This document shows positions 1 through 64,000 of a DNA stretch of 64,000 nucleotides, piece after piece. The position numbers were made by a program, and so were the translations under genes. The stretch covers positions 31,252-95,251 of the forward strand of contig JAFTWU010000001.1 of the NCBI GenBank assembly GCA_017465145.1. The letters are read 5' to 3'. The notes under the pieces were generated by a model, which was not told where the DNA came from, did not search any database, and saw only the letters and a program-made list of their open reading frames with translations. This DNA is from Clostridia bacterium. Lineage in GTDB: Bacteria > Bacillota > Clostridia > Christensenellales > Borkfalkiaceae. Positions within the stretch are counted from its first letter, which is position 1; each line of letters opens with the position of its first letter.

Positions 1-509
1 CCTTCGGTCATTTCAAGATATCTTACGCCCTTTGCTTTAGTACCATACATAGTGCCAACCATTGAGCGTTCGCCTTTACCAAGGTCTTCCATACCAGCAC
101 CGATAACCAAACCACCTTCAGAAAAAGCAGATTGTGAACGACCGTATACGATTTGCAAGAAAAGTTCTCTCATTGCAGTATTGATAGCATCGCAAACAAG
201 GTCGGTATTCAATGCTTCTAAAAGCGTTTTGCCGGGTAAGATTTCTGCAGCCATTGCAGCAGAGTGAGTCATACCAGAACAACCGATAGTTTCTACGAGT
301 GCTTCTTCAATAATGCCGTCTTTAACGTTGAGTGAAAGTTTGCAAGCGCCCTGTTGAGGTGCACACCAGCCAACACCGTGCGTATAAGCAGAAATATCTT
401 TTATTTCTTTTGCTTGTACCCATTTACCTTCTTCGGGTATTGGTGCAGGACCGTGATGAGGACCCTTTTGCACACAGCACATACCCTTTACTTCAGTTGA
501 ATATTGCAT
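1..509 (-). CDS. NifU-like iron-sulfur cluster assembly scaffold protein (3' part outside window)
   Basis: The gene runs off the left edge; about 169 N-terminal codons are visible. The protein has a CC pair near residue 11, the stretch GPHHGPAPIPEEGKW, and a scaffold-like segment ETIGCSGMTHSAAMAAE followed by a conserved TDLVCDAINTA. I recognise this as the NifU/IscU-like scaffold family of Clostridia that is normally paired with a GGGtGRT protein, which would lie beyond the left edge. The presumed role is holding nascent Fe-S clusters in the cytoplasm. The ATG at 509 was chosen because GGAGG (519-523) sits 9 bases upstream. The family call is firm; the exact role is inferred. Confidence 0.8.
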   Translation of the reverse strand, partial: MQYSTEVKGMCCVQKGPHHGPAPIPEEGKWVQAKEIKDISAYTHGVGWCAPQQGACKLSLNVKDGIIEEALVETIGCSGMTHSAAMAAEILPGKTLLEALNTDLVCDAINTAMRELFLQIVYGRSQSAFSEGGLVIGAGMEDLGKGERSMVGTMYGTKAKGVRYLEMTE

Positions 510-550
510 AAATACATGCCTCCAAAAAATTTTCAAATACAATTAAGTAA

Positions 551-580
551 AGTATAACACAAACTAGTATATTTTGACAA
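551..580 (-). promoter_or_regulatory. Sigma-A promoter of the Fe-S scaffold gene
   Basis: On the minus strand, -35 TTGTCA (575-580), an 18-base spacer and -10 TATACT (551-556) lie about 40 bases before the start codon of the scaffold gene. Confidence 0.65.
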
Positions 581-623
581 ATACTTTTTGCGTTTTACTA
601 TAATAAATATCAATTTTAAGCCA

Positions 624-1481
624 TTAAACGTTGCTTTTCTCATCTTTTTCTAAACTACGCTTATAATAAAACATGTATTGTTGAAAATAGCCCGCATTAT
701 CGCCGAACGTTTTATTGAAGTATTCTGTGATTTTTTCCCTATTCTTTTCTGAGCCGAAAAAGTTTTCTCTATAAACCTTTTCTATCCAAGTGTCTACGGG
801 GAAAGAATCGCTACGGTGAAAGCCAAATAAACACACGCAGTCTGCAACCTTTGGGCCAACGCCGTAAATGGACGTAAGCGCTTTTTTTAGTTCTACTGTC
901 GACAGGTTGTTTAATGCGGTTAAATTAAAGCCGTTTAGAATATCTTCGGCAAGGCGTTTAATATATTGAGCGCGGTAGCCTAGCCCTATTTGTTTATAAA
1001 AACCAAGGCTTTCTTTAGCCATAATTTCCACCTTAGGAAAGGAAAAATATTTACAGCCGTCAAATTCCTTTTCTTCGCCTAAAGCGGTGCATAAACGCTC
1101 TAAAATGCCCTTAATTCTAGGGATGTTATTGTTTTGGGAAACGATAAAGGAAAAAAGCGTTTCAACGCTATCTTGGTTTAATATTCTTATTCCCTTCCCC
1201 ATCGCCGTACAGCGCGATAAAAAGGGGTTATGGTGCGATTTTGCGCTATTAACTATTGCACTATAATCACGTGATAAATCGAAAAAATTCTCAAAATATT
1301 TAACGTCGTTATCGGCGCAAATAATTTTGGTAATATCCCCTTTAGTTTCAACTATAGCGCACTTATCAAGTGAAATAACCCTATAGGCATTTTCGCCCAC
1401 GAGGTAAAAACGAAATATTTGACCGCATTCTAAAGTATCGCGGACGTTAAAATATTCACTTGGGAAAGTTATTAAAGCCAT
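624..1481 (-). CDS. 8-oxoguanine DNA glycosylase (OGG1/AlkA-type, HhH-GPD)
   Basis: This 285-residue protein removes oxidised guanine from DNA and cuts the strand by beta-lyase chemistry. The OGG hallmarks are visible: SQNNNIPRI in the middle, then the helix-hairpin-helix YGVGPKVADCVCLFG, whose lysine is the Schiff-base nucleophile in the family, and FPVDTW carrying the catalytic aspartate. The N-terminal 100 residues form the usual beta domain. AAGGAAA precedes the ATG at a somewhat long distance. It is divergent from the rubredoxin gene at 1653, and both are plausible oxidative-damage functions, but no shared operator was seen. Confidence 0.9.
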   Translation of the reverse strand: MALITFPSEYFNVRDTLECGQIFRFYLVGENAYRVISLDKCAIVETKGDITKIICADNDVKYFENFFDLSRDYSAIVNSAKSHHNPFLSRCTAMGKGIRILNQDSVETLFSFIVSQNNNIPRIKGILERLCTALGEEKEFDGCKYFSFPKVEIMAKESLGFYKQIGLGYRAQYIKRLAEDILNGFNLTALNNLSTVELKKALTSIYGVGPKVADCVCLFGFHRSDSFPVDTWIEKVYRENFFGSEKNREKITEYFNKTFGDNAGYFQQYMFYYKRSLEKDEKSNV

Positions 1482-1604
1482 TTTGAATAAATTTTTCCTT
1501 TTTCACAACACTAATTTTGTTAATGCTTACCTTTTTATTATAATTTATCCGTTAGATAAAATCAAGTGGGAGCAGTTTTTTGCATATACTTTTTTATAAA
1601 AAAA

Positions 1605-1633
1605 TTGACACGCGCCCGCAATGATAGTATACT
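1605..1633 (+). promoter_or_regulatory. Strong sigma-A promoter of the high-molecular-weight rubredoxin gene
   Basis: Perfect -35 TTGACA (1605-1610), a 17-base spacer and -10 TATACT (1628-1633). The ribosome binding site AAGGAGATATA follows at 1640-1650. Confidence 0.85.
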
Positions 1634-1652
1634 TAAAGCAAGGAGATATAAT

Positions 1653-2288
1653 ATGGATATTAAAGTGATGAACAATTTAAGTTACGGCTTATTCGTTTTA
1701 ACGGCAAAAGGCGAAAAAGATAACGGTTGTATTACGAACACCGCAATGCAGGTTACCACAAGCCCAAACCGTATTGTTATAGCGGTTAACAAGCAAAATT
1801 ACACCCACGATTTAATTGTTAAAAGCGGGGTGTTTAACCTTTCTATAATAGATGAAAGCGCCAAGTTCGACTTGTTTAAGCAATTTGGTTTTTCAAGTGG
1901 GCGCGATACCGATAAATTTAAAAGTTTTACCGCTTATAAACGCGCCGATAACGGCGTTTTATACGTCACTACGGGGGTTAACAGCGTTATTTGTGCCAAG
2001 GTTGTATCTACCACCGATTTGGGCACTCATACCCTATTTTTAGCCGACGTTACCGATGGATTTAAGATTAACGAAAACGCTAGCGCAACCTATTCTTTCT
2101 ATCACAAAAACATTAAGCCAAAGCCCGAAGAAGTTAAGCCTGCGTCCGCGGAAAGCAAAACGGAAAAAAGCGCAGAGCCCGTGTATAGATGCACCATTTG
2201 TGGCTATATTCATAAAGGTGAAATGCCAGATGATTTCACTTGCCCGTGGTGTCGCCATCCAAAAGAAGACTTTGAAAGAATTCAGTAA
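1653..2288 (+). CDS. High-molecular-weight rubredoxin (flavin reductase-rubredoxin fusion)
   Basis: This 211-residue protein has an N-terminal FMN-binding split-barrel flavin-reductase domain (about 1-155), a lysine/proline-rich linker, and a C-terminal rubredoxin domain with YRCTICGYIHKG and FTCPWC, the four iron-binding cysteines. Such fusions (Hrb of Moorella) pass electrons from NAD(P)H to flavodiiron proteins and so help anaerobes remove O2 or NO. The ATG at 1653 was chosen over an upstream ATG because AAGGAG lies just before it and the promoter at 1605-1633 would otherwise fall inside the coding region. No flavodiiron protein is in the window, so the partner is unknown. Confidence 0.9.
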   Translation: MDIKVMNNLSYGLFVLTAKGEKDNGCITNTAMQVTTSPNRIVIAVNKQNYTHDLIVKSGVFNLSIIDESAKFDLFKQFGFSSGRDTDKFKSFTAYKRADNGVLYVTTGVNSVICAKVVSTTDLGTHTLFLADVTDGFKINENASATYSFYHKNIKPKPEEVKPASAESKTEKSAEPVYRCTICGYIHKGEMPDDFTCPWCRHPKEDFERIQ

Positions 2289-2336
2289 GGCATTAGCACA
2301 TAATTGTCGATTGATTAGAATTGATTAAAGCATAAA

Positions 2337-2364
2337 AAAACGACCTTAAAATTAAGGTCGTTTT
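2337..2364. terminator. Bidirectional terminator between hrb and rpmA
   Basis: Perfect stem CGACCTTAA/TTAAGGTCG (2341-2349, 2352-2360) flanked by A-run and T-run, so it can end transcripts from both converging genes. Confidence 0.85.
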
Positions 2365-2385
2365 AATTTTTGTTTGTTTTAACGA

Positions 2386-2661
2386 TTAGTCAGCAGCGTA
2401 TACGCTAACTTTCTTACCGTCTCTACCCATTCTTTCGAACTTAACAACACCGTCGATAAGTGCGTAAATGGTGTAATCACTACCTAAACCAACGTTGTTA
2501 CCGGGGTGAATCTTGGTGCCACGTTGACGAACGATAATGCTACCTGCTTGAACGCTTTGACCGTTGTTTGCTTTAATGCCAAGTCTTTTAGCGTTACTGT
2601 CTCTGCCATTCTTCGTGCTACCGCCACCTTTGTGGTGAGCAAATAATCTAAATAACATCAT
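2386..2661 (-). CDS. rpmA: 50S ribosomal protein L27
   Basis: This 91-residue protein shows the L27 core [17 protein letters not shown] and [14 protein letters not shown]. It sits at the peptidyl-transferase centre and its N-terminal tail reaches the P-site tRNA. The protein starts MMLFRLF before AHHKGGG. This short hydrophobic extension is the kind removed after translation in many Firmicutes by the Prp protease. It is 18 bases downstream of rplU. The prp (ysxB) gene that often lies between rplU and rpmA in Firmicutes is absent here. Confidence 0.97.
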
Positions 2662-2679
2662 ATTAAATACCCTCCTACC

Positions 2680-2988
2680 TTATTTAGCAGCGATTTCTAA
2701 AATCTTAACTGCGGTGAAAGGCTGCCTATGACCTTGCTTTTTCCTTTCATTCTTCTTTGCTTTGTACTTGAAAACAACGATTTTCTTGTTTTTACCTTGT
2801 TCAACTACTTCGCCAACTGCCTTGTAAGCCTTAGCTTCTTCTGCAACTTTGATGCCGTTTTCATCAGCAACTAATAAAACTGCAAGTTCAACTTTGTCGC
2901 CTACGTTTGCTGAAAGTTTTTCAAATTTAATAACTTGACCAACTTCTGCCTTGTACTGCTTTGAACCGTTTTCTACGATTGCGTACAT
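2680..2988 (-). CDS. rplU: 50S ribosomal protein L21
   Basis: This 102-residue protein begins MYAIVENGSKQYKAEVGQ and ends with the basic segment KKNERKKQGHRQPFT typical of L21, which binds 23S rRNA and assembles with L20. It is the first gene of the rplU-rpmA operon, with the ribosome binding site AGGAGG 10 bases upstream and a clear promoter 90 bases upstream. Confidence 0.97.
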   Translation of the reverse strand: MYAIVENGSKQYKAEVGQVIKFEKLSANVGDKVELAVLLVADENGIKVAEEAKAYKAVGEVVEQGKNKKIVVFKYKAKKNERKKQGHRQPFTAVKILEIAAK

Positions 2989-3109
2989 TTTTAATACCTC
3001 CTACTAACCAGTCTCGCCGAATTTAATTTTGGGGCGGTTTTGACACGCTTATAAAACCCCTTTCGAGCGGCTCATTGGCTATTTTACATTGTTTTTTAAT
3101 AAATGTCAA
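2989..3109 (-). promoter_or_regulatory. rplU promoter and structured 5' leader
   Basis: On the minus strand TTGACA (3104-3109), a 17-base spacer and TAAAAT (3081-3086) form a near-perfect promoter. The roughly 75-base leader contains a possible hairpin (GGGGTTTT near 3053-3060 against AAAACCGCCCC near 3031-3041). Firmicute rplU operons often carry an autoregulatory L21 leader. Whether this leader is that RNA cannot be decided by eye. Confidence 0.6.
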
Positions 3110-3173
3110 ACGTTTTAGCATAATTTTAATAATTAAGGTAAAACTATTTTTATAAACTATAAGGAGAACTATT

Positions 3174-3608
3174 ATGCACAAAAATATAAATGAAAGGGCT
3201 ATCACTGACGTATATAAAAACGCGCATATTGCCTTGCAAAGCATTTCTGATATTATGCCCGAAACGGTTGATGAAGGTTTAAAACAAGAACTACGCAATG
3301 AGTACGACGGGTATGAAAAGTTGATTGGCGAAATTTCTAGTTATATGGCGGAAAATCATATAGAAAGAAAAGACATCAATCCTATGAAAAAAGCAATGCT
3401 TTGGAGCAGTATTAAGATGAAAACCTTAATGAACGACAGCCGTAACCAAATTGCTGAAATGATGATTAAAGGCACGGTTATGGGTATTAACGAACTTACC
3501 GCAATGAAGAACGAACACGAAAACCTAGACCCCGCCGTTTTAGACCTTTTAACAAAACTTTTACAGTTAGAAGAAAATTACGAAAAGCGTTTAAGAAAGT
3601 TTTTATAA
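3174..3608 (+). CDS. Small helical protein of unknown function
   Basis: The 144 residues are almost entirely predicted amphipathic helix with no signal peptide or membrane segment. Segments resembling ferritin-like or four-helix-bundle proteins are present (DINPMKKAMLWSSIKMKTLMND, then a repeated NxxAEMMI pattern and a C-terminal charged helix), but I see no clear pair of ExxH metal motifs. Similar uncharacterised 140-residue proteins occur across Clostridia. The start has a good AAGGAG 8 bases upstream and a terminator follows. It is monocistronic and divergent from rplU. Confidence 0.7.
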   Translation: MHKNINERAITDVYKNAHIALQSISDIMPETVDEGLKQELRNEYDGYEKLIGEISSYMAENHIERKDINPMKKAMLWSSIKMKTLMNDSRNQIAEMMIKGTVMGINELTAMKNEHENLDPAVLDLLTKLLQLEENYEKRLRKFL

Positions 3609-3619
3609 CATCGTTATAC

Positions 3620-3660
3620 AAAAAGCCCACCGTGATTACGGTGGGCTTTGCATTTTTTTA
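3620..3660 (+). terminator. Intrinsic terminator of the helical-protein gene
   Basis: Stem AAAGCCCACCG/CGGTGGGCTTT with a six-base loop, followed by a T-rich run. The same hairpin can serve the converging oxidoreductase-family gene. Confidence 0.85.
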
Positions 3661-3670
3661 TAACCTAAAC

Positions 3671-4870
3671 TTATTCAACTTCAAATTCGTTCTTTCTTAA
3701 AATCCATTTACCTTCGGTAAAGTCTGGGAAAGCAACTTGTTGACCGGTAAGAAGTGATTGTTCTGCTAAAACGGCAATACACATCCAAGACGCCATATCG
3801 TAAACGTCGATAGGCATAGGCTTGCCTTGGTCTAACGCTTCAAAGAAGGCGTTAAATACTAAGTCGTCCATACCACCGTGGCCACCTTCACCCGGTTTAT
3901 AGCCAACCCAACGGGGATGTTCGTACTGTTCGTAATACTTATCGATATTTTTCATATTGGGCGTCCAATCCCATTGTTCTTCTTTCCAATCTTTTTCTAG
4001 GTATACGGATTGACTTTCTTCACAAACCAAACCTTCGGTGCCTTGTACCAAGAAACCACGTGAATAGTATCTAGGTAAGCCTGTATCTAGAGTGATAGTG
4101 ATGGTTTCACCGTTTTGGCACTTGATAAGGGTGGTTACAACGTCGCTTTGGTTGAACTTAACGCCTTTTAGTTTTTCAATGTTTTTGCGGTTAACGTAGT
4201 CTTCCATACCAACGGGGGTGTTACCCATTGAGAATAAAGATACGAATCTATTACCACAGTTGATATCAAGTATTTTAGCGATAGGTCCGATTTCGTGAGT
4301 AGGATAGTTTTCGGTATTGCGGTGAATATATTGTTGCAATCTATAGTGGCGCAAATTTTCGCCGTCGCAAACTTCTTCACGAAGGTCGTGACGATAACCG
4401 CCTTCACAATGGGCAATTTTACCCAAAGCGCCTTTACGTTTCATGTTAAGAGCAAGAAGTTCAATTCTGCCGTAGCAACAGTTTTCCATCATCATAATGG
4501 GGGTTTTTGTACGTTCATAGCAACGAACGATTTCCCACAAGCTTTCCATACTGTAAGCACCGCCAACTTCACACGCAACGGGGATACCCTTTTCCATAGC
4601 GTACATAGCGATTTTAATATGTGCTTCCCAAGCGGTAGAAACCAAAACTGCATCGGGTTTAACTTCGTCTATACATTTAGCATAGTCGGTATAGATAGCG
4701 GGCATTTCTCTGCCGTTATCAACCACCATTTTGCCTAAATCTTCAGCCTTGTCTTTATAATCGTCGCAAATAGCAACAACGTCTACGTAGTCCCTATGTT
4801 TAATTGCTTCACGGTAAAGCGCTCTCCCGCGTAAGCCTGCGCCGATAATTACAAATCTAAAATGTCTCAT
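3671..4870 (-). CDS. Gfo/Idh/MocA-family protein resembling GH109 alpha-N-acetylgalactosaminidase
   Basis: This 399-residue protein has an N-terminal Rossmann fold (FVIIGAGLRGRALYREA) and a C-terminal oxidoreductase domain. The middle region MMMENCCYGRIELLALNM, GGYRHDLREE, and NYPTHEIGPIAKILDINCGNR resembles glycoside hydrolase family 109, whose enzymes use bound NAD+ to hydrolyse alpha-GalNAc. Many GH109 members have a Tat signal, and this one has none, so it should be cytoplasmic. A start at 4870 is chosen because AAGGAGA lies 8 bases before it. It has its own promoter and is separated from the upstream sugar operon by a terminator. A plain sugar dehydrogenase remains possible. Confidence 0.75.
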   Translation of the reverse strand: MRHFRFVIIGAGLRGRALYREAIKHRDYVDVVAICDDYKDKAEDLGKMVVDNGREMPAIYTDYAKCIDEVKPDAVLVSTAWEAHIKIAMYAMEKGIPVACEVGGAYSMESLWEIVRCYERTKTPIMMMENCCYGRIELLALNMKRKGALGKIAHCEGGYRHDLREEVCDGENLRHYRLQQYIHRNTENYPTHEIGPIAKILDINCGNRFVSLFSMGNTPVGMEDYVNRKNIEKLKGVKFNQSDVVTTLIKCQNGETITITLDTGLPRYYSRGFLVQGTEGLVCEESQSVYLEKDWKEEQWDWTPNMKNIDKYYEQYEHPRWVGYKPGEGGHGGMDDLVFNAFFEALDQGKPMPIDVYDMASWMCIAVLAEQSLLTGQQVAFPDFTEGKWILRKNEFEVE

Positions 4871-4901
4871 TTCAAGGTTCTCCTTATTTTCATACACATA
4901 A

Positions 4902-4930
4902 ATAATACACTATATAAAATTTTTTGGCAA
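4902..4930 (-). promoter_or_regulatory. Promoter of the GH109-like gene
   Basis: Minus-strand TTGCCA (4925-4930), 17-base spacer, TATTAT (4902-4907), about 32 bases before the start codon. Confidence 0.6.
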
Positions 4931-5059
4931 TATACTTTTGCACTATTTTTTTGCATTTTTTACAAAATTGTCATTACATTTTATTATCCTTTTATGCAAA
5001 ACCGTTATACCCCTTTGATTTTTTATAAAAAAGAAATACGATTATTAAATTTTAACGCA

Positions 5060-5093
5060 AAAACAAGAAAAACCTTGCATTAAGCAAGGTTTT
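5060..5093 (-). terminator. Terminator at the end of the sugar operon
   Basis: Stem AAAACCTTGC/GCAAGGTTTT with a five-base loop followed on the minus strand by a T-rich tail. It lies just after the PfkB kinase gene. Confidence 0.8.
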
Positions 5094-5121
5094 ATTCAAG
5101 TTTTAATCTTTATAAATTAGG

Positions 5122-6141
5122 TTAAGCGTTTGCGCCGTCAATTAATTGTTTTTCTAAAATTTCAAGGTCTTTTTTACACAAAACGCCACTAATACTATCT
5201 GCACCAGATAGGCAACTGATAGCCACAAGGTTAGCAAAACGCAGAATATCTTCATCTGCAAATTCGTTATAAATAGCGTATAAACTACCTGCACAAAAAG
5301 CATCGCCCGCGCCAACGCTACCTTTAATGTAGCCTTTTGGTAGTTTATAAGACGGAACGACTGTGTAAATTCCGCTTTTATCTAGGCAAAAACCACTTTC
5401 TGGACAATGGATAATAACCTTTTCTTTAACCCCGAAAGCCATAAGTTTTTCGGCGATTAACTGAATATTTTCATTGATTAATTCGCCAGATTTATCGCGT
5501 GGTTCAACGCCAACGATAGTGCCCGCTTCGACTTCGTTAATAATAACGTAATCGCAATAAGGAAGGGCGGCTTTTGTAACCTTAAAGAAGTTGCCACTAC
5601 TTTCACTAACTAGGTCGATAGACGTTTTTATGCCCTTGTTTTGCGCTTCTTTTAAGAAGTTTGACATGGGCGTTGTGCCGTCTTCGTTAACCTTGTCAAA
5701 ATAGTCAAGTAACATAAGGTAGCCCGCGTGCAACATCTTAGTGTCAAGCGCATCTAAATCAACGTCTTCGGGGCGGAATTCTTTGTTCGCTCCACGGTTG
5801 TGGAAGAAGGTGCGTTCACCCGTGCCCATAACCGTCATAACGTCAGAATAACTTGTGGGTGCGCTTTCGCTAACTTTAACGCCTGAAACGTCTATGCCGT
5901 GTTCTGCCATTTTGTTAACAACGTATTTACCCTTGTCGTCGTTACCAACTCTGCCAAAAACCTTGATGACCATATCGGCATCAACCTTTTTGATATCTAT
6001 TGCCGTGTTGGGAACACAACCGCCAACCGCTAAAGATTCGCTATCTATCGTAGCAAGCATACCCTTTTGCGGATAGGTTGCAACCATTTTTACGTTGTCG
6101 GTTAAAATATTACCGGCAAGCGCAATGCCTTTTCTTTCCAT
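5122..6141 (-). CDS. PfkB-family carbohydrate kinase
   Basis: This 339-residue protein has an N-terminal glycine-rich substrate segment (VGGCVPNTAIDI) and the C-terminal PfkB signature GSVGAGDAFCAG, whose aspartate is the catalytic base. It phosphorylates a sugar hydroxyl from ATP in the cytoplasm; the exact sugar cannot be read. It is the last gene of the leftward sugar operon, 25 bases after the MtlD-like gene. Candidates from context are an amino-sugar-derived or keto-sugar substrate. Confidence 0.88.
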   Translation of the reverse strand: MERKGIALAGNILTDNVKMVATYPQKGMLATIDSESLAVGGCVPNTAIDIKKVDADMVIKVFGRVGNDDKGKYVVNKMAEHGIDVSGVKVSESAPTSYSDVMTVMGTGERTFFHNRGANKEFRPEDVDLDALDTKMLHAGYLMLLDYFDKVNEDGTTPMSNFLKEAQNKGIKTSIDLVSESSGNFFKVTKAALPYCDYVIINEVEAGTIVGVEPRDKSGELINENIQLIAEKLMAFGVKEKVIIHCPESGFCLDKSGIYTVVPSYKLPKGYIKGSVGAGDAFCAGSLYAIYNEFADEDILRFANLVAISCLSGADSISGVLCKKDLEILEKQLIDGANA

Positions 6142-6166
6142 AGTATTACCTATTTCCTAAATTTAC

Positions 6167-7384
6167 TTATACTCTAATTTCTTTACCGCTAACTTCTTCA
6201 CAATATTTAACTAGAGCGGAAATTTGTTTACCGCAGTTAAGCATATTATAAAGGGTTTCGATAAGGTCAGCGTATTTACCGGTGTATTCGCCGTATTTTG
6301 CAAGCGTTTCTTTTACGCCGTTTTCCTTTGCAAAAGCACAAAGGGTTTTACTGTTGTCGTCGCCGTCTGGGTCGAACATCATGCCAGCAGCAATACCGAT
6401 ACAAATATATTCAGCGTTTAAGCCGTGCTTTTCAGCAAGTTTTAACGCGCCAACCAAACGGTCGTTAGAACCAAGTTTACGGATAGTATCCTTACCAACC
6501 CTTGCAACCGTGTCGCCAAGCGCCTTGTTTGCAAAACGGTAAATTAAATTTTCCGCGTGTGAAAGTAAGGGTGCAATTTCCGTGCCGTTTTCAGTTGAAA
6601 CTGCAAAGGCAGATTGAACTAGCGCTTTATATGCAACGTATTTAATATCGAAATCCGCAACTGTTTCGTAAATATATTCGTAATTTCTAAGATAGCCTAG
6701 ATATGCGCAAATAGCGTGACTCATGTTGTGCATAAATAGTTTTCTTTGTATAAACAAATTGAAGGGTGCGAAGGGGTAAAGATTGCTAATTTCAGGAATT
6801 TCGCCCTTAAAAGCCGCTTTATCAACGGGTAAAATGTTATAAGGTTCAACGTAAACGCGTAAGGGGTTGCCCGCTTTCTTTTCTTCCGTCATAACGGGCA
6901 CCATTCTGCCGATAGACGCTTCTACAAAACCGATTTCAGCATCAATTCTATCAGCATATTCGGGAATTTGCGCTTTGATTAAGCCTTTTAAGAATTCATC
7001 TGCACCGATTAAGTTTTCGCAAATGATAATGTTAAAGGGTTTAGCGTTGCGTTCAAAACGAAGTTTTAAACCAGCAGAGATGGGCTTTGCGATAAATTTA
7101 AGAACGTTTACGCCGATAGCGGTAGCCATAGCGTCGGCAGATGCAATTTCTTCTGCAACTAAATCTACGTTAGTGCCGTCTATACCATATACGTTTTCAA
7201 CCATTTGTTCTTCTACACCTTCGTTAGTAACAACGTCTACGGGGTAGCATTTATCTGCGTTAAGTCTTCCTATAACTTCTTGGTTGATGTCTACAAAACC
7301 AACTGAATAACCGCTTGCGGAAAATAGTTGACCGATAAAACCACGGCCTATATTACCTGCACCGTACATTACAAATTTTTTCAT
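6167..7384 (-). CDS. Mannitol-1-phosphate 5-dehydrogenase-like protein
   Basis: This 405-residue protein of the long-chain mannitol dehydrogenase family starts KKFVMYGAGNIGRGFIGQ (Rossmann NAD-binding) and carries the helical C-terminal domain with KLFMHNMSHA, matching the K-x4-N-x2-H catalytic pattern of the family. It would interconvert a hexitol phosphate and a ketose phosphate with NAD(H). It is slightly longer than typical MtlD (about 380). No mannitol PTS is nearby, so the natural substrate is probably a product of the neighbouring amino-sugar genes. The operon continues 25 bases later into the PfkB kinase. Confidence 0.85.
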   Translation of the reverse strand: MKKFVMYGAGNIGRGFIGQLFSASGYSVGFVDINQEVIGRLNADKCYPVDVVTNEGVEEQMVENVYGIDGTNVDLVAEEIASADAMATAIGVNVLKFIAKPISAGLKLRFERNAKPFNIIICENLIGADEFLKGLIKAQIPEYADRIDAEIGFVEASIGRMVPVMTEEKKAGNPLRVYVEPYNILPVDKAAFKGEIPEISNLYPFAPFNLFIQRKLFMHNMSHAICAYLGYLRNYEYIYETVADFDIKYVAYKALVQSAFAVSTENGTEIAPLLSHAENLIYRFANKALGDTVARVGKDTIRKLGSNDRLVGALKLAEKHGLNAEYICIGIAAGMMFDPDGDDNSKTLCAFAKENGVKETLAKYGEYTGKYADLIETLYNMLNCGKQISALVKYCEEVSGKEIRV

Positions 7385-7417
7385 AATAATTTTCCTTTTA
7401 ATAGGTTTAGCACTTGG

Positions 7418-7990
7418 CTAAAATTTTAATTCGTTAGAATCAAGTTTTTTAATTATTTTTGCGGGATTACCTGCAATAACCACGTTATCGCCAAAACTTT
7501 TAGTAACTACTGCGCCCGCGCCAACGACAACGTTGTTTCCAAGCGTAACGCCCGGGTTAATTATTGCGCCACCACCTATCCAACAGTTGTCGCCGATAGT
7601 TATGGGTAGTCCAAGTTCAACGCCGTTATAACGCTCTTCTGCTTTAACGGGGTGGGTTGCGGAAAAAAGTTTAACGCAAGGTGCCATCATACAGTTTTTG
7701 CCGATAGTAACCTTATTTACGTCTAAAATAACGCAACCGTAGTTAGCAAAAAAGTTTTCGCCAACGGATATATTGCAACCGTAATCGCAGTAAAACGGGG
7801 GGCAAACTTTTACGTTTTCCCCCGTAGTCCCTATAATTTTTTTAATAAGTTTATTTAATTTTTTTTCGTTAGCAGGGTTAATTTTGTTATATTTACCCCA
7901 AAGTTTTTTAACTTTTAGGTGTAGAGAACGAAGTTCGCTATCTCTAGGTGAATATAATTGTCCCGCTAACGCCTTTTCCCTTTCGGTCAT
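7418..7990 (-). CDS. Sugar O-acetyltransferase (maltose/galactoside acetyltransferase type)
   Basis: This 190-residue protein has a left-handed beta-helix made of hexapeptide repeats (about residues 60-180: VGENFFANYG, IGKNCMMAPCVKL, IGDNCWIGGGAIINPGVTLG, VVVGAGAVV) and the loop histidine in FSATHPV that is the catalytic base of the Maa/LacA family. It transfers acetyl from acetyl-CoA to a sugar hydroxyl. Its place inside the sugar operon, 9 bases after the NagB-like gene, suggests it detoxifies or protects an intermediate. Confidence 0.9.
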   Translation of the reverse strand: MTEREKALAGQLYSPRDSELRSLHLKVKKLWGKYNKINPANEKKLNKLIKKIIGTTGENVKVCPPFYCDYGCNISVGENFFANYGCVILDVNKVTIGKNCMMAPCVKLFSATHPVKAEERYNGVELGLPITIGDNCWIGGGAIINPGVTLGNNVVVGAGAVVTKSFGDNVVIAGNPAKIIKKLDSNELKF

Positions 7991-7999
7991 AGTTAAATA

Positions 8000-8944
8000 T
8001 TAGTTAACGTCAGAACAAAGTGGGCCTGCAAGTTCTTTCATAAAGAACAATTTACCGGGGATTGTGGGAATCCAAGAAGAAGTTACGAATCTTGTGGGTT
8101 GATAACGTAAGGTCATCCAGAAACTCATACCTTGCCATTGCATACCACGGCCAAGAACACCGTCTGCACCGCCGATAGCGTAGTCTGCTTGGAACATAAG
8201 ACCAGGGCCCATAGTGTTAGCACGGCAAGGAACCATACTAGTACGACTACGGAAAGAAGTTAAAGCGTTTTGTTCAATGGTTAAGGGGTGTAATTTAGCA
8301 CCGATACGATAGGGTTGCTTTAACCATTCTTCATCGGTAGCAAATTCTGAACCGAATTGTGGTTCCCAGAAAGCGATGTGACACATTCTGCCGATACCGT
8401 AAACTAAAACAAGTTTAGCGCCTTCAGCCTTTAATGCTGCAATCTTTTCGGGGTAAGTGGGAAGATTTGCTTTGGTAGCAAAGTTTCTGTGGTCCTTAGG
8501 AACGGTAAGTTCGCCCAAAGGATTATAGAAAGCAGTTTCCATAGCGTTTTGGAAAGACGCTTCACCCGTGATGGTGTTGCCGTCTGCATCTGCCCATTCG
8601 TCCATGTTAAAGCACCAAACGTTTTTGCAAGATACGTTCCATTCTTTAAGGAAGTAAACTGCCCATTTGTACATACCCATAGGACCTACGGGAAGAATAA
8701 ACGCGATTTTTTCTTTACGTTCGTTTGCCTTTTTAATTTCGTTAGCGATTTCGTGACCCATTTTTACGTTGAATTCTTCTAAATCTTCGCATTGAACGGG
8801 GGTAAAATCTTTATTCCAAAATGCTTGGCGATCCAAAACGCTTTCGGGTGCGTTTGAACAGCACTTGTCTATCTTTTCAAAATCCCAACCTTCTGGGTAA
8901 AAACCTTCTAAAAGACTGCCTTTAACGGTAGAATTAAAATCCAT
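8000..8944 (-). CDS. NagB-like sugar-phosphate isomerase/deaminase with altered catalytic motif
   Basis: This 314-residue protein is clearly related to glucosamine-6-phosphate deaminase: [12 protein letters not shown] replaces the phosphate loop, NMDEW (114-117) matches the NMDEY motif, and [13 protein letters not shown] (183-195) matches GxGxDGHIAFNEP. His189 and Glu194 are retained, but the ring-opening aspartate of NagB is replaced by Met187. The protein is about 45 residues longer than NagB, mainly at the N-terminus. It is therefore probably a relative acting on a different amino-sugar phosphate or by a changed mechanism. It lies between the Gfo/Idh/MocA gene and the acetyltransferase in one operon. 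Confidence 0.8.
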
Positions 8945-8976
8945 AATAAAAATCTCCTTAATATAAAAATCAAACG

Positions 8977-9984
8977 TTATTCTGCGTAAACTTTATCAAC
9001 AACTTCTTGAACTTGAACTGCACGGTCGCTGAAGGTGTAGTCTAATTTGCCACTTCTTAAAAGTGAGCAGAAGTTTTGAATTTGTTTAAGGTATAGGTTA
9101 CCCTTTTCGCCTTCAAAGTTAACGGGTTCGTAAGTTACACGGCTTTGAGCAGCGTCGTAGTCACCTTGGGGTGCGTAAAGATAAGAAAGCGTGCCAACTT
9201 CTTCTTGAGCAAGAGTGCCTTTACCGATAATGTAGCCCTTGCTACCGTAAATTTCAAGTTTAGATTCACTTGCAGCATCGGGAATATTGAAGTTAATATC
9301 AATATGACCAAGAACACCGCCTTTGGTTTTGAAAACTAAAATTGCGCCGTCTTCAACTTCATAAGAGAAGGTACGGGTAGAATATACTGCCTTAACTTCT
9401 TCAATTTCATCTTCTAAAATGTATTCAGCAAGTTCGATACAATGAACGCCAAGGTCCATGATAGCACCGCCACCGCCAAGAGATTTCTTTTGTCTCCAAG
9501 CACCGGGGATATCGGGATACCAGCAAGTAAATTGCAAACGAATGCTGTTTGCCATACCAATGTCGCCATTTTGAACTAGGTCGTGTGCCTTAACGTGTAG
9601 GTTATGATATTTCATCATATAGCCGACGAAGATAAGTTTGCCTGCTTTTTTGAAAGCGTCAACTAGTTCTCTACCTTGCTTTGCATCAAAACCGATGGGT
9701 TTTTCAACGAAAACGTGCTTGCCGTATTTTAACGCGGTCATCGCTTGTTCGTAGTGGCAGAATACCGGAGTGCCGATATAAACTGCGTCACAGTCACAAT
9801 TTTTTAACATTTCTTCTTCGTCGGTAAAAGTGGGAACGCCGTATTTTTCGCCCAACTTTTCAACTACGGGTGCAACTTTATCCATAATTGCAACGAGTTC
9901 GTTATCGGGGTCTTGCAAAATTGCGGGGATAGTACGTCTATCAGCAATACCGCCTGCACCGATTACACACCATTTGATTTTCAT
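8977..9984 (-). CDS. Gfo/Idh/MocA-family oxidoreductase
   Basis: This 335-residue protein has the N-terminal nucleotide-binding motif [13 protein letters not shown], the catalytic EKP triad in HVFVEKPIG, and the C-terminal substrate domain with [15 protein letters not shown]. Family members oxidise or reduce sugar hydroxyls using NAD(P). The substrate is unknown. It is the second gene of the sugar operon and follows the PIG-L deacetylase by 90 bases. AAGGAGAAAAATT gives a good ribosome site. It is only distantly related to the GH109-like protein at 3671. Confidence 0.9.
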
Positions 9985-10074
9985 AATTTTTCTCCTTTAT
10001 CCTAAATTGAACAATTCAATTTTATTTTTTTATTTTTGTTTTAAAAGCAACTTTGCTGTATTTTGTGCCAAATT

Positions 10075-10800
10075 TTATTCAGGTAAAAGTCTTTTTGTCG
10101 TGCCTTTTAAATAAACTTGGCATTGACGGAAACCTTCTGCATATTCCGCACCGCATTGATAACCGCGGTAACGACTGCAAGTTCTTACCATATCGCAAAA
10201 ATCAATATGGTCGTGGTCTCTCATCCAAACGATTTGACTTTCGTGGCAATTAAGCATTTCTATCTTTAAGTCGATAGTTTCGGTAACGTCAACGAACATT
10301 GTTGGGTTAAAGTTTACGCCTGCTAAAGTATCCATATAGTAAATGGGCACTAACTTTGCAGGGGTGTCGTCTTTTGTGTACTTATGTACAGAACACTTGT
10401 AGTTAGGCAACGTTGCCGTAAAACTTGCATCGAAAACAAGTTTAGAAACTGACGTATGGTCGGGCATATAGTCGTTAGGGTCGTGCGTGATGATAAGGTC
10501 TGGATTAGCGTATCTTATAACGTCAACCATCTTATCGCGCGCTTCTTTATTATTTTCAAAAATATCAAGGTCGTCAAAACCGCCCCAGATAACTTCTATA
10601 CCGGCAAGTCTGCCTGCCCTTTTTGCTTCTTCCGCCCTCATAACCTTAAGTTCTTCCGGTGGAATTATAACGTGACCTAGGTTACCGCTGTTTGCGTGAC
10701 AAACGATAACGGTATCACCGCGTTGAACACATTTTGCAAGTGTACCCGAACATGCAATTTCAATATCGTCCGGATGTGAACCTACTGCAAGAATTCTCAT
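10075..10800 (-). CDS. PIG-L/LmbE-family deacetylase
   Basis: This 241-residue protein has the zinc motif VGSHPDDIEIACSG near the N-terminus and a second set, THDPNDYMPDHTSV, characteristic of PIG-L N-acetyl-sugar deacetylases. It would remove acetyl from an N-acetylglucosamine- or GalNAc-like substrate in the cytoplasm. The ATG at 10800 is preferred to an upstream in-frame GTG because GTGAGG serves as its ribosome binding site. It is the first gene of the sugar operon, which fits an entry step before the NagB-like enzyme. Confidence 0.88.
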   Translation of the reverse strand: MRILAVGSHPDDIEIACSGTLAKCVQRGDTVIVCHANSGNLGHVIIPPEELKVMRAEEAKRAGRLAGIEVIWGGFDDLDIFENNKEARDKMVDVIRYANPDLIITHDPNDYMPDHTSVSKLVFDASFTATLPNYKCSVHKYTKDDTPAKLVPIYYMDTLAGVNFNPTMFVDVTETIDLKIEMLNCHESQIVWMRDHDHIDFCDMVRTCSRYRGYQCGAEYAEGFRQCQVYLKGTTKRLLPE

Positions 10801-10829
10801 ATTAGCCCTCACTTTTCCATAATAAAATT

Positions 10830-10869
10830 ATTATGGTTATATTATAAACCATAATTTGATTCTTTGCAA
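10830..10869 (-). promoter_or_regulatory. Sugar-operon promoter with overlapping inverted repeat
   Basis: Minus-strand TTGCAA (10864-10869), 17-base spacer and perfect TATAAT (10841-10846). An inverted repeat ATTATGGTT/AACCATAAT (10830-10838, 10847-10855) brackets the -10 box and would suit a repressor operator. Confidence 0.7.
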
Positions 10870-10872
10870 TAT

Positions 10873-10920
10873 AAAAACCAAAAAGAGTTGGCAGTTTTTA
10901 CCTACTTTTTTTGGTTTTTT
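10873..10920 (-). terminator. Probable terminator of the ABC transporter operon
   Basis: Stem AAAAACCAAAAA (10873-10884) against TTTTTGGTTTTT (10908-10919) with a loop of about 23 bases, downstream of the ATPase gene. The stem is AT-rich, so strength is uncertain. Confidence 0.5.
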
Positions 10921-11033
10921 TAACGTGATTTTTATTTGTGATTATTTTGTTGCGATTTTTTGATTAAATCGTGTGTTTTTATAGCAAAAACTCCATCTCT
11001 TTTTATAAGAATTTTACTATTAATTAACCCTTT

Positions 11034-11894
11034 TTATAAAACCTTTGACAAGAAGTCTTTTAACCTGTCGTTTTTGGGGTTAGAGAAAAACTCTGCGGGG
11101 GCAGATTCTTCTTTAATTCTACCTTCATCAATAAATACAACGCGGTCTGCAACTTCCCTTGCAAAACCCATTTCGTGAGTAACGATAACCATAGTCATAC
11201 CGTCTATTGCAAGTTGTTTCATAAGGTCTAAAACTTCGCCAACCATTTCGGGATCTAGCGCAGAAGTAGGTTCGTCAAAGAGCATTACGATGGGGTCCAT
11301 AGCAAGCGCACGAATAATTGCAATACGTTGTTTTTGACCGCCAGATAAGGTTGAAGGATAAGCGTTTGCCTTTTCTTCTAACCCGATGCGCTTTAAGAGA
11401 GCGTATGCTTTTTCTTCGTTAGCTTTTTTAATTTCCTTTTTCGTTTGCTTAATTTCTATTAAAGGTTTTTTGGCGTCTTTTTTTCTAAACAAATTTGCAA
11501 ATTTAATAAAGAAATTTTTGCATTTTGCCTTTCTTAAATTACCTAGTGCAACAACATTTGGCGCTAATGTAATATTTTTGATTATCGTAAGGTTGTTAAA
11601 AAGGTTAAATTGTTGGAAAACCATGCCGATTTTTTGGCGGTGAACGTTAATATCAACCTTTCGGTCAACAAGGTTTTCGCCTTGGAACATAATAACCCCA
11701 CCCGTTGGGTCTTCCATACAGTTTAAGCAACGCAAGAAAGTAGATTTACCGCAACCAGAAGGGCCTATAACGGCAACTACTTCCCCTTTTTTAACGTCGA
11801 TATCAATGCCCTTCAATACTTCAAGTTTATCGAAATTTTTGGTAAGATTTTTTACGGAAAGAACTATTTCATCACTTTTAATTTTTGCGTTCAT
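11034..11894 (-). CDS. Amino-acid ABC transporter ATP-binding protein with lysine-rich insertion
   Basis: This 286-residue ATPase has Walker [10 protein letters not shown] (44-52), Q-loop VFQQFNLF, signature LSGGQKQR (183-190), Walker [15 protein letters not shown] and the H-loop THEMGFA, all typical of the polar amino-acid GlnQ/HisP group. Members are usually about 240 residues. The extra length is a basic segment at about 118-155 between the Q-loop and signature, containing [16 protein letters not shown]. Its start overlaps the permease gene by 17 bases. Together with the permease and lipoprotein it forms an importer. Confidence 0.92.
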
Positions 11895-12588
11895 TCTTCT
11901 TTAACCTCCTTTCGATAAGTTTAACACCAATGGTAATGATTACTATTAGGACTATATAAATGAGTGCAAGAACTAAATACGGGATAAGGAAGGAATATGA
12001 CGCGTAACCGATTTGTTCAAATGCACGATATAGGTCAAGTACGGTAACAAAACTTGCTACTGACGTTTCTTTTACCAAAGTAATAAATTCATTACCAAGT
12101 GTTGGTATAATGTTTTTTATTGCTTGCGGAATTACTATTCTAAACATTGCAGTCCAAAAGGTTAATCCAACCGCTCTGCCGGCTTCTAATTGACCAACGT
12201 CTATCGACTGAATACCACCACGCATAATTTCTGAAACGTATGCACCGCTATTTAAGCCGAAAATTACTATTGCTTCAATAAGCGGATCACACGTCCAACC
12301 AATTAAGGGACGCAAAAAATAGTGTCCTACTAAGAGTTGAACTACCATAGGCGTACCGCGGAAAATTGCTACGTATACTACGGCAAACTTATCAAGTATT
12401 TTTGCAAAAAAATTGTACTTTGGCATTACCTTAATTATGGCAATAAACATACCTACGATTATACCAATAATAAGACCAAAGACGGCAATCTGAACGGTTG
12501 CACCTAAGCCACGTAAAACTTCTTTATAGCCACCCTTATCTATGAATTGGAAAGTAAAGGAATTCCAAAGTTTTGCCCAATCTATCAT
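11878..12588 (-). CDS. Amino-acid ABC transporter permease
   Basis: This 236-residue protein has about five membrane segments and the EAA loop ([22 protein letters not shown]) of HisM/GlnP-type permeases. The N-terminal part holds the conserved [10 protein letters not shown] and RGTPMVVQL stretches. It forms the membrane channel with the ATPase at 11034. Only one permease gene is present, so a homodimer is expected. Confidence 0.93.
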
Positions 12589-12610
12589 AATTTTTCCTTT
12601 TACAACGAAA

Positions 12611-12634
12611 GGCTTAACGGAAATCCGTTAAGCC
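12611..12634 (-). terminator. Stable hairpin between binding-protein and permease genes
   Basis: Perfect 10-bp stem GGCTTAACGG/CCGTTAAGCC with loop AAAT. No strong T-run follows on the minus strand, so partial termination or protection of the upstream mRNA is more likely than full termination. That would favour excess binding protein. Confidence 0.6.
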
Positions 12635-12657
12635 AAGCGTGTTTTAATTGTTATTTA

Positions 12658-13479
12658 TTAACCGTTAGCGCAAAGTACTGCAAGGATATCCATTAAAACG
12701 CCAGCATCGTCTAACGCTTCGTTTTCCTCTAAGCATACGATTACTTGAGAGTTAGTATAATATGCATCGGTAAAGTTTATGTTTTCTTCACGGTCGTTAG
12801 TAATGGTAAGTGCTGCAATAGCCATATCGATACCATCTGTGCCTACTGAAGTAACAACTGCAGAGAAAGCCATATCAACGATTTCTAAGTTCATGCCAAG
12901 ATATTCTGCAAGAAGTTTAGCAACTTCCATATCAATACCATAGAAGTCTTCACCTTGCTTAAATTCAAAAGGTGCATATTCTGCGTTGGTTGCAATCTTT
13001 AAGGTTTCGGTTGCGCCTGTAACTTCTACGTTCTTAGGAACAGCAACGTAGTTTGCTTCATCACCCGTTAAATATTTGGTTTGAATAGCATTAATTTCTG
13101 CTGCCTTTTCAACGAAGAAAGCATTTACTTGAGCAAGTAATTCAGTTTGAGTTGAATCAACTGCCATACCGAAGAATTCTTCACCGGTAAGAGCAACGTC
13201 TATCATTTTAATACCTTCAATCTTATCAACAAGGTTTTGAGCAACTGCCTTATCGGTAACAACGTAATCAATAACGCCGTTTTGCATATCGGTAACTGCT
13301 AACGTGGGGCTTTGGTAAGCCTTTGCTTCAGTACCCTTTAAGTAAGATGCAAACATATAGCCGGTGGTACCGGTTTGAGCACCAATCTTAACGGTAGGAG
13401 TGTCGCTACAAGCAGTTAAGCCAAAGCAACCGCATACACATAAAACCGCTGCGAGAATTGCTGTTAAAAATTTTTTCAT
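12658..13479 (-). CDS. ABC transporter substrate-binding lipoprotein, apparently circularly permuted
   Basis: This 273-residue protein has a signal peptide ending in the lipobox LTAC (Cys24). Residues 30-140 resemble the normally later part of a family-3 binding protein: VKIGAQTGTTGYMFA, ITDMQNG-like helix, DYVVTDKAVA, and TELLAQVNAFF. Residues 158-255 resemble the normally first part: LKIATNAEYAPFEF, FYGIDMEVAKLLAEYLG, and AIAALTITNDREENINFTDAYY. The order is thus swapped relative to GlnH-type proteins. There is no internal stop or frameshift. The start at 13479 follows AAGGAGATATT. It should deliver a polar amino acid to the permease downstream. Confidence 0.85.
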   Translation of the reverse strand: MKKFLTAILAAVLCVCGCFGLTACSDTPTVKIGAQTGTTGYMFASYLKGTEAKAYQSPTLAVTDMQNGVIDYVVTDKAVAQNLVDKIEGIKMIDVALTGEEFFGMAVDSTQTELLAQVNAFFVEKAAEINAIQTKYLTGDEANYVAVPKNVEVTGATETLKIATNAEYAPFEFKQGEDFYGIDMEVAKLLAEYLGMNLEIVDMAFSAVVTSVGTDGIDMAIAALTITNDREENINFTDAYYTNSQVIVCLEENEALDDAGVLMDILAVLCANG

Positions 13480-13565
13480 AATATCTCCTTTTTGCAAGTT
13501 AATTTTTATTACCGTAATTACTCGGCTAGGTTAACCTTGCACTTTATTTTGCAATTTATACGTTC

Positions 13566-13594
13566 ATTTTAATAAGTTCTATTCATATTGTCAA
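13566..13594 (-). promoter_or_regulatory. Promoter of the amino-acid ABC transporter operon
   Basis: Minus-strand TTGACA (13589-13594), 17-base spacer, TAAAAT (13566-13571). The rest of the 340-base gap 13480-13819 holds only a roughly 80-base leader and the degV terminator. Confidence 0.8.
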
Positions 13595-13709
13595 CTGTTT
13601 TTGTAAGAAAATTTTAAATTTTTCATAAATTTTTTGCAATTTTTTAAATATAATGAATATTTTTATGAATATTTGTGCTATTGCATTATTTTTATGCAGT
13701 TTTTGTTTT

Positions 13710-13746
13710 ATACAAAAAGAAAAGTCGCGTTTTTTACACGCGACTT
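13710..13746 (-). terminator. Terminator of the degV gene
   Basis: Stem AAGTCGCGT/ACGCGACTT (13722-13730, 13738-13746) followed on the minus strand by a T-rich tail. Confidence 0.85.
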
Positions 13747-13819
13747 GTTTGGCTTTATATAATGTATAATGTGATTTGCTAAACGTTTACTTTTTTAGCC
13801 TTTATCAGTATTCAAAAAA

Positions 13820-14683
13820 TTATTTATTGCCGTCGTTGATATATAAAATACCCAAGCAGTCTTCACCACAGTGAGAAGTAATCGTGCCACCAGCTGTAGT
13901 AGTTAAAATTTCTTTAAAGCCCGCTTCTTTTAGGTAGTTAACGGCAATTTGAACAGTTTCGTCATCTGCAGTAGTATAAGTAACGAAAGCGCGGGTTTTA
14001 TCGGGATTATCAAATTCTTCTAAGACGTCTGCACAATAACGGTCAACCCCTTTTGAATATTTGCCCTTATATTTTTTTCCTGAAACCATCTTGCCGTCTT
14101 TAACGATTATTTGTGGACGGATACCTAAAAGGTTAGCACCAAAATACGCCATAGCGTTACATCTGCCACCCTTATAAAGATAATCTACCCTTTTAAGAAT
14201 AAAACTTGCTTGAACGTATGGAACACGCGCTAAACATTTTTCATAAATATCTTTTGCGTTTACCCCGTCTCTTACAAGGTCGCAAGCGTAAAGAACTAAA
14301 AGCGCGATACCCGTTGAAAGTGATTTAGAGTCTACAATGAAAACCTTTTGTTCTCCTGCTTGTGAGTTAATTGCTTCAGCGGCTCTGTTAGCGTTGCTAT
14401 TGGTAACGGAAATACCAGACGACAACGTGAAATGAATAACGTAGTCGCTTTCCCTTAACAATTCACTAAAATATTCAGTATATTGAAATTCGTTGAGTGC
14501 ACAAGTTTTAGGAAGTATACCCGTCGTGTCAACAAAGTTGATAATTTCTTCGGGCGTAATTTCACCGTCGGGTGCAGTTTTATCGCCAAGCGTTAACGTA
14601 AAAGGAATAACACTCACGTTGTATTTTGCAATAAGTTCTTTGGTTAAGTCTACAGTTGATTCTGCTGAAATACGAATTTGCAT
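13820..14683 (-). CDS. DegV-family fatty-acid-binding protein
   Basis: This 287-residue protein has the DegV layout: N-terminal ISAESTVDLTKEL, central HFTLSSGISVTNSNA with the serine that contacts the fatty-acid carboxylate, and KGGRCNAM before the C-terminal lobe. DegV/FakB proteins present fatty acids to FakA for phosphorylation, and FakA lies 3 kb away at 17660, which supports that role. It is monocistronic, with AGGTAGG before the ATG. Confidence 0.9.
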   Translation of the reverse strand: MQIRISAESTVDLTKELIAKYNVSVIPFTLTLGDKTAPDGEITPEEIINFVDTTGILPKTCALNEFQYTEYFSELLRESDYVIHFTLSSGISVTNSNANRAAEAINSQAGEQKVFIVDSKSLSTGIALLVLYACDLVRDGVNAKDIYEKCLARVPYVQASFILKRVDYLYKGGRCNAMAYFGANLLGIRPQIIVKDGKMVSGKKYKGKYSKGVDRYCADVLEEFDNPDKTRAFVTYTTADDETVQIAVNYLKEAGFKEILTTTAGGTITSHCGEDCLGILYINDGNK

Positions 14684-14839
14684 AAATTTTTACCTACCTT
14701 TGCAAATATAATAATACATTATTAAAAAAATATCAAACGTTTTGTTCTACTTTTAGTCTACTCTTTAGAATATGGCGGTAGAGTTTGCATTTTTGTGCTC
14801 TACTAGCGGTAGAAACCCCGCAAAACTGCGCAATTTTAG

Positions 14840-14868
14840 TTGATTTTTGGGTTTTATTGTGATATTAT
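14840..14868 (+). promoter_or_regulatory. Promoter placing transcription start at the HTH gene's ATG
   Basis: TTGATT (14840-14845), 17-base spacer, TATTAT (14863-14868). The ATG at 14875 is 7 bases after the -10 box, where transcription would begin, and there is no Shine-Dalgarno sequence. Confidence 0.65.
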
Positions 14869-14874
14869 AAATAT

Positions 14875-15489
14875 ATGAACGTAAAAGAAAATTTAGCAAA
14901 AAACTTAGTTAAATATAGAAAATTTACCGGTTTAACCCAAGCAGAACTTGCCGAAAAACTAAACTATTCTGATAAAGCGGTATCTAAATGGGAACGCGGA
15001 GAATCCGTTCCTGACCTTGTCGTATTAAAGCAAATTGCTGATTTTTACGGTGTTAAAATTGACACTTTAATTAGTAAGCCAAACGATTATACACCACACA
15101 CCTATCGCAATATTACAAAAATTCGCTTTACGATGGCGGCAATTGCTACCGTTCTAGTTTGGCTTGCAGCTGCGCTTTCTTACTTTTTTATTGAACTTTT
15201 ATTCCCATCGTTTAAGGGCAATACTTGGCTTGCTTTCGTTATAGCCGTTCCACTTACGATGGTGGTACTATCAATACTAACTTCCGTTTGGAAAAACTCT
15301 ATACTAAACGTTGTATTCCATACCCTGCTTGTTTGGTCAACCCTTACTACCCTTTATTTAATTCTTAAAAACGCGCTTATTCACGTTCCTTATTATCTAT
15401 GGGTTATTTTCTTAATTGGTATTCTATTTCAAGCATTAATACTATTTATGTTCTTTTATAAACGCTTTAATAAAAACCAAAATCAATAA
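14875..15489 (+). CDS. Xre-family HTH protein with four membrane segments
   Basis: This 204-residue protein has an N-terminal Cro/C1 helix-turn-helix (TQAELAEKLNYSDKAVSKWERGESVPD, about residues 20-45) and then four hydrophobic segments (about 85-105, 115-140, 145-165, 170-195). It is a membrane-tethered DNA-binding protein. Similar proteins in Firmicutes are common but their signals are unknown. The predicted mRNA has no leader. It is monocistronic, followed by a strong terminator. Confidence 0.85.
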   Translation: MNVKENLAKNLVKYRKFTGLTQAELAEKLNYSDKAVSKWERGESVPDLVVLKQIADFYGVKIDTLISKPNDYTPHTYRNITKIRFTMAAIATVLVWLAAALSYFFIELLFPSFKGNTWLAFVIAVPLTMVVLSILTSVWKNSILNVVFHTLLVWSTLTTLYLILKNALIHVPYYLWVIFLIGILFQALILFMFFYKRFNKNQNQ

Positions 15490-15513
15490 CTAATTTTTAA
15501 CGTTGTAAATTTT

Positions 15514-15545
15514 AACGCCGTTGCTATCGCAACGGCGTTTTTATA
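15514..15545. terminator. Bidirectional terminator between the HTH gene and recG
   Basis: Perfect 11-bp stem AACGCCGTTGC/GCAACGGCGTT, loop TATC, followed by a T-run. It separates converging genes. Confidence 0.9.
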
Positions 15546-15566
15546 TACTTCATTATTATTCTAAAA

Positions 15567-17579
15567 TTAATTTAAAGTTATATCCTTAAGTTTTTCGTAT
15601 TTTTGAACGGCTATCCTGCGAATTTCTTCGGTACAAAGTCCGCTTTCAAACACTTCGTCACTAATCTTTTTAGCAAGGAAAATTGATTCCGTTCCATAGT
15701 TAAGGTTTCCTAAATCAGTCATAAATTTTCCGCTTTGTCTACTACCCATAAAATCGCCAGAACCACGAAGTTTATAGTCGAATTCAGCAATCTTAAAGCC
15801 GTCGTTATTGTCTTTTATGATTTTTAGCCTATCTAAACCTTCCCCTTCATAAACGGAAGTCAATAAAAAGCAATAACTTTTTTTATCCGACCTGCCAACT
15901 CTACCGCGCAATTGATGAAGTTGCGAAAGCCCAAACCTTTCTGCGTTATAAATAACCATAACGGTAGCATCAGGAACGTCTACGCCAACTTCTATAACCG
16001 TTGTACAAACGAGTAAGGATATTTTCTTATCCTTAAAATCTTGCATTACTTGATTTTTTTCTTTATCTTTCATTTTCCCGTGGAAAAGCCCAACTGAAAG
16101 ATTAGGGAATTTTTGAACTATACTTTCAAATAGTTCTGTAACGCTAATAACCGTGCCTTCTTCGTCGCCGTCAATCTTCGGGCATACCAAATAGGCTTGC
16201 TTGCCCTGTTCTATCTCCCTTTCGATAAAGCCAAGCATATCTTCATATTTTTCTTTGGGAACGATATTCGTTTGAATTGCTATACGGTCTTTAGGCTTGT
16301 CCGTAATAGTCGTTATATCTAGATCACCGTAAAAAATTAGCGATAAAGTGCGCGGAATAGGTGTTGCACTCATAACCAAAACGTCTGGAACGTTACCTTT
16401 GTTAGTTAAGGCGCTACGCTGAGCCACGCCAAAACGCTGTTGTTCGTCGCAAACACACAATGATAGATTGTTAAATTGAACGTCTTCTTGTAGAATAGCG
16501 TGTGTGCCGACTACTATTTGATATAAACCCGCTAAAATACCCGCTTTTATACGGCGTTTTTCCGTTGCCGTCATAGAACCCGTTATTAAAACTACGTTAT
16601 AATCTTCAAAAATCTTTTTGGCTACGGCATAATTTTGGCGTGCCAAAACTTCAGTTGGAGCTAAAATAGCCGCTTGATATCCACTTGACACGGCAATATG
16701 AACGGCGCACATACTAACCGCAGTTTTACCGCTACCAACGTCACCTTGCAAAAGTCTATTCATAACCTTTGCACCCGTCATATCTTTGAAAATTTCGTTC
16801 ACCGCTTGTTTTTGTCCTTCGGTAAATTCAAAATTAAAGCGATGTTTAGCAAAATTTTTTAGACTTTCTGCGGTGCAATTATATTTATTTATCCTTACCT
16901 GTTCCCTACTTCCTTTTATAACCTTAAAGGCGGAAATAAGGGCAAAATATTCTTCAACCGCAATTCTATCGGCAGCCGCCTGTTCGCTAGCAAAATCCTT
17001 AGGATTATGCACTTGTCTGTATGCGGAATAAAGGTCTATTAAATTATATTTTTCTATAATATTGTTGGGTATTAAACTCTTTGGTTTTTCAATATCAACG
17101 GATAACCTTGCCGCGTCGCGCACGACTTTTTGAGTTAAGTTTCCCTTTAACGTATATTGCGGAACGATGCCTTGCAATCTAAAAACTTTGTCGCATAACT
17201 CAAAGGACGGATTTATTATACTTACGATACCGTCTTCACGCCTTACTCTGCCGTAAAAAAGATAGTCTTCGCCAACGTTTAGTTTAGATAAAACGTATGG
17301 TTGATTAAACCAAACGATATTAAATACAAATCCTTCTTGTTCGCAAACAGCCCTTATCGTGCCACCGCCACGGCGATAAAACCTTTCGGATTTATTAATA
17401 ATTTTGCCCGCTGTTAGCACTACGTCGTTATGATAGGCGTATTTTAATAGTTGTTTTTCGCGCAAGTCAAGATACCTGCGAGGAAAATACCTAGCAAGGT
17501 CATATGTGTTATAAACACCCGCTTTATTAAAGTCTTGTTCGCGTTTTTCGTTAATTCCGCGAATTTTAGTTAGTTCCAT
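15567..17579 (-). CDS. recG: ATP-dependent DNA helicase RecG
   Basis: This 670-residue protein has the wedge/OB domain first, then helicase motifs LLQGDVGSGKTAVS (Walker A), CDEQQRFG (motif II), MSATPIPRTLSL (motif III) and QLHQLRGRVGRSDKKSYC followed by the TRG region. RecG reverses stalled replication forks and branch-migrates Holliday junctions. The length is slightly below the usual 690. It has no good ribosome site at the chosen ATG. A terminator lies between it and fakA, so it probably has its own promoter in the 80-base gap. Confidence 0.97.
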   Translation of the reverse strand: MELTKIRGINEKREQDFNKAGVYNTYDLARYFPRRYLDLREKQLLKYAYHNDVVLTAGKIINKSERFYRRGGGTIRAVCEQEGFVFNIVWFNQPYVLSKLNVGEDYLFYGRVRREDGIVSIINPSFELCDKVFRLQGIVPQYTLKGNLTQKVVRDAARLSVDIEKPKSLIPNNIIEKYNLIDLYSAYRQVHNPKDFASEQAAADRIAVEEYFALISAFKVIKGSREQVRINKYNCTAESLKNFAKHRFNFEFTEGQKQAVNEIFKDMTGAKVMNRLLQGDVGSGKTAVSMCAVHIAVSSGYQAAILAPTEVLARQNYAVAKKIFEDYNVVLITGSMTATEKRRIKAGILAGLYQIVVGTHAILQEDVQFNNLSLCVCDEQQRFGVAQRSALTNKGNVPDVLVMSATPIPRTLSLIFYGDLDITTITDKPKDRIAIQTNIVPKEKYEDMLGFIEREIEQGKQAYLVCPKIDGDEEGTVISVTELFESIVQKFPNLSVGLFHGKMKDKEKNQVMQDFKDKKISLLVCTTVIEVGVDVPDATVMVIYNAERFGLSQLHQLRGRVGRSDKKSYCFLLTSVYEGEGLDRLKIIKDNNDGFKIAEFDYKLRGSGDFMGSRQSGKFMTDLGNLNYGTESIFLAKKISDEVFESGLCTEEIRRIAVQKYEKLKDITLN

Positions 17580-17621
17580 AGCGCGATTTTTATTTAGCTA
17601 TCCCTTAAAACTTAATTTTAT

Positions 17622-17651
17622 ATAAAAAAGGGAAAGATTTTTATCTTTCCC
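17622..17651 (-). terminator. Terminator of the asp23-fakA operon
   Basis: Stem GGGAAAGAT/ATCTTTCCC (17630-17638, 17643-17651) followed on the minus strand by a six-base T-run. Confidence 0.85.
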
Positions 17652-17659
17652 GCTTTTGT

Positions 17660-19291
17660 TTATTCTAATGCTACGTAATAGTAGTAAATAGGTTGACCGC
17701 CGTAGTGGATTTCAACGTCGCAATCGGGGTACTTTTCCTGTATTGTTTCTGCAAGTTTATTAGCGTCTTCTTCCTTAACGTCTTGACCGTAGTAAAGAGT
17801 GATAATTTCTTCACCGTTCATAAGTTTGTCGATAAGATTTAAGGTTACGGCACTGATATCGTTGCCTTTAGCAAGTATCTTTTTGTTATCCATACCCATA
17901 ATATCGCCAACTTTGATAGAGAAACCGCCGATTTTGGTGTTTCTTACCGCATAGGTAATTTGACCATCGGTAACGGTGTCTAGCGCGTGCACCATGTTTG
18001 CCTTGTTTTCACTAACGGAAATTTCAGGGTTGAAAGCAAGTGCTGCGGCAAAGCCTTGGGGAATACTCTTGGTGGGAATAACGTGAATAGTTTTGTTTTC
18101 CACAAGTGATTTTGCTTGTTCAGCGGCAAGAATAATGTTCTTGTTGTTGGGGAAAACGAACACGTTAGACGCATTTATACGTTGAACGGCATCTGCGATA
18201 TCGCTTGCAGACGGGTTCATTGATTGACCACCTTCAATAACGGCGTCTACCATTAAGTCCTTAAAGATGTTGGTGACACCTTCACCTGCAGAAACGGCAA
18301 GCATACCGATTTCTTTCTTTTCTTCTTCAAGTTTTTTCATTAGAGCACGATTTTGCTCTAACATATTTTCAATTTTAATCTTGTCAAGTTCGCCAAGTTC
18401 AAGCGCTTTGGTTAAAACAACGCCCGGCTTGTTGGTGTGAACGTGAACTTTAACGAATTCTAAGTCACCTATAACGATTTCGCTATCGCCGATAGTCATT
18501 AAGAATTCTCTAAAACGCTTAATATCAGCGGTTGTAGTCTTCTTTTTAAGGTTAATAATAAAGAATTCCGTGCAATATGCGAATTCGATATTGCCTAAAC
18601 TCATTAAATCTGCGTGGTTGTCAACGGGAACTTCGTTGGTTTCTACGGTAGTAGCAACGTTTTCCGCTTCAATGGTTTCACCCATCAACGCCTTAAACAT
18701 ACCCGTTAGAACAAAAATTATACCCTTACCACCGGCGTCTACAACGCCTGCTTTTTTAAGAACGGGAAGCAGCGTGGGTGTTAAATCTAGCGCCTTGTTA
18801 CCTGCGCTGATAATTTCAGGGAAGAAAGTTTCAAAATCTTTAAACTTACTGCGAACTGATTGAGCGTGTTCCGCAGTCATTCTAATTACCGTTAAAATCG
18901 TGCCTTCCTTAGGACGAGAAACGGCGCTATATGCAACTTCTGCACCGGTTGCTAGTGCGCTTGCAAAAATCTTAGTATCGATTTCTTCAACGTTTTTGAT
19001 GGTATTGCACATACCACGTAAAATTTGTGATAAGATAACGCCTGAGTTACCGCGTGCACCACGGAGAGCACCACGAGAAATTGCATCGGCAATATCTACT
19101 AATTTGTTACTTTTACAATTTATAACTTCTTTAACCGCTGACTGTAAAGTTAGCGACATGTTTGTACCGGTATCACCGTCAGGCACGGGGAACACGTTAA
19201 GTGAATCGACAAGTGCCCTGTTAACTTCTAATAATTTTGCGGCAGCAAGGAACATCGATTTGAACGTTGCACCGTTTATTGTTTTTTGCAT
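17660..19291 (-). CDS. fakA: Fatty acid kinase catalytic subunit (FakA, DhaL domain)
   Basis: This 543-residue protein has an N-terminal DhaL kinase domain with NVFPVPDGDTGTNMS (Mg-ATP aspartates), RGARGNSGVILSQILRG and DAGGKGI, then the FakA middle and C-terminal domains. It phosphorylates fatty acids bound to DegV/FakB proteins, feeding phospholipid synthesis. It follows the Asp23 gene, as in most Firmicutes. AGGTG precedes the ATG. Confidence 0.93.
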   Translation of the reverse strand: MQKTINGATFKSMFLAAAKLLEVNRALVDSLNVFPVPDGDTGTNMSLTLQSAVKEVINCKSNKLVDIADAISRGALRGARGNSGVILSQILRGMCNTIKNVEEIDTKIFASALATGAEVAYSAVSRPKEGTILTVIRMTAEHAQSVRSKFKDFETFFPEIISAGNKALDLTPTLLPVLKKAGVVDAGGKGIIFVLTGMFKALMGETIEAENVATTVETNEVPVDNHADLMSLGNIEFAYCTEFFIINLKKKTTTADIKRFREFLMTIGDSEIVIGDLEFVKVHVHTNKPGVVLTKALELGELDKIKIENMLEQNRALMKKLEEEKKEIGMLAVSAGEGVTNIFKDLMVDAVIEGGQSMNPSASDIADAVQRINASNVFVFPNNKNIILAAEQAKSLVENKTIHVIPTKSIPQGFAAALAFNPEISVSENKANMVHALDTVTDGQITYAVRNTKIGGFSIKVGDIMGMDNKKILAKGNDISAVTLNLIDKLMNGEEIITLYYGQDVKEEDANKLAETIQEKYPDCDVEIHYGGQPIYYYYVALE

Positions 19292-19333
19292 ATATACACC
19301 TAAAAGATTATAACCAAATTTAATTTAATATTT

Positions 19334-19684
19334 TTAGCGTTCAACACCAAGGACGCTTACGTCGATTGTGTCAACAATCATGCCGGTAAAACGTTCTACC
19401 TTATATTTTACGGATTCTTTCAATGCTTCAACTACTGCTTTAATTGATACACCGAATTTTACCAAAACGGAAATTTCAATAAAAATTCTTTCGCCTAAAG
19501 TACGAACCTTTACGCCCTTACCCGCAGAGCCAAACTTGAAATAGCCAAACACCGTTTCTGAAAGATTTTTCGGTGCAAAACCAACAACGCCGTAGCAATC
19601 TGTTGCAACGTGCGAAACGAATCTTTCTATGGTGGCATCTGAAATAACTATCTTGCCGTAAATGTTTTCGGTTTTAACTGACAT
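19334..19684 (-). CDS. Asp23/Gls24-family envelope stress protein
   Basis: This 116-residue protein has the Asp23 fold pattern: KIVISDATIERFVSHVATDCYGVVGF at the start, GVKVRTLGERIFIEISVLVKFGVSI in the middle and a C-terminal helix ESVKYKVERFTG. It corresponds to B. subtilis YloU, which always precedes yloV/fakA. The function is not settled; some relatives localise to the membrane. GGGG lies 7 bases before the ATG. Confidence 0.9.
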   Translation of the reverse strand: MSVKTENIYGKIVISDATIERFVSHVATDCYGVVGFAPKNLSETVFGYFKFGSAGKGVKVRTLGERIFIEISVLVKFGVSIKAVVEALKESVKYKVERFTGMIVDTIDVSVLGVER

Positions 19685-19819
19685 AATAACCCCTTGAGTT
19701 TAACTATACATATTTTACAATATTTTATTACTAATTGCAACAGTTTAAGATAAATTCCGTCTATTTTTGCCTTTATTAAAAATTTTATAGCAATTTTTTT
19801 TATTTTAAGCGTAAATTTG

Positions 19820-19848
19820 TTGCAATTTATTTACTTTTATGGTAAAGT
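19820..19848 (+). promoter_or_regulatory. rpmB promoter
   Basis: TTGCAA (19820-19825), 17-base spacer, TAAAGT (19843-19848). Confidence 0.6.
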
Positions 19849-19891
19849 ATTTTGTAGTTAATTTTAGCAAATTTCCATGGAGGATGTTAAT

Positions 19892-20083
19892 ATGAGCAGA
19901 GTATGTAGCGTATGCGGTAAAGGTAAATTATCTGGTAACTTGGTTAGCCACTCTAACCGTAAGACCCCTAAACTTTATGAAGCTAACCTTCAAAAGGTAA
20001 GCGTTAAAAATGCTAACGGTACCGTTTCTAAAGAATACGTTTGTACCAGATGCTTAAAAGCCGGCAAAGTTGAAAGGGCTTAA
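19892..20083 (+). CDS. rpmB: 50S ribosomal protein L28 (zinc-ribbon form)
   Basis: This 63-residue protein starts MSRVCSVCGKGKLSGN and ends YVCTRCLKAGKV, so both CxxC pairs of the zinc-binding form are present. Such C+ forms suggest a zinc-free paralogue may exist elsewhere for zinc limitation. The ATG at 19892 follows GGAGG by 8 bases; an upstream in-frame ATG at 19877 is rejected. It is divergent from the asp23-fakA operon, as in Bacillus. Confidence 0.96.
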   Translation: MSRVCSVCGKGKLSGNLVSHSNRKTPKLYEANLQKVSVKNANGTVSKEYVCTRCLKAGKVERA

Positions 20084-20110
20084 TTTATCATTATCTATTA
20101 TTTAAAAATT

Positions 20111-20145
20111 AAATCGGGTTTTCAAACGAAAACCCGATTTTTTTA
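20111..20145. terminator. Bidirectional terminator between rpmB and the ABC exporter
   Basis: Perfect 12-bp stem AAATCGGGTTTT/AAAACCCGATTT with T-runs in both directions. Confidence 0.9.
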
Positions 20146-20206
20146 TTTGTTTTTTTACCTGCTTTATATTTTCTTTTTGCTTTATCGACTATTATGCATT
20201 AAAACT

Positions 20207-22705
20207 CTATTCCGTTCTTAAGGCAACTACGGGGTCTTTTTTTGCGGCAATTTTTGCGGGAACTAAACCTGCAAGCAAGGTTAAAACGATACTTATAATT
20301 ATTAATATTATTGCCGCCAAAGGATTAAGCACGGCAAGATTGCCAACGCCCGCTACTAGCGAAGTTAAAATTATATTTACGAATATACATAATATATAAG
20401 TTACGATAACACCAAACACGCCCGCAAATAAACCTATAAGGAAAGTTTCAGCGTTAAATACGCTAGAGATTTCACGTTTAGACGCCCCAAGCGCACGCAG
20501 CACACCGATTTCTTTGGTGCGTTCTACTACCGACGTATAGGTAATTATACTTATCATAACGCTAGAAACGATTAGCGAAACTGAAGTTAGCGCAACCAAA
20601 ACGTAAGTGATAGCGTCTACCATAGTATTCATCATACCGAACATATCACTCATCATATCAGAGTAAGTTATAATTTTTCCATCGTCTTCTGGTAGAGCGT
20701 TATTCCACGCATCGATATATGCTTTAATTTGGTTTTTACTTTCAAAATCTTTAGCAAAAATACTTATAGAACTTGGCGTATCGTATGCCGCAACAGACCT
20801 TGCAAGCGCGCCGTAAATAGCCGCACCGTTAGGTATCATACTTGGTGGATTTTCGGCAAGTTCTTTTGCTTTTACAGCAACCGTACCGTCTTTATTTTCG
20901 CTTAAAACTTTATCTACTAGTGCCCTTGTATAAGCAATACCTGGACTTAAAATACCCGAAACGTTTTCTTTAGGACGAATTACTGCAACTATTTCTATAA
21001 CGTTTTCTTCTGCCGTTATAGACGTTTTATCAAGGTTTTCTTCGGTAATTTGATTAATCGTGGTGTTGCCCATTATTTCCGTTACCGTGTAGTTGTGAGA
21101 GTTGTTTCCAAGATAGAACTTTTTGCCAACCATATCTTCTAATTCAATGCCGTCTTCTATCTTTTCAAACTTAAAATCGTTGGTGCTTTCGTCTATGTCA
21201 CAGTTCATATAACCAAGTAAAGTTAACGTGATATCGTCTATACCGTTAAATTGGTCAACGACTAAAACAAGTTGATTAGCCCCCGCTTGATTAAAGGTCG
21301 GCCAATCGCCCCATAATTTATCGTATTGGTCTTTAATAAGGTCACCACTAGGCATTTCTTGAACGGTGGGAATATAATTACGGATAAGCCCCGCACTCAT
21401 CATTCCACCCATTGCGCTATCTATCTTGCCAGAGAACTTTTCTTCAAGTTCGGTAGCAATTCTATCGATAGAAGAAAATCTCTTTACGCCGTTTAAGGTG
21501 ATATCGGTAAAGATATAACTTTCTAAATTAAAGCCGTAATTATAGTTTATTGCATAGTAAAGTTCGGGGTTAGTTTGGTTTAAATAGTGCAAAAAACCGC
21601 CTTCGCTTTTATCGTTTATAATATTGCTCTTTAGCATACCTGCAAGGTTGTTAAAGCCTTCTTGAACGAAAATATTATCTAATTGTGGGTATTTTTCCTT
21701 TAGTTCCGTTTGGTATATTTCGTTTGCACCGGAAAGGTCAACCGCGCTTTCGCTTATGGTTAATGGATACGCCGATAAACTATCCGTTTGCATTTGCGCC
21801 ATATAGGCGTTAAATCCGTTTGAAAGCGCCAAAACAAGTGCAACGCCGATAATACCGATACTGCCCGCAATTGACGTTAAAATGGTCCTTGCCTTTTTAG
21901 AAATAAGGTTTCGGAGTGAAAGCCCTAGCGCCGTTTTTAAGCCCATTTTAGGCTTGCGCATTACCTTTGGGGTTGGCTCTATCGTTTGCTTAAACGGGTT
22001 GGTGTCGTCCGTTTTTTCGCCGTCTAAAAGCCTTATAATTCTCGTTGAATACTTGTCGGCTAGTTCTGGGTTATGCGTTACCATAATAACCAAGCGGTCT
22101 TTTGAAATTTCTTTAAGAAGTTCCATAATTTGCACGCTTGTTTCAGTATCTAATGCGCCCGTAGGTTCGTCTGCCAAAATAATTTGTGGATTATTAATTA
22201 AAGCACGCGCTATAGCAACCCTTTGCATTTGCCCGCCTGAAAGTTGGTTGGGCTTTTTGTTTTCTTGCCCCGCTAAACCTACTTCACCTAGAATTTTAAT
22301 AGCACGTTCTTTACGTTCTTTTTTAGAAATGCCAGAAAGTTCTAGCGCAAGTTCTACGTTAGATAAAACCGTTTGGTGAGGAATTAAGTTATAACTTTGG
22401 AACACGAAACCTATACTGTTGTTTCTATAAGCATCCCAATCTTTATCGTTAAAGTTTTTGGTTGATTTTCCGCCGATAACAAGGTCGCCGTCGGTATATC
22501 TATCTAAACCGCCTATAATGTTAAGCAAGGTGGTTTTACCACAACCAGACGGCCCTAAGATTGCAACGAATTCACTTGAACGGAATTCTAAATCAACGTT
22601 TTTTAATGCACAAACTTGCGTTTCACCCGTACCGTAAATTTTAGTAATTTCGGTAAGTTTTAACGCGCCCGCTTGCCCTTTAATTTTAGCATCGGTCTTT
22701 GCCAT
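20207..22705 (-). CDS. MacB-like ABC transporter (ATPase fused to FtsX permease)
   Basis: This 832-residue protein has an N-terminal LolD/MacB-type ATPase (Walker A GPSGCGKTT, signature LSGGQMQRVA, Walker B IILADEPTGALD, about 1-230), a linker, a first membrane helix near 275, a large external domain of roughly 350 residues, and three C-terminal FtsX helices including ERTKEIGVLRALGASKREI. Such mechanotransmission transporters export peptides or lipoproteins, or sense antibiotics. There is no adaptor protein nearby. Two TTGAC/GTCAA palindromes upstream suggest regulated expression. Confidence 0.9.
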   Translation of the reverse strand: MAKTDAKIKGQAGALKLTEITKIYGTGETQVCALKNVDLEFRSSEFVAILGPSGCGKTTLLNIIGGLDRYTDGDLVIGGKSTKNFNDKDWDAYRNNSIGFVFQSYNLIPHQTVLSNVELALELSGISKKERKERAIKILGEVGLAGQENKKPNQLSGGQMQRVAIARALINNPQIILADEPTGALDTETSVQIMELLKEISKDRLVIMVTHNPELADKYSTRIIRLLDGEKTDDTNPFKQTIEPTPKVMRKPKMGLKTALGLSLRNLISKKARTILTSIAGSIGIIGVALVLALSNGFNAYMAQMQTDSLSAYPLTISESAVDLSGANEIYQTELKEKYPQLDNIFVQEGFNNLAGMLKSNIINDKSEGGFLHYLNQTNPELYYAINYNYGFNLESYIFTDITLNGVKRFSSIDRIATELEEKFSGKIDSAMGGMMSAGLIRNYIPTVQEMPSGDLIKDQYDKLWGDWPTFNQAGANQLVLVVDQFNGIDDITLTLLGYMNCDIDESTNDFKFEKIEDGIELEDMVGKKFYLGNNSHNYTVTEIMGNTTINQITEENLDKTSITAEENVIEIVAVIRPKENVSGILSPGIAYTRALVDKVLSENKDGTVAVKAKELAENPPSMIPNGAAIYGALARSVAAYDTPSSISIFAKDFESKNQIKAYIDAWNNALPEDDGKIITYSDMMSDMFGMMNTMVDAITYVLVALTSVSLIVSSVMISIITYTSVVERTKEIGVLRALGASKREISSVFNAETFLIGLFAGVFGVIVTYILCIFVNIILTSLVAGVGNLAVLNPLAAIILIIISIVLTLLAGLVPAKIAAKKDPVVALRTE

Positions 22706-22745
22706 TTTACACTCTCCTTTAATGGTGTATTTACTCTAAGTAAAA

Positions 22746-22819
22746 TTGACGGAAATCGTCAATGTTTTTCTAGGTTTTTCGTTTCTTTTATATTATATAT
22801 ATTTTGACTTTCGTGTCAA
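22746..22819 (-). promoter_or_regulatory. Promoter and two palindromic sites before the ABC exporter
   Basis: Minus-strand TTGACA (22814-22819), 16-base spacer, TATAAT (22792-22797). Two palindromes of the type TTGAC-N6/7-GTCAA occur, at 22746-22762 (downstream of the start site) and at 22804-22819 (overlapping -35). Confidence 0.65.
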
Positions 22820-22856
22820 TTAATTTTTGATATATATTTTATATTTTTAAATGTTT

Positions 22857-22890
22857 AAAGCAGTCCGCATAGCAGACTGCTTTATTTTTA
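22857..22890 (-). terminator. Terminator of the P-type ATPase gene
   Basis: Stem AAAGCAGTC/GACTGCTTT (22857-22865, 22875-22883). The T-run is weak on the minus strand. Confidence 0.65.
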
Positions 22891-22895
22891 TATAC

Positions 22896-25538
22896 CTATT
22901 TATCTTTATTCTTTTTAGCCATTCTTTTTTGGTGTAAAAAGGTAATCAGCTTGCTAATTTCCATAACGAAGAAAGGAACGATTGCTAAGCCAAAGCCAAG
23001 CAAATAGCCTTGCCAACCAAGAAGTTCAAGAGCAAACGCAGTTCTAACACCAGGGGTAAATAATACGAATATTACTAAAAGTAAAGATGCTAGAGCGGCT
23101 AGATTTAACTTTTTGTTGGTGAAAAAGCCTATTCTAAATAGAGAGTGTTCACTTCTCATATTAAATACTTGAATTACTTGTGAAACGGATAAGGTTATAA
23201 ACGCTGTTGTTCTGCCACCTTCTAGCGTGCCCGTAATCATTTGACCAAAATAGAAAGATGCAAGTGCTAAGCCACCGAACATTACGCCTTGAAGAATAAT
23301 TTTAACACCGTAGCCGTGCGCAAAAAGACCTTCCGTTTTAGGCTTGGGTTTTTTATTCATAACGTCCTTTTCAACAGGTTCCATACCAAGCGCGATAGCG
23401 GGCAAACTGTCGGTTACAAGGTTAATCCAAAGTAGTTGCATTGATAATAGGGGGGTTACTTGCCACAAAAGCATTGCCATAAATACTACTACGACTTCAC
23501 CTATGTTGGTGCCAAGTAAAAAGCCCACTACCTTTTTGATGTTTGCATATATACCGCGACCTTCTCTTACGGCGTCTACGATAGTTGCAAAGTTATCGTC
23601 GGTAAGCGTCATATCAGCCGCGCCTTTAGCAACGTCTGTACCCGTTATACCCATAGCGCAACCTATATCTGCCGCCTTTAGCGCGGGTGCGTCGTTAACG
23701 CCGTCCCCCGTCATAGATACCACTTGACCTTTCTTTTGCCAAGCCTTAACTATACGAATTTTGTTTTCGGGCGAAACGCGGGCGTAAACGGAAATATTTT
23801 CAACTTCACGGTCTAGTTCTTCATCGCTCATAGCGTCAAGTTCTGCGCCCGTTATTGCCCTATCTCCGTCAAGTAAAATACCAAGTTCTCTCGCTATAGC
23901 AGATGCCGTTACAACGTGGTCGCCCGTAATCATAACGGGTTTAATACCTGCTTGACGGCAAACTTTAACCGCTTCTTTAGCTTCTGGTCTTGGGGGGTCT
24001 ATCATACCGACTAAACCCATAAAGGTTAAGCCGTTTTCTAAGTCTTCACTAGTGGGATTATCGGGAACGGAATCTACCACTTTATAAGCAACTGCAAGCA
24101 CGCGTAAAGCAGATGAACTCATCTCTTCATTTATAGCCTTAGCGGTGGCAAAATCGCCCTTAACACAGCGTTTTTCCATCACGTCAACAGCACCTTTAAC
24201 GATAACCACGTATTTGCCGTCTATTTTATTTACCGTGCTCATAAGTTTACGGTCAGAATCGAAAGGTATACCTGCTAGACGGGGATAATTTTTGTTTAAT
24301 TCATCTTTAGGTAAGCCGTTTTTGTGTGCTGCCAAAACGATAGCCGTTTCGGTGGGGTCGCCTATGTGAACTTCTTTGCCGTGGTCGAACACGACTGAGC
24401 CGTCTGAACAAAGGGTAGCGTAACTTAAAAGTTTTTTGATGGGTTCTGAATTGTCAGCGTTAATTTCTTCAGTTTCGGCGTTCCCGTCAACGTATGCCTT
24501 AACAAGCGTCATGCGGTTCATAGTAAGCGTGCCCGTTTTATCGGAACAAATTATTGACGCGCTACCAAGCGTTTCAACGGCGGGAAGTCTGCGAATTATC
24601 GCATTCTTTTTAACCATACGTTGAACGCCGATAGATAAAACTATGGTTACTATTGCAGGTAAACCTTCGGGGATAGCGGAAACGGCTAAAGATACCGCCG
24701 TCATAAAGATATCCATTGGGTCTAACTTGGCAATAAGACCGATTACGAAAATTATAGCGCAAGCACCGATAGCCAAAAATCCAAGGTATTTGCCAAGCTT
24801 TGCAAGTTTTTCTTGCAAGGGGGTTTGACCTTCACCTTCGTTTGCCAAAAGGTTAGCAATTTTGCCCATTTCGGTATTCATGCCCGTAGCGGTAACAACC
24901 GCCATAGCCGTGCCGTAGGTTATGCTACAACCAGAAAACACCATATTTGTTCTGTCGCCTATAGACGCCTTTTCTTTAACTACGGCGTTTGCATCTTTTT
25001 CAGAAGGAACTGATTCGCCCGTTAGCGCAGATTCTTCACTTTTTAAGCTTACGCTACGGATAAGGCGCGCGTCGGCGGGAACGAAATCGCCCGCTTCTAG
25101 TAAAATTATATCGCCGGGAACTAGTTCGGACGCGTTGATAATCATTTCTTTACCGTCGCGAAGAACTCTAGCGTGGGGCGCGGACATATTAGATAGTGCG
25201 TCTAGCGCCTTTTCCGCCTTGCTTTCTTGCACCACGCCCATTACCGCGTTGATAATTACGATAAGCAAAATAAGGGCGGGCTCAAAGAATTCCTTGGGTT
25301 CTCCGTCGATAATTGCTAAAACGAAAGATACTACCGCTGCGATAAGCAGGATAATAATCATAACGTCTTTGAACTGCATTAAAAAGCGTTGAAATATTGA
25401 TTTCTTTTTCTTTTCCTTTAATTTGTTTTCGCCAAATTGCTCTTTTCTTTTAGCAACTTCGGCAGAAGTTAAACCTTTAGTAAAATCTGATTTTAATTCG
25501 GTTATAACTTCTTGTGCGTTTTTTGTGTGAGCGTTCAC
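22896..25538 (-). CDS. Cation-translocating P-type ATPase (Ca2+-type, probable Mn2+ exporter)
   Basis: This 880-residue type II P-ATPase has the phosphorylation motif CSDKTGTLTMN, the TGES actuator loop LTGESVPS, GDGVNDAPALK, M4 AIPEGLPAIV and M6 NLVTDSLPAIALG, as in Ca2+/Mn2+ pumps. The GTG at 25538 is chosen because AAGGAG lies 6 bases upstream of it; the in-frame ATG at 25556 overlaps that site. The transcript leader carries a probable manganese riboswitch and terminator, so expression should rise with Mn2+, and export of Mn2+ is the likely role (as for Lactococcus YoaB). The C-terminus is lysine-rich. Confidence 0.92.
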   Translation of the reverse strand: MNAHTKNAQEVITELKSDFTKGLTSAEVAKRKEQFGENKLKEKKKKSIFQRFLMQFKDVMIIILLIAAVVSFVLAIIDGEPKEFFEPALILLIVIINAVMGVVQESKAEKALDALSNMSAPHARVLRDGKEMIINASELVPGDIILLEAGDFVPADARLIRSVSLKSEESALTGESVPSEKDANAVVKEKASIGDRTNMVFSGCSITYGTAMAVVTATGMNTEMGKIANLLANEGEGQTPLQEKLAKLGKYLGFLAIGACAIIFVIGLIAKLDPMDIFMTAVSLAVSAIPEGLPAIVTIVLSIGVQRMVKKNAIIRRLPAVETLGSASIICSDKTGTLTMNRMTLVKAYVDGNAETEEINADNSEPIKKLLSYATLCSDGSVVFDHGKEVHIGDPTETAIVLAAHKNGLPKDELNKNYPRLAGIPFDSDRKLMSTVNKIDGKYVVIVKGAVDVMEKRCVKGDFATAKAINEEMSSSALRVLAVAYKVVDSVPDNPTSEDLENGLTFMGLVGMIDPPRPEAKEAVKVCRQAGIKPVMITGDHVVTASAIARELGILLDGDRAITGAELDAMSDEELDREVENISVYARVSPENKIRIVKAWQKKGQVVSMTGDGVNDAPALKAADIGCAMGITGTDVAKGAADMTLTDDNFATIVDAVREGRGIYANIKKVVGFLLGTNIGEVVVVFMAMLLWQVTPLLSMQLLWINLVTDSLPAIALGMEPVEKDVMNKKPKPKTEGLFAHGYGVKIILQGVMFGGLALASFYFGQMITGTLEGGRTTAFITLSVSQVIQVFNMRSEHSLFRIGFFTNKKLNLAALASLLLVIFVLFTPGVRTAFALELLGWQGYLLGFGLAIVPFFVMEISKLITFLHQKRMAKKNKDK

Positions 25539-25703
25539 CTTTCTCTCCTTAAACATTTATATATAATATATACGATATATAATATACACGGACTTTGCCG
25601 TTAATTATACCTATTGTTTTTTATATTTATTGCCAAAAAGGGCGCAAAATATAAAATAATTGATAAAACTTTCTAAATTTAACCTACCTTACGGCGGTAA
25701 GAT

Positions 25704-25735
25704 AATATTAAAAGGGTACGGCGATTGCCGTACCC
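25704..25735 (-). terminator. Expression-platform terminator of the P-type ATPase leader
   Basis: Perfect 9-bp stem GGGTACGGC/GCCGTACCC (25714-25722, 25727-25735), loop GATT, followed on the minus strand by TTTTAATATT. It sits directly after the aptamer and about 165 bases before the coding region, as expected for transcriptional riboswitch control. Confidence 0.85.
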
Positions 25736-25753
25736 TAAATTTTAACCCGATTA

Positions 25754-25872
25754 CAAGGGGTACATGCATAGCCAAATGTTATACATGAGTCTGGCAATTT
25801 AAAGCAAGCCAGGCTTTCGCCAAGATGTTGACTTGCTACGCAATTATTATGCGCATGCTACTCCCTCATAGG
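25754..25872 (-). promoter_or_regulatory. yybP-ykoY (Mn2+) riboswitch aptamer
   Basis: On the minus strand the RNA begins with GAGGGAGTAGC, the conserved 5' L1 element of this class, followed by a first hairpin (GCATGCGCA...TGCGTAGC), then an AAGTC...GGCGAAAGCC...TGGCTTGC arm that closely parallels the known Lactococcus yoaB aptamer, and a 3' strand ending ACCCCTT that closes P1. Its position before a P-type cation ATPase and its downstream terminator agree with the class, which senses Mn2+ and turns export on. Identified by recall of the class, not by a covariance search. Confidence 0.8.
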
Positions 25873-25880
25873 ATATTTTA

Positions 25881-25921
25881 ATATTAGCACGAAAGATTAT
25901 CTTTTGTCAAGACAATCTTTC
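25881..25921 (-). promoter_or_regulatory. Promoter of the riboswitch/ATPase transcript with inverted repeat
   Basis: Minus-strand TTGACA (25905-25910), 18-base spacer, TAATAT (25881-25886). An inverted repeat with 12-bp arms and one mismatch (25891-25902 and 25910-25921, centre 7 bases) covers the -35 box. It also lies 11 bases after the hydA stop codon, so it may be either an operator or the 3' hairpin of the hydrogenase transcript. Confidence 0.7.
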
Positions 25922-25931
25922 CGCTTTTATT

Positions 25932-27617
25932 TTAGTGTTTGCCGTAGTGAACGTGTAAAAGTTCGTGTGCTTCATCTTTGATGATGTTCTTATAAACGTC
26001 GTCTAAGATGGGGTTTTCTTCTGCACGGCGGATAGAAAGAAGTTTATCAGCATCGTATAAGCCTTTAGTTCTTCTAGCCTTGTCTTCTCTCATACCGAAG
26101 GGTTGACCGCCACCGTTGATACAACCACCGGGACAAGCCATAACTTCAATAAAGTCAAAGTGTTCGCCTGCTTTCATTCTCTTAATAACTTTTTCAGCGT
26201 TTGCTAATCCACTAACGACTGCAATATGAATTTTGCCTTCGCCAACGGGAAGGTCGAATTCTTTAATACCGTCCGTGCCACGTTGACCAAGTTTTTCAAT
26301 AGCAAGAAGTTCTGCTCTAGTCTTTTCACTCATAACGCGACGGAGAACTGCTTCGGTAACGCCACCGGTAGTACCGAAAATTACGCCTGCGCCTGATACG
26401 GTGCCGAAAGGCATATCAACTGCTTCTGGTTCTAAGTCTTCAAATAAGATGCCCGCTTCTTTAATCATACGGATTAAACCCTTAGTGGTAAGAACTGCAT
26501 CTACGTTGGGCTTGCCATCTACGTCAAATTCGTGGCGTGCTGCTTCAAACTTTTTAGCAGTACAAGGCATAATTGCAACGTGGAAGGAGTTTTCGCCCTT
26601 TTCCCTTGCTTGTTTTTTCAAGAGTGAAGCCATCATTTGCATGGGTGAACGGCAACTTGAAATATTGGGTAAAAGTTCGGGGTGTTTCTTTTCAGCGTAT
26701 TGAATCCATGCGGGACAGCAAGACGTGATAAGTGGTATGTTTTTGCCAGAATCTAAACGGTCTAAGAATTCTTGGGTTTCTTCCATAACGGTAAGGTCTG
26801 CACCCAAAGAAGTATCGTAAACTTCATCAAAACCCATACGGCGAAGTGCCGTTACGATTTTGCCCATAGCGTTTTCACCGTTAACCGCGCCAAGTTCTTT
26901 GCCGATAGCAACCCTAACTGCAGGTGCAATTTGAACGGTAGTTTTAACGTTTTTGTCTTGTAACGCTTTCCAAATTTTTTCAGCGTCACTATGAAGAACT
27001 AGCGCACCGGTAGGACAAACGGCTACGCATTGACCACAACCTACGCAGGGTGATTCTGCTAGGGGTTTATCAAACGCGGTGCTGATAGTCATTTTTGAAC
27101 CACGGTGAGCAAAGTCGATTGCGCCTACGTTTTGAATTTCGTTACACATTCTTACACAGTCACCACAAAGAATACATTTGCTTGAATCTTTGATGATACA
27201 GGGTGAAGATTTATCTTCTTTTCTTTCGGTATTAGCGTTGGGGAAACGCACGCCTTCAATCTTGAAGCGCATTGCTAAATCTTGCAATTTGCAGTTGCTG
27301 TTTTTGTCGCAAGTGGTACAATCACGGCAATGGTTTGCAAGCAATAATTCCAAAATGTTTTTACGATATTTGCGCAACTTGTCCGTGTTGGTTTTAATTT
27401 CCATACCTGCTTTAGGTGGCGTTGAGCAAGCCGCTTCAAAACCGCCCCATTGGTTTTCTACCATACACATACGGCAAGCACCGTAAACGGAAAGTTCACT
27501 GTAATAGCAGAAGGTGGGCATTTGTACGCCAGCCTTACGGATAAGTTCAAGTAAGTTCTTTTCCCCGTTAATCTCTACGGGAATACCGTCAACTGTTAAA
27601 TACTGTTTGTTTTCCAT
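25932..27617 (-). CDS. hydA: [FeFe]-hydrogenase catalytic subunit of the bifurcating complex
   Basis: This 561-residue protein starts with a [2Fe-2S] domain (FCYYSELSVYGACRMC), a His-Cys [4Fe-4S] site (HCRDCTTCDKNSNC), and a 2[4Fe-4S] ferredoxin domain (CILCGDCVRMC, CVGCGQCVAVCP). The H-cluster motifs TSCCPAW, MPCTAKKFE and EVMACPGGCINGGGQP follow, then the small-subunit segment at the C-terminus. With HydB and HydC it couples NADH and reduced ferredoxin to H2 formation in the cytoplasm. It starts 4 bases after hydB and is the last gene of a five-gene operon. Confidence 0.96.
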   Translation of the reverse strand: MENKQYLTVDGIPVEINGEKNLLELIRKAGVQMPTFCYYSELSVYGACRMCMVENQWGGFEAACSTPPKAGMEIKTNTDKLRKYRKNILELLLANHCRDCTTCDKNSNCKLQDLAMRFKIEGVRFPNANTERKEDKSSPCIIKDSSKCILCGDCVRMCNEIQNVGAIDFAHRGSKMTISTAFDKPLAESPCVGCGQCVAVCPTGALVLHSDAEKIWKALQDKNVKTTVQIAPAVRVAIGKELGAVNGENAMGKIVTALRRMGFDEVYDTSLGADLTVMEETQEFLDRLDSGKNIPLITSCCPAWIQYAEKKHPELLPNISSCRSPMQMMASLLKKQAREKGENSFHVAIMPCTAKKFEAARHEFDVDGKPNVDAVLTTKGLIRMIKEAGILFEDLEPEAVDMPFGTVSGAGVIFGTTGGVTEAVLRRVMSEKTRAELLAIEKLGQRGTDGIKEFDLPVGEGKIHIAVVSGLANAEKVIKRMKAGEHFDFIEVMACPGGCINGGGQPFGMREDKARRTKGLYDADKLLSIRRAEENPILDDVYKNIIKDEAHELLHVHYGKH

Positions 27618-27621
27618 AATT

Positions 27622-29496
27622 TTAGTTCTCCTTTATAGCGTTGAAGGGACAAGCAGATAGACAGCTGCCACAACGGATACACTTGTTAAGGTCAATAGTG
27701 AAAGGTTCTTTAATCTTGCCACTAATAGCGTTAACGGGACATTGACGAGCACACTTAGAACAACCTTTGCAAAGTGCGGGGTCAATTACGATTTGTTTTA
27801 ACTTTTGACATTCGCCTGCGGGACAACGTTTTTCGTAAATGTGGGCTTCGTATTCGTTTCTAAAATACTTAATAGTAGAAAGTACGGGACCTGCTGCCGT
27901 TTTACCAAGACCGCAAAGAGCCATATCGGAAATCATTTCGCCAAGTTCTTGCAATAATTCGATATCGCCGTCACGACCTTCACCTGCAACTATTCTTTCT
28001 AAAATTTCAAGCATACGTTTGGTGCCTTCACGACAAGGTACGCATTTACCGCACGATTCGTTTTGGGTAAAGTTCATAAAGAATCTTGCAACTTCTACCA
28101 TACAGGTCTTTTCATCCATAACAACAAGACCACCAGAACCGATAATCGCGCCTGCTTTCTTTAAAGAGTCGAAGTCAAGGGGTAAATCAAGGTGTTCTTC
28201 AGTTAAGCAACCGCCGGAAGGACCGCCGATTTGAACAGCCTTAAATTTGCCACCGTCACGGATACCGCCACCGATATCAAAAATAACTTCTCTTAAAGTC
28301 GTACCCATAGGAACTTCGATAAGACCTGCGTTTTTGATGTTACCGGTAAGAGCAAAGGTTTTCGTGCCAGAGCTGGTTGCCGTGCCGATTGATTTATACC
28401 ATGCAGAACCTTTATTTATGATGTCCGCAACGTTAGCGTAGGTTTCTACGTTGTTAAGAACGGTGGGTTTATCGAATAAGCCGTGTTCAACCGTTCTTGG
28501 TGGTTTAACCCTAGGCATACCACGTTTACCTTCGATAGATGCGGTAAGTGCTGAGCCTTCACCACAAACGAAAGCGCCTGCGCCACGGTTAATGTGCATA
28601 TGGAAACTAAAGTCCGTGCCCATAATGTTGTCGCCCAAAATACCAAGTTCTTCTGCACAAGCAATAGCGTTTTTAAGTCTTTGTACTGCCAAGGGGTATT
28701 CTGCACGAACGTATATGTAACCTTCGGTAGCACCGGTAGCGATACCAGCGATAATCATACCTTCAAGCATTCTGTGGGGGTCGTCTTCCATAACAGACCT
28801 ATCCATAAATGCGCCGGGGTCACCTTCGTCACCGTTACATACAACGTATTTGGGGAAGTTCTTTTGTCTAGCAACTTGGCTCCACTTTCTACCTGTGGGG
28901 AAACCGCCGCCGCCACGACCACGAAGACCAGATTCGGTAATTTCAGAAACGATTTGGTCGCTAGTCATTTCGGTTAATGCCTTTTCAAATGCGGTGTAAC
29001 CGCCACGTGCAAGATATTCTTCAATAGAAGTAGCGTCTATCTTGTCGCAGTTGTCAAGTGAAACCCTAGTTTGTTTTTTATAGAAAGGAATTTCCTTTTG
29101 TTCTTTATAGATAACGCCGTTTTCTGCGTATGCAAGTCTTTCAATGCATTCGCCTTTAACGATGGTTTTATCAATAATTTCTTCGCAGTCTTCTTCTTTT
29201 ACCTTAACGTAAAGCCAACCTTGTGGTTCGATACGAACTAGTGGACCTACTTCACAGAAACCGTGGCAACCACTCTTTTTAACGCGAACTGAATCGCCGT
29301 GGGGTTCTTTTTCAAGGCTTACGGTAAACTTAACGTTTTTAGCTTGCATAAGTTCTAAAAGTTTATTGTAAACTTTGTTTGCACCTTTACTTACACAACC
29401 TGCACCACCGCAAATGATAACGCGCTTCTTTTCGGCGTCCATAGCCTTTTTACAAACTTCGCGGTATACACGTAATTCTTGTACGTTCTTAAGCAT
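27622..29496 (-). CDS. hydB: Bifurcating hydrogenase flavin subunit (NuoF-like)
   Basis: This 624-residue protein has an N-terminal thioredoxin-like [2Fe-2S] domain (CGGAGCVSKG, SGCHGFCEVGP), the NuoF FMN/NADH core (GRGGGGFPTGRKW, CNGDEGDPGAF), the [4Fe-4S] site SCGKCVPCREG, and two C-terminal ferredoxin clusters (CKGCSKCARQCP, CIRCGSCLSACP). It oxidises NADH at FMN, the site of electron bifurcation. Its first codons overlap the end of hydC by 8 bases, indicating translational coupling. Confidence 0.95.
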   Translation of the reverse strand: MLKNVQELRVYREVCKKAMDAEKKRVIICGGAGCVSKGANKVYNKLLELMQAKNVKFTVSLEKEPHGDSVRVKKSGCHGFCEVGPLVRIEPQGWLYVKVKEEDCEEIIDKTIVKGECIERLAYAENGVIYKEQKEIPFYKKQTRVSLDNCDKIDATSIEEYLARGGYTAFEKALTEMTSDQIVSEITESGLRGRGGGGFPTGRKWSQVARQKNFPKYVVCNGDEGDPGAFMDRSVMEDDPHRMLEGMIIAGIATGATEGYIYVRAEYPLAVQRLKNAIACAEELGILGDNIMGTDFSFHMHINRGAGAFVCGEGSALTASIEGKRGMPRVKPPRTVEHGLFDKPTVLNNVETYANVADIINKGSAWYKSIGTATSSGTKTFALTGNIKNAGLIEVPMGTTLREVIFDIGGGIRDGGKFKAVQIGGPSGGCLTEEHLDLPLDFDSLKKAGAIIGSGGLVVMDEKTCMVEVARFFMNFTQNESCGKCVPCREGTKRMLEILERIVAGEGRDGDIELLQELGEMISDMALCGLGKTAAGPVLSTIKYFRNEYEAHIYEKRCPAGECQKLKQIVIDPALCKGCSKCARQCPVNAISGKIKEPFTIDLNKCIRCGSCLSACPFNAIKEN

Positions 29497-29974
29497 TGGC
29501 TTCTTTCTCCTTTATTTCGTTAATTAAAGCAACGGCGGTGTCGGGCGTCATGGTAGGATAAATTTCATCGTTAACCATAACTGCGGGTGCTGATGAGCAC
29601 GCGCCCAAGCATGATACCGTTTCTACGGTAAACATATAGTCGTCGGTTGTTTTCTTTGCTTCTGAAAGACCAAGTTCCTTTCTTAACGCTTCTAAGATAG
29701 GAATTGATTTTCTTACGTGGCAAGCCGTACCATCGCAAACCTTTACTACGTATTTGCCCTTTCTTTCTAAAGAAAAGTTTTCGTAGAAGGTTGCTACGCC
29801 GTAAATTCTCGCTTCGGGGATATCTAATTTTTCCGCTAAATAGGGAAAAATTTCTCTGGGAAGGTACCTGTAGTGCTCTTGCGCGCGTTGTAAAATTGCA
29901 ATCAACGCTTTTTCTTCGTTGCCGTAATCTTTAATCGCTTGGTCAAGAACTTCAAAGTTGATAGTTTGTTCCAT
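29489..29974 (-). CDS. hydC: Bifurcating hydrogenase NuoE-like subunit
   Basis: This 161-residue protein has the thioredoxin-like [2Fe-2S] fold with CDGTACHVRKS and SCLGACSSAP, the four cluster ligands of NuoE/HydC. The N-terminal helices include EKALIAILQRAQEHYRYLP, the usual NuoE start. It binds HydB. It follows nfnB by 49 bases, and AGAGGT lies before the ATG. Confidence 0.95.
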   Translation of the reverse strand: MEQTINFEVLDQAIKDYGNEEKALIAILQRAQEHYRYLPREIFPYLAEKLDIPEARIYGVATFYENFSLERKGKYVVKVCDGTACHVRKSIPILEALRKELGLSEAKKTTDDYMFTVETVSCLGACSSAPAVMVNDEIYPTMTPDTAVALINEIKEKEANA

Positions 29975-30023
29975 ATGTAACCTCTTAAAAATTTTTTCTT
30001 ATCAAAAACGGTATATCCGTTAA

Positions 30024-31406
30024 TTACTTGTTTTGTAAATACTCGTCGATTGCTTTTGCAGCCGTTTTACCTGCACCCATTGCAAGTATTACCGTTGCTG
30101 CACCCGTTACCGCGTCACCACCAGCGTAAACGCCTTCTTTTGACGTTTTGCCCGTTTCTTCTTCTACAGTAATGCCACCCCAACTTGCAGTATCTAAACC
30201 TTTAGTAGTATCTTTGATTAAGGGGTTTGGTGAAGTGCCAAGTGCCATAATAACGCAGTCAACGTCGATATCGGCAAACGCGCCTTCGATAGCAACGGGG
30301 CGACGACGACCAGATGCATCGGGTTCGCCAAGTTCCATCTTTTGACAACGCATACCTGATACCCAACCGTTTTCATCACCTGCAATTTCAAGCGGGTTGG
30401 TTAAAAGCATAAATTTAATGCCTTCTTCTTTAGCGTGTTCAACTTCTTCGCGCCGTGCGGGGAGTTCTTCTTCCGTTCTACGATATACGATAGTTACGTC
30501 TGCGCCTAAACGCTTTGCACATCTTGCAGCGTCCATAGCAACGTTACCGCCACCGACAACCGCAACTCTCTTACCACGTTGGATAGGAGTGGTAGCATCA
30601 GGTTTATAAGCTTTCATAAGATTTATACGGGTTAAGAATTCGTTTGCAGAGTAAACGCCCTTAAGTGATTCACCCTTGATACGCATAAACTTAGGCAAGC
30701 CTGCGCCAGAGCCAATGAACACCGCTTCGTAACCCATATCGAAAAGTTCGTCAACCGTTAAGGTTTTGCCGATAACTACGTTAGTTTGAACGTCTACGCC
30801 GATTGCCTTTAAGCCTTCAACTTCTTTTTTAACGATATCTTTAGGAAGTCTAAATTCAGGGATACCGTAAACAAGAACGCCACCCGCGGTATGTAACGCT
30901 TCAAAAACGGTTACTGAATAACCCTTTTTAGCAAGGTCGCCTGCGCAAGTTAAACCTGCAGGGCCAGAACCAACGATAGCAACCTTTTTGCCGTTTGCTT
31001 CTGCGGTCAAGGGAACGTCGCAACTGTTTTCGTTATGCCAGTCTGCAACGAAACGTTCTAGTCTGCCGATACCAACCGGTTCAAATTTAATACCCAAAGT
31101 ACATTTGCTTTCGCATTGACTTTCTTGGGGGCATACCCTACCGCATACTGCGGGAAGAGATGAATCTTTTGCAATAATTTGGTAAGCACCTTCAAAATCG
31201 CCTTCCTTGATTTTCGTAATAAAATCGGGGATATTGATGTTTACGGGGCAACCGTTAACGCAAGGTTTATTTTTACAATTTAAACAACGCTTTGCTTCTT
31301 CTATAGCAATTTCCGCGGTATAGCCAAGCGCAACTTCCTTAAAGTTACCCGCCCTAACTATCGGGTCTTGTGCGGGCATTTCGTGTTTTTTAGGATTAAT
31401 AGCCAT
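30024..31406 (-). CDS. nfnB: Nfn large subunit (NADH-dependent ferredoxin:NADP+ oxidoreductase, GltD-like)
   Basis: This 460-residue protein has two N-terminal [4Fe-4S] clusters (CLNCKNKPCVNGCP; CGRVCPQESQCESKC), an FAD-binding GSGPAGLTCAGDLA and an NADPH-binding GGGNVAMDAARCAKRLG. It resembles the glutamate synthase small subunit, but the pairing with nfnA marks it as NfnB, which bifurcates electrons from NADPH to ferredoxin and NAD+ or the reverse. The ATG at 31406 follows GGGGG, and the longer upstream reading is rejected because it overlaps nfnA. Confidence 0.93.
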   Translation of the reverse strand: MAINPKKHEMPAQDPIVRAGNFKEVALGYTAEIAIEEAKRCLNCKNKPCVNGCPVNINIPDFITKIKEGDFEGAYQIIAKDSSLPAVCGRVCPQESQCESKCTLGIKFEPVGIGRLERFVADWHNENSCDVPLTAEANGKKVAIVGSGPAGLTCAGDLAKKGYSVTVFEALHTAGGVLVYGIPEFRLPKDIVKKEVEGLKAIGVDVQTNVVIGKTLTVDELFDMGYEAVFIGSGAGLPKFMRIKGESLKGVYSANEFLTRINLMKAYKPDATTPIQRGKRVAVVGGGNVAMDAARCAKRLGADVTIVYRRTEEELPARREEVEHAKEEGIKFMLLTNPLEIAGDENGWVSGMRCQKMELGEPDASGRRRPVAIEGAFADIDVDCVIMALGTSPNPLIKDTTKGLDTASWGGITVEEETGKTSKEGVYAGGDAVTGAATVILAMGAGKTAAKAIDEYLQNK

Positions 31407-31422
31407 TTTGTTTACCCCCTTT

Positions 31423-32271
31423 TTACGCCTTTTTGAAAAGATTGCAAGTTTCTTCGTGAGCCTTGCGTTCAAAATCAAAGTAAGTTCTGCCACGAGAGAT
31501 TGCTTCGTCAAAATCAACTTCGTAACCGTTGAAATCGGGGCCGTCTACACAAGCGAACTTGGTAACCTTTTTACCGTCTTGATTAAGGGTTAATCTGCAA
31601 CCGCCACACATACCCGTGCCGTCTACCATAATTGGATTCATTGAAACGGTAACGGGAGTGCCGAATTCTTTCGCGGTTAGCGTAACGAATTTCATCATTA
31701 CAAGCGGGCCGATAGTGATAATCATATCAAAATCTTTACCAGCGGATAACATTTCCTTTAGGGGAATAGTAACGTTGCCGTGGCGACCGTAAGAGCCGTC
31801 GTCAGTCATCATAACGAAGTTGTCGCTACAAGCCTTAAATTCGTCTTCTAGAATAACTAGGTCTTTATTACGGAAACCGATAATGCTTGTTACTTCTGCG
31901 CCAAGCCTGTGGAATTCTTGTGCCACGGGCATTGCGATTGCACAACCAACGCCACCGCCAACGATACATACCTTTTTAATGCCGTCGGTATGGGTTGCCG
32001 TGCCTAAAGGACCAACGAAGTCTTGAATATATTCACCTTCTTTTTTGTGGTTAAGAAGTTCTGTAGTTGCGCCAACAACTTGGAATATAATCTTTACGGT
32101 GCCTTCTTCCCTATCGTAACCTGCAACGGTTAGGGGAATTCTTTCGCCGTCTTCGTTAACCCTTAAAATAATAAACTGCCCCGGTAGTGCCTTTTTAGCA
32201 ACCAACGGAGCTTCTATTTCCATTTGGGTAACGGTTGGGTTCAAACTTTTTTTGCGAATAATTTTGTACAT
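31423..32271 (-). CDS. nfnA: Nfn small subunit (PyrK-like FAD/[2Fe-2S] protein)
   Basis: This 282-residue protein belongs to the ferredoxin-NADP reductase/PyrK family: IPLTVAGYDREEGTVKIIFQ (flavin contact), VCIVGGGVGCAIAMP (nucleotide binding) and the [2Fe-2S] ligands in VDGTGMCGGCRLTL...FACVDGP. It is the NAD(H)-binding partner of NfnB and the first gene of the nfn-hyd operon. A perfect -10 and good -35 lie about 100 bases upstream. Confidence 0.93.
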   Translation of the reverse strand: MYKIIRKKSLNPTVTQMEIEAPLVAKKALPGQFIILRVNEDGERIPLTVAGYDREEGTVKIIFQVVGATTELLNHKKEGEYIQDFVGPLGTATHTDGIKKVCIVGGGVGCAIAMPVAQEFHRLGAEVTSIIGFRNKDLVILEDEFKACSDNFVMMTDDGSYGRHGNVTIPLKEMLSAGKDFDMIITIGPLVMMKFVTLTAKEFGTPVTVSMNPIMVDGTGMCGGCRLTLNQDGKKVTKFACVDGPDFNGYEVDFDEAISRGRTYFDFERKAHEETCNLFKKA

Positions 32272-32329
32272 AACGCCATCCCTTTTTATTTTTTTCGCAC
32301 ACTTTTTGGCGCGGTTGCATTAAATTTTT

Positions 32330-32396
32330 CGCACGCGTATAGGCGCACGCGTAATAATGCTTTATATATTATAACTAATAAGAGAGCTAAAGTCAA
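32330..32396 (-). promoter_or_regulatory. Promoter of the nfn-hyd operon with tandem direct repeats
   Basis: Minus-strand TTGACT (32391-32396), 17-base spacer, TATAAT (32368-32373). Just downstream of the expected start site the 10-mer CGCACGCGTA occurs twice (32330-32339, 32344-32353; period 14), which could bind a regulator. Confidence 0.75.
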
Positions 32397-32472
32397 TGGC
32401 AAAAACCGTTATATTACAACATTTTTTTACTTTTTACAGGGAGTTATTGCCATTTTACTCTTATTTTAAGTT

Positions 32473-32500
32473 AAAAGGGGCGCAAATGATTGCACCCCTT
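32473..32500 (-). terminator. Terminator of the iron alcohol dehydrogenase gene
   Basis: Stem AAGGGGCGCAA/TTGCACCCCTT with loop ATGA and one wobble pair, followed on the minus strand by a T-run. Confidence 0.8.
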
Positions 32501-32549
32501 ACTTTGCAATGTAAATTATAGGTTTTAACGTCAATCCGTTAAAAGTTAA

Positions 32550-33716
32550 TTACAAACACATTTTATAAATCTTTTCAATGTCTTGTTGAGTTAACGGCTT
32601 AAATCCGCCAACAGTTTTGCCACCGCACGCTTTATACGCCATAGCGGAAAAATCTTCTTCTTTTATACCCACTTTAGTGAACGTATCATCAAGTGCGCAC
32701 TTGTTAAATAAAAAGTCTGCTAGGCGGTCTATCGCCAAAAAAGCAATTTCAAAATCAGGCAAGTTTTTATCAATATCAAACACGTTTACGCCAAACTGAA
32801 CGTACTTATAAACGTTGGTTTCGTCTAAGCAATATTTAAGCCAACGTGGCGTTAAAATGGCAAGCCCTAGCCCGTGAGTAATATCGTATACGGCGGAAAG
32901 TTGGTGTTCCATTGGGTGACAACTCCACGCCTTTTTCTTACCCCCGTAAGTAAACCCGTTAATTGCCCAACTAGACGCCCACATAAGATTTGCGCGCGCT
33001 TCGTAATCGGTGGGATTTTCAAGAGCAATAGGCGTGTATTTAATAACCGTTTTCATAAGCCCTTCCATAACGGTATCAAGCATATAAAGGTCTTTTTCGG
33101 TGGTAAAATAAGTCTCAATAATATGGCTTAAAATATCGGCAGAACCGCACGCTGTTTGATACTTACTTACCGTATAAGTATTAGTTGGGTCAAGGAAAGA
33201 AACCCTTGGCAATAGTGGGCGTTCTAGTCTGCCTATCTTATCTTGAGTTTCGGGGTTACTTATAACTCCTGCCGTATCCATTTCAGAACCCGTTGCAGAT
33301 AAGGTTAAAATAGTAACGATAGGTAGCGCGTCTTTTACGGGTGCCCACTTGCTAAAAAAGTCCCAAGCATCGTGTTCTACTAGGGCGGCGGCAGCCATCC
33401 ATTTAGTAGCGTCTATCGTAGAGCCACCACCAACGGCAAGCAATACGTCAATGTCCTTTTCTTTGCAAATTTTTGCACCTTGTCTAACGCTTTCTACCCT
33501 TGGGTTAGGCTCTATGCCAGAAAGTTCGTAAACTTCTAAATCAGCGTTTTTCAACTCTTTCATTACGGCGTCGTATAGCCCCGTTCTCTTTATTGAACCA
33601 CCACCATAGGTCAATAAAACGCGTTTACCAAACTTTTTTAATTCTTCGCCTAAATGGCAAAGTTGGTCTTTACCAAAGTATACTTTCGTTGGAATATCGT
33701 AAATAAAATCGTTCAT
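32550..33716 (-). CDS. Iron-containing alcohol dehydrogenase (butanol dehydrogenase type)
   Basis: This 388-residue group III dehydrogenase has GGGSTIDATKWMAA (nucleotide binding), LSATGSEMDTAGV, and the metal histidines in LSHIIE, HPMEHQLS and DITHGLG. It reduces aldehydes or ketones to alcohols with NAD(P)H in fermentation and is closest by eye to the BdhA/YqhD group. It is monocistronic, immediately upstream of the nfn-hyd locus, which fits a role in disposing of reducing power. Confidence 0.92.
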   Translation of the reverse strand: MNDFIYDIPTKVYFGKDQLCHLGEELKKFGKRVLLTYGGGSIKRTGLYDAVMKELKNADLEVYELSGIEPNPRVESVRQGAKICKEKDIDVLLAVGGGSTIDATKWMAAAALVEHDAWDFFSKWAPVKDALPIVTILTLSATGSEMDTAGVISNPETQDKIGRLERPLLPRVSFLDPTNTYTVSKYQTACGSADILSHIIETYFTTEKDLYMLDTVMEGLMKTVIKYTPIALENPTDYEARANLMWASSWAINGFTYGGKKKAWSCHPMEHQLSAVYDITHGLGLAILTPRWLKYCLDETNVYKYVQFGVNVFDIDKNLPDFEIAFLAIDRLADFLFNKCALDDTFTKVGIKEEDFSAMAYKACGGKTVGGFKPLTQQDIEKIYKMCL

Positions 33717-33815
33717 ATTCTCCCCCGATATGTCTTTATACTTTTATTATATCAAACGATAATATTTTAATCAATGGGGATAGAAAAAATTTTATCTCTT
33801 AAGTAAATAAAAGTA

Positions 33816-34352
33816 TTATCGCATATTCTCCATTTCTCTTTGTATTCTTTCGTATACTAAAGTAAGTTCCGTTACACGATTTTGTCCACCGCCCTGCATA
33901 GCGTACGCCCTATTTGCGCAATATAACGCCTTATCGTAATCTTTAATATCACAGTAAGCGGCGGCAAGCGAAGTGAGTAAAGGTGTTGACAAACAAGACT
34001 TAAAAATCTCTTTATTAGCCATCCAAAAATCTATAGCTTTTTGCGGTTGATTAACGTTTCTGTAACAACTTGTAATTATGGGGAAAACCATTTTATAGAA
34101 ATCAAACGATGCGGTAAATTTATTTAGTCCGTATTCAATTACTTCCAAACATTTATGATATTCTTCAGCAAGTTTTAAGTCCTTTAAAAAACTTGATAAT
34201 TCATATTCGTCCATATCCTTATAATTAACGGTTTTAAGGTATGATGCTACAACTTTTTGCGATTCAATTTTGGGAACTTCTAAAAAACTACCGTCATATA
34301 CTTTGCCTTTTTCAAAGTAATAAGTTTGACCTTCAAATTCTATCTTTTGCAT
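33816..34352 (-). CDS. TPR-like helical protein of unknown function
   Basis: This 178-residue cytoplasmic protein has a short N-terminal beta segment (EFEGQTYYFEKGKVYDG), then paired helices with tetratricopeptide-like spacing; YCDIKDYDKALYCANRAYAM is the clearest repeat. There is no signal peptide and no catalytic motif. AAAAAAAGGGG precedes the ATG. It is a single gene and its role is unknown. Confidence 0.7.
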   Translation of the reverse strand: MQKIEFEGQTYYFEKGKVYDGSFLEVPKIESQKVVASYLKTVNYKDMDEYELSSFLKDLKLAEEYHKCLEVIEYGLNKFTASFDFYKMVFPIITSCYRNVNQPQKAIDFWMANKEIFKSCLSTPLLTSLAAAYCDIKDYDKALYCANRAYAMQGGGQNRVTELTLVYERIQREMENMR

Positions 34353-34483
34353 AAAAACACCCCTTTTTTTCTTTATTTTACATGCTTTATAAGACAGTTT
34401 TTGTCATATTAAAACATAAAAATAAAAAAATTCTCAAAAAATTTAATTTTTTTAAGCAAATGGCAAAGTAAAATTTAAAAAAT

Positions 34484-34511
34484 AAAAACAGCCGTTTTCA
34501 CGACTGTTTTA
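34484..34511 (-). terminator. Terminator of the SorE-like gene
   Basis: Stem AAAACAG..CG/CG..CTGTTTT with small mismatches, followed on the minus strand by a T-rich tail. Confidence 0.65.
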
Positions 34512-34521
34512 TCATTTTGTT

Positions 34522-35760
34522 TTAGAAATTTTCTAGTAAATACGCTTCGGCTTCGGCGCACCATAGACCGTTGTTGTTTGCTACGATATCGCCAAGGATA
34601 GCAAAGCGTGGGTCGATTGAGCCAAGATATCCAAAATCGTCTATTGCCGTTAGCGGTAAATCTATATGGGTATAGATTAGTTTCTTTCCACCGGGGATAG
34701 TCGGCAAGTTAAGTGTGGTGTTAATGGTAGAATCTATCCCGCCGATATGAGTTATCATAACTGCAGGGTTAATACGCCTTTCGCCTATTAAACGGATAAT
34801 ATCGCGCACGTCTTCGGGGGTGCTACCAGAAGTTCCTGCAACGTGGTGGCGTGCATAGTGAACGTCGTAAAAATTAAAGTTTGCCGAAAAGTTTTTGTCG
34901 GTAGGACCTGCAAAGAAATTTAAGCAACCGTCAAAACCTAGAATTTTGTCGGCAAGTTCAACTACCTTTGATACGGGCGCGTAAACGAACACGTCGTCAA
35001 AGCCTTTGCCGTTAGTATAGGCGCGCAAACTTTCGGGGTCTGATTCATCTGTAAAGATTAAATTAATGCCGTCTTTAAGCGCAACGTCTGGGCGGAAAAT
35101 GCTTTTTGCACGGGCAAGGCGCACTTTGTCAAGGTCGGTAACCACTATGGTAGAAGGCTTTACGTCGCCGTGCAAAGCAATATCAATAGCTTCTAGCCCC
35201 ATAGGACCGCAACCTGCTAAAATAGCAACGCTACCACCCTTTTTAATGCCCATAACGTGATTTTGGTTTTCATCGTGGTGATAACTTGCTTTATAACCGC
35301 GCAAAACACAAGACGCGGGCTCGATTAAAGACGCGCTAAAATAAGCGTCGCTATCAATTTTCATAAGATAGCCGTTTTCAATAATGTGGCTATAAACGGT
35401 TGAATAGGTGCTTACGCCACCGATTTCCTTAAACGAATAGCCGATAGTATCAACCCCGCCAAGATAGTCTAAAACGGGGGGAATAATTACCTTTTCGCCA
35501 ACCGAATATTTATCTTTCCACTTTTCGCCCACTTCCACTATTTGAGCGCAAAATTCGTGCCCGATAATAACGGGGTTATCGGCAACGTCGTTAGGAACGC
35601 GCATATGTGCCGCACCTTGCTTTGCCGTTTTATAGGTAGACATACAAACGCTGTCTGCAATAATTTTTATGCGAATTTCATCTTGCTTTAAGGGGGAAAG
35701 TTCAAATTCTTCTAAACGTAAATCTTCTTTGCCGTAAAGTCTTACCGCTTTTGTTTTCAT
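34522..35760 (-). CDS. Zinc-type dehydrogenase resembling L-sorbose-1-phosphate reductase
   Basis: This 412-residue medium-chain dehydrogenase has VCMSTYK (catalytic zinc cysteine), IIGHEFCAQIVEVG and the nucleotide loop ILAGCGPMGLEAI. The four-cysteine structural zinc loop of ADH is absent, as in SorE-type enzymes. The length and the N-terminus (ATGAAAACAAAAGCG-type start, RLYGKEDLRLEEF) match L-sorbose-1-phosphate reductase. It would interconvert a ketose phosphate and a hexitol phosphate. It is 80 bases after the aldolase gene in the same orientation. Confidence 0.82.
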   Translation of the reverse strand: MKTKAVRLYGKEDLRLEEFELSPLKQDEIRIKIIADSVCMSTYKTAKQGAAHMRVPNDVADNPVIIGHEFCAQIVEVGEKWKDKYSVGEKVIIPPVLDYLGGVDTIGYSFKEIGGVSTYSTVYSHIIENGYLMKIDSDAYFSASLIEPASCVLRGYKASYHHDENQNHVMGIKKGGSVAILAGCGPMGLEAIDIALHGDVKPSTIVVTDLDKVRLARAKSIFRPDVALKDGINLIFTDESDPESLRAYTNGKGFDDVFVYAPVSKVVELADKILGFDGCLNFFAGPTDKNFSANFNFYDVHYARHHVAGTSGSTPEDVRDIIRLIGERRINPAVMITHIGGIDSTINTTLNLPTIPGGKKLIYTHIDLPLTAIDDFGYLGSIDPRFAILGDIVANNNGLWCAEAEAYLLENF

Positions 35761-35842
35761 AAAATAATTCTCCTTGATATCTATTAATAAAGGTTTAATA
35801 TACTTTTATAAGTATTTACACGCGAGTAGGGGTGGTGTACGA

Positions 35843-36715
35843 TTAAATTCTATTGTTGCTACCAAATGCGCGAATCTTTGCCCTTACCGCTTCTTTCATA
35901 AGAGAGCGCGCGTCTTCAAATACGAACATAGGCCAAGTTGCAGGGTTGGTAATGGTGTTTAGTTTGCCCTTTAACCCGCCGTTAAGCGCAGTAACTACGT
36001 CTGAGAAAATGTTAATTTTGCACACGCCGTTTGCGATAGCTTCTTTAAGTTGGTCGTATGGCGTGCCACTGCCACCGTGTAGAACTAGCGGAGTGTTAGT
36101 GCAGTCGGCAAGTTGTTTAGTTCTGTCAATTCTAAGAGTCGGTGTCTTTTTATAAACGCCGTGTGAAGTGCCTATTGCAACCGCCAAAGCATCTACCTTA
36201 GTTTTTTCAACGAAAATTTTTGCTTCGGTGGGGTCGGTTAGGGTGTCTTCTGGATCGTCGTCACCCGTCGTGGTGGCGTTTTCGTTGCCAACCATAGCGT
36301 CGCCAACGTGTCCTAGTTCCGCTTCTACGGTGATAGAACGCGCGTGGGCGTAGTCAACGATTTCTAAAGTGTTAGCAAGGTTTTTATCAAACGGCAAAGT
36401 AGAGCCGTCGTACATAACGGAAGAAAAACCCGAATCTATCGCCTGTTTAATTAAATCAAAGTTGCCAGCGTGGTCTAAATGCAAACACACGGGAACGCTG
36501 AAAAAATTTGACGCGCTATTTACCATTGCGGGAATAAGTTGCATACCCTTTCCACGAAGGTCGCCTTCTAAAACCATTAAGAGTGCGGGCGATTTTTCTT
36601 CTTCACACACTTCTAAAACGGCGCGCATCATTTCGTAATTGCAAATATCAAACGCGGGAATAGCAAATTTTTCTTTTTTTGCTTGTTCAATCATTTCTTT
36701 CATATTAACTAACAT
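35843..36715 (-). CDS. Class II ketose-bisphosphate aldolase (FbaA/GatY/KbaY family)
   Basis: This 290-residue protein has LHLDHAGNFDLIKQAI (catalytic Asp and zinc His), SVMYDGSTLPFDKN, VEAELGHVG and LHGGSGTPYDQLKEAI, the zinc and phosphate sites of class II aldolases. Neighbouring SorE-like and SorC-type genes suggest cleavage of a hexulose bisphosphate or ketose-1-phosphate. There is no kinase in this cluster. It is divergent from the SorC regulator, sharing an operator-like region. Confidence 0.9.
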   Translation of the reverse strand: MLVNMKEMIEQAKKEKFAIPAFDICNYEMMRAVLEVCEEEKSPALLMVLEGDLRGKGMQLIPAMVNSASNFFSVPVCLHLDHAGNFDLIKQAIDSGFSSVMYDGSTLPFDKNLANTLEIVDYAHARSITVEAELGHVGDAMVGNENATTTGDDDPEDTLTDPTEAKIFVEKTKVDALAVAIGTSHGVYKKTPTLRIDRTKQLADCTNTPLVLHGGSGTPYDQLKEAIANGVCKINIFSDVVTALNGGLKGKLNTITNPATWPMFVFEDARSLMKEAVRAKIRAFGSNNRI

Positions 36716-36746
36716 AAAAACACCTACCTTTTTGTTTTACGGTTAG

Positions 36747-36834
36747 AGTATATCACTACTTTTAACATATGTCAAATACAAATGTTAATTTTTTACCAAA
36801 ATTTATTGACTTTTTGCAATTTTTTTGGTATAAT
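36747..36834. promoter_or_regulatory. Divergent promoters of aldolase and sorC-type regulator with inverted repeat
   Basis: Minus-strand TTGACA (36770-36775), 17-base spacer, TATACT (36747-36752) drives the aldolase. Plus-strand TTGACT (36806-36811), 17-base spacer, TATAAT (36829-36834) drives the regulator. An inverted repeat TTAACAT/ATGTTAA (36762-36768, 36782-36788) lies between the two and overlaps the leftward spacer, a likely regulator site. Confidence 0.8.
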
Positions 36835-36859
36835 TTATATAGAATTTAGGGAGTTATAT

Positions 36860-37768
36860 ATGAAAGACCAAAAAGTTTTGATGGCAGAAGTTGCCCTTAT
36901 GTATTATAAAGACGGTTTAACTCAACAAGAAATTGCCGTTAAACTTGACTTAACGCGCCAAACGGTTTCTAAACTTTTAACAAGCGCGGTAAGTGAAGGC
37001 ATAGTGGAAATTAAGGTGCATAACCCCGATAGCAAGCGACACGAATTACAAGATAAAATAGAGAAAAAATACGGCGTTAAAGCGTGTATTTTTGGCGCAA
37101 GTAATAATAGTGAAGATTTGCGCGCCATCGCTACTATCGAAGGGGCTATCAGTTACCTATCCCCCATCGTGCAAAAGGGTGGACTAAATATTGCCATTTC
37201 TTGGGGGCGCACCGTTCAAAAGTTGGTTAAAAGTTTCCCCGCATTAAACACGTTAAACAACACCGTTTACCCCTTGTTTGGCGCAACGGAACACGAACAA
37301 AGCTATTACTTGCCAAACGAACTTGCAAGAGAGTTTGCCGGCAAATTGAGTGCACGCGTTAAATACGCTTGGTTTCCGTATAAAGTAGATAACGAACAAG
37401 ATTTTGAACTTTTTAAGCGCACCGCTTATTATAAAAAAATGCTTTCACTTTGGGCGGACTGCGATGCAGTTGTAGTTGGCATTGGCAACAATACCGCCTT
37501 TCGCCTTTTAGACCCCGATTTTAAGGGGGATAAAGATAAATTAAAGGTGGTTGGCGACGTTGCAACTCACTTTTTTACCGAAGATGGCACTATTATAGAA
37601 AATAAAGACTTAACTTTAAGAATTGACGTCGATACTCTTATGGCGGTTAAAACAAAAATCGCCGTTGCTTACGGCGACGATAAAATTAGCGCGATTAAGG
37701 GTGCGTTAAACTCTAAACTAGTTGACGTTTTAATAACCGACGAATACACGGCAAAAGGACTTATTTGA
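36860..37768 (+). CDS. SorC/DeoR-type sugar-binding transcriptional regulator
   Basis: This 302-residue protein has an N-terminal helix-turn-helix (YYKDGLTQQEIAVKLDLTRQTVSKLL, about 15-40) and a C-terminal sugar-phosphate-binding domain with ISWGRTVQKLV, PLFGATEHEQSYY and VVVGIGNN. It resembles SorC regulators that respond to phosphorylated sugars. The ATG at 36860 follows AGGGAG by 6 bases; upstream starts lie in the promoter. It presumably controls the divergent aldolase/SorE-like genes and itself. Confidence 0.9.
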   Translation: MKDQKVLMAEVALMYYKDGLTQQEIAVKLDLTRQTVSKLLTSAVSEGIVEIKVHNPDSKRHELQDKIEKKYGVKACIFGASNNSEDLRAIATIEGAISYLSPIVQKGGLNIAISWGRTVQKLVKSFPALNTLNNTVYPLFGATEHEQSYYLPNELAREFAGKLSARVKYAWFPYKVDNEQDFELFKRTAYYKKMLSLWADCDAVVVGIGNNTAFRLLDPDFKGDKDKLKVVGDVATHFFTEDGTIIENKDLTLRIDVDTLMAVKTKIAVAYGDDKISAIKGALNSKLVDVLITDEYTAKGLI

Positions 37769-37796
37769 GAAATTGTTGAATAGTTGTTTATATCAA

Positions 37797-37830
37797 AAAG
37801 AGAGTGGATATTTCCACTCTCTTTAATTTT
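37797..37830. terminator. Bidirectional terminator between sorC-type gene and the surface-protein operon
   Basis: Stem AAAGAGAGTGGA/TCCACTCTCTTT around positions 37797-37823 with T-runs on both sides. Confidence 0.85.
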
Positions 37831-37854
37831 AGGTTTCTTTGCTTTTAAGCGTTA

Positions 37855-40800
37855 TTAGAAAAACTCTGAATAAGTTTCTATTAAAACGCCTAAAGTTTCG
37901 TAATCAATATAGCCTTTGCCGATTGCCACTTTAAGATATTGACCTTGAACTGCATTAAAAATGTTTTCAGGCACGGGACAAATTTCAGCAAACTCTTCAT
38001 ACGTAAACAACCCATAAGTCGTTATATCCGCAAGGTATTGCGCTTGGTTAATGCGCATTGTGTTGCCGTCAACTTCAAAGGTGTTAACTAGCCCTTCTAT
38101 ACCACCTGGCATTGACAACATACCATTTACGTATAAGCAAAGGTGTCCGTAAGTTACGGGGCTCCACGCCGTAGTCATTTCTTCGGTTATGGTTACGTTA
38201 GTTAGTTGCACCCTTGCCCAAGCCATATTGCCGTTTGTATCGGTTATTTGCTTGTTAAACCAATGCCCAATATATTGACTTGCGTCTTCCCTTAAGTATA
38301 CGTACTTATTTAGGTTAAAGTCCCAGAAAGCATGCTCATCAATTACTTTAACGTGCGTGCCGTCAGAGAAGTATAGATTAATTATCTTGTAATTTGCTAG
38401 TGCGTCGCTATCGATAAAGAGTATTGGCGCAACGTCAAAACTACCCGTGTGTAAGTTCCATACAAGTAGCATTTCGTTACCCGTTAAAGTTTCTACGGGA
38501 ACTTGTCTACCGTCCGCAAGGGTAATTAACGTACCTGCTGCTACGCAAGAATCTTCTGTTGGGGGAGCAGCATTTTGTTGTAAAAACAAGGTAATACCCC
38601 CATCAGTACTAGAACCAGGATAATTATTTGTATATATGGTTATTTCGCCTGTATAAATACTTCTATGTAATTCAAAGGTATACGTTACTTGCTCTGTGGT
38701 AAAGTTTTCACCATTTATAGTCCAATAATATAACGTATAACCGCTTGGCACGTTTGCGTTAAGAGTCTTTACTTCACCACTTACTAAGTGTTCTACCCTT
38801 GGGGTTAAATACCCTACGCCCATAACCTGTACTGGAATAGAATAATCCATTTCCATCAATTGCCAATGGGCATATATTATACCGTTGCCAAATTGTTTAA
38901 AAGGATTTCCCTCGTTACTTATCTCAAGGAACTGATATTCGCCAGATGGTTTAACGACAGTTGTCGCATAACACGTACCTGAACCGTTTGGCTGAGAATA
39001 ATACCCCCTAAGCTCATAATGATTTCTATTGCTCGGCATAGAATTAAAAGATACAATCTCATTATAATGCAATTCTATTTCACTAGTTCTATTTTCATAT
39101 CCTAGATCGATTTGAATTACATATGGTTCAACCCAAATAGCAACTACCGTTATACTTTCGGTGGTATCCCACACGCCACTTTCATAATATTCTCTACCAT
39201 ATTCATCTAACCAATGACTAAACGTAAAATCCTCAAACTCTGGCGTCGTGCAATCTATTACTGCGCCAAAATAGGTGTTAAGCGTTTGAACAATCTCACC
39301 CTCCACATTTAATTGTACTGTAATTTGCAAGGATGTAATCTCGCAATCATATTCAGAGAAAACGGCACTATATTCACATTGTTTGCTGTGCGGAACGTAT
39401 AAATCAAAACTACCGCTTGGAAACGCCCCATCTTCTATCGTAGGCGCAGTGTATGAATAAAAATACACATTGCTTAAATATGTACAATTAGCGAATACGT
39501 TATTATCTATATTTACACTTCCATAGATATGTATATTCTGAATATTATGACATCTTTCAAAAGCATTTGAGCCAATGTTGGTTACGCTAGCCGGGATTGT
39601 TATGCTTGTTAATGACGTACAACCTGCAAAGGCATTTGCTCCTATTGACGTAACCTCATTAGGAATATTAATTCTATGCAGCCAAGTGCAACCAGAAAAA
39701 ACACCATTTGATATAACTGACAATCCTATAGGAAGTGTACAATTTGAAAGATGTGTGCAACCCGCAAAGGCATTTGCTCCTATTGACGTTACACTGTCTG
39801 ATATAGTAACAGTAGTTAATCTATCACAACCGCTAAACGCACCTGCACCGATACTTGTAACTGTGTTTGGTATTGTTACACTTTGAATTTGTGTTTGATT
39901 TTGAAAAGCATAATCCCCTATAGCGCTTACTAAAGGCAAATCAACGTGAGTGTCAAAATCTACCACTAATTCCATACCTATAAGAGTATCATTTTCAATA
40001 TAGAAATCACACCAATCATAATAAATATAGTAAATTTCGCTATCGTAAGGGTCGTCCTCACTAACTGTCACGTCTCCCCTATAGTTAATTTCCTCCTTAA
40101 GCCAAACAACATCATTTGAAGGCTGATGGTTGTATTTCAACACAGCGCTAGCACCTGGCTTGTGTGTCCAAAAATCGCCATATGGATGATATTTCATAAA
40201 ATGAAAATCCATATCACTTTTTCTTATGCAAATTAATTTTTGATTTGCATTTAGAATAGAAGGACGCACATTTGTAACGTATACGTCTTCATAGCCAATG
40301 GCAAGCAAATCATCTTTTACCATGTTAGCCATAGTGGATATTGGTAAATTTATATTAAAGTCGCCCTCTGATATATCCCCAGGTTTTCTATATAGCGCAG
40401 CTCCATATGTTCCCTCTAAATAATTTATTGCATAACTGTAACAATTATAATATCTATAATCATCGTGCCAAATACCATATTGTGAATTGTTGGGCAAAGT
40501 TGTTTCCAACAAACTGCTTGAATAAGTAATTGCTGGAGCACTGTAAATATTATAATAATTTAATACAACAGACTTTATATCCTCCGCAAATTCCTGTGCA
40601 ACCCAGTAATTATAGAAAAACTGCACATTTGGGTTATTTTCAACTTGTAAAATTATGCCCTTAACTAAACCTGGCAAATTTGGGTTGTTTATATAATCAT
40701 TTGGAATAGTAACACCATTTTCGCAAACAAATTCCAGGCATTCTTCTTCAGTTTTATCAGCAAACATACCGTTTGCAGTATTATCTATTTTAGTAGCGCT

Positions 40801-40914
40801 TGCAATTTTTGTTAAATTATCCCCTAAGCCAATAAACAATAGCGAGCAACAAGCTAAAAATAGACTAATAAAAAAGCAAACCGCTATATTTTTAATTAAA
40901 TATTTTTTACACAT
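37855..40914 (-). CDS. Large exported protein: peptidase-like, leucine-rich-repeat, beta-repeat and Hint domains
   Basis: This 1019-residue protein has an N-terminal hydrophobic signal or anchor (10-30). Residues about 145-265 carry YYNCYSYAINYL (Cys158), DFHFMKYHPYGDFWTHKPGA (His238, His251), a pattern seen in cysteine-peptidase/amidase-like domains. Residues 330-500 are BspA-type leucine-rich repeats (SIGANAFAGCTSL units). Residues about 540-780 resemble InlB-type beta repeats. From 789 the Hint domain begins (CVAAGTLITLADG, Cys790; DEHAFWDF; HLCLYVNGMLSMPGG), followed by a helical tail. No LPXTG is present. It lies 4 bases after a lipoprotein gene. The domain order is read by eye; the function is unknown. 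Confidence 0.8.
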   Translation of the reverse strand: MCKKYLIKNIAVCFFISLFLACCSLLFIGLGDNLTKIASATKIDNTANGMFADKTEEECLEFVCENGVTIPNDYINNPNLPGLVKGIILQVENNPNVQFFYNYWVAQEFAEDIKSVVLNYYNIYSAPAITYSSSLLETTLPNNSQYGIWHDDYRYYNCYSYAINYLEGTYGAALYRKPGDISEGDFNINLPISTMANMVKDDLLAIGYEDVYVTNVRPSILNANQKLICIRKSDMDFHFMKYHPYGDFWTHKPGASAVLKYNHQPSNDVVWLKEEINYRGDVTVSEDDPYDSEIYYIYYDWCDFYIENDTLIGMELVVDFDTHVDLPLVSAIGDYAFQNQTQIQSVTIPNTVTSIGAGAFSGCDRLTTVTISDSVTSIGANAFAGCTHLSNCTLPIGLSVISNGVFSGCTWLHRINIPNEVTSIGANAFAGCTSLTSITIPASVTNIGSNAFERCHNIQNIHIYGSVNIDNNVFANCTYLSNVYFYSYTAPTIEDGAFPSGSFDLYVPHSKQCEYSAVFSEYDCEITSLQITVQLNVEGEIVQTLNTYFGAVIDCTTPEFEDFTFSHWLDEYGREYYESGVWDTTESITVVAIWVEPYVIQIDLGYENRTSEIELHYNEIVSFNSMPSNRNHYELRGYYSQPNGSGTCYATTVVKPSGEYQFLEISNEGNPFKQFGNGIIYAHWQLMEMDYSIPVQVMGVGYLTPRVEHLVSGEVKTLNANVPSGYTLYYWTINGENFTTEQVTYTFELHRSIYTGEITIYTNNYPGSSTDGGITLFLQQNAAPPTEDSCVAAGTLITLADGRQVPVETLTGNEMLLVWNLHTGSFDVAPILFIDSDALANYKIINLYFSDGTHVKVIDEHAFWDFNLNKYVYLREDASQYIGHWFNKQITDTNGNMAWARVQLTNVTITEEMTTAWSPVTYGHLCLYVNGMLSMPGGIEGLVNTFEVDGNTMRINQAQYLADITTYGLFTYEEFAEICPVPENIFNAVQGQYLKVAIGKGYIDYETLGVLIETYSEFF

Positions 40915-40918
40915 AAAA

Positions 40919-41455
40919 TTAATCCTTATTACTATCCTTAACTGTATTTACTAATTCCTGTACTTCTGTTTCTGTAATAGGTTCATCTAACAGTTTTTGT
41001 ACAAGAATTACAACTTGTGAGTTTTTATCTTCTTTTGTAAAATCAATTTTTATTAAAGCATACCCTATTACGCTGTCGTCTTTAATTAGCGTTATTGTAA
41101 CAAAGTCCTTATAAATTTTATCGTTAGAATCTTCAGGATAAGGTTCCCAGACAACATTATCATTAACCTTAACCTTTACTTCCCTATGAAATTTAGGATA
41201 TTCAGCACTGAATGTAGAAAAACAACAAAAATCACTAACAAGCTTACAAATAATTGCTTCATCGTCATGTCTAACGATTATTATATTATGAATTATGTTA
41301 TAAGATATTATTGGATTACGCCAGTCAACCAGCTCTATAAAATTATCGCCGTCGTTATTCTTTTCATTATTACAGCCGTTTAGTATAGAGCCTGCAAAAG
41401 TCATACAAAGTATACTTACTAGGCTAATAGCCATAAGTTTTAAAAGTCTTTTCAT
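40919..41455 (-). CDS. Small lipoprotein of unknown function
   Basis: This 178-residue protein has a signal peptide and lipobox-like LNGC near residue 28, then an asparagine-rich linker (NNEKNNDGDN). The mature part is mixed alpha/beta with no motif I recognise. The second of two adjacent ATGs is preferred because GGAGG lies 5 bases before it. It is the middle gene of a three-gene operon and probably works with the large surface protein. Confidence 0.65.
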   Translation of the reverse strand: MKRLLKLMAISLVSILCMTFAGSILNGCNNEKNNDGDNFIELVDWRNPIISYNIIHNIIIVRHDDEAIICKLVSDFCCFSTFSAEYPKFHREVKVKVNDNVVWEPYPEDSNDKIYKDFVTITLIKDDSVIGYALIKIDFTKEDKNSQVVILVQKLLDEPITETEVQELVNTVKDSNKD

Positions 41456-41467
41456 CATCTCCTCCTT

Positions 41468-42163
41468 TTATAAATCATTTGATTTATGTGCATAAGAAGT
41501 AACATCTAACGTTGCGTGTTCTCTGTATGATAAATTTTCTATGTCCTCAATTTTTAATTTACTGATTAAATTCACATACTGTCCTTCTTGTTTTATAGCA
41601 CAAATAAAGTCACTTGTACTATCTTTTGTTTGTAATAAATATTTCCTTTCTTCGCTATTGCCCGTAACAAAATAAGGGCTTTTTTCATAAATTATCATAT
41701 CACCATTTTCATCCAGTATCAAATCGCCATTCCTAGATGATGCCCACCCCTCAACGAAGCTTGGTAGGGGTGGACTATTTGGAGTTCTTGTATGAGGAGT
41801 CCATGGTCTTTTCTTTCCATATATCCTCCCTACAACATACATGCTTTTGTTAGCGTGCAAGCAAGAGACAAGTATTGATGGTTCAGTTTTAACCCTAATA
41901 AAAACAAATCCATACGGCTCAAATTCTACAAGGAAATATTTTAACTCTTCGTATTGGTCATATACAGGATAAACCTCGAAAGATTCATATTTTTCGCCTT
42001 CAGGGTAACCCCAGGTTGAATCACTTTTTTCAATTCTTTCTGTAATTCTTTGAATATGTTCTGCTTCCGTAAAATCATCAACGTCTTTACTGCAACCCGC
42101 AAAACACAATGTTATACTGGATAGCGATATTAAAACTAAAATTATTGAAATAATTCTTTTCAT
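41468..42163 (-). CDS. Lipoprotein of unknown function
   Basis: This 231-residue protein has a signal peptide with lipobox CFAGC near residue 23, followed by SKDVDDFTEAEH. The rest contains many aromatic and charged residues and no recognised domain. The ATG at 42163 follows GGAG by 5 bases. It is the first gene of the operon ending in the Hint surface protein. Confidence 0.65.
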   Translation of the reverse strand: MKRIISIILVLISLSSITLCFAGCSKDVDDFTEAEHIQRITERIEKSDSTWGYPEGEKYESFEVYPVYDQYEELKYFLVEFEPYGFVFIRVKTEPSILVSCLHANKSMYVVGRIYGKKRPWTPHTRTPNSPPLPSFVEGWASSRNGDLILDENGDMIIYEKSPYFVTGNSEERKYLLQTKDSTSDFICAIKQEGQYVNLISKLKIEDIENLSYREHATLDVTSYAHKSNDL

Positions 42164-42421
42164 AAAAGCTCCTTTCATTTAACATAAATTAATAAAAATA
42201 CTTAACCCATTGGTCTGCACCGCCTTATTTTATTATAAAGCAGTAAAAAAGATGAAAAATTCTTTTCTTTTACTACCTTACACTAATAAGACGTTTGAAT
42301 TTGCATTTTTCTTTCAAAAAATTTAAAATTTTTTTAAAATTATTAAAAATTCTTCAATTTCCTAGTTAAAACTATGCATTTAGACCAAAACACTTAGTTA
42401 AAAATATTTCTTCTTATTTAA

Positions 42422-42450
42422 ATTTTACACTATATATATTCTACTGTCAA
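42422..42450 (-). promoter_or_regulatory. Promoter of the lipoprotein/surface-protein operon
   Basis: Minus-strand TTGACA (42445-42450), 17-base spacer, TAAAAT (42422-42427). The coding region begins about 250 bases later, so the transcript has a long, very AT-rich 5' leader (42164-42415) in which I see no small gene or known riboswitch. Confidence 0.8.
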
Positions 42451-42513
42451 TATTGCATTTTACACGAAAAAAAGGATGGTAAAACCTATCCACTTTTTCG
42501 TTTTATAATTCTC

Positions 42514-42592
42514 ACGCAAAAATTGTCGAAGAAATTTTTGCGTAAAGGAGAAGTCGACGTAAAAACAATAAAGCCACCATTTCGGTGGCTTT
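42514..42592 (-). terminator. tRNA-Pro terminator and a second hairpin
   Basis: Stem AAAGCCACC/GGTGGCTTT (42570-42578, 42584-42592) followed on the minus strand by a T-rich tail ends the tRNA transcript. A further hairpin ACGCAAAAATT/AATTTTTGCGT lies at 42514-42542. Confidence 0.8.
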
Positions 42593-42617
42593 AGGTATAA
42601 TTCGTCGTGCTTCGACG

Positions 42618-42693
42618 TGGTCGGAGTGAGGCGACTTGAACGCCCGACCTCTTGGTCCCGAACCAAGCGCGCTACCAACTGCGCTACACCCCG
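42618..42693 (-). tRNA. tRNA-Pro (anticodon CGG)
   Basis: The minus strand folds as a cloverleaf: acceptor CGGGGTG/CACTCCG with one G-U pair, anticodon stem CTTGG/CCAAG with loop TTCGGGA (anticodon CGG, reads CCG), and T-arm GGGCG-TTCAAGT-CGCC(T). Discriminator A and an encoded CCA end (42618-42620) are present. Confidence 0.95.
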
Positions 42694-42900
42694 TTATAAA
42701 GTAAGGTGTTTCAACCCTACTTTACTTTTCGTATTTATTTTTGTTTATGGTAGCGCCCAAGGCGCTTCCCCCCTCGGCATTAAGCCTCGGCGGCTCACGC
42801 TACAAACTGTCCACAGGACACTTTGCTTTACGCTCCGCCCCAACTGCGCTACACCCCGTTTAGCGTTAGCATTATTGCCAACCCTATTTTACTTTTTATT
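42674..42900. repeat. Duplicated tRNA-Pro 5' fragment and flank around a GC-rich repeat element
   Basis: About 20 bases of the tRNA 5' end (CAACTGCGCTACACCCCGTT on the plus strand) recur at 42841-42860. The following flank is also related: CAACCCTACTTTACTTTT near 42712 against CAACCCTATTTTACTTTT near 42876. Between the copies lies a GC-rich segment (42749-42840) with palindromic parts such as ACTGTCC-ACA-GGACACT, which has the look of a small repeat element. No gene is seen here. Confidence 0.6.
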
Positions 42901-42914
42901 ATTTTAAGATTCTA

Positions 42915-44096
42915 TTAAATTCTGTTTACGCCCGTTTTAATAGCTGCTTCTTTAACTGCAGCGGCAACGGTAGCGCCAACTCTAGGATCGAAGGGTGCGG
43001 GAATAATATATTCGGGCTTTAATTCTTCGTCGCTAACGAGTGATGCAATTGCTTTAGCAGCGGCAATCTTCATTTCTTCGTTGATATCAAGTGCACGGCA
43101 ATCAAGTGCGCCACGGAAGATACCAGGGAACGCTAATACGTTGTTGATTTGGTTGGGGAAGTCACTTCTGCCCGTACCAACAACTGCAGCACCAGCCTTA
43201 ATAGCAAGGTCAGGCATAATTTCAGGGGTGGGGTTAGCCATAGGCATAACGATAGCACCCTTAGCCATTGAAGCAACCATTTCTTCAGTTAAAAGACCTG
43301 GAGAGCTTACGCCAACGAACATATCTGCGCCAACTAATGCTTCTGCTAAAGTGCCTTTCTTGTTAAGTTGGTTGGTAAATTCTGCAATTTCTTCTTTAGA
43401 TGCGTTCATACCAACGGGTCTACCCTTATAGATGATACCGTTTCTGTCGCACATTACAACGTCTTTTGCGCCCATAGAAATCATAAGTTTTGCAATAGCA
43501 ACGCCGGCTGCACCTGCACCGCTAAATACGATACTTAAATCTTCCCACTTCTTGCCAACGAGTTTTAACGCGTTGATACAAGCAGCAACGCAAACTACTG
43601 CAGTACCGTGTTGGTCATCGTGGAAAATGGGGATATCAACTTCGGGATCTTCTTTTAAGCGTTTTTCAATTTCAAAACATCTGGGTGCAGAAATATCTTC
43701 TAAGTTAACGCCACCAAAGCTACCTGCTAAAAGTTTAACGGTGTTAACGATTTCGTCAACTGACTTACTTCTTACACAAAGGGGAATTGCATCAACGCCA
43801 CCAAAGGTTTTGAATAATACACATTTACCTTCCATAACGGGCATACCGGCTTCAGGACCGATATCGCCTAAACCTAATACAGCCGTACCATCGGTAACTA
43901 CTGCAACGGTGTTGCCACGGCCGGTAAGTTCGAAAGATTTATTGTAATCTTTGTTAATTTCTAAACAAGGTTGTGCTACACCGGGAGTGTATGCTAAAGA
44001 TAAGTCTTCTTTAGTCTTTACGGGAACTTTAGAAACAACTTCTAATTTACCCTTCCATTCGCCGTGTAAACGTAACGATTCTTTTGCGTAATCCAT
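42915..44096 (-). CDS. NAD(P)-dependent malic enzyme
   Basis: This 393-residue protein has the short malic-enzyme form: YTPGVAQPC (substrate loop), GDIGPEAGMPVMEGK, FHDDQHGTAVV and SGAGAAGVAIAKLM (NAD binding). It decarboxylates malate to pyruvate. The short length indicates the bacterial form without the phosphotransacetylase-like C-terminal domain. AGGAGG lies before the ATG. It follows the aspartate kinase gene by 79 bases. Confidence 0.95.
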   Translation of the reverse strand: MDYAKESLRLHGEWKGKLEVVSKVPVKTKEDLSLAYTPGVAQPCLEINKDYNKSFELTGRGNTVAVVTDGTAVLGLGDIGPEAGMPVMEGKCVLFKTFGGVDAIPLCVRSKSVDEIVNTVKLLAGSFGGVNLEDISAPRCFEIEKRLKEDPEVDIPIFHDDQHGTAVVCVAACINALKLVGKKWEDLSIVFSGAGAAGVAIAKLMISMGAKDVVMCDRNGIIYKGRPVGMNASKEEIAEFTNQLNKKGTLAEALVGADMFVGVSSPGLLTEEMVASMAKGAIVMPMANPTPEIMPDLAIKAGAAVVGTGRSDFPNQINNVLAFPGIFRGALDCRALDINEEMKIAAAKAIASLVSDEELKPEYIIPAPFDPRVGATVAAAVKEAAIKTGVNRI

Positions 44097-44175
44097 GATT
44101 ACTTCCTCCTAAAATATTTAAAATTAATTTTTTTATTATTCAAAGCCAAAGGCTTATGATTTTTTAGTTGTGCGC

Positions 44176-45492
44176 CTATACGAACGCTTTATAAATGGTG
44201 CGAATACACTTTTCATAGTCGCTGTTTGCAACGCCGATAATAATGTTAAGTTCGCTTGAACCTTGGTCTATCATTTTAATATTGATGCCTTCTTTCGCCA
44301 ACGCGGTAAATAGGCGTGCAGCAGTACCCGTACGGCGTGCCATACCGTGACCAACGGTTGCGATTAACGAAATATTTTCAATAACGTGAATAAAGTCTGG
44401 GTTAACGTTTTCACGAATTTCGTTAACCATATCGTTTAATATCCCGCCCTTAAGTTCTTCTGAAGATAATACGACTGAAACGGTGTCGATACCAGACGGA
44501 ACGTGTTCGATACAAATGCCGTAGTGTTCAATAACGGAAAGTATGCGACGAACGAAACCAACTTCTGCGTTCATAAGTGATTTTTCTATATAGATAACGG
44601 TGAAGTTCTTTTTGCCAGCGATACCCGTGATAACGTTGTCGGGGTCTAGTTCATAACGGTCGTTAGGAACTATCATTGTGCCCGCATCTTCAGGCTTAAA
44701 GGTGTTTTTAATGTTGATGGGAATTTTGCCCTTCATTGCAGGGAAAATGGCTTCTGAGTGAAGAACTGACGCGCCCATATAAGATAATTCGCGAAGTTCT
44801 TTATAAGTGATTTGTTTAATTGCCTTAGGGTCGTCAACGATTCTTGGATCGCAAATCAAAAAGCCACTAACGTCAGTCCAATTTTCATAAAGGTCAGCAC
44901 CAACGCCACGCGCGATGATAGAGCCCGTAATGTCGCTTCCGCCACGGCTGAAGGTTTTAATTTGACCTTCAAAATTCTTGCCGTAAAAGCCTGGAATTAC
45001 CGCGTTTTTAACGTTTGCAAGTTTTGATGCAACCTTATCGTTAGTATAGTCTGCGTTAAGTTTACCTTGGCTGTCGAAACGAACAAGGCTTGCAGCGTCT
45101 ACGAATTCAAAACCTAAAAATGCTGCGGCAACGATTGCGGAAAGGTATTCCCCGCGTGATGCGGCAAAGTCTGCACTTTTATTTAATACGATTTCTTCTT
45201 CAGTTTTATCTAAAATTGACTTGATGTCAAGGTCGATACCCAAATCTTTAACGATTTCAATAAATCTTTCCCTTACGATAGAGAAAGCGTTTTTACAGTT
45301 ACCTAATTCAACTACTTCGTCGTAGCAACGGTATAAGGTATCGGTAATTTTAATGTCGTTTTTATGGCGTTTACCGGGGGCTGATACAACCACGAAACGC
45401 CTTGAACTATCTGCTTCTATAATTGATTTAACTTGGCGGAGAGCGTTAGCATCTGCCATTGAAGTTCCGCCGAATTTACATACCTTTATCAT
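44176..45492 (-). CDS. Aspartate kinase
   Basis: This 438-residue protein starts KVCKFGGTSMADA (ATP site), with VSAPGKR and FSRGGSDITGS typical of aspartokinases, and ends in two ACT domains (EKSLMNAEVGFVRRIL; VGHGMARRTGTAARLFTALAKEGI). It makes aspartyl phosphate for lysine, methionine and threonine. The gene lies 1 base after the DUF1015 gene. I see no lysine riboswitch upstream. Confidence 0.95.
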   Translation of the reverse strand: MIKVCKFGGTSMADANALRQVKSIIEADSSRRFVVVSAPGKRHKNDIKITDTLYRCYDEVVELGNCKNAFSIVRERFIEIVKDLGIDLDIKSILDKTEEEIVLNKSADFAASRGEYLSAIVAAAFLGFEFVDAASLVRFDSQGKLNADYTNDKVASKLANVKNAVIPGFYGKNFEGQIKTFSRGGSDITGSIIARGVGADLYENWTDVSGFLICDPRIVDDPKAIKQITYKELRELSYMGASVLHSEAIFPAMKGKIPINIKNTFKPEDAGTMIVPNDRYELDPDNVITGIAGKKNFTVIYIEKSLMNAEVGFVRRILSVIEHYGICIEHVPSGIDTVSVVLSSEELKGGILNDMVNEIRENVNPDFIHVIENISLIATVGHGMARRTGTAARLFTALAKEGINIKMIDQGSSELNIIIGVANSDYEKCIRTIYKAFV

Positions 45493-45493
45493 T

Positions 45494-46717
45494 TTACTTT
45501 ATCCTTCTTCCTTCAAGATAATATCTTTTTTCAATGCCTTCGCCCATAGAGAAGGTCTTTCTGGGTAGCGCGCCCGTTGTCGATACGTATTTGAAAAGGT
45601 CTTTTTTATCCATTTCTTCAAACATAATACCAACGGCGTCTTCTTTAGCGTCGACTAGATTTTTAAGGTCGTCGTCACCGTGAACGTAGTCAACTTCGCC
45701 ACCGAATTCTTCTAAATACTTTTTGATATAAGCGTCAACCGCCCTTATACCTTCGGGCAACGCGTTTTTGCCGTCAACTTTTACCGTAACTTTGTTAGCG
45801 TGGACACGGATTTTACCGCCGTCAACTTGCTTTAAGCCGTTTAAGAATTTATTTACGTCTATCCCGAAAACGTATCTATAGATGGGGCGGAAATAAATGC
45901 CTTCATCGTAAATGTTAACAAGTTCTGCCAAAGCAAATCTTGCGGGGTGATTTTTTCTTTCTTCTTCGGTAAGGTTTTCTTTAATAGCGTTCCAATGCGC
46001 TTTAGCCGTTGCTAAAGAGTGGTTGCCATCACCCACTGCGAACAAAAATTTATCATCTTTGCCGTATTTTTTAATAACTCTTTCACTATCGATTAAGTGA
46101 GAGATTTTTTCAATTAAATCGTCGGTTTTTTCAATAAAATACCCTTCGATATGACCGCCGCCCATATTTAAATCAAAGTCGTAAAGTTTTTTAAGACTAT
46201 CTCTTTTTTCATAAAGGGTTTCGGCAATTTCACGCTTTTCGTCGTCGAATAAAATCATAACGTGCGGGAATTCTATTTCCGCGTCTTTTCTTATTTTTAA
46301 ACGGGGTGGAATACGCTCTTCTATAGTGCCTTCGGTTGAACGAATAAGCGCTTCGCTTTTTTGTGAATATTGATATTCTTCTAAGTCGATTGCGCAAACG
46401 ATACCGATTCTACGCTCAACGAAAGGTGTAGAGCGCACCGTTAAAATCATGCCTTCGGGAAGTTCTTCAACCAAACCGTCAGCAAGATAGCGTTTCATAT
46501 TTTCGTTTATTTTTGCAATTCTTTTATCGGGGTTATCGTTTAGATAAATTTCCGGATAAAATAAATCTAACGTAGTGGGCTTGCCCGCTACGGTTTTTTC
46601 TAAATTTTGCCAATAGTCTATCTGGCTTGTAAATTGGTCACAAGCGATACACGCCCATGCGGACATATCGTCCGTTTTAGGAAGTAATATCTTTGCATTT
46701 TTAATACCTGTCTTCAT
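45494..46717 (-). CDS. DUF1015-family protein
   Basis: This 407-residue cytoplasmic protein matches the DUF1015 family from memory: ACDQFTSQIDYW near residue 25, GGGHIEGYF, and FAVGDGNHSLATAKAHW in the middle. The latter motif probably forms a nucleotide or metal site, but no biochemical activity is agreed. It is tightly packed with lysC downstream, which hints at amino-acid metabolism. AGGG precedes the ATG. Confidence 0.85.
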   Translation of the reverse strand: MKTGIKNAKILLPKTDDMSAWACIACDQFTSQIDYWQNLEKTVAGKPTTLDLFYPEIYLNDNPDKRIAKINENMKRYLADGLVEELPEGMILTVRSTPFVERRIGIVCAIDLEEYQYSQKSEALIRSTEGTIEERIPPRLKIRKDAEIEFPHVMILFDDEKREIAETLYEKRDSLKKLYDFDLNMGGGHIEGYFIEKTDDLIEKISHLIDSERVIKKYGKDDKFLFAVGDGNHSLATAKAHWNAIKENLTEEERKNHPARFALAELVNIYDEGIYFRPIYRYVFGIDVNKFLNGLKQVDGGKIRVHANKVTVKVDGKNALPEGIRAVDAYIKKYLEEFGGEVDYVHGDDDLKNLVDAKEDAVGIMFEEMDKKDLFKYVSTTGALPRKTFSMGEGIEKRYYLEGRRIK

Positions 46718-46796
46718 AAGTTAGCCCTAAAAAATAATGGTTGTTTTTTGTTTACGGTTGGTTAAACCCCGCTGTTTTCACAGTTTAGGCGGAAAA

Positions 46797-46940
46797 TTAT
46801 TTACCAAGGTTTATAGCAACCACGGTTAACGCTGCAAGAACGAGCGCTAGGAAAAAAGTTCCTACGAATTTGAAAAACGCTTTGCCCTTACTTTGTTCTT
46901 CTTGTTGAGGGGTTTCTTGATAATTTTTGTTTTCGTCCAT
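46797..46940 (-). CDS. Small single-pass membrane protein downstream of cdaA
   Basis: This 47-residue reading frame has a hydrophilic glutamine/glutamate-rich start (MDENKNYQETPQQEEQ), a basic patch, then one hydrophobic helix (FVGTFFLALVLAALTVVAI). AAGGAGATAATT overlaps the cdaA stop codon, and the ATG is 2 bases after it, so translational coupling is likely. It is too short to appear in many annotations. Its place is where cdaR normally stands. The function is unknown. Confidence 0.8.
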   Translation of the reverse strand: MDENKNYQETPQQEEQSKGKAFFKFVGTFFLALVLAALTVVAINLGK

Positions 46941-46942
46941 AA

Positions 46943-47776
46943 TTATCTCCTTGCGTTATCAATATCTTGCCAATAGTATCTGTTTAACGCCTTTCTAAGC
47001 GTTTCGGTATCGGCATAGCGTTTAATTTTGCCTGCTGTTGCAACTGAAATAACGCCCGTTTCTTCACTTACGATAAATGAAACTACGTCAATGGTTTCAG
47101 TTACGCCTATCCCTGCCCTGTGGCGAGTGCCAAGTTCTTTAGGGATACTGTCAACGTTTTGAGATAGGGGTAAAAAGCAACCTGCCGCAACAATTTTAGT
47201 TCCGTCTATTATCATAGCACCGTCGTGCAAGGGGGACTTAGGAAAGAACACGCTTTCGATAAGTTCGCTTGAAATTTCACTATCAAGTTTTACACCGCTA
47301 TCAATAATTTGCGTAGGAACGTTGCCCGTTGATAAAATTAAAATTGCGCCAACGTCGTTTTTAGACATATTTTGTAGTGCCTTAATAATTTCATCAACAC
47401 AGTTTTTAATCTTTTCAGTATCGTGTGATAGGCTTTCGTTTTTAGAATCAATATTTTTTTTCAAACTACGCCTTGCCCATACTACGCGCCTTATTTCCAC
47501 CGAATATATAATCATAATAAGCACGATGAAAATTGCGGGAACTACTAAGAATATCGCGCTGTCCATAGTGTCTACGAAAGAAACTATTGCCGCCGATACC
47601 ACCATTACTGCAGTAAATAGAGCAACTAGCGCGTGGGCGTTTTGTTTGAATAAGAAGTTAAGCATGTAAAAGTAAAGCACGGCAAAAACCACTACCGTTA
47701 CCGATATAGCAATAGTCATTTCAGGGGTGCTTATAAAATTACCCCAAAATTTAGCCAATTTATCTGCCAAATTCAT
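46943..47776 (-). CDS. cdaA: Diadenylate cyclase CdaA
   Basis: This 277-residue protein has three N-terminal membrane helices (about 15-95), a short coiled coil and the DAC domain with SPLHDGAMII (DGA motif) and LGTRHRAGIG (RHR motif). It makes c-di-AMP from two ATP, controlling potassium and cell-wall homeostasis. In most Firmicutes cdaA is followed by cdaR and glmM; here neither follows. It starts 13 bases after holA. Confidence 0.95.
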   Translation of the reverse strand: MNLADKLAKFWGNFISTPEMTIAISVTVVVFAVLYFYMLNFLFKQNAHALVALFTAVMVVSAAIVSFVDTMDSAIFLVVPAIFIVLIMIIYSVEIRRVVWARRSLKKNIDSKNESLSHDTEKIKNCVDEIIKALQNMSKNDVGAILILSTGNVPTQIIDSGVKLDSEISSELIESVFFPKSPLHDGAMIIDGTKIVAAGCFLPLSQNVDSIPKELGTRHRAGIGVTETIDVVSFIVSEETGVISVATAGKIKRYADTETLRKALNRYYWQDIDNARR

Positions 47777-47789
47777 ATGCTCTTCTCCT

Positions 47790-48767
47790 TTACTTTTCCG
47801 TCATTATGTTAAAAATTGAAAGCCACATTGCTTCGTCTTGCCCTATTAAGCCACTTTTTATTTTATAGTCGGCATCGGCAAGCAAGTCAACTGCCCTTTT
47901 TAGTGAACGCTTTTTAAAGCGATTTGCTTGTTCTTTAAGTTTTTTTGCCGCATACTCTTTGATATTAAAACAAACGGCAAGTTCTAAATCCGTTTTACCG
48001 CTTATTGCCGCGTGCAATAGTCTGCGATAATAGTTGTATACCGAAATGATTATACGCTGTGACGGTTCGCCTTTCCCTAGCATATCCGTTATAACGGCAA
48101 GCGCTTTATCAAATTGCTTTTTGCCAATATAATCGGTCATTTCGTAAATTTTATATTCGGTGTCGCGGGCAACTAGTTCGTCTAGCGTGTCGGCGGTAAT
48201 CGTTCCGCCCTTTCCAACAAAGTCTATAAGTTTTGCCGTTTCGCGCTCTATCCTTGTCATATCGGCAAGACAATACTCACAAAGAAGTTTTGCCGTTTCT
48301 AAATCTATTGCGACTTGATTAGAAGTGCATTCTCCTTTTATCCATCTTGCGACTAAAGTAGGGTCTTGTTTATCACATTCCACAAAGCATACGGACGGAT
48401 ATTTCTTAAACGGCTCTAACGCTTTGTCGGGTTTTTCGTTTACCACGATTAAAACACCGTCGCCAACGGGGGCTTCAAGATAACTTTTAAGCCCGTTTTT
48501 GAACGCTTCTTGCTTAGGGTAAAACTCTCTGCAAATGGTAAAGCGTTTTCTACTCATAAAAGGATATGCGTTTAATGACGCCAACATTTCGGCAAAATCA
48601 AAATTATCGCCGTCAAAGGTGGCTAAGTTTAAAGAAGGCTCACTTAGATAGGCGTCTTTTAATAGCGCCACACCGCGAGAACGAAAATACGCGTCTTCGC
48701 CAACGAATATATAGGCGGAATACTCCTGCCCTTCTTCTACCTTCTTTTTAAACTCTAAATATTTCAA
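47790..48767 (-). CDS. holA: DNA polymerase III delta subunit
   Basis: This 325-residue protein has the HolA layout: YIFVGEDAYFRSRGVALLKDAYL (sensor region), RKRFTICREFYP, VDLLADADYKIKSGL at the C-terminus. It opens the sliding clamp within the clamp loader. A TTG start at 48767 is preferred because GAGGGAG lies 7 bases before it. An upstream in-frame GTG (48797) would extend the protein by ten residues without a good ribosome site. It follows comEC, as in many Firmicutes. Confidence 0.9.
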   Translation of the reverse strand: MKYLEFKKKVEEGQEYSAYIFVGEDAYFRSRGVALLKDAYLSEPSLNLATFDGDNFDFAEMLASLNAYPFMSRKRFTICREFYPKQEAFKNGLKSYLEAPVGDGVLIVVNEKPDKALEPFKKYPSVCFVECDKQDPTLVARWIKGECTSNQVAIDLETAKLLCEYCLADMTRIERETAKLIDFVGKGGTITADTLDELVARDTEYKIYEMTDYIGKKQFDKALAVITDMLGKGEPSQRIIISVYNYYRRLLHAAISGKTDLELAVCFNIKEYAAKKLKEQANRFKKRSLKRAVDLLADADYKIKSGLIGQDEAMWLSIFNIMTEK

Positions 48768-48926
48768 GCGCAAACTCCCTCGTATACATTTTAACACCTT
48801 TTAAGGTGTTTTGCAACAATCTTGCCAACTCTTTTATTTAAAATCTATACTATTTTTCTATTAAATTTGTGCCTTAGTCTTAACGCGACGCTCCTTTACC
48901 CGCTAGCGAGTCCTTCAAAGTGCCGT

Positions 48927-51086
48927 TTAGTTAAATAAAAGTTTAATAGTTCCACGGTTTTCAGCGTTTATATAAGCGGTGGAAAATCTATAGCAAATTT
49001 TATTTTCCGGCTTGTAAATAGCAAAAATATTGTCGGTGTAGTCGGTTGCAATAACGCTATTAAAATAGGTGTCCGATAAGGTGTAACCCGTTCTGTCTTC
49101 GCCAAAGTGGGTAAATACGCCAACCCTTTGTTCGTTTAGCGTAAAATCTAGCAAACATCCACTTAAGCGGAAACGACACGAAAAGGGCGTGGGAAGTGTA
49201 ATATCGTCTTCTGCGTGTATTACTTCAATATGTGCAAAAGACTGTTTTATGGCAACTTCTTGTGCTAATTTTTTATCGCCACCGTAAACTAGTTTTTCTA
49301 TATAGAAAACGGAAGACAATCTAGTAGTGAAGTTTTGAATATCGTTATTTCTGCCGTTATCAAGCACTATAACTGTGTTGAGCGTGTCTAGGTTTTGGCT
49401 TTCTTTTAGCCTATTAAGGCGCGAAAGAGAAAAGTTTGCCGTATAGTCGCTTACGATAAGGGTGTTTTCTTTACCTGATTTTATAACGGTTGCACATATC
49501 GTTTGACTGCCTATAATAAACGCCTTATCCTTTTTATTATCCACCGCGTTTAAGGTTATCGTTCCCACAAGAAAAATGGTTGCAAGTGCTATACATAGGC
49601 CGTTTCTAAGGACCTTTCTTATATTGACAAGTCCCGCGCACAAAAGGAAAATAACGTAGTATAAAATAGCAAAGGCTGAAAGAGTAAAACCACCGATAAT
49701 AAATATGCGATAATCGAATATTTTAATTAGCCAAATTATAGCGTATAAAATATAGTTCGCTATAAACAAACACACTTCGGGACTACCCGTTAAACCGCCA
49801 AGCAAAGTGGATACTAAAAGCAAAACGTAAACTATGTTTACGACGGGTATAAACAATAGGTTTATCATTACCGAAATTAGCGAAGTTTGACCAAAGTAGT
49901 ATAAGCATATCGGCATTGTAAAAATTTGTGCCGACACCGTTACGGCAAGTGCGGAAATTAACTTTTTAGGTATGAATTTTAGGCGCGATTTTACGCCGTT
50001 TTCTACCGGCTTTGCAAGGATAATTATACCTATTGCCGCCGCGAAAGATAGTTGAAATCCCACGCAAAATAATTGTATGGGCTTTATCAATAAAATAAGT
50101 GTTGCCGCGATAAAAACGGAACTTAAACCGTCGTATTTTTCACCAAATAAATTTATTAAAAGCAAGGTGGAAAACATTATGGCGGCGCGAAGGGAAGACG
50201 CTGTAAAACCACATACGCCCGTATAGAAAAATAGCGTTAAAACGGTTATGACGGCGGAAAGATATTTGTTGCATTTTGTCTTTTTAAGCACGAAAGAAAT
50301 AGCACCTGCAAGTATGCCGATATGTAGACCTGACACCGCAAAGATATGTGCAACGCCCGTATTTCTAAAAGCCGATATAGTTTCTCCGTCTATAAAAGAT
50401 GAGTCGCCAAGTAGCATTGCGTATGCTACGGAAAACTGCTGTTTATCTAAACCTTTTTGCAAAACGTTGCGCATAAAGATATTGACTTTTTGAAAGATGG
50501 TGCTATCATTACCGTTTACCGTAATATCTTCTGCGTTTAGATAGGCGTAGTATTTTACGCCTTCTTCTATCGTGCTTGCCGAAAACTTATCTTCGTAGAT
50601 AATATCTTTATCGTATAGCGGTGCTAAAAAGGTTAAATTATCGCCAAGTTCAATTTTACTTTCACCCGTTATATACACAACGATTTTATATTTAATTTTG
50701 CCGTTAAGTCTGCCGTTTATTCTACCTTTTGATAGGGTTACGGTTTGCCCGTATTCCGTTTGGCGCACACTTGCCACCCTGCCGTTAACAGTAAAGGTAG
50801 AGCCGTTTAGGTTAGCATCGCGAAAAGTTACCGTATTTATAGAAAAATTTAACGCACTAAAAATGGAAATTAAGGCAAATATTGCAATTAAAATTATCCG
50901 CCCTTTGCCCTGCTTATGACTAAGTAGCATAAAAATAAGCCCAACGATTGAAAGGCTTAAAAATAACGACACCGTGATTATTGCCGTTACGCTACTTTTT
51001 ACTAAAAATAGATATGCAGTTAAAATGCCGATAATTATTGATAAAACCAAAAATACCGGCAAGCGAAAATTGACAAGTTTTTTCAT
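48927..51086 (-). CDS. ComEC/Rec2-family competence channel with degenerate C-terminal domain
   Basis: This 719-residue protein has N-terminal membrane helices, an external OB-like region (about 90-190), and the competence core with VAHIFAVSGLHIGILAG and GFTASSLRAAIMF. In ComEC it transports single-stranded DNA into the cell. The C-terminal metallo-beta-lactamase-like domain lacks the HxHxDH zinc motif; VIVLDNGRNNDIQNF lies in its place. The nuclease activity is therefore probably absent. No other com genes are in view. Confidence 0.85.
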   Translation of the reverse strand: MKKLVNFRLPVFLVLSIIIGILTAYLFLVKSSVTAIITVSLFLSLSIVGLIFMLLSHKQGKGRIILIAIFALISIFSALNFSINTVTFRDANLNGSTFTVNGRVASVRQTEYGQTVTLSKGRINGRLNGKIKYKIVVYITGESKIELGDNLTFLAPLYDKDIIYEDKFSASTIEEGVKYYAYLNAEDITVNGNDSTIFQKVNIFMRNVLQKGLDKQQFSVAYAMLLGDSSFIDGETISAFRNTGVAHIFAVSGLHIGILAGAISFVLKKTKCNKYLSAVITVLTLFFYTGVCGFTASSLRAAIMFSTLLLINLFGEKYDGLSSVFIAATLILLIKPIQLFCVGFQLSFAAAIGIIILAKPVENGVKSRLKFIPKKLISALAVTVSAQIFTMPICLYYFGQTSLISVMINLLFIPVVNIVYVLLLVSTLLGGLTGSPEVCLFIANYILYAIIWLIKIFDYRIFIIGGFTLSAFAILYYVIFLLCAGLVNIRKVLRNGLCIALATIFLVGTITLNAVDNKKDKAFIIGSQTICATVIKSGKENTLIVSDYTANFSLSRLNRLKESQNLDTLNTVIVLDNGRNNDIQNFTTRLSSVFYIEKLVYGGDKKLAQEVAIKQSFAHIEVIHAEDDITLPTPFSCRFRLSGCLLDFTLNEQRVGVFTHFGEDRTGYTLSDTYFNSVIATDYTDNIFAIYKPENKICYRFSTAYINAENRGTIKLLFN

Positions 51087-51117
51087 TAGTAACTCTTTAA
51101 CTTAATTTACCGATAAA

Positions 51118-51146
51118 AATATATAATATGCACCAAAAATTGTCAA
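51118..51146 (-). promoter_or_regulatory. comEC-holA-cdaA operon promoter
   Basis: Minus-strand TTGACA (51141-51146), 17-base spacer, TATATT (51118-51123), 32 bases before the comEC start. Confidence 0.7.
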
Positions 51147-51166
51147 TAGAAAAAGTTCTATATTCG

Positions 51167-51196
51167 TTGCCTTTTTATCGTTTAGCGTGATATTAT
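51167..51196 (+). promoter_or_regulatory. Promoter of the structured RNA candidate
   Basis: Plus-strand TTGCCT (51167-51172), 18-base spacer, TATTAT (51191-51196). Confidence 0.6.
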
Positions 51197-51202
51197 ATAG
51201 TT

Positions 51203-51408
51203 AGCCTTCGTTGTTCGATAGGAAAGTTAAAAAAATCCACAACTTATATTAAAGAAAGCCTTCGTCATGTACGGGGTAGCGGTGCTCTTGACCGTCGTTT
51301 TTTCCGGTCGCTAAATAAGAGATGCAGATACCGTACGCTAGGCATTCGCCTGTTTACAAAACGGGTTATTATTTACCTTTCCGTCGGCTTTACGCAGGTC
51401 TTTTTTTT
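51203..51408 (+). ncRNA. Structured non-coding RNA candidate (possibly 6S RNA)
   Basis: A promoter at 51167-51196 and a U8 run at 51401-51408 after a hairpin (ACCT/AGGT with CGT/ACG) bound a roughly 205-base transcript with no coding frame. The centre folds as a long irregular rod: GTACGG/CCGTAC (51269-51274, 51331-51336), a 10x9 internal loop, CTCTT/AAGAG (51285-51289, 51317-51321), and GACCG/CGGTC (51290-51294, 51305-51309). GGAAAG near 51221 can pair with CTTTCC near 51377. Size and long-rod shape fit 6S RNA, but sequence identity was not established. SRP RNA and tmRNA signatures are absent. Confidence 0.5.
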
Positions 51409-51438
51409 GTCTTTTTTTATAAAATTGCCCGCATTTAT

Positions 51439-51467
51439 TTGCAAGGCTATCTTTATTGTGATAATAT
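51439..51467 (+). promoter_or_regulatory. tRNA-Glu promoter
   Basis: TTGCAA (51439-51444), 17-base spacer, TAATAT (51462-51467). Confidence 0.7.
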
Positions 51468-51513
51468 ATTTTTGCTTGAACGCGCTTTTTAAGGATAAAT
51501 TTCCCTTTTTCAC

Positions 51514-51588
51514 GGCCTCATAGTCAAGGGGTGAAGACGCCGCCCTCTCAAGGCGGAGACCGGAGTTCGACTCTCCGTGGGGCTACCA
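51514..51588 (+). tRNA. tRNA-Glu (anticodon CTC)
   Basis: Cloverleaf with acceptor GGCCTCA/TGGGGCT (two G-U pairs), anticodon stem CCGCC/GGCGG with loop CTCTCAA (anticodon CTC, reads GAG), T-arm CGGAG-TTCGACT-CTCCG, discriminator A and encoded CCA. Confidence 0.95.
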
Positions 51589-51614
51589 TTTTTAAGGTTA
51601 ACCGCCTAAACAAT

Positions 51615-51645
51615 AAAAACCGACTAGACTTAGTCGGTTTTTTTA
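51615..51645. terminator. Bidirectional terminator between tRNA-Glu and cysK
   Basis: Perfect stem AAACCGACTA/TAGTCGGTTT with loop GACT and T-run. It serves the converging tRNA and cysK transcripts. Confidence 0.9.
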
Positions 51646-51675
51646 TTTTTGTTTCTTTATTTTACAAGTTGTGCG

Positions 51676-52605
51676 CTATTCATTAAACAAGTCGGTTGAT
51701 AGATATCTATCGCCCGTGTCGGGCAAAATTACGACTATCGTTTTATCCGTGTTTGCGGGGTCTTTTGCATATCTTACGCCAACGGAAAGCGCAGCGCCTG
51801 ACGATATTCCTACAAGCACACCTTCACGCTTTGCCATAAGATTTGCATAGTAATACGCGTCTTTATCGCTAGCGGTTAAAACGGTATTGACAACCGTGCT
51901 ATCGTAAAGTGCGGGAACAAAGTTTGCGCCTATCCCTTGAATTTTATGTTTTCCACAAACGCCACGGCTTATAAGGGGTGAACTTTCGGGCTCTACGGCA
52001 ATAATTTGCACTAAGGGATTTTTTTTCTTTAGGAATTTCCCCGTACCGCTAACCGTTCCGCCACTTCCAACACCTGCAACGAAAAAGTCCACTTTTCCTT
52101 CCGTTTGCGCCCATATTTCAGGGCCGGTAGTTTCGTAATGAGCCAACGCGTTTGCGGGGTTAGAAAATTGCCCGATTATAACGCTGTTTGGCGTGTTTTT
52201 ATTAATTTCTTTTGCCTTATCTATTGCACCTTGCATACCTAAAGCGCCGTCCGTTAAAACGACTTGAGCGCCGTATGCTTTTAACAAGGTTATACGCTCT
52301 TTACTCATAGTGTCGGGCATGGTTAAAATCACCTTATAACCGCGCGCTAAACCTATTGCGGAAAGCCCTATACCCGTGTTACCGCTTGTCGCTTCAATAA
52401 TAGTTGCGCCCGCGCTTATTACACCGCGTTTTTCTGCATCGTTAATCATATAAAGCGCCGCTCTATCTTTTATACTACCCGCGGGATTAAGCCCTTCTAT
52501 CTTTACGAAAAGGCGTGCGCAAAGTTTTTCTTCACGGGCGATATTTTGCACTTCTAAAAGGGGAGTATTTCCGATAAGGCCGTCTATATTTTTATAAACT
52601 TTCAT
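51676..52605 (-). CDS. cysK: Cysteine synthase (O-acetylserine sulfhydrylase)
   Basis: This 309-residue PLP enzyme has NPAGSIKDRAAL (Schiff-base lysine), EATSGNTGIGL and GVGSGGTVSGTG. It makes cysteine from O-acetylserine and sulfide. It overlaps the end of rdgB and so is in one operon with ksgA and rdgB. The second of two ATGs is preferred. Confidence 0.95.
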   Translation of the reverse strand: MKVYKNIDGLIGNTPLLEVQNIAREEKLCARLFVKIEGLNPAGSIKDRAALYMINDAEKRGVISAGATIIEATSGNTGIGLSAIGLARGYKVILTMPDTMSKERITLLKAYGAQVVLTDGALGMQGAIDKAKEINKNTPNSVIIGQFSNPANALAHYETTGPEIWAQTEGKVDFFVAGVGSGGTVSGTGKFLKKKNPLVQIIAVEPESSPLISRGVCGKHKIQGIGANFVPALYDSTVVNTVLTASDKDAYYYANLMAKREGVLVGISSGAALSVGVRYAKDPANTDKTIVVILPDTGDRYLSTDLFNE

Positions 52606-53191
52606 CATCTAGTTCCTTTATTTTTGCGATTATTTCGCGCAAGGCTCTACCGCGGTGGCTGATAGAATTTTTTTCTTCATCAGTTGCTATTCCCATACTC
52701 TTTTTAAGGTCGTGACTATAAAAAATAGGGTCGTAACCAAAGCCGTTAACACCTTGACGCTCAGTTAAAATTTCGCCTAGCGTTTCGCCGTAAGCGTCTA
52801 CCCTTTTGCCACTTGGGGTGCAAAAAACCATAGCGCAAACGAACTTAGCGCTCCTATCACTTTTGCCTTGCAAATTTTTAAGCAATAGGTCGTTGTTGTG
52901 TTCGTCGTCGCCATCCCCAGCGTAACGGGCGCTGTAAATCCCAGGTGCGCCGTCTAACGCGTCTACGACAAGCCCGCTATCATCCGCTAATGCGGGTAAG
53001 TTTAGCGCTTTAGCAACGGTGTTTGCTTTGATAAAAGCGTTTTCAGAAAAGGTTGCGCCGTCTTCAACGATATCTTCGGTAAAACCAAGTTCTGCGCAAC
53101 CGCAAACGTTATATTCGGGTAGCATTTTAGCAATTTCCCTTATTTTTCCCTTGTTTCCGCTTGCTATTACAAGCGTTTTTTTATCACTCAT
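52592..53191 (-). CDS. rdgB: Non-canonical purine NTP pyrophosphatase (RdgB/HAM1)
   Basis: This 199-residue protein has ASGNKGKIREIAKML, ALADDSGLVVDALDGAPGIYSARYAG and GFGYDPIF, all HAM1 motifs. It removes dITP and XTP to keep them out of DNA. The ATG at 53191 sits 1 base after the ksgA stop codon, a coupling signature. An in-frame GTG at 53200 is the alternative. Confidence 0.95.
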   Translation of the reverse strand: MSDKKTLVIASGNKGKIREIAKMLPEYNVCGCAELGFTEDIVEDGATFSENAFIKANTVAKALNLPALADDSGLVVDALDGAPGIYSARYAGDGDDEHNNDLLLKNLQGKSDRSAKFVCAMVFCTPSGKRVDAYGETLGEILTERQGVNGFGYDPIFYSHDLKKSMGIATDEEKNSISHRGRALREIIAKIKELDDESL

Positions 53192-53192
53192 T

Positions 53193-54044
53193 TTATTCAC
53201 CTAAATTTTTTACTACTTGCTTTAGCACGCTAGTAAGATTTACGTAATCTTGTGCGGATAAAGTTTCACCACGGGCGGTTAGCGGAATACTCGCACTTTC
53301 TAAACTTTGTTCCGCCTGCGCCCTAGAAAGTTTAAATCCGTTCATAAGGTTATTGACAAGCATTTTTCTACGGCTTGAAAAACCGCATCTAACAACGCTA
53401 CGCACGGCGTTAAAGTCTACGCCTTCAAACTTACCTTCTTCAATGTCTATTCTTACGACTGCCGAATCTACGTTTGGCGGTGGAGAAAACATTTCCCTTG
53501 GCACGCGTTTAATAATACTTGCCTTGCCCCTTAGGTTTATACCAACCGTTATTGCACCGTAGTCCGCCGTACCGTGTGTTGCACAAAGGCGCAACGCCAC
53601 TTCTTCTTGCACCATAATTACCATACGGCGAATACCTTTAGCGTGTTCTAAAAAGCGCATAATGATGGGGGTTGTGATATAATATGGCAAGTTTGCAACC
53701 ATTATATAATCGTTATCTAAACCACTTTCAACGTCGCTTAATTTTTCCTTCATAACGTCGTTAAAAACGATATTTACGTTGTCAAATTCGCCAACCGTTT
53801 CTTCTAGCACGGGCTTTAGGCGGGTGTCTATTTCGTAACCGACCACCCTTTTTGCCTTGTTTGCTAGCTCGCGCGTTAAAGCACCTGCGCCACAGCCTAT
53901 TTCTAAAACGGTGTCGTCTTTAGTAACGCCCGCTTTTTCAACTATTTCGGCAAGCAAACTGTCGTCGGTCAAAAAGTTTTGACCATACGCTTTTTTAAGC
54001 ATTACGCCGTGTTTAATTAAAAGTGTTTTAAGGTTTTTTTCCAT
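53193..54044 (-). CDS. rsmA: 16S rRNA (adenine1518-N6/adenine1519-N6) dimethyltransferase
   Basis: This 283-residue KsgA enzyme has YGQNFLTDDSLL, the SAM site VLEIGCGAGALTREL, and catalytic NLPYY. It dimethylates two adenosines in helix 45 of 16S rRNA. It is preceded by a weak ribosome site. The 5S maturase gene rnmV, usually next to it in Firmicutes, is not here. Confidence 0.95.
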   Translation of the reverse strand: MEKNLKTLLIKHGVMLKKAYGQNFLTDDSLLAEIVEKAGVTKDDTVLEIGCGAGALTRELANKAKRVVGYEIDTRLKPVLEETVGEFDNVNIVFNDVMKEKLSDVESGLDNDYIMVANLPYYITTPIIMRFLEHAKGIRRMVIMVQEEVALRLCATHGTADYGAITVGINLRGKASIIKRVPREMFSPPPNVDSAVVRIDIEEGKFEGVDFNAVRSVVRCGFSSRRKMLVNNLMNGFKLSRAQAEQSLESASIPLTARGETLSAQDYVNLTSVLKQVVKNLGE

Positions 54045-54150
54045 ATTTTACCAACTGTTTTAGTGCATAACTTTTGTTATAGCGCACATCATAAGTATTG
54101 TAAAGAAGAACTCTTTACTAAATATCATTTTTACCAATGATACGTAATTT

Positions 54151-54192
54151 CAAAATAAAGCCGAAAAAGTAAAATTTTTCGACTTTATTTTG
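54151..54192. terminator. Inverted repeat between tatD and rsmA
   Basis: Stem CAAAATAAAG..CGAAAAA against TTTTTCG..CTTTATTTTG (54151-54168, 54175-54192) with one mismatch. It may end or process the metG-tatD transcript. Confidence 0.6.
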
Positions 54193-54205
54193 CTTTTTAC
54201 CATTT

Positions 54206-54973
54206 TTATAATTTCTTAAATAGTTCGTGGGCGTTATTATATACCGCTTTTGCCATTTCTTCCATTGAAACGCCCTTAAGTTCTGCAAGCTTATAAAGAA
54301 CTAGCGGAATATGTTTAGGGGTGTTGGTTTCGCCTCGGTATGGGTGGGGCGCAAGATAGGGACTATCCGTTTCGGTTAAGCATTTATCTATGGGAACGTA
54401 GCGCGCAACGTCTAAAAGTTTGTTGGCGTTTTTAAAGGTAAGCGTTCCGCCAAAACCGATATAAAACCCTAAATCAAGCAAGATTTTTGCCGTTTCTACA
54501 CTACCCGAATAGCAATGCAAAACACCGCCGTAGGTCAGTTTATCTTTGTTATCTTTTAATAGCTTTACCGCGTCTTCCGTAGCGTCGCGAAGATGCACGG
54601 ATACGGGCAACTTATATTCTTTAGCAATTTCTATCTGTTTAATAAAGCCCTTTTGTTGAAGGTCTTTATCATAAGGCTCCCAATGATAATCTAGCCCTAT
54701 TTCGCCAACGGCAACACATTTTTTATGGGAAAGCAACTTTATAATTTCATTTAACGAACTATCGTTAAAATCGTTTATATCGCTTGGATGAAAACCCGCC
54801 GCAAAATAAACGCTATCGAACTTTTCCGCTAAATTTTTGCCGTCTATAGACGATTTTACGTTACAACCAACGTTGATGACCTTAGTTATACCTTCGCGCA
54901 AGTATTCGTTTATCACGCTATCAATATCGGTATACCTTTTATCGTCTATATGGCAATGAGTGTCAATATACAT
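54206..54973 (-). CDS. TatD-family metal-dependent DNase
   Basis: This 255-residue TIM-barrel protein has DTHCHIDDKRY, GEIGLDYHWE, HLRDATEDAV and ETDSPYLAPHPYRG, the metal ligands of TatD hydrolases. It acts as a 3'-exonuclease or D-aminoacyl-tRNA hydrolase in relatives. It follows metG by 33 bases, the usual Firmicute order. Confidence 0.93.
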   Translation of the reverse strand: MYIDTHCHIDDKRYTDIDSVINEYLREGITKVINVGCNVKSSIDGKNLAEKFDSVYFAAGFHPSDINDFNDSSLNEIIKLLSHKKCVAVGEIGLDYHWEPYDKDLQQKGFIKQIEIAKEYKLPVSVHLRDATEDAVKLLKDNKDKLTYGGVLHCYSGSVETAKILLDLGFYIGFGGTLTFKNANKLLDVARYVPIDKCLTETDSPYLAPHPYRGETNTPKHIPLVLYKLAELKGVSMEEMAKAVYNNAHELFKKL

Positions 54974-55006
54974 TTTTAAGCCTTTATTTTTTAGATTAGA
55001 AAATTT

Positions 55007-56971
55007 TTAGGAAATTGAACTGCCGTCTTCTACGTCTTTTTCGGGTGATAAAACGGATAAAGTGCCGTCTGCCCCTTCAGCGCATAAAATCATACCTTCG
55101 CTTAAAATTCCGCAAAGTTTAGCGGGCTTTAAGTTGGTAACCATAGTGATTTTTTTGCCGATTAAATCTTCGGGCGCGTAAGCGTTTGCCATACCTGAAA
55201 CGACCGTTCTTTCTTCATCGCCAAGTTTTACGGTAAGTTTTAATAATTTTTTGCTTTTTTCTACCTTTTCGCAAGCGGTAACGAGTGCAACGCCAAGTTT
55301 TACCTTTGCAAAATCGTTAATATCTATCATTTCAACTTCTTCCTTTTTTTCTTCTGCCTTAACTTCTGCGGACACGGGTGCGCTTTCAGTCGCCTTTGTT
55401 TTTCTTTCTTCTATCATAGCGTTAACTTGTTCCATAATTTTTGCGCCGTCTAGTCTTGCAAATAAAATTTCTGGAGTTTTTGTAACGGTGGTAGTTGTTA
55501 AAGTGCCGAACTTATCAAGGCTATCGAAGTCTTTTAAGGGTGCGCCTAACATTTGAGAAACTTTAGCGCAAGTTTCGGGCATAAATGCTGATAAAAGAGT
55601 TGCACCAACCAAAATGCTTTCAGTAAGGTTATACATAACGGTTGCAAGCCTGTCTTTCTTGCTTTCGTCTTTTGCTAAAACCCAAGGAGTTGTTTCGTCA
55701 ATATATTTATTTGCACGGCGGAATATTGCAAAAATTTCCGCTAAAGCGTCGCTAATCTTAAAGGCGTTAACGTTGGCGGTAACCTTTGCCACCGCGCCTT
55801 TTACTACCCCTTTAAGTTCTTCGTCAACACTTTCAACCGCGCCTTTATCTTGTACGATACCGTCAAAATACTTATTGCTCATTGCGATAGTACGGCTTAC
55901 TAAGTTGCCGAAAACGTTTGCTAAATCGCTATTAATAGTATCAATAACGCTTTCCCAAGAAATTAAACCGTCGTTATCAGCGGGCATTGCCGTTAAAACG
56001 TAATATCTTACCGCGTCAACGCCAAAGTATGAAACTAAATCGTCAGCGTAGATAACGTTTCCTTTACTTTTACTCATTTTACCGCCTTCTTGTAAAAGCC
56101 AGCCGTGACCGTAAACTTGTTTGGGCAACGGAATATCTAACGCCATTAAAAAGATAGGCCAGTAAATAGTGTGGAAACGGATAATATCTTTGCCGATAAC
56201 GTGGGTTGCCGGCCAATATTCGTTATACTTTTCAGCGTGGTTGCCGTCTGCATCGTAGCCAAGCCCCGTGATATAGTTAGTCAACGCGTCAAGCCAAACG
56301 TATACTACGTGCTTACTGTCAAAGTCAACGGGAATACCCCACTTAAACGAACTTCTTGATACGCAAAGGTCTTGAAGTCCCGGTTTTAAGAAGTTATTAA
56401 TCATTTCGTTCTTACGCGAAACGGGAACGATAAAGTCGGGGTGTTCTTCGTAATATTTCATAAGTTTATCGGCGTATTTGCTCATCTTAAAGAAATACGC
56501 TTCTTCTTGTGCTTTCTTTACGGGTCTACCACAGTCGGGGCACTTGCCGTCTACAAGTTGGCTTTCCGTCCAGAAAGATTCACAAGGAGTGCAATACCAA
56601 CCTTCGTATGCACCTTTATAAATGTCACCTTGTTCGTAAAGTTTTTTGAATATCTTTTGAACTTGCAATACGTGATAATCGTCAGTCGTTCTTATAAACT
56701 TATCGTAAGAAACGTTAACTAAATTCCAAATATCTTTAATTTGACCTGCAACACCGTCAACGAATTCTTTGGGGCTTTTGCCTGCCGCAGCCGCCTTTTC
56801 TTCTATTTTTTGACCGTGTTCGTCCGTGCCCGTTTGAAAGAGTACGTCATAGCCTTGCATACGCTTATAACGTGCGATGCTATCAGTTAAAATTGCTTCG
56901 TAAGTGTTGCCGATATGGGGTTTGCTTGACGTGTATGCTATTGCCGTTGTGATGTAATATTTTTCTTTCAC
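55007..56971 (-). CDS. metG: Methionyl-tRNA synthetase
   Basis: This 654-residue protein has the HIGH-type HIGNTYEAI, the zinc knuckle CTPCESFW...CPDCGRP, GGKMSKSKGN, and a C-terminal tRNA-binding OB fold (about 555-640). The start is GTG at 56971 with AAAGGAG 9 bases upstream. No T-box leader fits in the short gap to spmA. Confidence 0.97.
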   Translation of the reverse strand: MKEKYYITTAIAYTSSKPHIGNTYEAILTDSIARYKRMQGYDVLFQTGTDEHGQKIEEKAAAAGKSPKEFVDGVAGQIKDIWNLVNVSYDKFIRTTDDYHVLQVQKIFKKLYEQGDIYKGAYEGWYCTPCESFWTESQLVDGKCPDCGRPVKKAQEEAYFFKMSKYADKLMKYYEEHPDFIVPVSRKNEMINNFLKPGLQDLCVSRSSFKWGIPVDFDSKHVVYVWLDALTNYITGLGYDADGNHAEKYNEYWPATHVIGKDIIRFHTIYWPIFLMALDIPLPKQVYGHGWLLQEGGKMSKSKGNVIYADDLVSYFGVDAVRYYVLTAMPADNDGLISWESVIDTINSDLANVFGNLVSRTIAMSNKYFDGIVQDKGAVESVDEELKGVVKGAVAKVTANVNAFKISDALAEIFAIFRRANKYIDETTPWVLAKDESKKDRLATVMYNLTESILVGATLLSAFMPETCAKVSQMLGAPLKDFDSLDKFGTLTTTTVTKTPEILFARLDGAKIMEQVNAMIEERKTKATESAPVSAEVKAEEKKEEVEMIDINDFAKVKLGVALVTACEKVEKSKKLLKLTVKLGDEERTVVSGMANAYAPEDLIGKKITMVTNLKPAKLCGILSEGMILCAEGADGTLSVLSPEKDVEDGSSIS

Positions 56972-57028
56972 GCTTTTCTCTCCTTTAAGCGTTGTCTTTT
57001 CAATAGATTATTTTAACACATTTTAACC

Positions 57029-57057
57029 GCATATTCAACAAAAAAGGCTCATAAAAT
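57029..57057 (+). promoter_or_regulatory. Sigma-E-like (sporulation) promoter of spmAB
   Basis: GCATATT (57029-57035), a 14-base spacer and CATAAAAT (57050-57057) match the mother-cell sigma-E consensus (KMATATT, 14, CATACANT) with one mismatch. The ATG at 57064 is 7 bases after the -10 box, so the message would be leaderless or nearly so. Confidence 0.7.
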
Positions 57058-57063
57058 TAAGAT

Positions 57064-57732
57064 ATGAACGTAATTTTTGGACTTGTTTTAACAGTTTCTA
57101 CCGCGCTACTCATTTGGCACGACCCTAGCGCGATGCTATCTTCTATGCTTGCGGGCGGTGAAAAGGCACTTTCACTCACCTTAAAAATGGTGGTAATCTA
57201 CGCCGTTTGGATGGGTGTTTTTGAACTGCTTGAAAAGACGGGACTTGCCAAAGTTTTTGCAAAAACCCTAAAACCCGTTAATAAGTTTTTGTTTGGACCT
57301 TTACCCGACAAGGCAAACGATTATATGTCCCTTAATATTTCTGCAAATATTTTGGGTATGAGCGGTGCTACTACCCCTATGGGCATTAAGTCTATTGCCG
57401 AACTTGAAAAACACACGGGCACGGAATATGCAATAGCAATGTTTTTCGTTATAAACGCAACTAGCGTTCAACTTATTCCCTCTTCAGTTATGGCGCTTAG
57501 AACGACTATGGGCGCTAGCACCCCTGCCGATATAATTTTACCTACCGTTTTGGCTACGGCGGTATCTACTATAGTTGGCGTTTTGCTAGTTAAAATCTTT
57601 ATTAAAAAAGATGGTTACGCTAAAAAATCTAGCGATGAAAAAGGTAGTAAAAAAGCAAAAAATAAACTAGAAATTCCCTTTCTTAGAAAAGGAAAAACCT
57701 TTCTTGGCAAGGCACACAACGGGGGTAATTAA
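57064..57732 (+). CDS. spmA: Spore maturation protein A (nucleoside-recognition domain)
   Basis: This 222-residue membrane protein has the SpmA stretch ANILGMSGATTPMGIKS with membrane helices at about 1-25, 45-60, 90-105, 125-145 and 160-185, and a lysine-rich C-terminal tail. In B. subtilis SpmA and SpmB are needed for proper spore core dehydration. The last base of its stop codon region overlaps spmB (TAATG). Confidence 0.88.
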   Translation: MNVIFGLVLTVSTALLIWHDPSAMLSSMLAGGEKALSLTLKMVVIYAVWMGVFELLEKTGLAKVFAKTLKPVNKFLFGPLPDKANDYMSLNISANILGMSGATTPMGIKSIAELEKHTGTEYAIAMFFVINATSVQLIPSSVMALRTTMGASTPADIILPTVLATAVSTIVGVLLVKIFIKKDGYAKKSSDEKGSKKAKNKLEIPFLRKGKTFLGKAHNGGN

Positions 57733-58238
57733 TGAGCGAATATTTTATACCCGTTTTATTTCTTATAATCTTTATTTTTGCCATAATAAAGCGCGTTAAA
57801 CCTTACGATGCCTTTACCGTGGGCGCAAAATCCGCCGTGCCTTTTGCCGTTTCAATTTTTCCATATCTAGTGAGTATTTTCGTTTTGACCGAACTGTTTG
57901 AAATAAGCGGAATTTCTAGCGCCGTTTCTAACTTTTTATCACCCGTATTTAGAGTTATGGGAATACCGAAAGAACTTACTAAATTAGTGCTTATAAAACC
58001 ATTTTCGGGCAACGGCTCTTTGGCGTTACTTACAGAAATTTTTACAAAGTACGGTGTGGATAGTTATCTATCACGTTGCGCGTGTGTAATTTACGGCAGT
58101 AGCGAAACGGTTTTTTATATAGCCGCGGTATACTTTGCGGGTGCTAAAACTAAAAAACTGACTGCGCCCATCATTATATCGCTAATTGCATCTTTTTGCA
58201 GTTGTGTTTTCGCCTGCTTTATATGTAAAATTATTTAA
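57732..58238 (+). CDS. spmB: Spore maturation protein B
   Basis: This 168-residue membrane protein shows the SpmB pattern SVSIFP-like FAVSIFPYLVSIFVLTELFE, LIKPFSGNGSLALLTEIF and YGSSETVFYIAAVYF. It is cotranscribed and translationally coupled with spmA through a TAATG overlap. Confidence 0.9.
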   Translation: MSEYFIPVLFLIIFIFAIIKRVKPYDAFTVGAKSAVPFAVSIFPYLVSIFVLTELFEISGISSAVSNFLSPVFRVMGIPKELTKLVLIKPFSGNGSLALLTEIFTKYGVDSYLSRCACVIYGSSETVFYIAAVYFAGAKTKKLTAPIIISLIASFCSCVFACFICKII

Positions 58239-58267
58239 AATTTTCCATAGTTTTTTTCGATATCTAC

Positions 58268-58295
58268 TTGTAATATTTTTCACCTTTGATATAAT
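58268..58295 (+). promoter_or_regulatory. Promoter of the alpha/beta hydrolase gene
   Basis: TTGTAA (58268-58273), 16-base spacer, TATAAT (58290-58295). Confidence 0.65.
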
Positions 58296-58327
58296 AAATT
58301 TAACAAACTTTCAAGGAGAAAAATTTT

Positions 58328-59362
58328 ATGTATTCACCTGACGGCGCGCACTTAAAAATGCTTGCCAAAAAACCACTTATGGCTTACGATGAAACGCGTG
58401 ATTTCGCTACTCAAAAAGAAGAAATTACCGCAAAACTTATGGAACTATTTGGCGATATGCCCGACAAAATCGTAGACCCAAAAATGCAAATTGAACAGGT
58501 TGTTGAAGGGGACGATTATACCGAATATCGCTTTAATTTTTATACTGAAGAAGACGTTCAAGCAATATGTCGCTTAAGGATACCTAAGGTAAAAAAAGAC
58601 AAGTATCCCCTAGTTATTTGCTTACAAGGACACGGCAAAGGTATGCACCGCAGTTTTGGTGAAATTAAATATCCCGATTTCGGCGAAGGTCCCGAAGATG
58701 GCGACCGCGACGTTGGTAACCAAGCCATTGAACGCGGATACGCTGCACTAGCCATTGACCAACGCGGTATGGGTGAGCGAAGAACTATGCTTGATATCGA
58801 CCCAAACGATGCCGACGATGGCGAAACGCGTTGCCGTTTAACTTCTAACACAGCGCTTTTACTTGGCAGAACTATTATCGGTGAACGCTGTTGGGACGTT
58901 TCACGTGCATTAGACGTTGCACTTGCAAATTGGCCCGTTCTTGACGGCGATAAGATTATATGTACGGGTAACTCTGGTGGCGGTACGGCAACCTTCTACG
59001 CTGCCGCTTTTGATAAACGTATTAAAGTGGCTATGCCCTGTTGTTCGGTATGCACTTGGAAACACTCTATTGCAGCAATGATACACTGTGAATGCAATTA
59101 TATTCCAGGTCTTGGTAAATATATGGATATGGGCGATATCGCCGCAGCTATTGCTCCCCGTAAGCTTATTATTATCAACGGCAGACATGACCCGATATTC
59201 TTGCACGAAGGCGTTGTAGAAACCTTTGAAACGGTTAAAAAGATTTATAAAGCTGCGGGCGTGCCCGATAACTGTGCTATGGTTACCGGTGAGGGTGGTC
59301 ATAGATATTATAAAGATATCGCTTGGGCGGCTTTTGATAAAATGGGTGGCGTTGAAGAATAA
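58328..59362 (+). CDS. Alpha/beta hydrolase (acetylxylan-esterase/dienelactone-hydrolase-like)
   Basis: This 344-residue cytoplasmic protein has the oxyanion strand VICLQGHGKGM, the nucleophile elbow CTGNSGGGTAT (serine), aspartate in NGRHDPIF and histidine in GEGGHRYY. Relatives deacetylate plant sugars or cleave small esters. No carbohydrate genes lie beside it, so the substrate is unknown. AAGGAGAAAAATTTT precedes the ATG, and a terminator follows. Confidence 0.85.
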   Translation: MYSPDGAHLKMLAKKPLMAYDETRDFATQKEEITAKLMELFGDMPDKIVDPKMQIEQVVEGDDYTEYRFNFYTEEDVQAICRLRIPKVKKDKYPLVICLQGHGKGMHRSFGEIKYPDFGEGPEDGDRDVGNQAIERGYAALAIDQRGMGERRTMLDIDPNDADDGETRCRLTSNTALLLGRTIIGERCWDVSRALDVALANWPVLDGDKIICTGNSGGGTATFYAAAFDKRIKVAMPCCSVCTWKHSIAAMIHCECNYIPGLGKYMDMGDIAAAIAPRKLIIINGRHDPIFLHEGVVETFETVKKIYKAAGVPDNCAMVTGEGGHRYYKDIAWAAFDKMGGVEE

Positions 59363-59426
59363 TTAGAAATATAATTTTTATACTTCTACCCCACTATCTT
59401 GTGAAAAATTAATCTAAAATAAAACA

Positions 59427-59456
59427 AAAACCTATCCGTTTTGGATAGGTTTTTTA
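59427..59456. terminator. Terminator between the hydrolase and hydrogenase genes
   Basis: Stem AAAACCTATCC/GGATAGGTTTT (59427-59437, 59443-59453) with a T-run. It is bidirectional. Confidence 0.9.
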
Positions 59457-59510
59457 GTTATATTTTGTTGTTTTTCGTTAAACTTCGTTATGGGTGGCGC
59501 TTTTATAAAC

Positions 59511-60950
59511 TTAGTTTTTGTGGCTTTCTTGATAGCCGTCTACCGCGCTTTTAATATCTTTCTTTTTAGATAATTTGCCGTGTTTTTCAACGTCTATCTT
59601 ATTTCTTTCGCCGTGAGTTAAACACCCCGCACCGCCGATACAACCGCCAACGCACGCCATACCTTCGATAAAGTTGCCGTCTAAAATGCGCTTTTGTGCT
59701 TTTAGAAGGGCTATTCTGCACGCTTCAATGCCGTCGCAAGGAACGGAACGCAAGTCAAAGTCTTCTAACCCGTTTTCCTTTAAGCCTTCTTTCACCGCTT
59801 CTGAGAGACCACAGTTGCGGGCGAAAATTCTGCCGTAGTAAGACGCGTTTTCAAGTTGTTCTTCTTCTAAAGAAGTAACGTCTATTTCCCTGCTGTCAAA
59901 TAGCGCTTGAAGTTCTTCAAAGGTAATAACGCTATCCACGTAGGGTGCAACGGTGTCAAGTTTATATTCCATTTTTTTAGCGGTACAAGGCCCTATAAAG
60001 ATAACCTTGCCGTTGGGATCTTCTTCTTTTATCTTTTTAGCAATAGTTGCAAAGGGAGATAAATTATGTGAAACGAATTCCGCTAAGTCGGGGAATTGTT
60101 TTTTAACGTAACTTACGAAAGCGGGACAACAGGAACTTGTTAAAAAACCCTTTTCGGTAAGCTCTTTAGCTTCTGATAGTGCAACCATATCAGCGCCAAG
60201 CGCTGCTTCTGTAACGTCTAAAAAGCCAAGTTCTTTAATACCCTTTATTACCTGACCTAGTTTAGCGTATACGAATTGACTAGAGATTGCAGGGGCAACA
60301 ACGGCGTGCACCTTATATTTAGCGTTGTTTTCACTCTTTTTGATAATGTCAATAACGTCTAAAATATACGATTTATCGCTTATTGCACCCCACGGACATT
60401 GATAAACACAAGCACCGCAAGAAATACATTTTTCATCGTCGATATGTGCGGTATGGTCTGCGCCAGAAGATATTGCCTTTACTTTGCACGCGATTTCGCA
60501 AGGGCGTTTATGGTTTCTAATTGCACTATACGGGCAAGCCTTTGCGCATAAACCACAGTTGATACATTTTGCTTTATCTATGTGCGCTTTTTGGTGAATA
60601 TCAAAAGTTATAGCGTCTTTTTTACAAACGTCTTCACAACGGTGTGATAAACAGCCACGGCAAGAATCGGTTACTTCATAACCGCTCATAGGACATTCGT
60701 CGCAAGCGATATCAATAACTTCAATAACGTTTTTGTTTTCGGGGTTACCGCCCATTGCAAGCTTAACCCTTTCCATAACTATCGCCTGTTCTTTATAGAT
60801 ACAGCAACGCATTGTCGGTTCTTTTTTAGGAACGATAATTTTGGGAATATTAACTATATTTTCCGTTAAAGTGCCTTCCCAAGCAAAGCGGGCAACTTCT
60901 CTTAAAACTTTGTATTTTAAATATTGAACTTTCGTATCGAATTTTCTCAT
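59511..60950 (-). CDS. Single-subunit [FeFe]-hydrogenase of the group-B type
   Basis: This 479-residue protein has an N-terminal cysteine-rich region (IACDECPMSGYEVTDSCRGC), several [4Fe-4S] ferredoxin clusters (CINCGLCAKACP, CISCGACVYQCP) and the H-cluster motifs TSSCCPAF, GPCTAKKMEY and GMACVGGCIGGAGC with all four cluster cysteines. TSSCCPAF in place of TSCCPAW is a trait I associate with group B. Its partner and direction are unknown. It probably oxidises or makes H2 with ferredoxin. It is monocistronic. Confidence 0.88.
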   Translation of the reverse strand: MRKFDTKVQYLKYKVLREVARFAWEGTLTENIVNIPKIIVPKKEPTMRCCIYKEQAIVMERVKLAMGGNPENKNVIEVIDIACDECPMSGYEVTDSCRGCLSHRCEDVCKKDAITFDIHQKAHIDKAKCINCGLCAKACPYSAIRNHKRPCEIACKVKAISSGADHTAHIDDEKCISCGACVYQCPWGAISDKSYILDVIDIIKKSENNAKYKVHAVVAPAISSQFVYAKLGQVIKGIKELGFLDVTEAALGADMVALSEAKELTEKGFLTSSCCPAFVSYVKKQFPDLAEFVSHNLSPFATIAKKIKEEDPNGKVIFIGPCTAKKMEYKLDTVAPYVDSVITFEELQALFDSREIDVTSLEEEQLENASYYGRIFARNCGLSEAVKEGLKENGLEDFDLRSVPCDGIEACRIALLKAQKRILDGNFIEGMACVGGCIGGAGCLTHGERNKIDVEKHGKLSKKKDIKSAVDGYQESHKN

Positions 60951-61011
60951 ATTTCACCTATAGCTTTTCTTGCAAAAATAAGTGTATCACAAATGAAAAT
61001 TTCTTTCAACT

Positions 61012-61035
61012 AAAAAGGGTGGGATTAACCCACCC
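61012..61035 (-). terminator. Terminator of the lipoprotein gene
   Basis: Stem GGGTGGG/CCCACCC (61017-61023, 61029-61035) followed on the minus strand by TTTTTAG. Confidence 0.8.
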
Positions 61036-61062
61036 AAATTTTGCTAAAGCTATTAGTTTTTC

Positions 61063-61512
61063 TTATACTACGCTGTTTACGTTAACGGTAAGAGTGCCCG
61101 CTTTAGTAACTTTTATCTTTATATAATAGGTTGTTCCCACGGTGAGTGGTTGACTTGTAGTAGCGCGCAATTCACTATTATAACAGTATGCAAGTTGTTT
61201 GTTTGATACGGCATACATTACAAAATTATTAACTTCCGCCGTACCGCAAGTAACTTTTATTTCCACGGGAGAATCACTAGTTGCAACGAACTTTACGAAA
61301 GTTTCCCAAACTATTTGGCAGTTAATATTTTCCGCCTTATAGTTGCCGTTACCATCTCCGTTTGCTATAAAGCAAGCGTCCTTTTGACAGTTACGACAAA
61401 TGCCGTAATCGTCAAGGTAGTGCTTGTGACTTAAATCACACGCGGAAAGAGAAAACGCGCCGATAATTAATAAACACGCTGATAATATAACTGCAATAAA
61501 TCTTTTTTTCAT
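61063..61512 (-). CDS. Small lipoprotein with a cysteine-histidine motif
   Basis: This 149-residue protein has a signal peptide with lipobox LSAC (Cys25), then HKHYLDDYGICRNCQKDAC, a possible zinc-binding knot common in secreted Clostridial proteins, and a C-terminal beta-sandwich. The ATG at 61512 follows AAAGGAAAG. Its promoter lies in a 48-bp repeat. The function is unknown. Confidence 0.7.
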   Translation of the reverse strand: MKKRFIAVILSACLLIIGAFSLSACDLSHKHYLDDYGICRNCQKDACFIANGDGNGNYKAENINCQIVWETFVKFVATSDSPVEIKVTCGTAEVNNFVMYAVSNKQLAYCYNSELRATTSQPLTVGTTYYIKIKVTKAGTLTVNVNSVV

Positions 61513-61515
61513 AAT

Positions 61516-61563
61516 TCTTTCCTTTTTCTTTATTATATCATACGATTTTGCTCTTTTCAATAG
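61516..61563. repeat. 48-bp exact direct repeat, copy 1 (promoter of the lipoprotein gene)
   Basis: Identical to 63902-63949. It includes a minus-strand TTGAAA, 17-base spacer, TATAAT and an AAAGGAAAG ribosome site. The two copies flank the restriction-modification genes. Confidence 0.9.
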
Positions 61564-61585
61564 AAAGTTTTATGGCTTTAATAAA

Positions 61586-61610
61586 AAAGCATCCTAATAT
61601 AGAATGCTTT
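61586..61610 (-). terminator. Terminator of the restriction-modification operon
   Basis: Stem AAAGCAT/ATGCTTT with a loop of about 11 bases, followed on the minus strand by a T-run. Confidence 0.75.
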
Positions 61611-61617
61611 GCCATAA

Positions 61618-62169
61618 CTATTCGTTATTACCAAAGAGACGTATAATTTCCTGCTCAAAACAAGTTATATCATCTAATTTTTGTGCTGTTAAAGTTAGTT
61701 TGTAATTAACTGTGTTTCCAGGATTCATTGAAACCAGCTGTCTCAACTCACCATCCACATAAAGATAATGCTTTCTAGTTGTATGATTATAATATGAATT
61801 TCCCTGTAGAATTTTATAGTACAAATTGTTGGTTGCTATGCCAATAAGAATTATGTAATCGTGATTGTATATTGGATTAATGCCGTTAAATTGAAAAGTT
61901 TTATTTTTCAATCCCTGTCGTGCAGTTTTTATTTCAATTTTCTTGCCATTAGTAAGAATATCATATTCGTCGTGAACAACTTCTCTTTCATCATCTAATG
62001 GAATATTCAGTTCAGAAAATACTTTCTTAACAAAACTTTCCCCGACCTGACCGATCGCGTTTCCTTCAAATGTTTTAACCTTTATAAACCTATCATCAGC
62101 ACTAGATAAACTATTTAATTCATCATACTTTGCATCTATAATGTCTTCCATTATCTGATTAACATCCAT
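61618..62169 (-). CDS. Type II restriction endonuclease (PD-(D/E)XK-like)
   Basis: This 183-residue protein has the nuclease core EYDILTNGKKIEIKTA, in which D, E and K form a PD-(D/E)XK site, preceded by QVGESFVKKVF (the usual glutamate helix). It follows an adenine methyltransferase with an 11-base overlap, so it is the matching endonuclease. The recognition sequence cannot be read. The base composition is clearly AT-rich. Confidence 0.8.
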   Translation of the reverse strand: MDVNQIMEDIIDAKYDELNSLSSADDRFIKVKTFEGNAIGQVGESFVKKVFSELNIPLDDEREVVHDEYDILTNGKKIEIKTARQGLKNKTFQFNGINPIYNHDYIILIGIATNNLYYKILQGNSYYNHTTRKHYLYVDGELRQLVSMNPGNTVNYKLTLTAQKLDDITCFEQEIIRLFGNNE

Positions 62170-63100
62170 TGTTTTTTTCTCCTATAGTATCCTGCAAAAG
62201 CTTAAAAATATTTGATTTACCAAGGTGATAACATCCATTTGTTGCCAAACTAGCATATTGCGTCCACTTGGCATTCATAAAAACATTATCCAACCTTTTC
62301 CTGTCTGTTGCGTTTTTTGTTTTGTATATTATAGCAATACCACTTTTATATTTAACTTCTTCAAAATTTTTTACAACAGTATTCTCCTTAAAAAAACTTG
62401 ATGAAATGTACCAATCAGCCTTTTTATCAAATATCCACTCTTTGCCACACTCTCTCTTTTTTGCCAAAGATACTGTAACTAATTTTACATAGTCGTGGAA
62501 GGGTTCATTATCTTTATTATTATACCAACTATATTCCTTTATATCAGCGTTATGATTTTTACTCCAAATCTGAAAACAGCACTTTACATCTACATCTTTA
62601 CCATTTGCCAAATAAAAAGATTTCTCTGGCAAATCCTCTTCGTGTATTAAACTAAAGCCCTTAACACGATATCGAATTGACCCTTTTCCTAAACTTTTGA
62701 AAAACATCGGAAGGATAAAAGCAACATATTCCGCATTTTGCGAATGATTAATAAACTCCAAAGCTAAAACACCACGATGGCCAAATGGCGGATTCCCAAT
62801 AACGATTATCCGCCCCTTTGGTAAGTCGTAAAGTAAATAATCACTCCTAATCACTTCTGTCCTTTTAGGTTCTATATCAATACCAATTCTTCTATCAATA
62901 GGCAATTCATCGAAAAAACAACCTTCTCCAACGCTAGGCTCTATCCACGTAAAACTTGATATATCCTTCTCGTATTTAGAAATAGTCTTTATTGTTGTAT
63001 TGTACAATTGTTTAGAAACTTCGCGCTTTGTGAAATATTGATCTAAAACATTATTTCTGTTCTCGCGCATCTCGTTTCCGTTTACATACTTTAATCCCAC
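62159..63100 (-). CDS. N6-adenine DNA methyltransferase (type II R-M)
   Basis: This 313-residue protein has LDQYFTK (common SAM-region start), EPSVGEG (motif I) and GNPPFG (catalytic NPPF motif IV), marking an N6-adenine methyltransferase. The start is GTG at 63100 with AGGAG 6 bases upstream. It lies upstream of the endonuclease gene, so host protection is made first. Very AT-rich, suggesting transfer. Confidence 0.88.
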   Translation of the reverse strand: MGLKYVNGNEMRENRNNVLDQYFTKREVSKQLYNTTIKTISKYEKDISSFTWIEPSVGEGCFFDELPIDRRIGIDIEPKRTEVIRSDYLLYDLPKGRIIVIGNPPFGHRGVLALEFINHSQNAEYVAFILPMFFKSLGKGSIRYRVKGFSLIHEEDLPEKSFYLANGKDVDVKCCFQIWSKNHNADIKEYSWYNNKDNEPFHDYVKLVTVSLAKKRECGKEWIFDKKADWYISSSFFKENTVVKNFEEVKYKSGIAIIYKTKNATDRKRLDNVFMNAKWTQYASLATNGCYHLGKSNIFKLLQDTIGEKNNGC

Positions 63101-63127
63101 TATAATCTCCTAACACTTATTGAATTT

Positions 63128-63156
63128 ATAGTAACACATTATGCAAAATTTTTCAA
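63128..63156 (-). promoter_or_regulatory. Promoter of the restriction-modification genes
   Basis: Minus-strand TTGAAA (63151-63156), 17-base spacer, TACTAT (63128-63133). Confidence 0.65.
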
Positions 63157-63332
63157 GCAATAATTCGTCAACCCTACTATTAAAAGTATTTTAATTTAAA
63201 AATATGACAAGTTTGGTCATATATAACTAAATTAGCTTTATTTCATTTTTGGCAATTGCTATTTCAACACAACCCTAAAAGCATATAAACTTATCTTTTT
63301 TAATAAAATGACGCTCCTTTATAATTTAGTAT

Positions 63333-63902
63333 TTAAAATAGGAATTTTTTCAATATGCAAGTAATGGAAAAAATAATAGCATAAAATATTACATGAAGAA
63401 TTAATCTTAATATCCAATCCTCAGGTAATACCTCTAATTTTGATGAAACAAAATATAATACAAAACAAATAACCGCATAGCTTACAAAACTTAAAACAAT
63501 TCCCCACCAAGTAAAAACCTGAATGATAACAACAGGAATTGCCATATACATAAAATAGTATATCGTATAACATGCACTTCCCCAGGCTGGGCAACTACCA
63601 CCTTCATAGCAATTCCCCACGGATCCGTATGTTATCCAATAAAAAATATTAGAAAGCGCAAGCCCATCAATAACTAATAATATTAGCCTAATCACTATCT
63701 CATATAGCCATATTGGAAGATTTAAACGAGACACGAATATCGCAGCCAACAATTCAAAAACATTAGGAATTACAATAGGCAAAAGCCATATCCTTAAAAC
63801 TAACCCAATTAATGAAATTATCTTGTAAATCCAATTATCTGAATTAAAATCGGTAAAACAATAAAATATTCCTTTTAATGTCTTCCTTAACATTTGTATC
63901 AT
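63333..63902 (-). CDS. Multi-pass membrane protein of unknown function
   Basis: This 189-residue protein has about five hydrophobic segments and a small loop with GNCYEGGSCPAWG, two cysteines that could form a disulfide. No known family. An alternative ATG is at 63893; the ribosome-site spacing does not decide it. It uses the second copy of the 48-bp promoter repeat. Confidence 0.6.
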   Translation of the reverse strand: MIQMLRKTLKGIFYCFTDFNSDNWIYKIISLIGLVLRIWLLPIVIPNVFELLAAIFVSRLNLPIWLYEIVIRLILLVIDGLALSNIFYWITYGSVGNCYEGGSCPAWGSACYTIYYFMYMAIPVVIIQVFTWWGIVLSFVSYAVICFVLYFVSSKLEVLPEDWILRLILHVIFYAIIFSITCILKKFLF

Positions 63903-63949
63903 CTTTCCTTTTTCTTTATTATATCATACGATTTTGCTCTTTTCAATAG
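63902..63949. repeat. 48-bp exact direct repeat, copy 2 (promoter of the membrane protein gene)
   Basis: Exact match to 61516-61563. The window end (63950-64000) after it is AT-rich with no gene seen. Confidence 0.9.
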
Positions 63950-64000
63950 GTTAATTTTGGGAAATTACATAAAAATATTTTTAATTGAAATTAAAAAACA

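Follow-up and report, generated by a model that had tools for sequence, protein, structure and literature searches.

How a solute-binding lipoprotein can carry its two halves in reversed order, and whether such a protein is a true circular permutation, is the question raised by a gene on the minus strand at positions 12658..13479 of the window, the whole 64,000-nucleotide stretch of DNA from a Clostridia bacterium that was analysed here. The initial annotation had noticed that residues 30-140 resemble the second half of a family-3 amino-acid binding protein and residues 158-255 the first half, and had proposed that the protein is naturally circularly permuted while the ABC importer around it is an ordinary one. 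Such permutations are commonly viewed as infrequent, ancient events that set two protein families apart.

The window protein is a family-3 binding protein in rotated order

We named the parts of the canonical protein A (the N-terminal part), B (the lobe II core) and C (the return to lobe I and the C-terminal helices); the canonical order is then A-B-C and that of the window protein B-C-A. The Pfam model SBP_bac_3 (PF00497) gave a sole match, in which residues 160-254 aligned with profile positions 1-95 of 132 (88.2 bits, cut-off 26.4), and a match to PF10613 fell just under its cut-off (29 bits, cut-off 30). In a phmmer search against PDB sequences, AncQR (4zv1) aligned in two parts, chain residues 11-110 with residues 159-257 and chain residues 112-216 with residues 24-124. 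A canonical profile of 222 positions, made from 23 A-B-C sequences from outside the window's order, likewise gave two separate matches: its positions 106-220 aligned with residues 25-137 (65.5 bits), and its positions 3-101 with residues 157-254 (118.2 bits). When both pieces were swapped back, a single match to positions 3-220 was obtained (177.7 bits), and a doubled canonical profile aligned without a break to the protein in its natural order (173.9 bits). As controls for this profile test, three shuffled sequences and the reversed sequence scored approximately zero. The SBP_bac_3 parts of both lobes (positions 3-101 and 106-220 of 222) are all present, the only uncovered positions being 102-105, where the cut lies, and two at either end of the profile. 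Because the order was B-C-A by both phmmer and the profile, and not the canonical A-B-C, we filed the protein as a permuted SBP_bac_3 variant rather than as an ordinary member. Thus, the separate matches in reversed order confirm the assignment of the two halves, and the single full-length match after swapping shows that the protein is a genuine circularly permuted family-3 solute-binding protein (SBP).

The open reading frame encodes 273 amino acids. On the minus strand, it opens with a lipoprotein signal peptide and the lipobox LTAC (13408..13479), in which Cys24 is the predicted lipidated residue; the lipobox Cys column is invariant in a 13-sequence alignment of B-C-A proteins (A2). This Cys sits directly before segment B, in agreement with the earlier suggestion of a lipid anchor on the new N-terminus. 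Segment B (13216..13407), the canonical lobe II core, extends from KIGAQTGTTG to VVTDKAVAQNLVDKIE and was assigned from profile positions 106 onward and the AncQR alignment. It is followed by segment C (13060..13215), which comprises the last lobe II strand, the hinge 2 crossing and the C-terminal helices of canonical lobe I, with lobe names that we assume to carry over from GlnH; the canonical profile runs to position 220 at residue 137. A linker of approximately 19 residues (13009..13059; residues 138-156, without profile match) bridges the canonical C- and N-termini. Segment A (12712..13008), the canonical N-terminal part, runs from LKIATNAEYAPFEF to YYTNSQVIVCLEEN (PF00497 positions 1-95, profile positions 3-101). 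The last feature is a helix-like C-terminal tail, ALDDAGVLMDILAVLCANG (12661..12711), which was recognized from the A2 alignment and by eye; it lies outside the canonical profile match and by eye corresponds to the helix that connects A to B in relatives of C-A-B or A-B-C order. Residues 1-29 (13393-13479, minus strand), which include the signal peptide, are 69% identical to the signal peptide of the genome's canonical binding protein (L002 1474-2325), while the bodies of the two proteins match at only about 24-30%.

Such a difference shows that signal peptide and body can differ in history (69% versus about 24-30% identity), and it might be asked whether the body itself was assembled by fusing halves of two different binding proteins, with no rotation of a single one. 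However, the breakpoints match each other with nearly single-residue precision, and the three segments are similarly close in pairs of genes of different order, as in L112 (C-A-B) and L068 (A-B-C), for which the identity is 72% in A, 65% in B and 62% in C. We therefore consider lobe shuffling improbable, and rotation of one protein to be the better account.

Structure prediction with AlphaFold2 gave a pLDDT of 35.3 and a pTM of 0.23 for the window protein alone, and a pLDDT of 44.8 and a pTM of 0.47 with a two-sequence alignment of the window protein and a permuted relative, L165. A Foldseek search with this low-confidence two-sequence model (pLDDT 44.8) returned no match at E <= 0.001, and its best partial matches were SBP chains. 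The fold is presumably that of the family to which the segments align.

The permuted gene lies in an amino-acid importer operon

Directly downstream of the gene, also on the minus strand, are one gene for an amino-acid ABC permease (11878..12588; PF00528, with TIGR01726 above cut-off), presumed to form a homodimer, and a gene for an ABC ATPase (11034..11894; PF00005). SBP, permease and ATPase genes thus stand together as in polar amino-acid ABC importers, and the description of the system as otherwise ordinary holds. The ATPase is GlnQ/TcyN-like, being nearest to these two proteins at scores below their equivalog cut-offs, and has approximately 40 extra residues between the Q-loop and LSGGQ: 83 residues separate the Q-loop motif from LSGGQ, a count made on L001, which carries this gene too. 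Among 96 distinct ATPases in the loci, this spacing was 40-49 residues in 59, 80-89 in 19 and 161-162 in 9 (L097-L099, L101-L103, L105, L106 and L108).

The residues that we take to be the amino-acid contacts of GlnH, Arg75 and Asp157, align with Arg230 and Asp76 of the window protein, and both positions are invariant in the 13-sequence B-C-A alignment. By its permease and ATPase matches, the operon is that of a polar amino-acid importer, whose substrate would be an amino acid. Elsewhere in the window, an open reading frame at 8000-8944 (minus strand), which adjoins a GFO/IDH oxidoreductase and a PIG-L deacetylase, had no Pfam match at 0.001 and by eye resembles glucosamine-6-phosphate isomerase.

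Permuted genes recur across the bacterial order

The same order had been proposed as something to look for in related genomes. Near full-length relatives of the gene were found in seven other genomes (46-53% identity, E 5e-49 or better) among 201 genomes of the family, the window's included, and all seven (L004-L010) are B-C-A. The next 22 loci in this search (L011-L032) were C-A-B in all cases except L028, which is A-B-C.

Tandem SBP-permease fusions occur in related genomes, and the window gene could in principle be what is left of a degenerating tandem array of SBPs, no longer able to bind ligand. We regard this as very unlikely, because the protein holds each segment exactly once, its frame is open and its lipobox intact, the ligand-site residues are invariant in the 13 B-C-A sequences, and the gene has been kept nearly full length in the seven other family genomes at 46-53% identity. 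An open reading frame or assembly artefact, which might be suspected in a draft genome of 24 contigs, is ruled out by the B-C-A genes of the seven family members, by the same order in many other independent genomes and by a separate IMG/VR contig (L165).

We also searched 396 genomes of the order and 398 genomes of the phylum, each set including the window's own, with a profile (A1) built on the C-linker-A junction. A junction-spanning match was found in at least 72 of the 396 order genomes, a few of which have tandem or permease-fused proteins, and in at least 15 of the 33 sampled families, as counted by hand. In the phylum sample, at least nine genomes besides the window's own span the junction (hand count), two of them with tandem proteins (G696 and G854). 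When all loci collected up to that point were sorted by means of models for the three segments, 56 C-A-B, 46 B-C-A and 33 A-B-C distinct single genes were obtained, in a sample that is biased to the junction and hence enriched for permuted genes; the 46 include two genes, L088 and L153, that are really cut inside B.

A draw without junction bias was made by searching 51 genomes of the order with Pfam SBP_bac_3, which gave 86 single-copy genes above cut-off in frames of fewer than 450 residues. Eleven of these 86 genes, in 11 of the 51 genomes and with the window gene included, are permuted. Besides the window gene, 18 genes had a Pfam match that stopped early, and sorting showed that 8 of them begin with A and 10 are permuted (5 C-A-B, 3 B-C-A and 2 cut inside B, namely L214 and, by eye, L211). 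Of the remaining 67 genes, the 31 that were sorted all begin with A, and the other 36 were assumed to be canonical because their Pfam match was unbroken to position 118 or beyond. Permutation therefore recurs across the order, in the same and in other rotations, and is no lone oddity. Since relatives within the order show at least three rotations, the binding protein of an ordinary import system has been re-cut repeatedly.

Cut sites and predicted position of the anchor

When the canonical profile was compared with 167 genes having both A and C, 85 were clearly two-piece and rotated. Single-piece matches were given by 67 genes, comprising all 61 A-B-C and all 6 A-C genes, and 15 did not fit the strict two-piece rule (13 of 54 C-A-B, 1 of 45 B-C-A and the 1 C-A gene). 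The N-terminal starts of the 85 rotated genes fell at positions 90-119 (41 genes), 120-139 (3 genes) and 160-179 (41 genes). Start and end positions were close in L066 (98/97), L088 (131/130) and L112 (168/170), and less close in L202 (119/98) and L214 (131/123).

We mapped these positions on what we take to be the GlnH numbering, with hinges at 85-89 and 181-185 and lobe II at 90-180. On this basis, all three cut sites are probably inside lobe II and the joined original ends in lobe I, and the new ends of the window protein probably lie inside lobe II just past hinge 1, with both hinge-crossing strands retained. Cuts in lobe II together with joined ends in lobe I would keep both hinge crossings and shift the tether to lobe II. 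Hence, of the earlier expectation that anchor and hinge are both placed differently from those of GlnH, the part concerning the anchor stands, and the hinge would be expected to stay in place on the assumed numbering. A lipobox-like Cys ahead of the first segment, scored with a loose pattern, was present in 45 of 46 B-C-A, 54 of 56 C-A-B and 32 of 33 A-B-C genes; being frequent in all three orders, anchoring as such does not tell them apart.

Segment order has changed many times

On a tree of 131 genes (201 columns; 55 C-A-B, 44 B-C-A and 32 A-B-C; 34 open forks), at least 20 changes of order are needed, as compared to a minimum of 2, although gene transfer or recombination between paralogs could inflate this count. 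Changes forced by well supported branches alone number at least 5 for C-A-B, 4 for B-C-A and 7 for A-B-C. The window gene is paired with L004 (support 99/89) inside a six-gene B-C-A clade (100/99). Single origins of B-C-A and of C-A-B were rejected as one-clade constraints (p 3e-55 and p 9e-48, respectively).

Relatives differ in order. L032 (C-A-B) and L121 (A-B-C) are 70% identical over 197 columns, and in L048 (B-C-A) and L043 (C-A-B), which belong to one genus, the C-linker-A stretch is 65% identical. By eye, similar linkers are seen among C-A-B and B-C-A genes, and four A-B-C genes (L121, L127, L149 and L150) have a C-terminal tail that resembles the C-A-B linker. Such a tail is consistent with a change from C-A-B back to A-B-C, or with one in the opposite direction. 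The partner genes agree with this history: for 25 of 139 permeases, the closest related permease belongs with an SBP whose order label is different, both labels being plain A-B-C, B-C-A or C-A-B in 18 of the 25; the highest permease identity across orders is 79% (L043, C-A-B, versus L052, B-C-A).

Tandem and permease-fused forms

Several permuted SBPs are fused directly to a permease, some of them as tandem pairs or in adjacent genes. C-A-B-permease fusions were found in L019, L021, L027 and L056, and B-C-A-permease fusions in L067, L138, L139 and, twice, in L141 (1620-4722). Two B-C-A units precede the permease in L142 (1517-3802) and L145 (954-3290), and in L134 (2059-5628) a permuted SBP appears by eye to run on through permease and ATPase. 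L146 has the order A-B-C-A-B-C, followed by a permease-like stretch. In an unsystematic look among the loci, no direct relic of a tandem ancestor was noticed beside a permuted single gene. Among the best 60 of 208 matches of the junction profile in PDB sequences, the GlnP tandem 6h30 is the sole one to extend across the junction (profile positions 15-170, chain 187-332). The GlnPQ tandem SBD1-SBD2 shares the C-linker-A junction with the rotated genes, but consists of two canonical A-B-C domains in a row and not of one rotated domain.

Discussion

It is very probable that the window gene encodes a permuted SBP_bac_3 lipoprotein of a polar amino-acid ABC importer, which works like GlnH or ArtJ, is tethered through lobe II and belongs to a group that has been re-cut recurrently. 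In such a protein, the roughly 19-residue linker would connect the two canonical ends in lobe I, and the chain would be opened anew in lobe II. The lipid on Cys24 would tether the protein by a chain that leaves from lobe II instead of lobe I. On the simplest reading, which keeps the ordinary cycle of binding and delivery despite the re-routed chain, the protein would then close on an amino acid between the lobes, most likely as GlnH or ArtJ does, and dock on the homodimeric permease, powered by the ATPase. SBPs of the order have been re-cut again and again at three sites, probably all in lobe II, which yielded B-C-A, C-A-B and proteins cut inside B, all in the same type of importer operon. A likely route to rotation would be the fusion of a tandem copy followed by trimming. 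The data demonstrate that the protein is permuted, that the permutation is conserved and recurrent, and that the operon type is shared; the fold, the lobe bearing the anchor, the class of ligand and the tandem route are inferred. We are evenly divided on a broader proposal, namely that the amino-acid SBPs of the order rotate repeatedly and reversibly, with at least three new cuts in lobe II within conserved operons, and that this recurs because the tether, be it a lipid or a fused permease, moves from lobe I to lobe II and so alters how the SBP is presented to the permease.

GlnH, ArtJ, HisJ and AncQR (PF00497) share segments, ligand-site residues and importer type with the window protein, which differs from them in its rotated order, its predicted anchor next to lobe II and its linker-joined original ends. 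The parts and the importer are familiar, and the mechanism probably is too; the novelty lies in the recurrent rotation and in the anchor's predicted relocation to lobe II. In the open-access papers searched, we found no report of circular permutation in SBP_bac_3; the one natural circular permutation of an SBP recognized there, and the closest case, is Tp0684 (MglB-2) of Treponema pallidum, which belongs to another SBP family. Tp0684 is naturally circularly permuted and a tethered SBP of an ABC importer, for which the authors propose the name Cluster Bc (Type Ic) and raise a possible link to membrane anchoring (PMC4990184). It differs in having a type I sugar-binding fold class, permuted N-lobe strands and an added fourth hinge crossing, and one permuted topology is described for it (PMC4990184), versus the several rotations found here. 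The strong family matches of the window protein, and its PDB matches among the best 60 of 83, were all SBP_bac_3-type amino-acid SBPs, which places it outside Cluster Bc / Type Ic.

Among the proteins studied here, every cyclic order of one protein, together with a cut within a single segment, is found in relatives whose identity across orders reaches 70%, beside closely related permeases. Domain profiles can report permuted SBPs as partial matches. The cut sites, being naturally tolerated, are on offer for biosensor design.

In ionotropic glutamate receptors, the ligand-binding domain has membrane segments at the A/B boundary, so that the pore comes after A and before B-C. This related domain, the subject of the PF10613 match just under cut-off, resembles the B-C-A-permease fusions in having membrane segments at that boundary, but it is not rotated. 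A B-C-A lipoprotein and a permease-like open reading frame were also seen at 4638-5558 of L165, on an IMG/VR contig that by eye bears a terminase-like gene.
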